A DNA stretch of 44,859 bases, taken from the NCBI GenBank assembly GCA_017857895.1, contig JAFMCG010000005.1, positions 1 to 44,859 of the forward strand. Reading direction: 5' to 3'. Made by a program: the position numbers and the translations under genes. Below, one piece after another: positions 1 to 44,859 of the stretch. The number at the start of each line of letters is the position of its first letter. Position 1 is the first letter of the stretch. The notes under the pieces are model-generated. The model did no database searches. It was not told the DNA's origin and worked only from the letters and a program-made list of their open reading frames with translations. The stretch is from Burkholderiaceae bacterium (GTDB taxonomy: Bacteria > Pseudomonadota > Gammaproteobacteria > Burkholderiales > Burkholderiaceae_B).

Positions 1-1
1 G

Positions 2-304
2 CCTGGAGATTACTTGCCGCCCATTGCCTTCGATGTCTGGGATAAAGCGCAGCACACGCTGGGTTTCCTGGTTCTGGGCGCTTTGGGGCTATGGTCATAC
101 CCCAACAACAGTCTTCGAGTCGTGATGGGCCTGTTGATTTATGGCGCGGCCATCGAAGTGGCTCAAGCCGCCACGGGCTGGCGCTTTGGCGATTGGCAGG
201 ATTGGCTTGCCAACGCAGTGGGTGTGGCACTCGCCTATGGATTCTGCCGTACTGCCAAACTAACCACCGAATCAACCGCAAAACCAACCAACAAAGCGAG
301 TTGA
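2..304 (+). CDS. VanZ-like family protein, 5' truncated by window edge
   Basis: Frame open from the window start (PGDYLPPIAFDVWDKAQHTLGFLVLGALGL...EVAQAATGWRFGDWQDWLANAVG); DKxxH and R-x-x-DxxDWLAN-like VanZ signature with hydrophobic segments. Confidence 0.7.
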   Translation, partial: PGDYLPPIAFDVWDKAQHTLGFLVLGALGLWSYPNNSLRVVMGLLIYGAAIEVAQAATGWRFGDWQDWLANAVGVALAYGFCRTAKLTTESTAKPTNKAS

Positions 305-397
305 ATCGACAGCGGCTGGCAATAAAGGCAAGTAACGTGGACTCAAGGTAGTCGTATAAAGATTAATTTTAGGTCGCCAAAAGACAAATTTTTCTCT

Positions 398-435
398 GTC
401 TAATTGCAAGTTTATGTCCGTCCAATTGCAAGTTT
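398..435. repeat. Imperfect tandem direct repeat: GTC[T/C]AATTGCAAGTTT x2, 22-bp period
   Basis: 398-413 GTCTAATTGCAAGTTT and 420-435 GTCCAATTGCAAGTTT differ at one position. Confidence 0.8.
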
Positions 436-606
436 TGATTCTTTAATCCAGGCATTAGATGCCGTCACTGAGGAAAAAACAGGTTACAGCCAAATCAATC
501 ACCGGCTGCGGAAATCTTGTGACCGATTGGGGAAAAGTGGTGTTTTCACAGAGAGAAAGCCAATAAATCAATTGTTGTATTGAGCGCCGTTTTGTAAGCT
601 TGTCCC

Positions 607-1593
607 ATGAAAATAGTCATGATCGGAGAGGCGGCAAAAAGCCGCGATATTTTGCTAGCACAGTTGCCTAGCGATATCGAAGTAATTGGACTGCCACGAG
701 AGGTAGCCGTGAGCGCTGAACACGACCATATGATCTGCCCTGACGATGTGTTGATCTCATTGCGCTTTGCCAGACGCGAGTCCGCACCGCCTAAATTTCG
801 GTTGTTGCATTTGCCAGGGGCTGGGCTTGATGGTGTTGATTTTGACTCATTACCGACCGGTGCATTGGTTTGCAATGTTTTTGAGCATGAAATCCCTATG
901 GCTGAGTACGTGATGGCGGCCATGCTTAATCATGAGCTCGGTTATGCGGCGCTTTGTCGCGATTTCAGTAACGAACGCTGGCCAGATTTGTATCGAGCGC
1001 GAGTACCCCATGGTGAGCTCAGTGGTAAAACGCTGGGCATCGTTGGTTTTGGGCGGATAGGTCGCGAGTTGGCGACACGGGCCAAAGCGTTTGGCATGAC
1101 CGTCATCGTGGCGAACCGCTCGGCTATCCGTCTAGCGCCCATGGGTCAGCCTTTGGTTGACCAAGCGCTACCGTTAACGGCTTTGGATCAACTACTCACC
1201 GCCTCAGACTTTGTGGTGCTTGCTTGCCCGTTGACAGACACAACACGCGGCCTGATTGATGCGGCTGCGCTATACAAAATGCACCGAAGTGCAGTGATCA
1301 TCAACGTCTCACGCGCTCAGATCATCGATCAGGACGCACTTTACGACGCTCTCAGTCACAATCGCTTGGGTGCTGCAGTGCTTGACGTCTGGTGGCAGTA
1401 TCCGATGTCAAACGACGACCGACCCGCGCCATCAAGCTTGCCGTTTGATCAACTGCCCAATGTATATGGCACGGCGCACGCCTCAGCATGGACCAAACAA
1501 TTGCCCGAACGGCGCTATCGCGTGATTGCGCAGAATATCCGAGCCCTGATGGCAGGCTTACCCCTGACAAATCTCGTGACAACAACCCATTAA
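607..1593 (+). CDS. D-2-hydroxyacid dehydrogenase (NAD-binding family)
   Basis: GKTLGIVGFGRIGRELATRAKAFGMTVI Rossmann motif; C-terminal LPNVYGTAHAS region. Confidence 0.85.
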   Translation: MKIVMIGEAAKSRDILLAQLPSDIEVIGLPREVAVSAEHDHMICPDDVLISLRFARRESAPPKFRLLHLPGAGLDGVDFDSLPTGALVCNVFEHEIPMAEYVMAAMLNHELGYAALCRDFSNERWPDLYRARVPHGELSGKTLGIVGFGRIGRELATRAKAFGMTVIVANRSAIRLAPMGQPLVDQALPLTALDQLLTASDFVVLACPLTDTTRGLIDAAALYKMHRSAVIINVSRAQIIDQDALYDALSHNRLGAAVLDVWWQYPMSNDDRPAPSSLPFDQLPNVYGTAHASAWTKQLPERRYRVIAQNIRALMAGLPLTNLVTTTH

Positions 1594-1609
1594 CCAAAGT
1601 TTTAAAAAC

Positions 1610-2827
1610 ATGAATCTAGAAGCCAACAACGCCATGCGCGGCAACGACACACCGATTCGCATCACGGATATTCAGACGCTGGTGGTCAATGCCGAGATGC
1701 GCAATTGGATCTTCGTCAAAGTTTTAACCAATCAGCCCGGGCTCTATGGCTGGGGTGAAGCCAGTCTTAACTGGAAAACCCGTGCTGTCACCGGCACCAT
1801 CGAAGACCTTAAAACGCTGCTCATTGGGCGCGATCCACGCGACATTGAGCAGTGTTTAAGAGCAATGAACAAATTCAGTTACTACCGGCTGGGCATCATC
1901 GGTGCCACTGCCATCAGCGGTATTGAGCACGCCCTTTGGGATATTTTTGGTAAAAGCTTGGATGTCCCGGTTTGGCGCTTGCTTGGTGGGCAAGTCCGCG
2001 ACAAAATCAGGCTCTACACCCATTTGGGGCTGGGCAAAATGACGGCCGTCTACGACACCTTTGACCACGGCGCTTTGCGTGATCAGGCCTTGTCAGTCGT
2101 TGAGGCGGGCTACGACGCCCTTAAGGTCGTCTTCATACCCTACGGCAATCACTTGTCCAGTATTCCGGATCGCAAGCACGTCGGCCGTTTGATGGAAACA
2201 CTGCGCACAGCCGTCGGTGATAGTGTCGACATCATGATTGATTTTCATGGTCGGCCGGCATCAATTGCTGCAGCCCTGGGCTACATTGAAGCGCTCGCGC
2301 CCTACGGGCCAATGTTTTGTGAAGAACCGGTGCAACCCGGTGACACCGCAGCCTTAATTGAGGTGGCCAGACGCGCGCCCTGCCCGATCGCCTCAGGCGA
2401 ACGCTTGGTTGGCTTGAAAGAGTTTATCCCCGTACTTTCAGGCAAAGCCGTACACATCATTCAACCTGACTTAAACCACACCGGTGGTTTGTTAGAAGGC
2501 AAGCGAATTGCCGCATTGGCTGATGCCGAGTTGATTGGCGTGGCCCCTCACAACCCCAACGGGCCTTTGGCCGGTGTGGCCGCCCTGCACTTTGCGGTAT
2601 CAACCCCTAACTTTGTGATCCAAGAAGAAATGACCGGTGCCGTGCCTTGGTACGCCGAGGTTGTCGATAGCCCCGTTAAGCGTACAGGCAGTTACTGGGA
2701 AGTCCCACAGCGTGCTGGGCTCGGCGTTGAAATCAATGAAGCCGCCGCCGCCAAACACCCCTTTAAGCCTGAGGTGCAACATGCCATGTCGGCCATGTTG
2801 TCTGACGGCACCATTGTTGATTGGTAA
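1610..2827 (+). CDS. Mandelate racemase/muconate lactonizing enzyme family protein (galactonate dehydratase-like)
   Basis: Enolase-superfamily motifs: DFHGR, CEEPVQPGD, ASGERLVG, PDLNHTGGLLEGKRIAALAD, APHNPNGP. Confidence 0.87.
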   Translation: MNLEANNAMRGNDTPIRITDIQTLVVNAEMRNWIFVKVLTNQPGLYGWGEASLNWKTRAVTGTIEDLKTLLIGRDPRDIEQCLRAMNKFSYYRLGIIGATAISGIEHALWDIFGKSLDVPVWRLLGGQVRDKIRLYTHLGLGKMTAVYDTFDHGALRDQALSVVEAGYDALKVVFIPYGNHLSSIPDRKHVGRLMETLRTAVGDSVDIMIDFHGRPASIAAALGYIEALAPYGPMFCEEPVQPGDTAALIEVARRAPCPIASGERLVGLKEFIPVLSGKAVHIIQPDLNHTGGLLEGKRIAALADAELIGVAPHNPNGPLAGVAALHFAVSTPNFVIQEEMTGAVPWYAEVVDSPVKRTGSYWEVPQRAGLGVEINEAAAAKHPFKPEVQHAMSAMLSDGTIVDW

Positions 2828-2962
2828 GCAAAAGGGAAACCGAAATCGCTGGTTTTAAGACCAACTTCGATTGTGATGTTTTGATTCGGGTTTACACCTG
2901 TTGTTTGAAATTCATTCAACCACGAATTTCAGATAGCATGATCAGGTCAAAAGGAGACAACA

Positions 2963-3763
2963 ATGCAAGCCAATCAAAAATCACTCAGCAAATTAGTCGT
3001 TTTTATCAGTGCCGTTTTTATTAGTTCTTTAGCGTGGGCGCTAGAACCAACCGTAAAAACCCCCCAAGTTGACACACCCAAGCGTGTTCTTTTGGTCGGC
3101 AATAGCTACTTGTATTACGGTGATAGTCTGCACAACATGCTTAGACGTATGGTTGCCGCTGATAACGCTGCCATTTCAAAGTCCTTGCAATACAAATCGG
3201 CCACCATTGGCGGTGCCAGTCTTGACCACCACAACATGGACTGGCTAACGACACCCGGTCAAATCGGTGTGAAAGAGCCTTTTGAACTTGTTATTTTGCA
3301 GGGCCATAGCGCTGCGGCTATCAATCCCAAACACGGAGAGGTCCATATCGAAGCGGCTAAAAAAGCATCAGCATTGATTGCCGAGCGAGGCGGGAAAGTG
3401 GCACTTTACATGCCGCACTCGTATGTGGCTCCTCACAAATTGGCTGATCCTGCAAACGTACAGAAAAATCGTGATTTTTATGTCGCACTCGGAAACGATC
3501 TGAATGTGCTTGTCATTCCTGTTGGCCTAGCGTTTGCAGAAGCCTATAAGAGAAACCCAGAATTAAAGCTTCATAAGTCTTATGATGGCAGTCACCCGTC
3601 AAGAGCAGGTACTTACTTGGCAGCTGCCACGACATACGCCTCTCTTTACAACCGAACACCTGTCGGCAACACCTTCGATGCCTTTGACGAAGTTGACCCA
3701 GAAACCAGGTTGATGCTGCAGCAGGTCGCGTGGGACACCGTCGCTCAGTTTTATGGCCGTTGA
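2963..3763 (+). CDS. SGNH/GDSL-type hydrolase with N-terminal signal peptide
   Basis: Signal-peptide-like N-terminus (KLVVFISAVFISSLAWALE), VLLVGNSYLYYGDSL block I, C-terminal DGSHPSRAGTYLAA (D-x-x-H). AGGAGA Shine-Dalgarno just upstream of the ATG. Confidence 0.75.
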   Translation: MQANQKSLSKLVVFISAVFISSLAWALEPTVKTPQVDTPKRVLLVGNSYLYYGDSLHNMLRRMVAADNAAISKSLQYKSATIGGASLDHHNMDWLTTPGQIGVKEPFELVILQGHSAAAINPKHGEVHIEAAKKASALIAERGGKVALYMPHSYVAPHKLADPANVQKNRDFYVALGNDLNVLVIPVGLAFAEAYKRNPELKLHKSYDGSHPSRAGTYLAAATTYASLYNRTPVGNTFDAFDEVDPETRLMLQQVAWDTVAQFYGR

Positions 3764-3839
3764 TCATTTATAGCCAAAACATGCTTTAGATCGATTTACC
3801 CAAGTCTTCGACGCCCGCCACTCGGCATCGTCACACAAA

Positions 3840-3870
3840 CGTCAGTGGCAATTGAGTTTTGCCACTGACG
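3840..3870. terminator. Perfect 11-bp inverted repeat, possible terminator
   Basis: CGTCAGTGGCA (3840-3850), 9-nt loop, TGCCACTGACG (3860-3870), then a T-run shortly downstream (cctgcctgttttttcc); about 75 bp after the GDSL stop codon. Confidence 0.5.
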
Positions 3871-4554
3871 CCTGCCTGTTTTTTCCTTGATCGCTCTTAA
3901 CAAACGAAATGACATTTAAGACGGCTGATCCTTGAAAAGGCAGATGGCTGGCACGATCTGTCGCTCAAACGAAGAGAGCATCAAAAAAACGTTCAATAAA
4001 CCGGCCAAACTACCGGCCAAAAAATCTATATTCGGGTTCAACTTATAGCTCTAACCAATTGTATTAAAAAATTAAATAAGATAAATTAGTGCGCATTTAA
4101 GCGGCCAAAAATTCGGACAAACATGGTGAAAGATGAAGGTGAAAATGTTGGTCAACACTGGTCGATTTAAACCCCTGACGTTCACAAGCGTCTGTATGAA
4201 CTTTGAAGCACCAACCTGGACGGCTTTGCCGTCTGCGCTCTTGACCCCTCCCTCAAGGGTTATGTTTGCCGCGCAACTGATCAAGTTACAATAAAAATCA
4301 TATTTATCAATGCATTAAATAAATCATTAAATGTGATTTATAAATAAGCCAAATGATGAATGACGCCGTGTCTTTATCGGCAACAACACGAAATGACTGT
4401 TCTCGTTGCTCTAGATTTCCCAACCAGTGTTCACCGTCATGTGCTGAAACGCAAACTTACCACGTTGACTGCGTTCGTCGCCAAGCCCCTAATACTTCTT
4501 TTGGCTCAGCAAGTACGGGTTGATTAACACTAAGCCAATAACCCATCCCAAAAC

Positions 4555-4668
4555 ATCCCGATCGGGATTTATTAGGCATTTGATGATCCATATATGGATA
4601 AATAATCCCGATAGGGATGAATGTTATTAAAAATACACACAAAGCACTATAATCATCCCGTAAAGGAT
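4555..4668 (+). promoter_or_regulatory. Cluster of four ATCC-N6-GGAT palindromes, putative HipB operators
   Basis: ATCCCGATCGGGAT 4555-4568, ATCCATATATGGAT 4586-4599, ATCCCGATAGGGAT 4605-4618, ATCCCGTAAAGGAT 4655-4668; all immediately upstream of hipB. Confidence 0.8.
4648..4653 (+). promoter_or_regulatory. Putative -10 box (TATAAT) of the hipBA promoter
   Basis: Perfect TATAAT 2 bp upstream of the fourth palindrome; the -35 is weak (TTATTA at 4624-4629, 18-bp spacer). Confidence 0.55.
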
Positions 4669-4684
4669 GAATTGGATCATTACG

Positions 4685-4912
4685 ATGGACGCTACCGAGA
4701 TCGGTTTTTTGATACGACAAGAACGCAAAAAGCAGAAACTGACGCAAGAACAACTGGCCGCACTGGCCGGCGTTGGCGTTCGCTTCATCCGTGAAGTTGA
4801 GCATGGCAAACTGACCTGTCAATTGGCGTTGGTTTTACAGGTCATGCAAACGCTCGGACTAAAACTGGGCATCAAAACCCCAGATGACCGATTGCAGGAG
4901 CGATCCCCATGA
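4685..4912 (+). CDS. hipB: HipB-like helix-turn-helix antitoxin/transcriptional regulator
   Basis: MDATEIGFLIRQERKKQKLTQEQLAALAGVGVRFIREVEHGK: HTH_3/Xre-type fold. Alternative in-frame ATG at 4667 lies inside the fourth operator. 4-bp ATGA overlap with hipA. Confidence 0.85.
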   Translation: MDATEIGFLIRQERKKQKLTQEQLAALAGVGVRFIREVEHGKLTCQLALVLQVMQTLGLKLGIKTPDDRLQERSP

Positions 4913-6180
4913 GCCGAACACTCGACGTGTATTTTGGAGAGGTGAAGGCTGGTGAGCTTGTGCAAGATGCTGGCGGATCACTTGGCTTTGCTTATGCTTC
5001 AGAATACTTGGCCACCAACAATGCGCGCGCCATCTCGGTCTCTATGCCGCTGCGCGAAGAGCCTTACGCGAATCGGATCGCACAAGCCTACTTCTCTGGG
5101 CTTTTGCCCGATGAAAACTCGCGTCAGCGTTTGGCTAGTTTGCTTGGCATATCTGAATCCAATACATTTCGATTGCTAGAGATTATCGGTGGCGAATGCG
5201 CCGGCGCGCTGACCCTGATGCCAGCGGGCAAACCCATGCCTAATGAGCTCGATTACCCGCCGCAGCCCCTTTCAGAGAAACGCCTTGCTGAAATTCTCGA
5301 CACATTACGCTCACACCCTTTGCTGGCAGGAAACCTGGGCGTCAGGCTTTCTTTAGCGGGTGCTCAGAATAAGGTCGGCGTCTGCATGATAGACGGCGAA
5401 GTTGCACTTGCCATGGGTGGACACACCACCACACACATCCTCAAACCACACATAGAGGGCCTAAACGGCACCGTCGAAAACGAAATTTTTTGTATGCGCC
5501 TGGCAAAAAAAATCGGTTTTTTTGCACCTGAGGTCAGTATTCGCAGGGTTGGCAAAGTGGCCTACTACCTGATCGAACGCTATGACAGGACGACGGATTT
5601 AAAAAATTCAACGGGCTTGATCAAACGCTTACACCAAGAGGATTTCTGTCAAGCACTTGGCATTGCCCCTCAGTTCAAGTACGAAGACGAGGGTGGGCCC
5701 GGTGTGACCCAATCGCTGCAATTAATCGGCAGACACACTCGTGCGCCTGCCGCAGACAGCCTCACATTTCTGAGAATGCTGATATTTCATTTTCTGATCG
5801 GCAACGCCGATGCCCATGGCAAAAACTACTCGCTGCTTTATCGCGGTGAAACACCTGACTTGGCACCGGTTTACGATGCAATCTGCACAGCTGCCTACCC
5901 TTCAATGGCCAAGCAACTCGCCATGCAAATCGGGGGGCTTGGTCTACCCGATACCATTCAATTCAAGCACTGGTTAACCTTGGTACCAGACACAGAGCCC
6001 GCTCGCCGATTGGTCACTCAAGAAATGCAAAAAATGGCCACTAGCGCGCTCGAAGCCAGCCCGCGACTCGCTCGTGAGCTACGCGACGAAGGCATTGACC
6101 ATCCCATCATCACTAAAATTCAAAAAATCATCAAAAAGCGTGCTGAACACATCATGCGCTCGATTGAAATGCCACATTGA
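4909..6180 (+). CDS. hipA: HipA-type serine/threonine kinase toxin
   Basis: 423 aa; RLSLAGAQNK (aligns with the E. coli HipA Ser150 segment), FLIGNADAHGKNYSLLY catalytic loop, LAPVYDAICTAAYP metal-binding region. Confidence 0.92.
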   Translation: MSRTLDVYFGEVKAGELVQDAGGSLGFAYASEYLATNNARAISVSMPLREEPYANRIAQAYFSGLLPDENSRQRLASLLGISESNTFRLLEIIGGECAGALTLMPAGKPMPNELDYPPQPLSEKRLAEILDTLRSHPLLAGNLGVRLSLAGAQNKVGVCMIDGEVALAMGGHTTTHILKPHIEGLNGTVENEIFCMRLAKKIGFFAPEVSIRRVGKVAYYLIERYDRTTDLKNSTGLIKRLHQEDFCQALGIAPQFKYEDEGGPGVTQSLQLIGRHTRAPAADSLTFLRMLIFHFLIGNADAHGKNYSLLYRGETPDLAPVYDAICTAAYPSMAKQLAMQIGGLGLPDTIQFKHWLTLVPDTEPARRLVTQEMQKMATSALEASPRLARELRDEGIDHPIITKIQKIIKKRAEHIMRSIEMPH

Positions 6181-6199
6181 AAACTGAACACCCGATAGA

Positions 6200-6430
6200 C
6201 GCCGTTGGCAGCGGGGAATCAATGAAAACACCAACGGATTGCTACGACAGTATTTACCCAAAGGAATCGACCTATCAGTATTCAGTCAGGATGAGTTAGA
6301 TTCAGTCGCTTGGGCGTTAAACTCAAGGCCTAGAAAAAGCCTCGGATTCAAATGCCCTGCTGAACTCTTTTTACCTGATACATTTAATGCCGACGAATAT
6401 TACCGCCGGCTTGTTGCACTTCACATTTGA
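6200..6430 (+). pseudogene. IS30-family transposase, C-terminal remnant
   Basis: Frame reads [57 protein letters not shown], matching the IS30 transposase C-terminal signature (RGxNENTNGLxRQYxPKG). N-terminal and central catalytic parts absent. Confidence 0.85.
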
Positions 6431-6460
6431 AACCGCCAGGTATAAAAATGGCGGTTTCAA
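6427..6460. terminator. Perfect 12-bp hairpin at the end of the IS30 remnant
   Basis: TTGAAACCGCCA (6427-6438), 10-nt loop, TGGCGGTTTCAA (6449-6460); the left arm overlaps the transposase stop codon. Confidence 0.6.
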
Positions 6461-6522
6461 GTTAAACCGGAAATCAGGTCCAGAACATCGGATGAAGTCA
6501 GTACTGACCGATTAGGAGTTTG

Positions 6523-7272
6523 TCAGCCGCGACCCAAAAACGGCATGTTGGTGGCCATGATGGTTATGAATTGCACATTGGTTTCAAGGGGGAAGTTGAC
6601 GATTTGAATCACAGCGTCTGCCACGTGATTAACATCCATACGGGGCTCGATTCGGGTCGAACCGTCAGGTTGCAAAACACCTTTGGCCATGCGATCCGTC
6701 ATTTCAGTGGCGGCATTACCAATGTCGATCTGGGTGCAAGCAATTCGATAAGCACGTGTGTCTAGCGCAATCGATTGGGTCAGGCCGGTAACGGCGTGTT
6801 TGGTGGCGGTATACGCGATCGAAAACGGACGCGGTGCGTGCGCAGAAATAGAACCGTTGTTGATAATTCGCCCACCTTGTGGGTTTTGTTTTTTCATGAG
6901 CGCAATCGCCGCGCGGGCACAAAAAAACATCCCGTTAAGATTAACATTCACAACATCGAGCCAAGTTTCGATGGGCAACTCTTCAATGGGCACCGCTGGC
7001 GCGCCACGTCCTGCGTTATTAAACAAGACATCCAAGCGTCCAAACCGGCTTTCAACTTGATCAAATAGGGATTGAACCGCATGGTGGTCTGTGACATCGG
7101 CCACCATGGCGTGCAAGCGCGTTGATTCACCCAACGCAGCGGTTGCTTTGAGGGCGTCTTCGCGCCGACCGACCAGCACCACGTCATAACCATCTTTGGC
7201 CAATGCCAGTGCAACAGCCCGTCCAATACCTGATCCAGCGCCGGTCACCAGTGCAACTTTTTGTGTGTTCAT
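6523..7272 (-). CDS. SDR family oxidoreductase
   Basis: [13 protein letters not shown] cofactor motif, NNAG, S-x12-YTATKHA catalytic motif. Confidence 0.92.
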
Positions 7273-7391
7273 CCAATGCTCCTTGTGGTTTTTTTATGGA
7301 CACCGATTCCGAATTTCATGAAACTGCCTAGCACAGCCCATCGACTCATCTGCTATGCTTTCGAAGCATTGTATGCATTTAGCCCACCCTT

Positions 7392-8030
7392 GTGCCTTGT
7401 CTTATGAAACACGCTGCTGGAAACATCTTTTTAATCACGGCACCCAGTGGTGCTGGTAAGTCCAGTTTGGTCAATGCCTTACTAAGCCAGGACCCAGCAT
7501 TGCGTTTATCAGTGTCTTGCACCACGCGAGCCCCTCGCGAGGGTGAAACGGATGGTAAGGATTACTACTTTGTCACTGAGGCTCAATTCTTGGCCATGCA
7601 AGCCGCCGATGAATTGCTCGAGTCAGCACACGTTCATGGCAATTATTACGGCACGCCTCGGGCACCAATGATTCAAGCCGTTCAAGAGGGCCAGGACATT
7701 TTGCTCGAAATTGACTGGCAAGGTGCGGCACAAGTCCGAAAACTTTTACCCAGCGTCACCGGTGTGTTTATTTTGCCACCCTCAGTGCAAGCGCTTGAAC
7801 AACGTCTCAGGGCCCGGGGCAAAGATAGTGAGGCGGTTATTGCGGCGCGAATGGCTGCCGCCGAAAGCGAAATCGCGCACGCCAAAGAATTTGAATATGT
7901 TATTATTAATCAAGAGTTTACCGACGCTTTGCAGCAACTTTCACAGATTGTTGCCAGTGCACGACTCCGGTTTTCTCGTCAGGCGATGACTCACCGAGCT
8001 TTGTTTGATGCGATGGGTCTGTCAACTTAA
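7392..8030 (+). CDS. gmk: Guanylate kinase
   Basis: [20 protein letters not shown]-loop; [20 protein letters not shown]. Start may be ATG at 7404. Confidence 0.97.
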
Positions 8031-8222
8031 GTTTTAGCTTTGGCTTGAACCACACGAACCCAAGTGGTTTCGCCACTGACGGGGCAACTCTCCCTGTATC
8101 ATGTGAAGCATGTGTTTGCAGTGGTTTTTTGCTTTGGGGTCACCAGCATGCCATCGCACTTGATTACCGGCTTTGAAGGTATTTTTTGTTTTGTTAATGA
8201 TTATTTTTGAATTGGATAAATA

Positions 8223-8426
8223 ATGGCGCGTATTACTGTCGAAGATTGCATCGATCACATTCCTAATCGCTTCAAAATGACCCTCGTGGCAACATACCGC
8301 GCTCGCGAGCTTGCCCAAGGCCATGCCGCACGTATCGAGACCAAAGACAAGCCAACCGTAACGGCTCTGCGTGAAATCGCAGCGGGTATGACAGGTATCG
8401 AAATGCTACGCAAGGTGCCAACTTAA
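8223..8426 (+). CDS. rpoZ: DNA-directed RNA polymerase omega subunit
   Basis: [33 protein letters not shown]; located between gmk and spoT. Confidence 0.97.
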
Positions 8427-8440
8427 CACGGTGAACAGAC

Positions 8441-10807
8441 ATGGGATTTCCGGGGCTGCGAACGGCATCATCCGGGTTGCTTTCAGCAATCAAGGTTGGT
8501 TCGCGCTTCGGAAGACGCGCCAAACCTGTCGACAAGGCAGGCAACAATAACGCAAACCACAGCGTCGAAGCCACCGATCGGGCCAGCGCGTCGGCCCAAA
8601 CATCAGCGAATGCATCGCTGAACCAACTTCAAAGCATCATTTCTGGCTACCTGAGCAAAAAGGACATTGCCAAGATCAAAGAAGCTTATCGCTTTTCTGA
8701 TCAAGCCCACCTCGGCCAATTCCGCTCTAGCGGCGAACCCTACATCACCCACCCGATCGCTGTCACTGAAATCTGTGCCGGATGGAAGCTTGACGCTGAT
8801 GCGTTAATGGCTGCGCTTCTGCATGACGTCATGGAAGATCAAGGCATTGCCAAGTCCGACTTGGCTGAACAGTTCAGCCCCGACGTGGCTGAACTGGTAG
8901 ACGGCCTGTCCAAACTCGACCGCCTAGACTTCGCGAGTAAGGCACAACAGCAGGCCGAAAGCTTTCGCAAAATGCTCTTGGCGATGGCGCGTGACCTCAG
9001 GGTCATACTGATAAAGCTCGCTGACCGCTTGCACAATATGCGCACGCTCGATGCCGTGAATCCAGAGAAACGACGTCGCATCGCCCGCGAAACACTTGAG
9101 ATTTACGCGCCAATCGCCAACCGTCTGGGTCTTAACGCTATTTTTAGAGAGCTTCAAGACCTTTGTTTTCAAGCGATGTACCCGAATCGATATAACGTTC
9201 TGAATCGGGCGGTGATGGCTGCTCGTGGCAATCGGCGCGAAGTATTAACCAAAATCTTTGATGCTGTTCGAGCTGCGCTACCGGCAGCTGGCATCGAGGC
9301 TGAAGTCTCCGGACGCGAGAAGACTCTTTTCGGCGTTTATAGCAAAATGACCGAACAGAAGAAATCATTTTCCGAAGTGCTCGATATTTATGGCTTTCGC
9401 ATCGTGGTTCATACATTGCCCGAGTGCTATCTTGCGTTAGGCATCGTGCACCAGCTCTATCGACCTGTTCCAGGTAAGTTTAAGGATTATGTCGCCATTC
9501 CCAAGGTCAACGGTTATCAATCTTTACACACCACCTTGGTTGGCCCCTTTGGCACTCCAATCGAGTTCCAATTTCGTACGCGCGAAATGCACAACGTCGC
9601 CGAGCAAGGGGTCGCTTCGCATTGGATCTACAAAACCGATGACGTCAGCCTCAGTGACATTCAGAAAAAAACCCACTCAGCGCTTCAGTCATTGCTTGAT
9701 ATACAGAGCCAAACGGGCGACTCAGGCGAGTTTTTAGAAAACGTCAAAGTCGACTTGTATCCAGATGCGGTTTACGTCTTTACCCCGAATGGCAAGATTA
9801 TTTCGTTGCCCCGAGGCGCCACACCAGTTGATTTTGCATACTCAATTCACACTGACGTTGGCAACAGGGCTGTTGCTTGTAAAGTTAATGGCGAATACGT
9901 GCCATTGCGCACGGAGTTGGCCAGTGGCGACACGATTGAAGTCATCACGTCTGAGGCCTCTAGACCAAGCGCGCAGTGGTTGAATTTTGCGCGCACGGGC
10001 AGGGCTCGATCAGAGATTCGACATTACTTGCGCACGGTTCGGTATAGCGAGTCAGTCGCCTTCGGCGAGCGACTTCTCAAGCAATCATTTCATGAGTTGA
10101 AACTCGATTTTCCCAAAGATGACGATGGCACTTGGGATAAGCTTCTTAAAGAAAGTAGTGCCAACTCTCGGGAAGAGATACTGGCTGATATTGGACTCGG
10201 TAAAAGACTGGCGGCCGTGGTGGCACGCCGCTTTACACCGCTGCACCCGCTGATCGCCACCACAGCCGCTGAGCTTGACGTCCTAAGCGCAGCACGTGCC
10301 GCTCCTATCCTCATTCAAGGCAATGAAGGGCAAGCGGTTGTTTTATCACCCTGTTGCGGCCCCTTACCTGGCGACAATATTGTGGCCGGCATCCGTGTGG
10401 GTACTGGTTTGGCAGTTCACACCGCCGACTGTCCCGTGTCTAAAAGGGCGCGGCAACGGGAACCCGAAAGATGGATTAATGTTGCTTGGGACACCAACAC
10501 AGCACGCCACTTCCCTGCCCGCATCGATATCACAGCGCTTAACGAGCGTGGTGTTCTGGGAAAAATCGCTGGTGAGATTGCGCAAGCTGACTCTAACATC
10601 ATGAACGTGAACATGAATGATGACACCAGCGAGTCATTCCTCTTGAGCTTGACGGTTCAGGTCAATGACCGGAATCATTTGGCTCGCGTCTATCGGGCGA
10701 TACGTCATGTGCCTCAAGTGCGCCGTATCGTGCGCTCTAAAGGCGCACACCACGCCAATCATCAGGCTCAAGATGGTGAGAACTCAGAAACCCACGAACG
10801 ACCTTGA
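8441..10807 (+). CDS. spoT: Bifunctional (p)ppGpp synthetase/hydrolase (RelA/SpoT family)
   Basis: HD domain (LLHDVMEDQ...LADRLHNMRTLD), synthetase domain (DIYGFRIVV...KDYVAIPKVNGYQSLHTT), TGS and C-terminal ACT domains; gmk-rpoZ-spoT order. Confidence 0.96.
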   Translation: MGFPGLRTASSGLLSAIKVGSRFGRRAKPVDKAGNNNANHSVEATDRASASAQTSANASLNQLQSIISGYLSKKDIAKIKEAYRFSDQAHLGQFRSSGEPYITHPIAVTEICAGWKLDADALMAALLHDVMEDQGIAKSDLAEQFSPDVAELVDGLSKLDRLDFASKAQQQAESFRKMLLAMARDLRVILIKLADRLHNMRTLDAVNPEKRRRIARETLEIYAPIANRLGLNAIFRELQDLCFQAMYPNRYNVLNRAVMAARGNRREVLTKIFDAVRAALPAAGIEAEVSGREKTLFGVYSKMTEQKKSFSEVLDIYGFRIVVHTLPECYLALGIVHQLYRPVPGKFKDYVAIPKVNGYQSLHTTLVGPFGTPIEFQFRTREMHNVAEQGVASHWIYKTDDVSLSDIQKKTHSALQSLLDIQSQTGDSGEFLENVKVDLYPDAVYVFTPNGKIISLPRGATPVDFAYSIHTDVGNRAVACKVNGEYVPLRTELASGDTIEVITSEASRPSAQWLNFARTGRARSEIRHYLRTVRYSESVAFGERLLKQSFHELKLDFPKDDDGTWDKLLKESSANSREEILADIGLGKRLAAVVARRFTPLHPLIATTAAELDVLSAARAAPILIQGNEGQAVVLSPCCGPLPGDNIVAGIRVGTGLAVHTADCPVSKRARQREPERWINVAWDTNTARHFPARIDITALNERGVLGKIAGEIAQADSNIMNVNMNDDTSESFLLSLTVQVNDRNHLARVYRAIRHVPQVRRIVRSKGAHHANHQAQDGENSETHERP

Positions 10808-10809
10808 GC

Positions 10810-12165
10810 CTACTGATTGGTCAGTGCAGACTCACACGACTGAGCAAGTGACAACAAACGTTCATCCTCACTAGCGATAGCGGAAAGCATCAAACCAACG
10901 GGTGCCTCACCGGGCTTATGACATGGCAAGCTAATCGAACAGCCATCCAGAAAATTAATCACACTCGGGTTACGTAAAACCAATAGATTGGTTTGTGCGT
11001 AGACCTCGTCACTGGCCATTAAAGGCGACAGTTCTGGCGGCACCACTGGCACGGTGGGCATGATTAGGGCATCGAAACCGCTGATTTTTTGACTGACACG
11101 TTCAATCCAATCACGCCGCTTAAGCACCAAAGACTGGTGATCAGCAACGCTTATCTGCTGCCCACGCCGGATTCGGCCAGCCACCCTAGGGTCATACCGA
11201 TCGCCTGACTTGGCAAGCCATTCCTGATGCAAAGCCCAAGACTCTACCGCCGTTAAGCCACCGGCCGCATTGATCGTGGCCAACTGACTAAGTTCGGGTA
11301 GGTCTATGGCCTCAATACGTGCACCAGCGTTGACCAATATTTGGCAGGCCGCCTCGTAAGTGCGCGCAACCGTGGCATCCATGCCCTCTAGAACGAGCTG
11401 ATTGGGCTGCGCAAATACCCGCCCCTTTAAAACAGCTGAGCCCAGCGGTGCTGAGAGCCGTTCGGGCGTACCCGCCATCACAGCATCAAGCCAGTAACAG
11501 CAGTTCACAGAGCGGGCCAGCGGCCCAATAGAGTCTAATGACGTTGATAGTGGCAACGCACCTTGCAATGAGACACGACGTGCCGTTGGCTTGAATCCTG
11601 TTAAACCACAGAAGGCTGACGGAATACGAACCGAACCACCAGTGTCAGTGCCCACCGCTGCAACGGCCATACCGTCGCTCACCGCGACGGCCGAGCCGCT
11701 CGATGAGCCACCAGCCACACGCTCTGTTGCGCGATCCCAAGGCGATAGCGGTGTGCCGTAGTGAGGGTTGATACCCAAACCCGAATAGGCAAACTCTGTC
11801 ATGTTGGTCAAACCCAAAACAACGGCGCCGGCTTGCTTTAAACGCTGCACGGCCATCGCATCACTGTTAGCAACAGGAGCATCGGCTAGCGCCACAGAGC
11901 CAGCACGGGTGGTGAAGCCTTCAATATCAAATAAGTCTTTAACGGCGATGGGCACGCCATCAATGGGCGAAAGCGCAACGCCCTTAGACCACCGCTTGTC
12001 AGCCGCTAGCGCCGCTGATAGCGCCTGCTCGCGAAAAATTCGAGTGAAGACTGTATCGCCTGTGATCTCGATTCGCTCAAGCATGATGGCTGTCAATTCG
12101 GTGCTTGTTAATTGGCCCGTGTGTTGGGCCTTAGACCATTGTGCGAGTGTGAGATCAGTTTGCAA
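10810..12165 (-). CDS. Amidase (amidase signature family)
   Basis: GVPIAVKDLFDIEG and GGSSSGSAVAVSDGMAVAAVGTDTGGSVRIPSAFCGLTGFKPT: Ser-cisSer-Lys amidase signature. Confidence 0.93.
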   Translation of the reverse strand: MQTDLTLAQWSKAQHTGQLTSTELTAIMLERIEITGDTVFTRIFREQALSAALAADKRWSKGVALSPIDGVPIAVKDLFDIEGFTTRAGSVALADAPVANSDAMAVQRLKQAGAVVLGLTNMTEFAYSGLGINPHYGTPLSPWDRATERVAGGSSSGSAVAVSDGMAVAAVGTDTGGSVRIPSAFCGLTGFKPTARRVSLQGALPLSTSLDSIGPLARSVNCCYWLDAVMAGTPERLSAPLGSAVLKGRVFAQPNQLVLEGMDATVARTYEAACQILVNAGARIEAIDLPELSQLATINAAGGLTAVESWALHQEWLAKSGDRYDPRVAGRIRRGQQISVADHQSLVLKRRDWIERVSQKISGFDALIMPTVPVVPPELSPLMASDEVYAQTNLLVLRNPSVINFLDGCSISLPCHKPGEAPVGLMLSAIASEDERLLSLAQSCESALTNQ

Positions 12166-12292
12166 GATGCGATACCTGAGTATGGGTGACTAAAGTGTGT
12201 GTATCACCATACCAAAAAAACAAGCCCTCATCGCACGATTGGCTCTTTTTCTTGGCTGTCGCTGCGCAGTGAAACAACCCACACCACTGGCT

Positions 12293-13006
12293 TTAAGTCA
12301 TCACTGACGTCTCAGGCAAGATCAATCGACCGGCTTGAATTTCTAAGGACCGCTCACAGCGCGCAGCCAAGTGTCCGTCGTGTGTCACAAGCACAAGGGT
12401 CGTGCCGTTGTCTCGGTGCAGTTGAAACATCAAATCAATGATGCGACCGCCTGTCACCACGTCCAAACTACCCGTGGGTTCATCGGCAAACAAAATCGCT
12501 GGGCGGCTGATAAACGCTCGCGCGATTGAAACGCGCTGCTGCTCGCCACCGGACAGTGTTGAGGGATAGTGATTGAATCGATGCTCTAACCCAACTTGTG
12601 CCAGTGCGACTTTGGCCGGTTCAAGCGCCGATTTGCCAGCCAACTCCAAGGGCAACATGACGTTTTCAAGGGCAGTTAAGTTGGCCAAAAGTTGAAATGA
12701 CTGAAACACAAAACCAACGTGCGCCGCCCTAAAGCGCGCGCGACCATCCTCGCTTAGCGCAGATATGTTTTCGCTAAGCAAATGCACCGAGCCCGTGCTG
12801 GGAACATCTAGGCCTGCCAACAGTCCAAGCAGTGTTGACTTTCCAGACCCAGAGGCACCCGTGATCGATACAGACTCACCCCGAGCCACACCAAAACTGA
12901 TATCGTCTAGGATCGTCAGTTCGCCGCCGGCATCAGATACGCGCTTGGTCAAGCCAGCGACTTCGATAGCCAGACCCTTATTTGCATGTTTTGTCTCATT
13001 CATCAT
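12293..13006 (-). CDS. ABC transporter ATP-binding protein (YbbA/LolD-like)
   Basis: [20 protein letters not shown] Walker [34 protein letters not shown] signature plus Walker B. Confidence 0.93.
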
Positions 13007-13739
13007 GAAACCATTGTCTCACGAGTCAACCTCACCTCAATCAAATTTTCTACCGCGCTTTGGTGGCATTTGGCAGGGATTGGCGCTTGTCATTTTGATG
13101 ACGACCCATCTGCTATTGAGCCCTACTTTACAAGCGGCACAACCTCTGAATGCACCCCAAGCGTCTGGCACAATCCTTGTCTTGGGAGATAGCTTGTCAT
13201 CGGAATATGGCATTCGACGCAACAGCGGCTGGGTGCAGTTGTTACGCGAGCGGTTGGCTCAGCACAACCCAACGCCACCGACAATTATCAATGCCAGCAT
13301 CAGTGGCGACACGACGAGCTCCGGGCTCACGCGTTTACCGGCGCTATTGGCCAAACAAAAGCCTGATATTGTTATTGTTGAGCTCGGGGGTAACGATGCC
13401 CTGCGCGGCCTGTCGTTAGACATGACTCGCCAAAATTTACTTGAAATGATTGAACTCTCAAAGTCGATGGGCGCCACTGTCGTTTTGGCTGGTATGCAGA
13501 TCCCCGCCAATTACGGACCGGCTTACACCAAAAAATTTCGTGATTTATTCCCAGCACTCGCCGCCCAGACTGGCGCGAAATTGATACCGTTCTTATTGGC
13601 AGGCCTTGAGACAGACCGTAACTTATTTATTGCCGATGGCATCCATCCGGCTGAACACGCCCAGCCGTTGCTTTTAGAAAATGTTTGGGCTGTTTTAGAG
13701 CCCACACTGAAAGCGCAGGCAGCAATAAAAACAAATTGA
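13005..13739 (+). CDS. Arylesterase / TesA-like SGNH hydrolase with signal peptide
   Basis: ILVLGDSLSSEYGI (GDSL), GGNDALRG, DGIHPAEHAQ. The ORF-track start at 12765 lies antisense inside the ABC gene; ATG at 13005 precedes a signal-peptide-like segment. Confidence 0.85.
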   Translation: MKPLSHESTSPQSNFLPRFGGIWQGLALVILMTTHLLLSPTLQAAQPLNAPQASGTILVLGDSLSSEYGIRRNSGWVQLLRERLAQHNPTPPTIINASISGDTTSSGLTRLPALLAKQKPDIVIVELGGNDALRGLSLDMTRQNLLEMIELSKSMGATVVLAGMQIPANYGPAYTKKFRDLFPALAAQTGAKLIPFLLAGLETDRNLFIADGIHPAEHAQPLLLENVWAVLEPTLKAQAAIKTN

Positions 13740-13785
13740 ATCGTGCTTTAACCTGATGACGTGAACGGTGACCGTGGATTAACTG

Positions 13786-13820
13786 GCGCCAAGGCTAGCG
13801 CAAAACGTCAGCCTTGGCGC
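13786..13820. terminator. Perfect 11-bp inverted repeat between convergent genes (candidate bidirectional terminator)
   Basis: GCGCCAAGGCT (13786-13796), 13-nt loop, AGCCTTGGCGC (13810-13820), between the stops at 13739 (+) and 13825 (-). No strong T-tract. Confidence 0.5.
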
Positions 13821-13824
13821 TTGA

Positions 13825-15777
13825 TTATTGGATGGGGTCAGCAGTCAGTAACGACTGTGCATCGGGCAGTATTTGCGTGTCGTACTGCGAGCGCAATACT
13901 TGCAAAGCGCCCCGCTCTTCAGCCAGCCCCCAAGCTTGGGCCAACTGTTGGCGAATTTGGTCAATTTGCTCAGGCGGCAAACTTTCACCAGCGGTGACGG
14001 CTTGAACATTTAGCAGACTGAAACCGATTTGCGTGTCAACACCAATGACTGATGGTACTTTGTCAGCGGCCAGTCGCATGACCGCCCCAAGCTCAGCTGG
14101 CAAAAGATTTCGCGAGTCGCGACGTGATACCACCTCAGCAGGACCAAATCCCTCTGGTGCCTTGGTTTCGCTCGCGACCAACAGCGCCGCCTGACCACTC
14201 TCTCGGGCCAAAGCCAGTGCACGCTCTTGCGTCAATGTTTCGCGAATACGCGTTGACAATTGCTCTAGCGATGGTTCGTACGAAGGCTTGGTATTTTGCA
14301 CACGTAGCGCCACAATCAAACCAGGCGAAATTTCGATAGGCCCCGAGTTAAACCGATCGGTTAACACATCAGGTGAGAAGGCAGTTTGCAACACGCGCGG
14401 CTGATTCAAGATATCTTGGGCACCAGCAGACAATGGCGCATCACGCTTAAAGAATTCATCAGAGATCAATCCTTGACGTGACAAACCCTGCGCTTTTTGC
14501 AATGGCAAATCAAGCTGCTGCGCAATAGGCGCAAGCGCCTCGCGCTGGTCATAAACCGCGCTCGTTAATTCGGTGGCCAAGTCAGCGAACCGCGCTGCCG
14601 CCATTTGTTGTTTGATTTCAGCAACCACCTCTTCGCGCACGTCTGCTAGCGGTTTGATGCTTGGCGCCTGAATGTCAGTTACTTTCAGAACATGAAAACC
14701 AAATGGGCTTTCAACGGCTCCAGAGATCTGGTCTTTGGGTAACTCAAATACCGCCGCCTCTACCTCAGGCACTAGGGTGTCTTTCACAATCCAACCCAAA
14801 TCACCACCCTGGGCAGATGAGCCTGGATCTTGTGATCGCTCTTTTGCCAAAGCTTCAAAGCGCGATGGGTCGGCTTTAATTTGCTCAGCCAGCGATTGGG
14901 CTTGGGCTTGAGCCGCTGCCTTGACTTCAGCATTTGCACTGACAGGCACTTCTAACAGAATATGACTGACCCGGCGGCGCTCAGGCTGACCATACCGGCC
15001 TTGGTTTTGTTGATAAAACGATTCAATTTCGGTTTCTGGAACAGTAATGCCTTTTGAGGCCGCTGCCTCGTCGAGCACGATGTACTGCATATCAACACTC
15101 TCTGGTTGACGCAGCCGCGTGACATTATCACCGTACCATTTTTCGATCTCGGCCTCTGTAATCGTAACGTCTGCCGTGTACGCGCTGGCATCAAAGCGAC
15201 GAATGGACACTGTTCTCTGCTCAGTCAAGCCATTGACGATCTGTGTCATCACCGCTTGCGGTGGTTGCGCCGTTGCACCAACAGGTCCGAGGACTTGAGC
15301 CATGATCAAGTCACGACGTAAACCCATTTCAAAACCGGCAGGTGTCATACCCTGCCCTGCCAAAACTTGACGGTACCGTTGCGGCGAGAAAACGCCATTT
15401 TCTTGAACGGCAGGAATGTTTGCGATGGCATCACGCAAAGCTTCATCTGATACCGTGTAGCGACCCGAAATGGCGGCTGTCGCAATCACACGTTGATCAA
15501 TGATTTCATTAAGCACGCGCTCTCGAAACGCGGGTGTGTCTATCGCTTGCGCATCAAAACTTGCGCCAAGCACAGACCTCATTTGCTCAAGTTGTGCACG
15601 TCTGGCGGCATTAAATTCTGGCTCGGTAATTGGCTCACCATTAACTTGCGCAAGCGCTTTATCGCGCGACATGAAGCCGGTGTAACCTTCGATACCAAAA
15701 AATGCGAATGCTGGTACCACAAGTACCAACAAAACCAGCATCATGATGCGGCGCTGACTACGAATGAAATCAAACAT
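13825..15777 (-). CDS. ppiD: SurA N-terminal domain / PpiD-like peptidylprolyl isomerase
   Basis: MFDFIRSQRRIMMLVLLVLVVPAFAFFGIEGY membrane anchor; parvulin domain RRVSHILLEV...DLGWIVKDTLVPEVEAAVF...SPFGFHVLKV. Confidence 0.9.
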   Translation of the reverse strand: MFDFIRSQRRIMMLVLLVLVVPAFAFFGIEGYTGFMSRDKALAQVNGEPITEPEFNAARRAQLEQMRSVLGASFDAQAIDTPAFRERVLNEIIDQRVIATAAISGRYTVSDEALRDAIANIPAVQENGVFSPQRYRQVLAGQGMTPAGFEMGLRRDLIMAQVLGPVGATAQPPQAVMTQIVNGLTEQRTVSIRRFDASAYTADVTITEAEIEKWYGDNVTRLRQPESVDMQYIVLDEAAASKGITVPETEIESFYQQNQGRYGQPERRRVSHILLEVPVSANAEVKAAAQAQAQSLAEQIKADPSRFEALAKERSQDPGSSAQGGDLGWIVKDTLVPEVEAAVFELPKDQISGAVESPFGFHVLKVTDIQAPSIKPLADVREEVVAEIKQQMAAARFADLATELTSAVYDQREALAPIAQQLDLPLQKAQGLSRQGLISDEFFKRDAPLSAGAQDILNQPRVLQTAFSPDVLTDRFNSGPIEISPGLIVALRVQNTKPSYEPSLEQLSTRIRETLTQERALALARESGQAALLVASETKAPEGFGPAEVVSRRDSRNLLPAELGAVMRLAADKVPSVIGVDTQIGFSLLNVQAVTAGESLPPEQIDQIRQQLAQAWGLAEERGALQVLRSQYDTQILPDAQSLLTADPIQ

Positions 15778-15881
15778 AAAAGTGGCTCATAACCCAAGGG
15801 TAAACGTCGCTGAGTGTACCATTGCAGTTGACAGCAGCGGCTTGAATCCACGACCAAAGCGCTGCCACTGGAGATTCAAAA

Positions 15882-16754
15882 TTGTTTAGTTACCGACACG
15901 GCTTTCACGCGGGCAACCACGCCGACATTCTGAAACACATGCTGTTTTTAGAAGTTATTGCCCATTTCCAGCAAAAAGACGCTGGTTTTTGGGTGGTCGA
16001 CACCCACGCAGGCGCCGGACTTTACGACTTAAGCGGTGTTTGGGCCAACAAACGCGCCGAATATCAGGACGGTATCGCTCGTTTATGGGGCTTGAGTGAT
16101 GTCCCACCCATGGTCAAACGCTACAAAGAAGCTATCACCAAACTTAACCCTGACAACACCTTGACGCTCTACCCTGGCTCACCGTGGCTGGCGCTACAAG
16201 GCCTGCGCAAGCAAGACAAAGTCAAATTATATGAACACCTGAGCGCCGAATTTGACGTTTTGCGTAAAAACTTATCGCAATACCCAGGATTGCCGCCTAG
16301 ATCGGTGACTGCCGAACAGCACGATGGTTATGCGGGCTTGAAGTCAATTTTGCCACCAGCCTCCAAACGCGCCGTGACCCTAATCGATCCATCATACGAG
16401 GACAAACGCGACTATCGATTTGTGGCCGAAGCCATGACACAAGCCATTCAGCGCTTTCCAACCGGTTGTTATCTGATTTGGTATCCGCGGGTCAATCGCC
16501 GTGAGGTTGAGCAATTGGTGCGCCAACTCAAGCGCCTAAAGTCCCTTCAACCGTTAACTTGGCTGGACGTCAACATGACCGTTTGCAAAGCGCCACCCGA
16601 TGGTCACGGCCTTTTCGGCTCAGGCATGTTTATCGTTAACCCACCCTTTCGTCTGGGTCAGCAAATCCGTGAAACTTTGCCGTGGTTAACCCCCATTTTG
16701 GCGCAAGACGCCACTGCGCGTTGGGAACTTGAAGCAGGCACTAGCCCAAGCTAA
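15882..16754 (+). CDS. rlmJ: 23S rRNA (adenine(2030)-N6)-methyltransferase, TTG start
   Basis: MFSYRHGFHAGNHADILKH...LIDPSYEDKRDY...NPPF; the N-terminus starts as expected for RlmJ at a TTG preceded by GGAG. Confidence 0.93.
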   Translation: MFSYRHGFHAGNHADILKHMLFLEVIAHFQQKDAGFWVVDTHAGAGLYDLSGVWANKRAEYQDGIARLWGLSDVPPMVKRYKEAITKLNPDNTLTLYPGSPWLALQGLRKQDKVKLYEHLSAEFDVLRKNLSQYPGLPPRSVTAEQHDGYAGLKSILPPASKRAVTLIDPSYEDKRDYRFVAEAMTQAIQRFPTGCYLIWYPRVNRREVEQLVRQLKRLKSLQPLTWLDVNMTVCKAPPDGHGLFGSGMFIVNPPFRLGQQIRETLPWLTPILAQDATARWELEAGTSPS

Positions 16755-17479
16755 AACCTTTCTTGAGCAGTCATATAGCGCCATTGACCCACGCCAAGCT
16801 CAGCTAACCTGACTTGGCCGATCCGAACCCGCTTTAAGCCAACGACCGTCAGGCCCACCATTTCACACATGCGTCGAATCTGTCGTTTTTTACCTTCCCG
16901 CAGAACAAAACTCAATTGGTCTTCGTTTTGCCAGTCAACCTTGGCCGGCTTAAGCGCTTGGCCATCAAGCGATAAACCATGTCGCAGTTGCTGCAAACCT
17001 GCGTTTGAAAGCCGTCCCTGAACGCGAACCAAGTACTCTTTGTCGATTGCGCTGTCTTGACCAATCAACTGACGCGCCACTCGACCGTCTTGAGTCAACA
17101 CCAAAAGGCCTGTCGAATCGATATCAAGCCGACCCGCAACGGCTAGGCCGCGCAGATCGCTTGATCGAAACTTCCGGCCAGACCGATCAAAACGCGACTG
17201 TGTGTCAGCTTTAACCAAGGCCACAGCGGGTAAATAGCCCATTTCGGCTTGCGCAGAGACAATACCGATCGGCTTGTGTATCAAGATGGTCACCGATGAC
17301 TGTTGCTGGCGCTGAGCCTGACGGTTCAAGACGATTTTTTGATGCGGCAACGCCTTGTCACCAACGCCCACTGGCAAACCGTCAACCGTGACTTGGCCAG
17401 CCGCCAAAAAGGCGTCCGCCTCCCGACGAGAGCAGAGCCCTTGTTCGGCCATTATTTTTGAGATGCGCACTTTTTCCAT
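16751..17479 (-). CDS. Pseudouridine synthase (RsuA/RluB/RluF family)
   Basis: S4 domain (RISKIMAEQGLCSRREADAFLAAGQVTVDG), VAGRLDIDSTGLLVLTQDG, REGKKRQIRRMCEMVG. Confidence 0.92.
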   Translation of the reverse strand: MEKVRISKIMAEQGLCSRREADAFLAAGQVTVDGLPVGVGDKALPHQKIVLNRQAQRQQQSSVTILIHKPIGIVSAQAEMGYLPAVALVKADTQSRFDRSGRKFRSSDLRGLAVAGRLDIDSTGLLVLTQDGRVARQLIGQDSAIDKEYLVRVQGRLSNAGLQQLRHGLSLDGQALKPAKVDWQNEDQLSFVLREGKKRQIRRMCEMVGLTVVGLKRVRIGQVRLAELGVGQWRYMTAQERF

Positions 17480-17501
17480 AAGCTTGCGATAATAGCGTCT
17501 T

Positions 17502-18086
17502 ATGACGTATTCAACACCATACTTAAGCGCATTGGCTTGGCGGCAGCAACCCCATGCGCGGCTAACGACAACTCAAAAACAATGGCTTACCAAAAAGGGA
17601 CCGCTGACTGACGGCTTGCGATCACTAGGCAACCTGACGTTGGCTGTACTTGTGGAGCGATCACAAAAGCCCATGATTGACGAGGCCGTGTGCTTAAAGC
17701 TGCTGCCAAACAAGGCCGCTTGGATTCGTGAGGTGGTGATTTCCATTGATGGCATACCTTGTGTTGTTGCCCGCAGTGTGACCGACAAACAATCGTCGAC
17801 CGGTGTGTGGCGCGGCATCCGTCAATTGGGCGCCCGACCGCTCGCTGACATGCTCTATGACGATGCCCGGGTTCGTCGCGGCCGCTTTGGTTTTACCAAA
17901 ATTCGTCGAACGCAAGGACTTGCGCAAGCGCTGTCACATTGGAACAACACCAGTTTTTGCCGCCCGCACCGGCCAATCCTCTTAGCCAGGCGTTCACTTT
18001 TTATTTGTCAAGTCAAGATGCTTTTGGTGTCAGAATGCTTTCTGCCTGCATTTTGGCAAATGCTAGAAAAGAGAAATCAACCATGA
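17502..18086 (+). CDS. ubiC: Chorismate lyase
   Basis: WIREVVISIDGIPCVVARSV...GVWRGIRQLGARPLADMLYDD...RRSLFICQVKMLLVSECFLPAFW. Confidence 0.85.
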   Translation: MTYSTPYLSALAWRQQPHARLTTTQKQWLTKKGPLTDGLRSLGNLTLAVLVERSQKPMIDEAVCLKLLPNKAAWIREVVISIDGIPCVVARSVTDKQSSTGVWRGIRQLGARPLADMLYDDARVRRGRFGFTKIRRTQGLAQALSHWNNTSFCRPHRPILLARRSLFICQVKMLLVSECFLPAFWQMLEKRNQP

Positions 18087-19300
18087 TCACAGACGCTCAC
18101 CACCGAGCCCAATATAACGCTCGAGTGTTAACCACCGCTCAAGCCCTAGGCGGTGCCAGCCCAGCCATTATCGTTTCACTGGGTGGCTTGGTGGGTCTTC
18201 AACTGGCGAGCAATCCAGCCTTTGCTACCCTACCGATCAGCATCTTTAATTTGGGACTGGCCATCGGCACCCTGCCCGCTGCTTGGCTGATGAAACGCTT
18301 TGGTCGCCGGGCGGGCTACTTATTTGGCGCCACGCTTGGCGCTGCGGGCGGCATGGTTGCCGCCGTTGGCATCTACCAACAGATGTTCGTCTTGTTTTGT
18401 ATCGGGACCATGATCGCGGGCTTCTATGCCTCATACGTGCAAAGCTATCGCTTCGCCGTGGCTGACGGCGCACCCGATGAAATGAAACCGCGGCTCATTT
18501 CATTGGTCATGTTTGGTGGTCTTTTTGGCGCCATTATTGGCCCGCAAACCGTGATTTGGACCCGTGACTTAATCCCACTAGCGCCCTTTGCAGGTGCCTT
18601 TATCTCACAGGGAATACTGGCATTGCTGGTGCTGCCTGTTGTTTGGTGTTTGCGCAGCACCAAGACGAATCTTGTCGGCTCACCACCAGCGACGGCCAGC
18701 GATGCACCAGTGCGATCGTTAAAAGAGATTGCTGCACAACCGAAATTCATTGTGGCAGTAACCGCAGGTGTCGTTTCTTACGCCTTGATGAGCTTTGTCA
18801 TGACTGCAGCACCAGTGGCCATGGTCGGATGTGGTCATACCGTTGGAGAAGCCGCGCTCGGTATTCAATGGCATGTATTGGCCATGTTTGGCCCCAGTTT
18901 TTTTACTGGTCGACTCATCCAACGCTTCGGCGTCACGACGGTCACGGTAACGGGTTTGTTGCTTTTGGCAGCAGCCGGAGCGGTTGGACTCTCAGGGCTT
19001 GGTTTAAGCCACTTTTGGCTGGCCCTGGTGCTCCTGGGGGTTGGCTGGAATTTCGGCTTCATTGGTGCCACGACAATGATCACAGCCTGCCATCGACCAC
19101 AAGAAAAAACGCGCGTTCAAGCCATGAACGATTTCTTGGTTTTCGGCTCGGTAGCGATTTCTTCATTCGCCTCGGGCAAACTCCTGTCTGTGGCCGGCTG
19201 GGAGATCATCAACTGGATTATCTTTCCATGCGTACTGCTGGTTTTTGCACTCATGTTTTGGCAACACCGCCACGACGCACAAACACCGTCAGTGGCTTAA
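18083..19300 (+). CDS. MFS transporter
   Basis: Multiple hydrophobic TM segments with LMKRFGRRAGYLFG loop. The ORF-track start at 17939 is inside ubiC; ATG at 18083 gives an ATGA overlap with the ubiC stop. Confidence 0.88.
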   Translation: MITDAHHRAQYNARVLTTAQALGGASPAIIVSLGGLVGLQLASNPAFATLPISIFNLGLAIGTLPAAWLMKRFGRRAGYLFGATLGAAGGMVAAVGIYQQMFVLFCIGTMIAGFYASYVQSYRFAVADGAPDEMKPRLISLVMFGGLFGAIIGPQTVIWTRDLIPLAPFAGAFISQGILALLVLPVVWCLRSTKTNLVGSPPATASDAPVRSLKEIAAQPKFIVAVTAGVVSYALMSFVMTAAPVAMVGCGHTVGEAALGIQWHVLAMFGPSFFTGRLIQRFGVTTVTVTGLLLLAAAGAVGLSGLGLSHFWLALVLLGVGWNFGFIGATTMITACHRPQEKTRVQAMNDFLVFGSVAISSFASGKLLSVAGWEIINWIIFPCVLLVFALMFWQHRHDAQTPSVA

Positions 19301-20922
19301 AACCCGACAGCCTGTCCGTCGCGACGGCTGTCGCTCGCTGCCACATAGCCATCCTCTAAATCTTCAGACAGGCGCCAAATAAACTGACCAGAGCCGAAAT
19401 CCATGTAAGGGTCTTCGATGGACTTTAAAACGTGGCCTTTGGCGGCCAGCCCTTTCACCACTTCAGGATCCATGGTTGACTCGACATCGAGCGTGAAGTC
19501 ACGGTTTAACTTCCATCGCGGCGCGCAACATGCCGCTTGTGGTTGTTGGTCGTAAGCGAGCATGCGAACCAATGTTTGCATGTGTCCTTGGGGCTGAATA
19601 TCACCACCCATCACACCGAAGCTCATCACGGGTGCACCTTGACGACTCAAGAATCCAGGAATGATGGTGTGAAACGGTCTCTTATGCCCACCCACCACAT
19701 TGGGTGAGGCTTCATCCATTGAAAAACCACAACCCCTGTTTTGTAGACTAATGCCCGTATTGGGCACAACCACGCCTGAACCAAAGCCCATGTAATTGGA
19801 CTGAATAAACGAAATCATCATGCCGCTTTCGTCAGCTGCTGATAAATAAATGGTGCCACCTGCATCAGGCACACCAGCACCAAAATGCGTGGCACGTTCG
19901 GGATCAATGAGTTTCGCACGAGCCGCCAGATACTCTGGCGCCAGCATCTGCTCAGGCGTCACTGACATGGCTCTTGGGTCGCTCACGTAACGATACAAAT
20001 CGGCAAATGCCAGTTTCATGGCTTCGATTTGTAAGTGTTGTGATTGCACGCTATCGAGCGGCAAGGCGCTCAAGTCAAATTGCTCCAAAATGCCCACCGC
20101 AATCAAGGCTGCAATGCCTTGGCCATTGGGTGGCAGTTCATGTAAGGTGAAGCCTTGAAAGTCTTTGGTCAGCGGCTCTACCCACTGAGGGGCATAGGCA
20201 GCGAAATCTTCTAGCGTGTGAGCCCCACCGTGAGCTTGAAGGTGTTGAACCATGCGCTTGGCCATCTCACCGTCATACATGGTTTGCCCATTGGTTTGAC
20301 CAATGAGCCGGAATGTTTCAGCTGCCGCCGGTAAGGCAAACCGTTCACCCACGCGCGGCGCACGACCATTGGGCATGAAAGCCTCGGCGTAACCGGGTTG
20401 ATTAGCAATTTCAGGAACGGCGGCTGCCCATTTGTGTGCGACCACCGGTGGGACGGCATAACCACGTTGAGCGATAGCCGCTGCGGGTGCCATCAACTCA
20501 GAGAAAGGCAAACGACCAAACTTTTCGTGCAAGGCCGCCCAGCCAGCCACAACCCCAGGCACCGTAATCGCATCCACGCCGCGCTTGGGGGCATTGGCGT
20601 GACCTTGTGCGTTTCGACCGTATTTGTTGGCAAAGTACGCGGGGTTCCAAGCCATGGGGGCATGGCCAGAGGCATTTAAGCCATGAGCCTTACCTTCGTG
20701 CCAAACAATCGCAAAAGCATCACCACCCAAGCCACATGACACGGGCTCAGTCATCGTAATGACAGCGGCGGCGGCAATCGCCGCATCAACAGCGCTGCCG
20801 CCTTTGTAAAGCATTTGCAGGCCCGATTGGGCTGCCAACGGATGGGAGGTTGAAACGATATTGCGTGCAAAAACCGGAATGCGCACGCTTGGGTAGGGGT
20901 TTATCCAGTCAAAAGATTTCAT
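19297..20922 (-). CDS. Gamma-glutamyltransferase family protein
   Basis: MLYKGGSAVDAAIAAAAVITMTEPVSCGLGGDAFAIVW, AGGTIYLSAADESGMMISFIQSNYMGFGSGVVVPNTGISLQNRG. Confidence 0.94.
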   Translation of the reverse strand: MKSFDWINPYPSVRIPVFARNIVSTSHPLAAQSGLQMLYKGGSAVDAAIAAAAVITMTEPVSCGLGGDAFAIVWHEGKAHGLNASGHAPMAWNPAYFANKYGRNAQGHANAPKRGVDAITVPGVVAGWAALHEKFGRLPFSELMAPAAAIAQRGYAVPPVVAHKWAAAVPEIANQPGYAEAFMPNGRAPRVGERFALPAAAETFRLIGQTNGQTMYDGEMAKRMVQHLQAHGGAHTLEDFAAYAPQWVEPLTKDFQGFTLHELPPNGQGIAALIAVGILEQFDLSALPLDSVQSQHLQIEAMKLAFADLYRYVSDPRAMSVTPEQMLAPEYLAARAKLIDPERATHFGAGVPDAGGTIYLSAADESGMMISFIQSNYMGFGSGVVVPNTGISLQNRGCGFSMDEASPNVVGGHKRPFHTIIPGFLSRQGAPVMSFGVMGGDIQPQGHMQTLVRMLAYDQQPQAACCAPRWKLNRDFTLDVESTMDPEVVKGLAAKGHVLKSIEDPYMDFGSGQFIWRLSEDLEDGYVAASDSRRDGQAVGF

Positions 20923-20975
20923 TGCAGTCCAAAGGCTTTTTTATATTGTTTATTTTTTTGTCGACACAACCCACA

Positions 20976-21338
<363 letters not shown>

Positions 21339-21352
21339 CTAGCAAGTTAGTG

Positions 21353-23026
21353 CTAATCGGAAAGAGACTCACGAAACGCGTTGGACAAAGGATAGCGCCA
21401 ATCACGCCCAAATGCCCTGACCGTGACTTTTGGACCCGGTGGCGATTGACGGCGCTTGTACTCATTGATTCGCAACAATCGCACCACTTGATGAACCGCA
21501 GCCTCGTCAAGACCCGATTGGATCAAGGACTTAAGGGGTAAATTGTGGTCCACATAACCCGCAATGATGGCATCAATGACCTCGTAACTGGGCAATGAGT
21601 CTTGGTCGGTTTGGTCGTCACGCAGCTCAGCGCTGGGCGCGCGGGTGATGATGCGCTCAGGAATCACCAAAGACTGTTGGTTGCGCCACTTAGCCAAGCG
21701 ATAGACCAATGTTTTTGGCACATCTTTGAGTACAGCAAAACCGCCAGCCATATCACCGTATAGCGTGCAGTAACCAGTGGTTAGCTCCGATTTATTACCC
21801 GTGGTCAGTACCAAAGAGCCCAGCTTATTCGACAGCGCCATTAATAGGGTGCCACGAGTACGCGACTGAAGGTTTTCCTCTGTGGTGTCTGGAGAGCGCC
21901 CCTTAAAAGCGCCTGCAAGCGCCTGCTCAAGGGCATTGGTAACATCGCCAATGGGTATCACTTGATAATTAACATTCAGTGTTTCAACCATGGCCTGCGC
22001 ATCTGTTTGCGAAATATCAGCCGTGTAGCGCGATGGCATCATAACGGCACTCACCGCCTCTGGGCCCAAGGCATCAACAGCCACCGCCAACACCACGGCT
22101 GAATCAATGCCGCCAGACAGGCCCAGCACCACCGCTTTGAAGCCGTTTTTAAGCACGTAATCTCTCACACCAGTGGTAAGGGCGCCCCAAACCAACGACA
22201 GGTGCTCTTGTTCGGCCTCTTCCTCCATGCTGGTGACCGGCGTCCATGGGCCGTCCCCTAGCGCCAATGCGCCACTGCTTTGCACCAACACATGACTAAG
22301 TGCTGGCTTGAATGCAGGCGCATGGCCTATGCAATGCCCCTGGCGATCGAGGGCAAACGACATGCCTTCAAACACCAGTTCATCTTGCGCACCACAAAGA
22401 TTGACGTAAAGTAAACTTAGGCCGGTCCGATCAACACAACGACGCATCATTTCGAGTCGATGCGTAAACTTGCCCATGTGAAACGGCGAGGCATTCAAAA
22501 CCAACAGGCACTGTGCCCCAGCCTCACTAGCAGCAGTTGGTGCGTGCCTAAGCCAAGCATCCTCACAAATGTTGAGACCAAATCGCACGCCAGCGTGCTC
22601 AAAAGTGCAGGCTTGGTCACCTGGACTGAAATAACGTTGCTCATCGAAAACGCCATAGTTCGGCAATTCGCGTTTGAAATATCGCGCCATGACTTTCCCG
22701 CCCAGCAACACACTAGCGGCGTTGTAGAGCTTGGCGTCTTGGACGTAAACATGCCCAACGACCACGGCTAAGTTAGGCAAATCAGCCAAGCGGGCACACA
22801 ACTCAACCAATGCCAGTCGGTCTTGCTCAACGAAGGCCGGCCTCAGTAACAAGTCCTCGCAAGGGTAGCCCGTTAGAGAAAGCTCAGGCGTCAATAAAAC
22901 ATCAGCACCGCTAGCGGCCGCTTGACGCGCCATTTGCTCAATTTGAGCGGCGTTACCTGAAAAATCACCGACCGAGGCATTGATCTGCGCGAGCGCAACG
23001 TTTGCAGCTGACATAGGCACCTTCAC
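21353..23026 (-). CDS. nadE: Glutamine-dependent NAD+ synthase
   Basis: N-terminal nitrilase/amidotransferase domain (LLTPELSLTGYPCEDLL), LGLSGGIDSAVVLAVAVDALG, TTGNKSELTTGYCTLYGDMAGG. Start may be ATG at 23014. Confidence 0.95.
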   Translation of the reverse strand: MKVPMSAANVALAQINASVGDFSGNAAQIEQMARQAAASGADVLLTPELSLTGYPCEDLLLRPAFVEQDRLALVELCARLADLPNLAVVVGHVYVQDAKLYNAASVLLGGKVMARYFKRELPNYGVFDEQRYFSPGDQACTFEHAGVRFGLNICEDAWLRHAPTAASEAGAQCLLVLNASPFHMGKFTHRLEMMRRCVDRTGLSLLYVNLCGAQDELVFEGMSFALDRQGHCIGHAPAFKPALSHVLVQSSGALALGDGPWTPVTSMEEEAEQEHLSLVWGALTTGVRDYVLKNGFKAVVLGLSGGIDSAVVLAVAVDALGPEAVSAVMMPSRYTADISQTDAQAMVETLNVNYQVIPIGDVTNALEQALAGAFKGRSPDTTEENLQSRTRGTLLMALSNKLGSLVLTTGNKSELTTGYCTLYGDMAGGFAVLKDVPKTLVYRLAKWRNQQSLVIPERIITRAPSAELRDDQTDQDSLPSYEVIDAIIAGYVDHNLPLKSLIQSGLDEAAVHQVVRLLRINEYKRRQSPPGPKVTVRAFGRDWRYPLSNAFRESLSD

Positions 23027-23097
23027 CTTCGGATTGAAATTGAGGTTTGATTATGGCATGACTAGGCACTTAGCGATGGCCTTATAATCTGGGCATC

Positions 23098-24522
23098 ATG
23101 ACAAACAACGCCCCTACCCCAGAAGACCAATTCGCCAATAAGGCGCAAGCATGGTCTGCCCGATTCTCTGAACCCGTATCCGACTTGGTCAAACGCTACA
23201 CCGCTTCAGTGGGGTTTGATCAAAGGTTGGCCTTTCACGACATTGCAGGCTCTTTGGCTCATGCCGAAATGCTGGCCCATGTTGGGGTTATCAGCCAAGA
23301 CGATTTAGGCAAAATTCAATCTGGCTTAAGTCAAGTCCGAACCGACATTGAAAACGGTCAGTTCACTTGGTTACTCGATTTAGAGGATGTTCATCTGAAC
23401 ATCGAAAAACGCTTGGTTGAGTTAATCGGCGATGCCGGCAAGCGCTTGCACACTGGGCGATCAAGAAATGATCAAGTGGCAACCGATATTCGTTTGTGGG
23501 TTCGTGAGCAAATCGACTTGATCTTGATGCAATTGAATGCACTTCAGCGCGTACTCGCCGAGCAAGCCATCAAACACGCCGACACGATCATGCCAGGCTT
23601 TACCCACTTGCAGGTGGCCCAACCCGTCACTTTTGGGCATCACCTCATGGCCTACGCTGAAATGTTTGCGCGCGACCATGAACGCTTGGTGGATTGCCGC
23701 CGTCGCGTGAACCGATTGCCACTTGGCGCAGCCGCTTTGGCTGGCACGAGCTTTCCAATCGATCGCGAGCGCGTGGCAAAAACACTTGGCTTTGAGTCGG
23801 TTTGCCAAAACTCGCTTGATGCTGTTTCTGACAGAGATTTTGCGATCGAATTTTGCGCCGCCAGCGCCTTGATCATGACGCATATTTCCAGACTATCGGA
23901 AGAACTCGTGCTGTGGATGAGCCCACGAGTCGGATTCATCACCTTGGCCGATCGGTTTTGCACCGGCAGCTCCATCATGCCGCAGAAGAAGAACCCCGAT
24001 GTGCCCGAGCTTGCTCGCGGTAAAACCGGGCGTGTCAATGGCCACTTGGTGGCGCTACTGACGCTCATGAAGGGTCAGCCCTTGGCTTACAACAAGGATA
24101 ACCAAGAGGACAAAGAGGGATTGTTCGACACAGCAGACACCGTTCGCAACACTCTCACCATCTTTGTTGACATGATGCAAGGTGTGACGGTTCATGCGCA
24201 AGCCATGCGCAAGGCAGCCCTACAGGGCTTTGCAACGGCTACTGATTTGGCTGATTACTTGGTCAAGAAAGGGGTCCCCTTTCGCGATGCTCACGAGGTT
24301 GTGGCGCACGCTGTACTGAGTTGTGAACAAAAGGGTTGTGACATTGCCGACTTGCCACTAGATGCCCTTCAAGCCTTCCATCACCTCATCGAAGCGGACG
24401 TTCACGCTTGCTTAACGCTTGAAGGCTCAGTAAACGCCAGATCCCACATTGGTGGTACCGCGCCCGATCAAGTCAGAGCAGCAGCCCAACGCAAGATAGA
24501 TTTACTCAAAGACCGCGATTGA
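23098..24522 (+). CDS. argH: Argininosuccinate lyase
   Basis: [41 protein letters not shown] fumarase/lyase signature. Confidence 0.97.
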
Positions 24523-25842
24523 TTCCACGTGGCCGGTGTGTGGGAACATGTTCACCACGCCGGCCTGCTTAAGGCGATAACCACCCTGCTGCTCTAAGAC
24601 ACCCGCATCACGCGCCAAAGTCGCTGGGTTACAAGAGACGTAGACAATCCGTTTGGGCCGCTGTTGGCCCTCAAGTTGACTCAATACCTCACAAACGGCC
24701 AGTGCACCTTCTCTTGGGGGATCGATCAACACACGATCAATTCGGCCACCCAAGGCGGACATCAGCACGGCGTAACTTTCGATGGTGAAAGTAAACAAGT
24801 CACTGGTTTGAAAAGCCACATTACTGACGCCGTTGTGACTTGCCGCAGCATGCGCACGGTCAACCAACGCTTGACTGCCCTCGACACCAAGAACCTGCTG
24901 CGAACCTCGTGCCAACGGCAACGTGAAATTGCCCAAACCACAAAAAAGATCCAACACGTGATCCGCTTCTGTGGCGCCAAGCAATGACAGCGCTCGTGAT
25001 ACCAGGATTTGATTAATTTGATGATTAACCTGCGTGAAATCCGTTGGACGAAAAGGCATGCTAATGCCAAAGGCAGGCAAAGCATAAGTCAGGGGCACGG
25101 CGCCCTCCTCGTCGAGCAAGCACACCGTGTCAGGCCCTTTAGACTGCAACCACCACTGCACGCCGTGTGATTGCGCAAAGGCCCGCAAAACCGTTTTGTC
25201 GGGTTCGGTCAAAGGATCCAAGTGACGCAAAACCAAGGCGATCACAGCATCGCCGACAGCCAACTCAATTTGTGGAAACCGTGTCGGCGAACTCATGCGT
25301 CCAATCATCTCGCGCAGTGGGACCAGCAGATCACTGACCGCACGGGGCAACACCTCACAGGACATCATGTCGGCCACGAAACTGCTGCGACGCTCGTGAA
25401 ACCCAACCAGAATGCCACCCTTTTGTGGCACCAAACGAACAGTCAATCGAGCGCGATAGCGATAACCCCAGCTCGGTCCGTGTATGGGTGCGAGCACTTG
25501 CTCAGGTTTAATACCCGCCAAATGACCAAACGCATCCTCTAACAGGCGTTGCTTAACCGCGACCTGGGCATCTGAAGCCAAGTGCTGCATGAGGCAACCA
25601 CCGCAGACACCAAAGTATTGACAGCGTGGTGCCACGCGCATCCATGAATCGCGCTCAACAGATACCACTTTCGCAGTGTCATAAGACGTTTTCGATTTTA
25701 AAATCTGGGCTGTCACTGACTCATGTGGCAGCGCGCCCTCAACAAACACGACCTTGCCGTCAAGGCGACCCACGCCACGTGCTTCGTGGTCAAGGGAATC
25801 AATGGTCAGTTCGATGGTTGGTTTTACACGTTTGACTTTCAG
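24502..25842 (-). CDS. rlmD: 23S rRNA (uracil(1939)-C(5))-methyltransferase RlmD-like; proposed CTG start at 25842
   Basis: [14 protein letters not shown] Fe-S cluster motif, [27 protein letters not shown]. In-frame extension upstream of the GTG at 25773 encodes [40 protein letters not shown], a TRAM-type N-terminus. Confidence 0.92.
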
Positions 25843-26615
25843 ACAGAACCCCAGGCTTCTAAATACTCATACCAATGCTCAGCATCAAGGCTCTCAAGAT
25901 GCGCTCGAACCAACGCTATTTCGTGATCGTAAGCGGCCTGCGTGAGCAGGCCGCGGATCAGCTGAAAGCGACAATACACCAACCACGTGTTGACAACGTC
26001 TGTTTCGCAATAAGCCCTAACTTCGTCAGTGTGACCTTGCTGCCAAGCTTGCCAGACTTTGCTGCCGTCCATGCCAAGCTTGCCAGGAAAGCCACACATC
26101 TTGGCCAGATCATCCAAAGGGGCATTGGCGCGGCCACCGTAGTTGGCTAAGACATCCATCAAGTCTGTGTGGCGCGTGTGATATCGGCTTAAATAGTTGT
26201 TAAATTTAAAATCGCGATCATCATTGCCGTTATCCCAATAACGCGAGGCAACCACCCCGTGGACAAGGCTGCGGTAATGTAAAACGGGCAGATCAAACCC
26301 TGATCCATTCCAGCTGACAATCGTCGGCGAGTAATGATCGATTGTTTTAAAAAACCCTTGGATAAGATTGCGCTCTGGATCATCAGCTTGACCGATACAT
26401 TTCACTCGAAAACCATTGTCATCGCGAAACGCGCAACCAATCACAGCAATTTTGTGTAAATGATGTGGCAAGAAGGTGTTGCCGGTTTTGGCGTGACGCT
26501 CAGCCAGTGCCCTTTCAACCACTTCAAGGTCACTTAAGTCACCCCAGTCGTTGGTCTGACGCAAACCAACAACATCAGGAATCGTTTCAAGATCAAAAAC
26601 CAATATCGGCGTCAT
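25839..26615 (-). CDS. Predicted 3'-5' exonuclease related to the exonuclease domain of PolB
   Basis: ILVFDLETIPDV (DxE), VSWNGSGFDLPVLHYRSL, YCETDVVNTWLVYCRF. Confidence 0.9.
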   Translation of the reverse strand: MTPILVFDLETIPDVVGLRQTNDWGDLSDLEVVERALAERHAKTGNTFLPHHLHKIAVIGCAFRDDNGFRVKCIGQADDPERNLIQGFFKTIDHYSPTIVSWNGSGFDLPVLHYRSLVHGVVASRYWDNGNDDRDFKFNNYLSRYHTRHTDLMDVLANYGGRANAPLDDLAKMCGFPGKLGMDGSKVWQAWQQGHTDEVRAYCETDVVNTWLVYCRFQLIRGLLTQAAYDHEIALVRAHLESLDAEHWYEYLEAWGSV

Positions 26616-26627
26616 GCTGTCGTCCGA

Positions 26628-27410
26628 TTATTGCTGAGCAGGCAGGTAGCGCATGGGATCGACCGGCGTGCCGTTACGCCGCACCTCAAAATGCAAGCGT
26701 GGCGAGCTTGTGTCGGATTGACCCATTGTGGCGACTTGTGCACCCTTGTTAACGGCATCACCTGACTTGACCAACAGCTTTTCGTTGTGCGCATACGCGG
26801 TGATAAAACCATTGCCGTGATCCAAAATGACCAAATTCCCAAATCCACGGGCACCGTTACCGGAGTAAGCAACCTTTCCGGTGGCGGCTGCCACCACGGG
26901 TTCACCCACATTGCCAGCAATATCAATGCCTTTGTTTTGCACGGTGAATTTTTGAATAATTTTGCCTTTTGCTGGCCAGACCAAGTCCAAAGTTGTTGCA
27001 TCATTGGCTCGGGTCACCGGTTCATCTGCCTTAGGTGCGGGATCGGCATCACCTTGCCGAGCCGCTGCCATGCTTGATCCTGAATCATTCGCTGAAGCCT
27101 GTTCAGGTGCATCGGCGTTAAGCCGTAAGCGCTGGCCCACCCTAATCAGGCTCGGATTGGTGATGTTATTGAGTGATGCCAAGCGTTCAACGCTGACCCC
27201 TGTTTCCCTGGAAATAGAAGTCAGGGTATCACCAGGCTGAATGCGATAGGTGCCGTCAACCCCAAGGTCACTGAGGTTGGAAACAGGTGCAAAGATGCCA
27301 GTACCAGAACAACCTGCCATCAAGACCACCACCATCACCGTGATCCAGCGCAACTTACCAGTGATCTCGCGCCTTGCGGGTGCATACATATGACTCTCCA
27401 AAACAATCAA
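26628..27410 (-). CDS. nlpD: LysM + M23 peptidase-domain lipoprotein, NlpD-like
   Basis: Lipobox VVVLMAGCSG, LysM (YRIQPGDTLTSISRETGVSVERLASLNNI), M23 (NKGIDIAGNVGEPVVAAATGKVAYSGNGARGFGNLVILDHGNGFITAYAHN); follows surE-pcm. Confidence 0.93.
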   Translation of the reverse strand: MIVLESHMYAPARREITGKLRWITVMVVVLMAGCSGTGIFAPVSNLSDLGVDGTYRIQPGDTLTSISRETGVSVERLASLNNITNPSLIRVGQRLRLNADAPEQASANDSGSSMAAARQGDADPAPKADEPVTRANDATTLDLVWPAKGKIIQKFTVQNKGIDIAGNVGEPVVAAATGKVAYSGNGARGFGNLVILDHGNGFITAYAHNEKLLVKSGDAVNKGAQVATMGQSDTSSPRLHFEVRRNGTPVDPMRYLPAQQ

Positions 27411-28189
27411 CTTTGTACTCCGGGTTTCAAAGGCACGAATCGAACGGCCTCAAGTTCTTGCCTGACCCATTGCTGTGACGACTGCCGTGTCATCATCATC
27501 AATCGCTGCTGCGCTTGACCTTCTGGGGCAATCAATCGGCCTCCGACGGTCAGTTGCTCGAGCAACGCCTGGGGAATCTTCAGTCCTGCCGCTGCCACAA
27601 CGATCGCATCAAACGGCGCGTGTGCTGCCCATCCCAGCATCCCATCACCAAACAACAGGTGAACGTTACGACATCCCATCTGTCGCAACCGTTCCTTGGC
27701 AGTATCGTACAACGGACGGACGCGCTCAATTGAATAAACCTGCCCAAAAACTTTTGACATGACCGCGGCTTGATAGCCACAACCAGTGCCAACCTCTAAC
27801 ACTTTAATGGGTTTGGGCGAGGTCTCGCAAACCGCGGCCAACATCCTAGCGACTACCCATGGCTGAGAAATGGTTTGTGCATGACCAATGGGTAACGCCG
27901 CGTCCTCGTAGGCTCGGCTCGCGAGCGCCTGATCTACAAACAAGTGTCGATGCACTGACGCCAGTGCGGCTAAAACAGTCTCATCGGTTACCCCTTGGCT
28001 GCGCACTCGATCGACCATGCGCAAGCGCAGACGCTCAGAGGTGAGACCTAAGTTTTCTGGATATTCGGCATAAAAAGGTGCGGCAGTTGCCACTGGTGTG
28101 CGACCAGACGATCCCGGCGCAATAATACGCGTGTTGCTATTAGACGGACGAATTTCCGACATTGAAGCGAACAGCGCTTTTTTTTTCAT
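27407..28189 (-). CDS. pcm: Protein-L-isoaspartate O-methyltransferase
   Basis: [60 protein letters not shown]. Confidence 0.96.
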
Positions 28190-28947
28190 GAATGTGAAAC
28201 CGTCGAATCAGATAACCACTGCCCCACCACGGCGACTTGCTGCTCGTGGGTCAAATCCATTTGAAGTGGCGTCACCGACGTCCAGCCATGCTTGACCGCA
28301 TGAAAGTCAGTGCCAGGCGAATCGTCCTGCGCGTTGCCGGCGGGCCCGATCCAGTAAACGGTTTCATTATGCGGGTTGGTCGCGGCAATCACCGGCTGTG
28401 AAGCATGTCGCTTGCCCAGTCGTGTCACCTTTGGCCCACGGTGTTCGTGCGTGGGTAACCCAGGGATGTTGACGTTAAGTAGGGCCTTAGCAGCCAGCGG
28501 ATCATTCATAAAACGCTTGACCACCGATTGTGCCACGAGGGCCGCTTCGTCTAAATATTCCCAGCGCCTTTGCGTCAAAGAAAACGCAATGGCAGGTATT
28601 CCAAATAGGTGGCCCTCAACGGCTGCTGCGACAGTGCCCGAGTAAATGGTGTCATCGCCCATGTTGGCGCCATTGTTAATGCCCGACACCACCAAGTCCG
28701 GCTTGAAATCCAACAAACCAGTCAATGCGACGTGTACACAGTCAGAGGGCGTTCCATTGACCACATAAAAACCGTTTTTTGCCTGTCGAACCGACAGTGG
28801 TCGATTTAAAGTCAATGAATTAGAGGCGCCACTGTGATTGACCTCAGGGGCCACGACGGTGATGTCGCCCAAGCCCTCAAGCGCATGCGCCAAAGCTTCA
28901 ATGCCAGCGGCGCTGTAGCCATCGTCATTGGAAACGAGTATTTTCAT
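28186..28947 (-). CDS. surE: 5'/3'-nucleotidase SurE
   Basis: [66 protein letters not shown]. Confidence 0.97.
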
Positions 28948-29063
28948 GAGTCAACCAGTTTTAAGCCCATATTAGACCATTCGCTTATTGTACCTTTGTC
29001 AAACTCAAATCCATGCCCGCCACTCCAGTAAACTGATGTCTTAATTCACAGATCGTTTCTCGC

Positions 29064-29708
29064 ATGATGGAATTTTTCAACGCGACGGTCATCCCGTCAA
29101 CAATCGCAACGGCTATTTTTGTTGCCGCTTTTTTATTGGGGTCTGTCTCCTTTGCGGTGATCGTCAGTAAGCTGTATGGCCTTCAAGACCCTCGCTCCTA
29201 CGGTTCGGGCAATCCGGGGGCAACCAATGTTTTGCGCAGTGGTCATAAAACCGCTGCGGTTTTAACCTTGCTTGGCGATGCTTTCAAAGGCTGGTTTGCT
29301 GTTTGGTTGGCCTTCAATGCGGGTGCCTCTGCCAGCCTTGTTGCCATCGCAGCCGTCGGGGTGTTTTTAGGGCACCTTTTCCCGATTTTTCTGGCTTTTA
29401 AAGGGGGCAAGGGCGTCGCCACTGCGTTTGGGGTACTGCTTGCACTCGCACCTGCACTCGGTCTAGCCACCTTACTAACATGGCTAATCGTGGCCTTCTT
29501 TTTTAGAATGTCATCACTGGCTGCGGTTACAGCTGGTGTTTTTGCACCGTTTTATTACCTTATTTTGGTAGGCGTTCTTTGGCCATTTGAACCCGCCATC
29601 CTGGCAGCGCTGGTTTTGATTGCTGTCTTACTACTTGCTCGGCATCGCGCCAACATCGGACGGATTTTTGCTGGCACAGAGCCAAAAATTGGAAAAAAGT
29701 CGGCTTAA
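29064..29708 (+). CDS. plsY: Glycerol-3-phosphate acyltransferase PlsY
   Basis: [62 protein letters not shown]. Confidence 0.96.
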
Positions 29709-29728
29709 TTCATTTTTAGTCTCAACCG

Positions 29729-30787
29729 CTATTGGTCGTGATCTTCCAAGACCGCAGTGCCGATCTCAGCGAGCGGCCATCTCGGGCGAATGACAAATTG
29801 ATGGCGCTTGTCACCCACAACTTCTAACCCTGCATTAATACGCTCGGCGGCAGCATAGGCAATCATGGCACCATTGTCAGTACAAAGTGCCACTGGTGGA
29901 AAGAAAACTGTTGCACCCAATGAGGCCGCCTGACGCTTTAACCGACCGCGTAACCGCTGGTTGGCGCCTACACCACCGGCCACCACCAAGCGTTTGAGCC
30001 CTGTGTCTTTTAACGTGGCCAATGACTTTGCCACCAATACATCAATGATTGCGGCTTGGGTACTCGCGGCCAAGTCAGCACGGGCTTGTTCGTCAAGCTG
30101 TTCAAGGCCACCAGCACGCTGCACTTGCTGCAAAACTGCGGTTTTCAGGCCACTGAAGCTAAAGTCAAAGCCTGCGCGGTTGAGCAATGGGCGCGGCAAA
30201 TCAAATCGCCGCTCATTGCCCTGCTCAGCCAGCGCCGCTAAGGCGGGCCCACCGGGATAGCCCAAACCGAGCAGTTTGGCTGTTTTGTCAAAAGCCTCAC
30301 CGGCCGCATCATCCAAAGTCTCACCAAGCAGTTCGTACTCCCCCACCCCATCGACACGCATTAACTGCGTGTGCCCGCCGGACACCAAAAGTGCCACAAA
30401 CGGAAAATCGGGTTTCGGATCAGCCAAGCGAGGCGACAACAAGTGCCCCTCTAAGTGGTGAATCCCAATAGCGGGTTTGCCCAATGACCAAGCAATCGCC
30501 TGTGCGCTGCCCGCGCCGACCAGCAGTGCACCGGCTAGCCCTGGGCCTGCGGTGTAAGCCAGCATATCGACCGCGCTCAATTCAAGACCCGCTTGGGACA
30601 GGGCTTGACGGGTCAAAGGTATGACGCGACGAATGTGATCGCGAGAGGCCAACTCAGGCACCACGCCACCATACGCTTCATGCATAGCGGCCTGAGTGTG
30701 CAAGGCGTGTGACAACACGCCGCGCTCGGTACACACCAGCGCCACGCCTGTTTCGTCACAAGAACTTTCATAGCCAAGAATAATCAT
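29729..30787 (-). CDS. tsaD: tRNA N6-adenosine threonylcarbamoyltransferase TsaD
   Basis: [48 protein letters not shown]. Start trimmed from the ORF-track 30829 to the canonical ATG. Confidence 0.97.
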
Positions 30788-31013
30788 GGCGCCATTGTAA
30801 GACCTTAGCCGGCATGGCCATGCCGTCATCTCATTGTTTTAGAAATTAGCCATCGTCATTACAGAGATTGTCAATAACTTGGTTACATCTTGAAAGATTA
30901 CGACCTTCATAGATTGTCGGACAAAACCGACACCACTCAGACAAAGCGATTCTTAACATGCTGCCAGCCACACGACAACCGATGTGGCAAGAAAAAATCG
31001 CTAAGGAGACGCA

Positions 31014-32342
31014 ATGCAAGTAATAACAGATTGGTTCAATCTAATCAGCGGCTGGGTATGGGGTCCTGTGATGCTCGTCCTTTTGGTCGGGACAGGTGTT
31101 TTCTACACCATTCGCTTGGGCGGTCTGCAATTTCGATTGTTACCGCGCGCCCTAAAACTGGCATTTACACGCCAAAAAGCCAGTGACGCCCCAGGCGATA
31201 TTTCACAATTCCAAGCGCTCATGACTGCCTTAGCGGGCACCATCGGTACCGGTAACATCGCCGGGGTTGCCACAGCCGTTGTGCTTGGCGGGCCAGGTGC
31301 GGTGTTTTGGATGTGGCTATCCGCTTTAGTGGGAATGGCCACAAAATACGCTGAGGCCTATCTGGCCGTTTATTTCCGAGTGCGTGACAGTCGCGGCAAT
31401 ATGTCGGGTGGGCCGATGTATTACATCGAGCACGGTTTGGGCTTAAAGAGCTTAGCCATTATGTTTGCCGTTTGCGGCGCCTTAGCGGCACTGGGCACGG
31501 GCAGCTCGGTGCAATCAAACTCGGTGGCACAAGCACTTCAAAACACCATCGGCCTGCCAGGTTGGGTCACTGGTATTGTCTTAACTGTGGTGACTGGACT
31601 CGTGCTGCTCGGTGGTATTCGCAGCATTGCGCGGGTTGCCTCTGTCATCGTGCCCGTCATGGCGGTCATTTACTTGCTGGGTGGTTTGGCGATTATCTTG
31701 ACGCACTTGGATTTGGTCTGGCCAGCCGTCACGCTCATCGTCAGTGACGCTTTTAGCGGTCAGGCTGTGGCCGGCGGTGCTATCGGTCTGGCGATTCGTT
31801 ATGGCGTGGCGCGTGGGGTGTTTTCTAATGAAGCGGGTATCGGCACAGCGCCTATTGCCGCGGCAGCTGCCAAAACCAATCGTCCTGAAGAGCAAGCGCT
31901 GGTTTCCATGACAGGCACCTTTCTAGACACCATCGTGGTTTGCTCAGTCACAGGCATCGTCTTGGTCATGGGCAATCAGTACACCCAAGGCATTACCGGT
32001 GCGGCTCTGACGTCCAACAGCTTTGAAGCCATGCTGCCGGGTGTGGGGTCATGGGTGGTGACGGTCGGGTTGATATTTTTTGCGTACTCGACGATTCTAG
32101 GATGGTCGTACTACGGTGAGAAGTGCGCCGCTTACCTTCTCGGCGAAAAAGCGGTCGTGCCCTATCGCGTGATTTACACTGGCTTTGTTATGCTCGGCAC
32201 GCTCATTTCACTGGATTTGGTTTGGGCAGCCGCTGACGTCTTTAATGGACTCATGGCGTTTCCCAACTTGGTTGGCTTATTGTTGCTTTCCGGTATTGTG
32301 GTTCACAAACGCCTGCCCGCCCCTCTTAATGCTCGTGAATAA
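31014..32342 (+). CDS. Alanine/glycine:cation symporter (AGCS) family protein
   Basis: GTIGTGNIAGVATAVVLGGPGAVFWMWLSALVGMATKYAEAYLAVYFR, GGPMYYIEHGL, GVARGVFSNEAGIGTAPIAAAAAKT. Confidence 0.95.
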   Translation: MQVITDWFNLISGWVWGPVMLVLLVGTGVFYTIRLGGLQFRLLPRALKLAFTRQKASDAPGDISQFQALMTALAGTIGTGNIAGVATAVVLGGPGAVFWMWLSALVGMATKYAEAYLAVYFRVRDSRGNMSGGPMYYIEHGLGLKSLAIMFAVCGALAALGTGSSVQSNSVAQALQNTIGLPGWVTGIVLTVVTGLVLLGGIRSIARVASVIVPVMAVIYLLGGLAIILTHLDLVWPAVTLIVSDAFSGQAVAGGAIGLAIRYGVARGVFSNEAGIGTAPIAAAAAKTNRPEEQALVSMTGTFLDTIVVCSVTGIVLVMGNQYTQGITGAALTSNSFEAMLPGVGSWVVTVGLIFFAYSTILGWSYYGEKCAAYLLGEKAVVPYRVIYTGFVMLGTLISLDLVWAAADVFNGLMAFPNLVGLLLLSGIVVHKRLPAPLNARE

Positions 32343-33249
32343 CCAAGTGGGCCATGCCTTGCTCGGTGGCCAAACCCACTTTGGCGCCAATCGGTAAGGT
32401 GGCTTTTACAGCAGTATGTCCGTAAGGCAATCCCGGTATCACCGGGATGCCAACGGTTTTTCTGATGTGTGCAATGACATCGGGTATGTCAAAGCCTTGA
32501 TCATGAGCCGCCAGACGGTAGCCGGTAAAACTCCCCAAGACTAGGGCTTTTTGCCGGCCCAAAACACCAGACTGTGCCAGCTGCAACAACAAGCGCTCAA
32601 CACGATAAGGGTGTTCGTTAACATCTTCCACAAACAAAATACCACCGCGTATTTTTGGAAAAAATGGCGTACCCAAAAGGCTCACTAGCATCGCCAAGTT
32701 GCCACCCCACAAGGCGCCTCGTCCGTCAAAAGCGTCTGCTTTCTCACTCTCAAAACTTAAGATCTCAAGCTCGCCACGCATGGTTTCAGCAAACAAGTCA
32801 GCCGTTAAGTCATTGACATTGGGCACACCAAAGTCAGCGGCTGCTACTGGCCCGGTGTAACTCACCGCGCCAGTGGTCGCCAACAACGCCAAGTTAAAAG
32901 CCGTGAAATCACTGTGGCCAACAAAAACCTTGCCGCTATCAGCCACTGCTCGCCAGTCTATCGAGGGCAGCAAGCGAGTCATGCCATAGCCCCCGCGCGC
33001 AGCCATCACAATGTCGGCCGGTTGCTTAAGCGCTCTTGTCAGCGCTTGGAGTCGCTGCAGGTCTGTGCCCGCGAACCGTCCATTAACTGTCTTGGCACCG
33101 CGGTCCAAAGTGGTTTTAAAACCCAAGGCTTGAAGATTGACCACTGCGGTGTCGAGCTTCTCAGCAGGCACCACTGGGCCTGAAGGTGAAACCACATAAA
33201 TTCGTTGGTTGGTCAATGGTGCATGCGACGAGGTATTGGCTGCTTTCAT
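32326..33249 (-). CDS. ldcA: LD-carboxypeptidase (S66 family)
   Basis: IYVVSPSGPV, MAARGGYGMTRLL, FVGHSDFTAFNLAL, ALWGGNLAMLVSLLGTPFFP. Confidence 0.94.
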   Translation of the reverse strand: MKAANTSSHAPLTNQRIYVVSPSGPVVPAEKLDTAVVNLQALGFKTTLDRGAKTVNGRFAGTDLQRLQALTRALKQPADIVMAARGGYGMTRLLPSIDWRAVADSGKVFVGHSDFTAFNLALLATTGAVSYTGPVAAADFGVPNVNDLTADLFAETMRGELEILSFESEKADAFDGRGALWGGNLAMLVSLLGTPFFPKIRGGILFVEDVNEHPYRVERLLLQLAQSGVLGRQKALVLGSFTGYRLAAHDQGFDIPDVIAHIRKTVGIPVIPGLPYGHTAVKATLPIGAKVGLATEQGMAHLVIHEH

Positions 33250-33321
33250 GGTGGTGGTGATCTGCTTTTTGTTTTGATGGGTCAGTCTGGGGTTTGTGCG
33301 AGAAAAGCTTACTTCGGAAAC

Positions 33322-33789
33322 CTAGCTCGAGTCGGCGCGTCCACGCCGTGCTTTAAAAAATTGGCTCAATACTTGCCCACATTCTTGCGACAACACCCCG
33401 CCTTCAATGTGAGCGTGGTGATTTAAAGTGCCGCGCTCGCTCAAATCGACACGGCCGCCACAAGCACCTGTTTTAAAGTCTGAAGCGCCATACACAATGC
33501 GTGCCACTCGTGCATGAAACATCGCGCCCAAACACATGGCACAGGGCTCAAGCGTGACAAAGACCGAGGCGCCCGGTAAGCGGTAGTTACCCAAATATGA
33601 TGCCGCTTCTCTTAGCGCCAAGACTTCGGCATGGGCGCTGGGGTCAGACAAGCCGATGACAGCATTAGCGCCTTGACCGATGAGCTCACCCTCGGCACTC
33701 ACCACCACGGCACCGACTGGCACTTCGTCTTGAGCCTGAGCGTGAGCAGCTTGCGCCAACGCTAAGCGCATGTAAAAAGCATCATCCAC
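33322..33789 (-). CDS. tadA: tRNA adenosine(34) deaminase TadA
   Basis: YMRLALAQAAHAQAQDEVPVGAVVV, SAHAEVLALREA, VTLEPCAMCLGAMFHARVARIVYGASDFKTGACGG. Confidence 0.96.
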   Translation of the reverse strand: MDDAFYMRLALAQAAHAQAQDEVPVGAVVVSAEGELIGQGANAVIGLSDPSAHAEVLALREAASYLGNYRLPGASVFVTLEPCAMCLGAMFHARVARIVYGASDFKTGACGGRVDLSERGTLNHHAHIEGGVLSQECGQVLSQFFKARRGRADSS

Positions 33790-34627
33790 GATACATACGG
33801 GACTTAACCGAGATACGGCGCACCAAACTGATCACCGCCTCTTCAAGCCACTGGTATAACTCAGCGTCTTCGTCGTAACGTGCCTGATTCAAGTTGTTGA
33901 CGCGGCCGTCTTCGATAAATCCCCAGGCACGACTGCGCTTGTCGCGGTGCTTGGGGTCCCAGACACCAAAAGCAATACCACCGGATTGGCGCACCAAAGA
34001 AAAGCAAGGGATGTCGGTGTAACCATCACCGACAAAAACCATTTGATCAAAAGGCACACGCAACCGATCCTCAGGGATCTTGCGGTTGACCTCAAAGGGC
34101 TTGCCCTCATAAGACGGGCCAATAATACCTTTCTGAATGTGAAACAAATACCGTGTCTTATCGGTAAAGCTCACAATCCGACGCGGAAACGCAATGCCAC
34201 CATCGTCGCCATACACAAACTCAGACGCCCAGATTTGTGAAAATTCGTGCGCGATTGGGGTGTGTCGAACCACATCACCGATGCCACTCGATATGAGATA
34301 AAACTCCAACTGCGTCTGTGGGTGCACGCCACGAACCACCGCACGAAGTCGCTCAAACAGCGTTGGCACGCCCGAATGCAACGGCAACTGCTTGCCCCAT
34401 TCGTTCAAAACAGATTTTGTGATTAAGCCGTTTTGCTGTGACTTAGATAACTCAATCATGGCATGTAAGTACGCTGGCACCGGATCCCAATTCGTCGAGA
34501 GCAAGGGGTCAACCCGATTGGCCCAAAATGCAGAGGTATCAACGCCGAGATGCGCCAAAAGCCCGGAGGTGCTATCTGGTGCCAACGTGTCATCGAAATC
34601 AAAGACCAAGGCGATAACATCAGACAT
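33782..34627 (-). CDS. HAD-superfamily hydrolase
   Basis: VFDFDDTLAPDST motif I (DxDxT), LISSG motif II, VFVGDGYTDIPCF motif IV. Confidence 0.85.
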   Translation of the reverse strand: MSDVIALVFDFDDTLAPDSTSGLLAHLGVDTSAFWANRVDPLLSTNWDPVPAYLHAMIELSKSQQNGLITKSVLNEWGKQLPLHSGVPTLFERLRAVVRGVHPQTQLEFYLISSGIGDVVRHTPIAHEFSQIWASEFVYGDDGGIAFPRRIVSFTDKTRYLFHIQKGIIGPSYEGKPFEVNRKIPEDRLRVPFDQMVFVGDGYTDIPCFSLVRQSGGIAFGVWDPKHRDKRSRAWGFIEDGRVNNLNQARYDEDAELYQWLEEAVISLVRRISVKSRMYRG

Positions 34628-34802
34628 GCGAGACTCGCTTTAAGATGGTTATAGGGTTGTTTGTGAACTCAATGGGCGATGTCAGATCAAACCCAAATCC
34701 AGAACTGACCTTAGTGTACCGTTTGCCTAGGGTGGCCGTCACGCCATCTGATTGCGAACAAAACGTGAACCTCACCAATCACCAAACCGGAGGATGCGAC
34801 CC

Positions 34803-35435
34803 ATGACTTCAACCAACCCGATATTGACTCAGCCGCTCAACATCCAACGTTGGGCCCTTTTAGTCGTTTTCGCATTTGTAGCCATCGTACTGGCTTTGGC
34901 TTGGCCAAATTCAAGTGCGGCCCAAACCCAAAACAAAGCCTCGCTCATGCTGCATCTCAGACATGCCATTGCGCCTGGAGGCGGCGACCCAGCCCATTTC
35001 GATGTCAACGATTGCCGCACACAACGCAACCTCAGTGCCGAGGGCCGCGAGCAATCGCGCCAGATTGGCGCCCAATTAAAAGCGCTTGGTATTGCGCCCA
35101 CCCAAGTCTGGTCAAGCCAATGGTGCCGCTCAGCTGAGACAGCCAAACTGTTGGATTTGGGCCAAGTCAAGCCCTTGCCACCCTTAAACTCTTTTTTTCA
35201 AAACCCAAGCGCGGGGCCAGCCCAAATCGCCGAACTCCGAGCATTCGTCAGTGAGCTTGATCCCAAGGGTGGACCATATGTCATGGTGAGCCACCAAGTC
35301 GTGGTGAGTGGTTTGAATAACACCTTCGTTGGCAGTGGCGATGGGGTCTGGATGGTGCTCACCGGAAACCCCAATGAACCTTGGCGGACATACCCCGCCA
35401 ACACACAAACGCTTGCGCTACCCCCTGGCTTTTAG
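34803..35435 (+). CDS. Histidine phosphatase family protein with N-terminal TM/signal segment
   Basis: MLHLRHAIAPGGGDP (LRHA motif), WSSQWCRSAETA, VMVSHQVVVSGL. Start trimmed to the ATG with an upstream GGAGG. Confidence 0.85.
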   Translation: MTSTNPILTQPLNIQRWALLVVFAFVAIVLALAWPNSSAAQTQNKASLMLHLRHAIAPGGGDPAHFDVNDCRTQRNLSAEGREQSRQIGAQLKALGIAPTQVWSSQWCRSAETAKLLDLGQVKPLPPLNSFFQNPSAGPAQIAELRAFVSELDPKGGPYVMVSHQVVVSGLNNTFVGSGDGVWMVLTGNPNEPWRTYPANTQTLALPPGF

Positions 35436-35467
35436 TTGAACCGGTCGTTGACCGTTAAAATGATGGC

Positions 35468-36310
35468 ATGCAAACACCAGACACGACAGCAACCCTTCTG
35501 CCCGGCCAATCGGTTGATCTGCTAAAAGCACTTCATATCCTGACCCGCGAGGGCCAGATGAACCAAGACAGCCGGCGCAAGCTCAAACAGGTCTACCACC
35601 TGTTTCGCTTGATTGAACCCGCACTTGAAACGCTAAGCCAAACGAACCCAGCATTCACCTTAGTGGATCACGGCGCAGGGAAGTCATATCTGGGTTTCAT
35701 CTTGATGGACTTGTTCATCAAAGACAAAGCCCCCAACGCCCAAGTGATCGGTATCGAACGACGAGGTGAATTGGTCGATCGAGCGCAACAATTGGCCGAA
35801 CTTGCCGGGTTTTCGCAGATGCGTTTCTTGGCCATGGATGCTGAAGCGGCGATCACAAGCCCAGAACTTCCAACGGTTGTAGACATGGTGACTGCTCTTC
35901 ATGCTTGCGACACAGCGACCGATGACGCTATTCGGTTTGCGCTAAAACGCCAAGCCCAGCACGTGGTTCTTGTGCCCTGCTGCCAAGCCGAAGTGGCGGC
36001 GAGTTTGCGCCAACAGAAAAAACCTTACGATCCTGATCCGATGAGCGAGCTCTGGCGCAGGCCCCTTCACACGCGCGAATTTGGCAGCCACTTGACCAAT
36101 ACCTTGCGCTGCCTGCAGCTTGAGGCGCATGGCTATCAAGTGACAGTGACCGAGTTGGTGGGCTGGGAGCATTCCCTTAAAAACGAACTGATCATCGCCA
36201 AGCGCAAAGGCAAGCCGCAGGCCGTGGCCGCCCAAAAGCTTCAAGCCATCTTAGCGCGCGTTGGACTGCCCACCCTGAGTACGAGATTCTTTCTGCCTGA
36301 GGGACTCTGA
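35468..36310 (+). CDS. SAM-dependent methyltransferase (Methyltransf_32-like)
   Basis: LVDHGAGKSYLGFILMDLF, VIGIERRGELVDRA, VTALHACDTATDDAI, VLVPCCQAE. Confidence 0.85.
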   Translation: MQTPDTTATLLPGQSVDLLKALHILTREGQMNQDSRRKLKQVYHLFRLIEPALETLSQTNPAFTLVDHGAGKSYLGFILMDLFIKDKAPNAQVIGIERRGELVDRAQQLAELAGFSQMRFLAMDAEAAITSPELPTVVDMVTALHACDTATDDAIRFALKRQAQHVVLVPCCQAEVAASLRQQKKPYDPDPMSELWRRPLHTREFGSHLTNTLRCLQLEAHGYQVTVTELVGWEHSLKNELIIAKRKGKPQAVAAQKLQAILARVGLPTLSTRFFLPEGL

Positions 36311-36312
36311 AC

Positions 36313-37194
36313 ATGACTTGGTTGATTGCGGGCTTTGGTGATCTGGGACGTGAAATGGCTGACAACATGCAAGCTGACCCTGATCTGGCTGGCGAGACGG
36401 TCCTAGCCCTCAGACGCCATATCCCCAAACCAGAACTCACCGCTGCAAATACGAATTTATCCAATGTGCGTTGGTTACAAGCTGACTTACTAGACCTCAA
36501 CTCCCTGCACAAATTACCAACAGGTATTACCCATGTGGTGTTTTGTGCCACACCAGACCAACGCGACGAAGCCAGCTATCAAGCAACGTATTTTCAAGGC
36601 TTAAAAAACTTACTACAAGCCCTCAAAGACACGGGCAACACTCAGGCTCGCGTGTTATTCGTATCTTCGACGGCGGTCTACGGCGCTGAGCAAGCGGGAT
36701 GGCTTGACGAGACTAGCGCCCCTGAGCCCAGCGGTTTTAACGGTCGGGTGCTGCTTCAGGCCGAGCGTGAACTCATCAAGCGATGGCCAGACCCCTTGAT
36801 TTTGCGGTTGTCTGGCATCTATGGGCCAAATCGCGTGTTTTTACTCAAACAATTGCTCGCAGGTGCGGCCTCAGTGCCCGCTTCTGAGGCGTACTGGGCC
36901 AACCGCATTCATGTCAGTGATGCCGCCTTGGCGGTCATTCACCTGCTTAAGCGTAAACACTTAACGGGCACTTACATCGGCACTGACAGCACGCCCGTGC
37001 CACTTAAGACGCTTTACGGTGATTTGGCTGCTGCCATTGGGGCACCTTCACCTAGAGAAGGACTTCCCTCACCCATGATGGGCAAAAAGCGTCTTTCGAA
37101 TCAAAAGCTATGCGAGAGCGGTTTCACGTTTCAATGGCCTGATTGTCGCCAAGGGTATGCCGCAATCTTGGCTAACGAAAACTGGCGCGATTGA
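36313..37194 (+). CDS. NAD(P)-dependent epimerase/dehydratase-like protein (YeeZ-type)
   Basis: WLIAGFGDLGREMADNM Rossmann N-terminus; VLFVSSTAVYG; LRLSGIYGPNR. Confidence 0.87.
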   Translation: MTWLIAGFGDLGREMADNMQADPDLAGETVLALRRHIPKPELTAANTNLSNVRWLQADLLDLNSLHKLPTGITHVVFCATPDQRDEASYQATYFQGLKNLLQALKDTGNTQARVLFVSSTAVYGAEQAGWLDETSAPEPSGFNGRVLLQAERELIKRWPDPLILRLSGIYGPNRVFLLKQLLAGAASVPASEAYWANRIHVSDAALAVIHLLKRKHLTGTYIGTDSTPVPLKTLYGDLAAAIGAPSPREGLPSPMMGKKRLSNQKLCESGFTFQWPDCRQGYAAILANENWRD

Positions 37195-37205
37195 TTGGTT
37201 TTGCA

Positions 37206-37700
37206 CTAAATCAACTCACTATCGACGTAAATGACTTCAATGATGTCTAGCGTCTGCAGTCCAGTGGGACTTTCTAAGGTTACGGTATCGCCTTCGCGAG
37301 ACTTTAAAAGAGCACGCGCGACAGGTGAAACCCAACTGATGTGGCCATTAAGGGGATCGACTTCGTCAACACCAACGATCTTGATGCGCACGGATTGGCC
37401 CGTCTGATCGATGTAGTGCACTGTCGCCCCAAAAAACACCTGATCTTGACCCGCTTGATCGGCTGGATCCACCACATGCGCGACTTCCAACCGTTTGGTT
37501 AAGAACCGCATGCGCCGATCGATTTCTCGTAAGCGTTTTTTGCCATAAATGTAGTCACCGTTTTCTGATCGATCACCGTTCGACGCCGCCCAAGAAACAA
37601 TTTGAACCACCGAAGGTCGCTCAACTTTAATCAACTGCGCGAGCTCCATGCGCATGGCCTCGTAGCCTTGGCGAGTCAGGTAGTTTGTCTCTGAGCTCAT
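37206..37700 (-). CDS. greB: Transcription elongation factor GreB
   Basis: YLTRQGYEAMRMELAQL, SWAASNGDRSENGDYIYGKKRLREIDRRMRFL. Confidence 0.95.
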   Translation of the reverse strand: MSSETNYLTRQGYEAMRMELAQLIKVERPSVVQIVSWAASNGDRSENGDYIYGKKRLREIDRRMRFLTKRLEVAHVVDPADQAGQDQVFFGATVHYIDQTGQSVRIKIVGVDEVDPLNGHISWVSPVARALLKSREGDTVTLESPTGLQTLDIIEVIYVDSELI

Positions 37701-38578
37701 GCCAAGCGAGCCTCAATTGCAGGCGCGTGCCAGACGGGCGTCAGGTCTTGATGCAAGAAAGGCACCTCACCAAGGTCACAACGGCTTTCTTTGGGCCCAT
37801 GAAAATCCGATCCCGTCGAGGCCAGAAAACCGTAGTGTTTGGCCACATCACCGTACGTTTGAAACTGCCCTGGGTTGTGACTACCCGTGTTGACTTCAAT
37901 GGCCTGGCCACCGAGATCCTTAAAGGCTGTAAAAAGCCCGTCGAACTGCAACTCGGTATAAAGATAACGACCCGGGTGCGCAATCACCGCCACGCCACTG
38001 GCGGCATGAATCCAACCGAGCGCTTGTTCCAAGGTTGGCCACACGGTTGGCACAAACGCGGCACCATCGTCTTTTAGATATTGATCAAACACCGCTTGCA
38101 TGTGACTAAACTGACCGGTCTGAACCAAGTGACGCGCAAAGTGTGTGCGGCTGATTAAGCCCGGATTACCCGCCACACGCAACGCGCCCTCATAGGTGCC
38201 CGGATACCCCAAGTCGCTAAAACGTTGGCCCATGCCTTTGGCACGGTCAATTCGCTGCTGCCTGATCGCGGCCAAACCACCGAGAAGCGCAGGGTGCGCA
38301 TCATCAATGCCAAGCCCAACCACGTGCAATGTGCGCCCAGCCCAAGTCACTGATATTTCAACACCCGCCAGAAATGGCAAGTTAAGCGACTGAGCGACTT
38401 GACGGGCCACCGCCACACCGGTAACCTCATCATGGTCGGTCAAGGCCCAAAGCTCAACCCCGTTTGCACTCGCGCGCCGAGCCAAATCCGCGGGTTCAAG
38501 CACACCGTCCGATATGTTTGAGTGACAATGCAGGTCAGCGCGCTGCATGGATTGGATTTTTTTTGATTCAGTTGGCAT
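37697..38578 (-). CDS. PHP-domain phosphoesterase (YciV/RNase AM-like)
   Basis: RADLHCHSNISDGVLEP, ALTDHDEVTGV, FLAGVEISVTW, VIAHPGRY, STGSDFHGP. Start (38578 or 38548) uncertain. Confidence 0.9.
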   Translation of the reverse strand: MPTESKKIQSMQRADLHCHSNISDGVLEPADLARRASANGVELWALTDHDEVTGVAVARQVAQSLNLPFLAGVEISVTWAGRTLHVVGLGIDDAHPALLGGLAAIRQQRIDRAKGMGQRFSDLGYPGTYEGALRVAGNPGLISRTHFARHLVQTGQFSHMQAVFDQYLKDDGAAFVPTVWPTLEQALGWIHAASGVAVIAHPGRYLYTELQFDGLFTAFKDLGGQAIEVNTGSHNPGQFQTYGDVAKHYGFLASTGSDFHGPKESRCDLGEVPFLHQDLTPVWHAPAIEARLA

Positions 38579-39500
38579 CAATAAACTCAACCACCGTTTG
38601 GATTTGATCTTCAACAATTAAGCTGGGGGCATGACCCACGCCAGCAAAATCAACCGCACGCGCCTGCGGGTTGGCCTGGAGCATCGTTTTTACCGTTGCT
38701 TCAGAAAGCAGGTCAGATTGCGCCCCGTGCAGAATCAATGTCGGCGAATTCACACACGCGTAAGCACCCCATAGCATTTGCTCTCCTTGCGCCATGAGCT
38801 CTTGGCTGACGGTGGCAAAGGCCATCGCAATACCAGGATCGTAATGTTTGACCCATCGCCCATCACGTGGCACAAAATAATGGCGCGTGAGACTTGCCCA
38901 TTGCTCATCGGTATGCGGCCCAAATGAAGCGGCTGTTTGCTTCATGTACTGGACAGACGACTCAAAGCTATCAAACTGTAAATCTTCAGCCAGATACTGG
39001 CCAATACGCGCCAACGACATGGGTTCTATTTTTGGTCCAACGTCATTTAGCACCAACCGCGAGATTGGCACCACGGGTTCGGCAATGCTAGCGCTCAGTC
39101 GTGCCGGTGGCGTTACCCTAAGTCGTGGATTGGATTGCGCCACCATGGCGGCGTAACTCAAAGCAATCAGGCCACCCATCGATGTGCCCACCCAGTGCAG
39201 GGTTTTGGGTTGAAGGCGTGCCAGCAAAGCAACCATATCAGCGGTGTACTGCGGCACGGCATACCCCAAGGGTTGAGACAACCAATCCGATAACCCGCGG
39301 CCCACAACATCAGGGCAAACCACACGGAAGCGCTTGGCCAATCGCAATGCCAAAGCATCGAAGTCACGCCCCGTGCGGGTCAAGCCGTGAACGCATAGCA
39401 CCACGTCTTGGTTATCTGGGTCACCCCACTCGTAGTAAGCCATGCGGTGCAAACCGCTCGGACTCACACAAGCCAATGAATTCACGCGCACAGCCGTCAT
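38568..39500 (-). CDS. Alpha/beta hydrolase
   Basis: VVLCVHGLTRTGRDFD, WVGTSMGGLIAL nucleophile elbow, GVGHAPSL. Confidence 0.93.
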   Translation of the reverse strand: MTAVRVNSLACVSPSGLHRMAYYEWGDPDNQDVVLCVHGLTRTGRDFDALALRLAKRFRVVCPDVVGRGLSDWLSQPLGYAVPQYTADMVALLARLQPKTLHWVGTSMGGLIALSYAAMVAQSNPRLRVTPPARLSASIAEPVVPISRLVLNDVGPKIEPMSLARIGQYLAEDLQFDSFESSVQYMKQTAASFGPHTDEQWASLTRHYFVPRDGRWVKHYDPGIAMAFATVSQELMAQGEQMLWGAYACVNSPTLILHGAQSDLLSEATVKTMLQANPQARAVDFAGVGHAPSLIVEDQIQTVVEFIDAN

Positions 39501-39524
39501 GGGAAAGCCCCCTGATCTAAAACA

Positions 39525-41945
39525 TCATTCTAGGGCATCAGCCCTCAAATGGGGGTGCTGACCGTGCCAGTGACGTCGTCTTTGATTGGCCACCGATCGC
39601 ACCTGCAGCGTCTTGGCGATTGAGTCGAACTGCATGGCGCCGTGATGCGCCGAAACCCAGGTCTGCGTGCCCAAGGCTTGCCAACGTTCAATAACCGATT
39701 GGTGGGGATGACCAAATCGGTTGTGGTGCCCGGCTTGCGCGACAGCATGTTTGGCTTGGCTCCACGCTACAAACGACTCACTTGAACCCGTTCGTGAGCC
39801 GTGGTGCGGCATGCTGATGACATCAATTGCCATCGGCCCACGACTGGCCTGCGCAGCAATGATTTGGCTCTCAGCAACCGCATCAATGTCTCCCGTCAGA
39901 AGGGCTGAATGCCAACGGCCCGTGATCAACAAAACACAACCACAGCGATTTCGTAAAGCCCCTTTCAAAGACTGCTGGGCGCAATTATCCAACGGGTAAA
40001 GGAACTCAAACCGAACCCCATCCTCGGTCCAAGCTTGATCGCTACGACAAGGTGTCGCTTGTGCCAAGCCTGAGCCGATCAACGCAGACACCGAGCGCTG
40101 CGCTTGCAGCGTTTCTAAGCCACCCACATGGTCACTGTCAGGGTGAGAGATGACGACCCGATCCAAGTCCATAATTCCTCGAGCCTTCAGCTCAGTCAAC
40201 ACCACGCGCTGCACGGCATCAACAGCACCAAACCGCCAACCCGTGTCAAACAACAAGGTCTTGGTATTGGTTTGCAGCAAAGCCGAGCCACCCTGCCCGA
40301 CATCAAACACGGTCAACTGCCAACCACCCACGGGTGGCGATGACGGTCGATACAGCAAACCCGCAAGCATCACCCCGTAACCAAGCCCGCGCCAACGCGT
40401 GGGCGGTAGACAGACCGCTGCCATCACACCGAGCAAACCCAGAACCAACCAAATGAGCGGCATGGCACTGACTTCAACGGCCAACCACTCGAAACCCGCT
40501 AGCCAACGCACCGGACGCAACGACCAATAAAGACTTTCGTGGGCCAACCACGCCAAGGGCGATAGCCAAACATCGGGCAACGGTAATAGGCATGACGCTG
40601 ACAGCATCAGCGCCAAGGGCGTAGCCACAAACGTAATCCAAGGAATAGCCCATGCGTTAGCGGGCATGGATGCAAATGACACTTGATGAAACAAGTAAGC
40701 CAATATCGGTGTTGTGCCAATGGTCATGACCCATTGCAAATGAGCGGCTGTCATCATTACCCGACCAAACCGTTGCCAACGCGTCTGTGCGACTGAGCGC
40801 CATTGCGGGGCTTGTTCGGCAATCACAATCAACGTGGTCACGGCTGCAAAGGACAACCAGAACCCCGTGGACAACACTGACCAAGGATCAAGCACTGTCA
40901 TGATTGCCGCTGCCCAAGCAACCGCCTGATAGCCACTGAGCGGCAACCGGCCACTGAGGCCAATCGCTGCACAGACCAACATAAAAAATGTTCGCTGTGC
41001 CGGCACGCCCCAACCCGCCAAAAGACAATAAAAGAAAGCCACCACGACGGCTGACCAAACAAACACCAACCGCGTTGGCCACGACTCACTTAATGGCCGC
41101 GATCGCCAACTCAAACGCCGATACAAACCCACCACCAGACCGGCACCGAGCGCAGCGATCAGCGTCACATGTGATCCACTGATCGAGACCAAATGGGTGA
41201 TGCCCGTGGTATTGAAAACTTTCCAATCGTCAGCTGACACCCCTTGTTGATCACCGATGGCTAGGGCAATCATGACCGGGGCCTCTGGCTGGTCTTTAAG
41301 TAGGCGTAACATGCGCGCACGAATGTGACTGCGAACACGCACCACCCACAACCGGGGGTCCCAAGCGCTCGCATCGGCTAGACGCTCAGGCTGACCACGA
41401 ACAGTGGCTGTGGCAAGCACCCCTTTTTCAAATAACCAACCGGCTGTATCGAATCCGTGGGCATTCATCCGCCCGCGTGGTGACCTAAAACGCAAGGCCA
41501 TGCGCCAACGCTGTCCTGGCTCTAGTGCATTGGCGCACGCACCGGTACATGCCCCTGGCCAGTCCACCAAAACCCGTTCGGGCCAGCGTGCTGGGTTGGC
41601 GTCAATCTGCCCGATAAAACGCACACCGCCATCGACTTGTTCGGGCAATGCCGTCAATATCACGGTCACTCTCGTTACTTTATTTTCCTCAGCGGGGTGC
41701 AAGGCTTGCGCGAGCCTCACGTCAGCACGCCAACTCGCCCAAAGAATAGCCATCAAAAGCAATGCCAAGGCAAGCAGCATGGGTCTTAAAGCTGATAAGC
41801 CTCGCGCCAAAGCCAAAGCCATTAGGCAAAGGATTAGGATCAAGCCAACGATGGCCAAACGCCATGCAGCAGTGGGTAACTCAGGCAAGCGTTGGACGAC
41901 AATCACGCCACCCACCCAAACCAAGGGGTACAAGGTATTTCGCAT
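39525..41945 (-). CDS. comEC: DNA internalization-related competence protein ComEC/Rec2
   Basis: ComEC membrane domain (TGITHLVSISGSHVTLIAALGAG...RTFFMLVCAAIGL) and metallo-beta-lactamase-like domain (VFDVGQGGSALLQ, VVISHPDSDHVGGLETL, MPHHGSRTGSS). Confidence 0.95.
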   Translation of the reverse strand: MRNTLYPLVWVGGVIVVQRLPELPTAAWRLAIVGLILILCLMALALARGLSALRPMLLALALLLMAILWASWRADVRLAQALHPAEENKVTRVTVILTALPEQVDGGVRFIGQIDANPARWPERVLVDWPGACTGACANALEPGQRWRMALRFRSPRGRMNAHGFDTAGWLFEKGVLATATVRGQPERLADASAWDPRLWVVRVRSHIRARMLRLLKDQPEAPVMIALAIGDQQGVSADDWKVFNTTGITHLVSISGSHVTLIAALGAGLVVGLYRRLSWRSRPLSESWPTRLVFVWSAVVVAFFYCLLAGWGVPAQRTFFMLVCAAIGLSGRLPLSGYQAVAWAAAIMTVLDPWSVLSTGFWLSFAAVTTLIVIAEQAPQWRSVAQTRWQRFGRVMMTAAHLQWVMTIGTTPILAYLFHQVSFASMPANAWAIPWITFVATPLALMLSASCLLPLPDVWLSPLAWLAHESLYWSLRPVRWLAGFEWLAVEVSAMPLIWLVLGLLGVMAAVCLPPTRWRGLGYGVMLAGLLYRPSSPPVGGWQLTVFDVGQGGSALLQTNTKTLLFDTGWRFGAVDAVQRVVLTELKARGIMDLDRVVISHPDSDHVGGLETLQAQRSVSALIGSGLAQATPCRSDQAWTEDGVRFEFLYPLDNCAQQSLKGALRNRCGCVLLITGRWHSALLTGDIDAVAESQIIAAQASRGPMAIDVISMPHHGSRTGSSESFVAWSQAKHAVAQAGHHNRFGHPHQSVIERWQALGTQTWVSAHHGAMQFDSIAKTLQVRSVANQRRRHWHGQHPHLRADALE

Positions 41946-42067
41946 GGCGACTCAATATCAAAACAGATCCGTGAAAGGGTCTGCAAGACTGCCCGCGAAT
42001 GGCTAGCGATTCAATACGTGTGTTCCGCATGAAACAAAAGGTGGTTAATGCTCAGGACAGCGCGAGA

Positions 42068-42937
42068 CTAAATGACAACTGAGGGGCGGGGCCAAATCTT
42101 GGCCAATTTGGATAGCCGGTTGAACGTGGCTTGCGCGGTTTGATTGATCACGACGTCGACCGACACCCCGCGTAATTGCGCGAGACAGGCGGCGATCTGA
42201 GCGACTTCAGCGGGTTCGTTGCGCTGCCCTTTGGTGAGCCATGACGGCCCAATATCGGGCGCATCGGTTTCAAGAACCAAGTCACTGAGTGACAGTTCTG
42301 TGGCCAGGCGTCTGATTTGAAGCGCACGGGTAAATGTCAAGGCACCCCCCATGCCAAGGGCGAAACCCAAGTCGATAAATTGCTCGGCTTGCTGAAAACT
42401 GCCATTAAAAGCGTGCGCCAGACCACCAATGGGTGGCATGCGGCGCAACCATTTAAGCAACTCATCTTGCGAGCGACGCACGTGCAACAAAACCGGCAAA
42501 TCAAATGACTGTGCCAATGCCAACTGCTCGCGATAGAAGTGGATCTGTTCTTCGCGTGCGACACCCTCACGAATGGATTCCACAAAAAAATCCAAACCAA
42601 TTTCACCCACCGCAACCAACCGTGGATCGTCTCGGTGTTGCTCTAAAAATTCAGCCAAGACTTTCAAATCTGCGCGTTCAGACCGCGCCACAAAAAGCGG
42701 ATGAATACCAACCGCATAAGCCCCAATTGGCATGGTATGGGCCATGTCGCGCACCACAGAAAAATTAGACCGATGAACAGCTGGAATTAGCAAACCACCA
42801 AGCCCCACGGCCTGTGCACGCGCGATAACCGCCTCACGGTCTGAATCAAACTCACCCGCATCCAAATGACAGTGGGTGTCAAATAACGGCGAGATGACGC
42901 CATTAAAGCCCTGCATTGATTTGTCGGGTGGTGTCAT
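42068..42937 (-). CDS. TatD family hydrolase (metal-dependent DNase)
   Basis: LFDTHCHLDAGEFDSDR, VAVGEIGLDFF, LLHVRRSQDELL, LVLETDAPDIGPSW. ORF-track start 42976 is deep inside the upstream ABC gene; 42937 or 42916 is more plausible. Confidence 0.93.
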   Translation of the reverse strand: MTPPDKSMQGFNGVISPLFDTHCHLDAGEFDSDREAVIARAQAVGLGGLLIPAVHRSNFSVVRDMAHTMPIGAYAVGIHPLFVARSERADLKVLAEFLEQHRDDPRLVAVGEIGLDFFVESIREGVAREEQIHFYREQLALAQSFDLPVLLHVRRSQDELLKWLRRMPPIGGLAHAFNGSFQQAEQFIDLGFALGMGGALTFTRALQIRRLATELSLSDLVLETDAPDIGPSWLTKGQRNEPAEVAQIAACLAQLRGVSVDVVINQTAQATFNRLSKLAKIWPRPSVVI

Positions 42938-43634
42938 TAGGAGGGTTGCTGGTTCCAAGCGGCGCCAAGTGGCCATCGACCATGGTGAGCTGTCGGTCGG
43001 CTTTGCTCGCGAGTGTTAAGTCATGGGTCACCAAAACCAAAGCCGTACCAAATTGATCACGAACATTGGCAATCAGCTCAAATACCTGTTGAGCGGTTTC
43101 GCGATCAAGATTACCCGTTGGCTCATCGGCCAATACACAGATTGGCTTGGTCACTAAGGCGCGAGCCAAGGCCACCCGTTGGCGTTCGCCGCCCGATAGC
43201 TGCCCCGGAAAATGTGAGGCTCGAGCAGCCAAACCCATGGCGTGCAACAGGGGTTCGGCTTGCGCGCGCGCGGTGGCCAACGATTGGCCACGCACAATCA
43301 AAGGCATGGCCACATTATCGAGCGCGTCAAACTCACCCAACAAGTGGTGAAACTGATACACAAACCCCAAGTGTTTGTTGCGCAATGCACTGCGGGCCGT
43401 TTCGCCTAATGAAGAAACCGCCACATCTTGGATAAAAATCTCACCGGCGTCAGGCCGATCAAGCAACCCCAAGCAATGCAATAAAGTACTTTTACCCGAG
43501 CCAGACGAACCAATGATGGCCACCGTTTCGGCGCGCGCGACGTGCAAGTCGACTTGCTTTAAAACGTCCACTCGGCGATCACCATCATTGAAGTGGCGAC
43601 AAAGGCCTTGAACTTTCAGTACGCTATCAGTCAT
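42903..43634 (-). CDS. lolD: Lipoprotein-releasing ABC transporter ATP-binding protein LolD
   Basis: [81 protein letters not shown]; overlaps the LolC/E-type permease gene. Confidence 0.95.
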   Translation of the reverse strand: MTDSVLKVQGLCRHFNDGDRRVDVLKQVDLHVARAETVAIIGSSGSGKSTLLHCLGLLDRPDAGEIFIQDVAVSSLGETARSALRNKHLGFVYQFHHLLGEFDALDNVAMPLIVRGQSLATARAQAEPLLHAMGLAARASHFPGQLSGGERQRVALARALVTKPICVLADEPTGNLDRETAQQVFELIANVRDQFGTALVLVTHDLTLASKADRQLTMVDGHLAPLGTSNPPNDTTRQINAGL

Positions 43635-44859
43635 GTCGTAACACCTGTGCAGGCTCAAGCCTTGACGCACGCCAACTTGGATAAAGCGTGGCAAGCAGTG
43701 ACATCACCAAGGACGTTACGGCAATTAACACCATGTCAGCAATTTGAGGGTCCGTTGGCAAACTCGAAATAAAGTAAATCTCTTGAGCCAAAAACTGCAG
43801 CCCGAGCATTCTTTCAATAGCCGGCACCAGCACATCAACGTTGTACGCCACTAAAGCGCCAAAAATGACACCTAAGGCGGTGCCGATGATGCCAATCAAT
43901 GCGCCTTGAATCAGAAAAATCCGTGCAATTTTTCCTGGCGTGGCGCCCAAGCTACGCAAGATGGCAATGTCTGACTGTTTGTCTTTGACGGCCATGACTT
44001 GAGAGGACAGCAGGTTAAAAGCCGCCACAGCCACAATCAACGCCAAAATCAGAAACATCATGCGTTTTTCTGTTTGAACAGCAGCAAACCAAGTTCGGTT
44101 ATTGCGCGACCAGTCCGCTGACAGCACCCCGCGCGGCAAGATGGCCCCAAGCTCATTGGACACGCGCGGTGCGACATGCATATCGGCGATACGCAATCGC
44201 ACGCCAGCCGTACCCGTGTCACGAAACAATCGGGCGGCGTCTTGGGCTTGCGCAAAAACCAAGGAACTGTCGTATTCATAATGGCCGGAGCGATAAATGC
44301 CGACCACCGTGAACTGACGCATGCGCGGCGTAAAGCCGGCAGGACTCACACTGCCTTGTGGGGCGAGCACCATCACGGTCTGCCCTACGGTGGTGTTGAG
44401 TAAATTGGCCAAGGTGTCACCAATCACCAACCCAAAGCCACCGGGCACAAGCGCAGTGAGATTGCCTTGCACCATTTGGCCACTCAAACTTGATACACCG
44501 TCCTCAAGTGTGGGATCAATGCCTCGCAACTGAACCCCACGCAAGTTTTGTCCACGCATCACGATGGCAGGAGCTGCCACAAAGGGCGCTGACCCAATCA
44601 CATTGGCATTGGTCTTGGCCACAGCTGAGAGCTCATCAAAGCGTTCGAGCACCCGCTCTGGGGTTTCGCTGGGCACAAATAATTCGATGTGCGGCAAAAC
44701 TGACAACATCCTGTCCCTAACATCACGCTGAAAACCGTTCATGACTGACAGCACCACAATCAGTGCTGCCACGCCCAAAGCAATGCCCACCATCGACATG
44801 GCCGCGACAAACGAGACGAACTTGTCGCGTCCCGAACCAGCCGCGCCGCGCCGAGTCAA
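43627..44859 (-). CDS. lolC: Lipoprotein-releasing ABC transporter permease LolC/LolE, 5' truncated by window edge
   Basis: KFVSFVAAMSMVGIALGVAALIVVLSVMNGFQRDVRDRML; C-terminal QSDIAILRSLGATPGKIARIFLIQGALIGIIGTALG; LATLYPSWRASRLEPAQVLRHD. Confidence 0.93.
   Translation of the reverse strand: MTRRGAAGSGRDKFVSFVAAMSMVGIALGVAALIVVLSVMNGFQRDVRDRMLSVLPHIELFVPSETPERVLERFDELSAVAKTNANVIGSAPFVAAPAIVMRGQNLRGVQLRGIDPTLEDGVSSLSGQMVQGNLTALVPGGFGLVIGDTLANLLNTTVGQTVMVLAPQGSVSPAGFTPRMRQFTVVGIYRSGHYEYDSSLVFAQAQDAARLFRDTGTAGVRLRIADMHVAPRVSNELGAILPRGVLSADWSRNNRTWFAAVQTEKRMMFLILALIVAVAAFNLLSSQVMAVKDKQSDIAILRSLGATPGKIARIFLIQGALIGIIGTALGVIFGALVAYNVDVLVPAIERMLGLQFLAQEIYFISSLPTDPQIADMVLIAVTSLVMSLLATLYPSWRASRLEPAQVLRHD

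Follow-up and report, generated by a model that had tools for sequence, protein, structure and literature searches.

The hipBA operon and its surroundings

The window, i.e. the whole stretch of 44,859 nucleotides that was analysed, carries on its forward strand two overlapping genes, hipB and hipA. The first (4667..4912) encodes an antitoxin of the Xre/HTH_3 type (Y4mF family), 81 aa long from the ATG at 4667 and 75 aa from the ATG at 4685, which scores 78.1 bits against NCBIfam TIGR03070 (cut-off 71.65). It lies directly upstream of hipA (4909..6180), the two genes overlapping by the 4 bp ATGA at 4909-4912. hipA is intact and encodes a Ser/Thr kinase toxin of 423 aa: Couple_hipA and HipA_C both exceed their cut-offs within this single ORF, so that the product is a full-length HipA and not a split HipS/HipT, and it aligns to E. 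coli HipA with a value of 3e-45. Judged by these matches, the locus is a genuine hipBA type II toxin-antitoxin operon. The structural model of HipB (pLDDT 87.5) places the recognition helix at residues 38-45, and its best PDB matches are the HipB structures of Legionella, Shewanella and E. coli, DNA-bound ones included. The start of hipB is ambiguous, the ATG at 4667 lying within the palindrome referred to below as O3 and the ATG at 4685 being 18 nt downstream; the O3 right half (AGGGGTGA) resembles a Shine-Dalgarno sequence in several of the relatives.

After hipA, a frame at 6221-6427 resembles, on visual inspection, the C-terminus of a transposase/integrase of the IS30 type. It has no Pfam match and is thus at most a transposase remnant. 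The operon stands shortly upstream of gmk (guanylate kinase) and of a gene for a RelA/SpoT protein (7392-8030 and 8441-10807). (p)ppGpp mediates the action of HipA in E. coli, but this proximity may be a coincidence. Elsewhere in the assembly a second protein with a HipA_C domain is encoded on contig C31 (3361-3999), with an HTH gene upstream. No CCCG-type operators, as defined below, were found at this second locus, which therefore gives no sign of operator cross-talk.

Palindromes over the hipBA promoter

Exact matches to ATCC-N6-GGAT occur four times in the window, starting at 4555, 4586, 4605 and 4655, for an expectation of 0.39 across its whole length. These are the four palindromes that the first-pass annotation had located, and their number does exceed what chance predicts: first-order Markov simulations of the surrounding 400 bp (20,000 runs) never yielded more than two copies, and four copies of any 4+4 inverted-repeat family (gap 0-12) arose in 5 of 2,000 simulations. 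The 2.49-Mb assembly holds 29 such places, the tightest group being that of the hipBA promoter. As first proposed, they cover this promoter, and the two downstream genes are hipB (TIGR03070 above cut-off) and hipA.

Several details of that first description needed adjustment. The start-to-start distances of 31, 19 and 50 bp are correct, but 50 bp corresponds to about 4.8 helical turns and not to 5. The TATAAT at 4648-4653 is where it had been placed and the fourth palindrome is indeed close to it, not directly after it: one base separates the two. The palindrome at 4555 is perfect, as noted, and so is that at 4586 (ATCCATATATGGAT).

To compare the four sites we scored them with a PSSM built from the window's clade, the window itself being left out. 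Scanned over all 44.8 kb, this matrix gives its three highest scores to 4605, 4555 and 4655, in that order, the next-best place reaching 9.5 bits, about 10 bits behind. The three sites are referred to as O1 (4555..4568, ATCCCGATCGGGAT, a perfect palindrome, 24.0 bits), O2 (4605..4618, ATCCCGATAGGGAT, immediately before the -35 region, 26.2 bits) and O3 (4655..4668, ATCCCGTAAAGGAT, which covers the predicted start of transcription and overlaps the earliest candidate ATG of hipB, at 4667; 20.2 bits). The distances O1-O2 and O2-O3 are exactly 50 and 50 bp. The remaining palindrome (4586..4599) scores -2.4 bits, lacks the near-invariant C(-3)G(-2) of the CCCG core, and stands 31 bp from O1 and 19 bp from O2, i.e. 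off the 50-bp grid; no comparable palindrome exists at the same place in 26 clade relatives. Thus, instead of the four-site array first described, the real array probably consists of three operators at 50/50 bp, the palindrome at 4586 being excluded and probably not a HipB operator. The window fits what we define here as a CCCGATCGGG-type triad: a 14-bp palindrome with a CCCG core, repeated every 49-50 bp upstream of hipB. An additional ATCCC half-site is present at 4545-4549, 10 bp before O1.

The perfect -10 hexamer TATAAT (4648..4653, forward strand) starts 7 bp before O3. This is also the most frequent register among relatives, a TATAAT-like hexamer being found 7 bp before O3 in 32 of 77 aligned loci. 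The candidate -35, TTATTA (about 4624-4629, same strand), is weak. Neither a full match to the sigma-70 consensus nor a standard -35 was found in the window, hence a weak -35 or a start position that is only predicted. A terminator-like call covers the segment 4605-4618 on both strands, and an Rfam search for structured RNA in the leader returned no match.

Conservation of the operator and of its pitch

We fetched 80 relatives of this hipBA locus, with HipA proteins 39-57% identical to that of the window, which gives 81 upstream regions with the window. Going by record titles they span about nine phyla, many being MAGs so that single assignments may be wrong; among the groups are Pseudomonadota, Acidobacteriota, Bacteroidota, Verrucomicrobiota, Planctomycetota, Chloroflexota, Gemmatimonadota (Palauibacter), Vampirovibrionales and Dadabacteria. 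A palindromic PSSM that started from the window sites was refined iteratively on these same loci, where it converged on TATTCCCGATCGGGAATA. The same 14-bp operator is present in 80/80 relatives, as WTCCCGATCGGGAW or, in the window's clade, as ATCCCGATCGGGAT. In total the matrix detects 224 sites, distributed over 81/81 upstream regions, against 0-2 in shuffles. Three sites per locus are usual, not universal: three are found in 60 loci, four in 3, two in 14 and one in 4.

The spacing, which was not used in the search, is nearly constant. Among 143 distances between neighbouring sites, 136 are of 49 bp (52 cases) or 50 bp (84 cases); four others are of 48 or 51 bp and three of 98-101 bp, the latter being loci in which the middle site is missing. 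This spacing result and a held-out set are both independent of the iterative training of the PSSM. The 15 held-out loci, of which nine come from the window's taxonomic family and six from plasmids (y4mF of NGR234 included), have the same operators at 48-51 bp; the noise level of this search amounted to three more isolated matches, plus five in shuffles. The check that had been suggested at the outset, conservation of the palindromes in homologous hipBA promoters, is therefore positive both in the fetched relatives and in the held-out loci. Pairwise identity averages 0.72 within O3 but 0.32 in the linker; with a nearly constant pitch, this indicates that it is the distance that is kept rather than the intervening sequence.

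The positions that count within the operator are not those first expected. The palindromes had been parsed as ATCC half-sites around a free 6-bp spacer. Conservation is in fact highest around the dyad, C-4, C-3, C-5 and G-2 being invariant or nearly so, while the outer A/T varies: the outer ATCC is confined to one HipB clade and is replaced by TTCC in others. Several of the best-conserved bases (CCG...CGG) lie inside the supposed spacer, and ATCC/GGAT is thus not the core. In the literature searched we found no description of this motif, of its pitch or of their phylogenetic breadth.

Residue 42 of HipB and operator position -7

Residue 42 of HipB (counted from the ATG at 4667) falls in the modelled recognition helix. 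It is Arg in the window's clade and Val, Ile, Ser or Leu elsewhere. By hand alignment it corresponds to Ser43 of E. coli HipB, which we take to be a DNA-contacting residue. The base at operator position -7 is other than T (mostly A or G, rarely C) in 27/27 Arg42 loci and is T in 48/51 non-Arg loci. We nevertheless rejected this association as a proven specificity covariation: the trait requires only about 1-3 changes when mapped onto the HipA tree, and a comparison of independent pairs could not become significant. A single change on the tree may account for the Arg42 trait, so the specificity rule is a hypothesis and serves as a lead only.

A model for autorepression and its alternatives

The presence of the triad before almost all sampled relatives, in many phyla, almost certainly marks it as the predicted site at which the antitoxin shuts off its own promoter. 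From the sites, the conservation of their sequence and spacing, and their placement relative to the -10 hexamer, all computed here, we infer that the three-operator array with its 50-bp pitch is very probably the autorepression region of HipB/HipBA. HipB dimers, probably with HipA as a co-repressor, would occupy O1, O2 and O3. O2 and O3 would bracket the promoter, the -35 region coming just after O2 and the -10 abutting O3, and bound HipB or HipBA is proposed thereby to block RNA polymerase. O1 would probably contribute cooperativity, through adjacent complexes bridged by HipA.

Three other readings were weighed against this one. That all four ATCC-N6-GGAT palindromes are HipB operators, contacted through ATCC/GGAT with an indifferent 6-bp spacer, draws on the fact that the site at 4586 is a perfect palindrome and an exact match to the pattern, at least one such match arising in only about 1% of simulated regions. 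We consider it improbable: the matrix score of this site, its missing C-3 G-2, its break of the grid and its want of a counterpart in relatives all oppose it, and the conservation peak falls inside the very bases that would have to be indifferent. Less probable still is that the sites are E. coli-type operators in the same array geometry, with a half-site gap merely 2 bp shorter. Both systems do have ATCC...GGAT half-sites and an operator directly following TATAAT, but the E. coli K-12 array consists of four 18-bp sites at 28/39/28 bp against three at 50/50 in the window, and the dyad-centred consensus differs, E. coli having C-5, C-6 and T-7 where the window family has C-3 to C-5 and G-2.

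The palindromes could finally belong to an unrelated regulator, or be DNA elements such as a terminator or insertion-sequence ends lying beside hipBA by chance, to which the terminator-like character of the O2 region would correspond. We give this hardly any credence, since hipB is preceded by this operator and pitch in every one of the 80 relatives, across unrelated genomes and plasmids, and since the genome has no place within one mismatch of ATCCCGATCGGGAT outside hipBA. The autorepression array of three operators is therefore the reading that we retain. In all, the initial observation of palindromes over this promoter is confirmed, and its interpretation partly supported.

HipBA is the classic persistence module, and the multi-operator assembly of HipA and HipB is central to keeping the toxin inactive; structures are available for few systems. 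A simple operator code (three copies of a 14-bp CCCG-core palindrome, 49-50 bp apart) that recurs across many phyla offers a handle on this assembly, and makes hipBA promoters recognisable from sequence. The pitch, which differs between HipBA families, informs the same question. We tentatively propose, with doubt somewhat outweighing confidence, that the window belongs to a widespread HipBA branch whose fixed 49-50 bp pitch, about two helical turns above the 26-28 bp of others, would reflect HipA bridging HipB dimers in a different higher-order assembly, and in which residue 42 (Arg versus Val/Ile/Ser) would set the base at -7 (A/G versus T). If true, the Arg42/-7 rule bears on cross-talk among multiple hipBA copies.

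Comparison with known HipB operators

Arrays of this general kind extend beyond the relatives considered so far. A de novo search for palindrome arrays in 89 more distant hipBA loci found arrays above the null in most, 55 of the 89 exceeding the 95% level (some chance pairs included), with pitches of 26 or 27 bp (and multiples) or of about 50 bp, each with its own motif. Other HipBA families within the window's own taxonomic family likewise have evenly pitched palindromes upstream of hipB; they differ by their motifs and by a pitch of 26 or 27 bp (multiples 52/54 and 78/81), or of 50-51 bp in a ATCCTCAC-type group. The arrays of individual loci (L128-L187, L024, L025 and L031; 26, 27 or 50-51 bp) would make a wider catalogue of HipB operator codes feasible. 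A helical phase shared by all HipB arrays (28, 39, 49.5 and ~71 bp, near 0.7 turn) was considered and is ruled out by the 26- and 27-bp pitches.

The hipBA operon of E. coli K-12, analysed as a control, has four exact TATCC-N8-GGATA sites (O1-O4) at 28/39/28 bp. Like the window it is a type II toxin-antitoxin operon with HipB and HipA family proteins, several palindromes over its own promoter and one operator following TATAAT. Unlike the window, which has none there, it has one operator between the -35 and the -10, and its sites contrast with the three CCCG-core sites of the window. The 8-bp gap between ATCC and GGAT of the E. coli-type operator is 6 bp in all four window palindromes. The contrast in spacer that had been pointed out at the start thus holds, but the bigger difference is the pitch of the array, 50/50 against 28/39/28; a different geometry of the HipB dimer is possible. 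E. coli HipB binds cooperatively at its four sites, with HipA as co-repressor (PMC3920265).

Among solved structures, Legionella HipB is nearest to the window's HipB, both in sequence and in fold. In the hipBST system of Legionella pneumophila three evenly spaced operators upstream of hipB, an 18-nt motif with 53-bp gaps between sites, are bound by HipB in EMSA, and a possible intermediate occupancy was contrasted with the cooperativity of E. coli HipB (PMC10653801). The window shares the three evenly spaced operators before hipB; hipBST differs in being tripartite, in its motif and in its 53-bp gaps. For hipBA1 and hipBA2 of Caulobacter crescentus, inverted repeats recurring at intervals are reported (PMC7029023). 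The 49-50 bp triad is present in three Caulobacteraceae loci of our set (L074, L082 and L112), so the Caulobacter repeats possibly belong to the same operator family. With the Legionella, Caulobacter and E. coli precedents, the proposed autoregulatory array of the window is of an already known kind.
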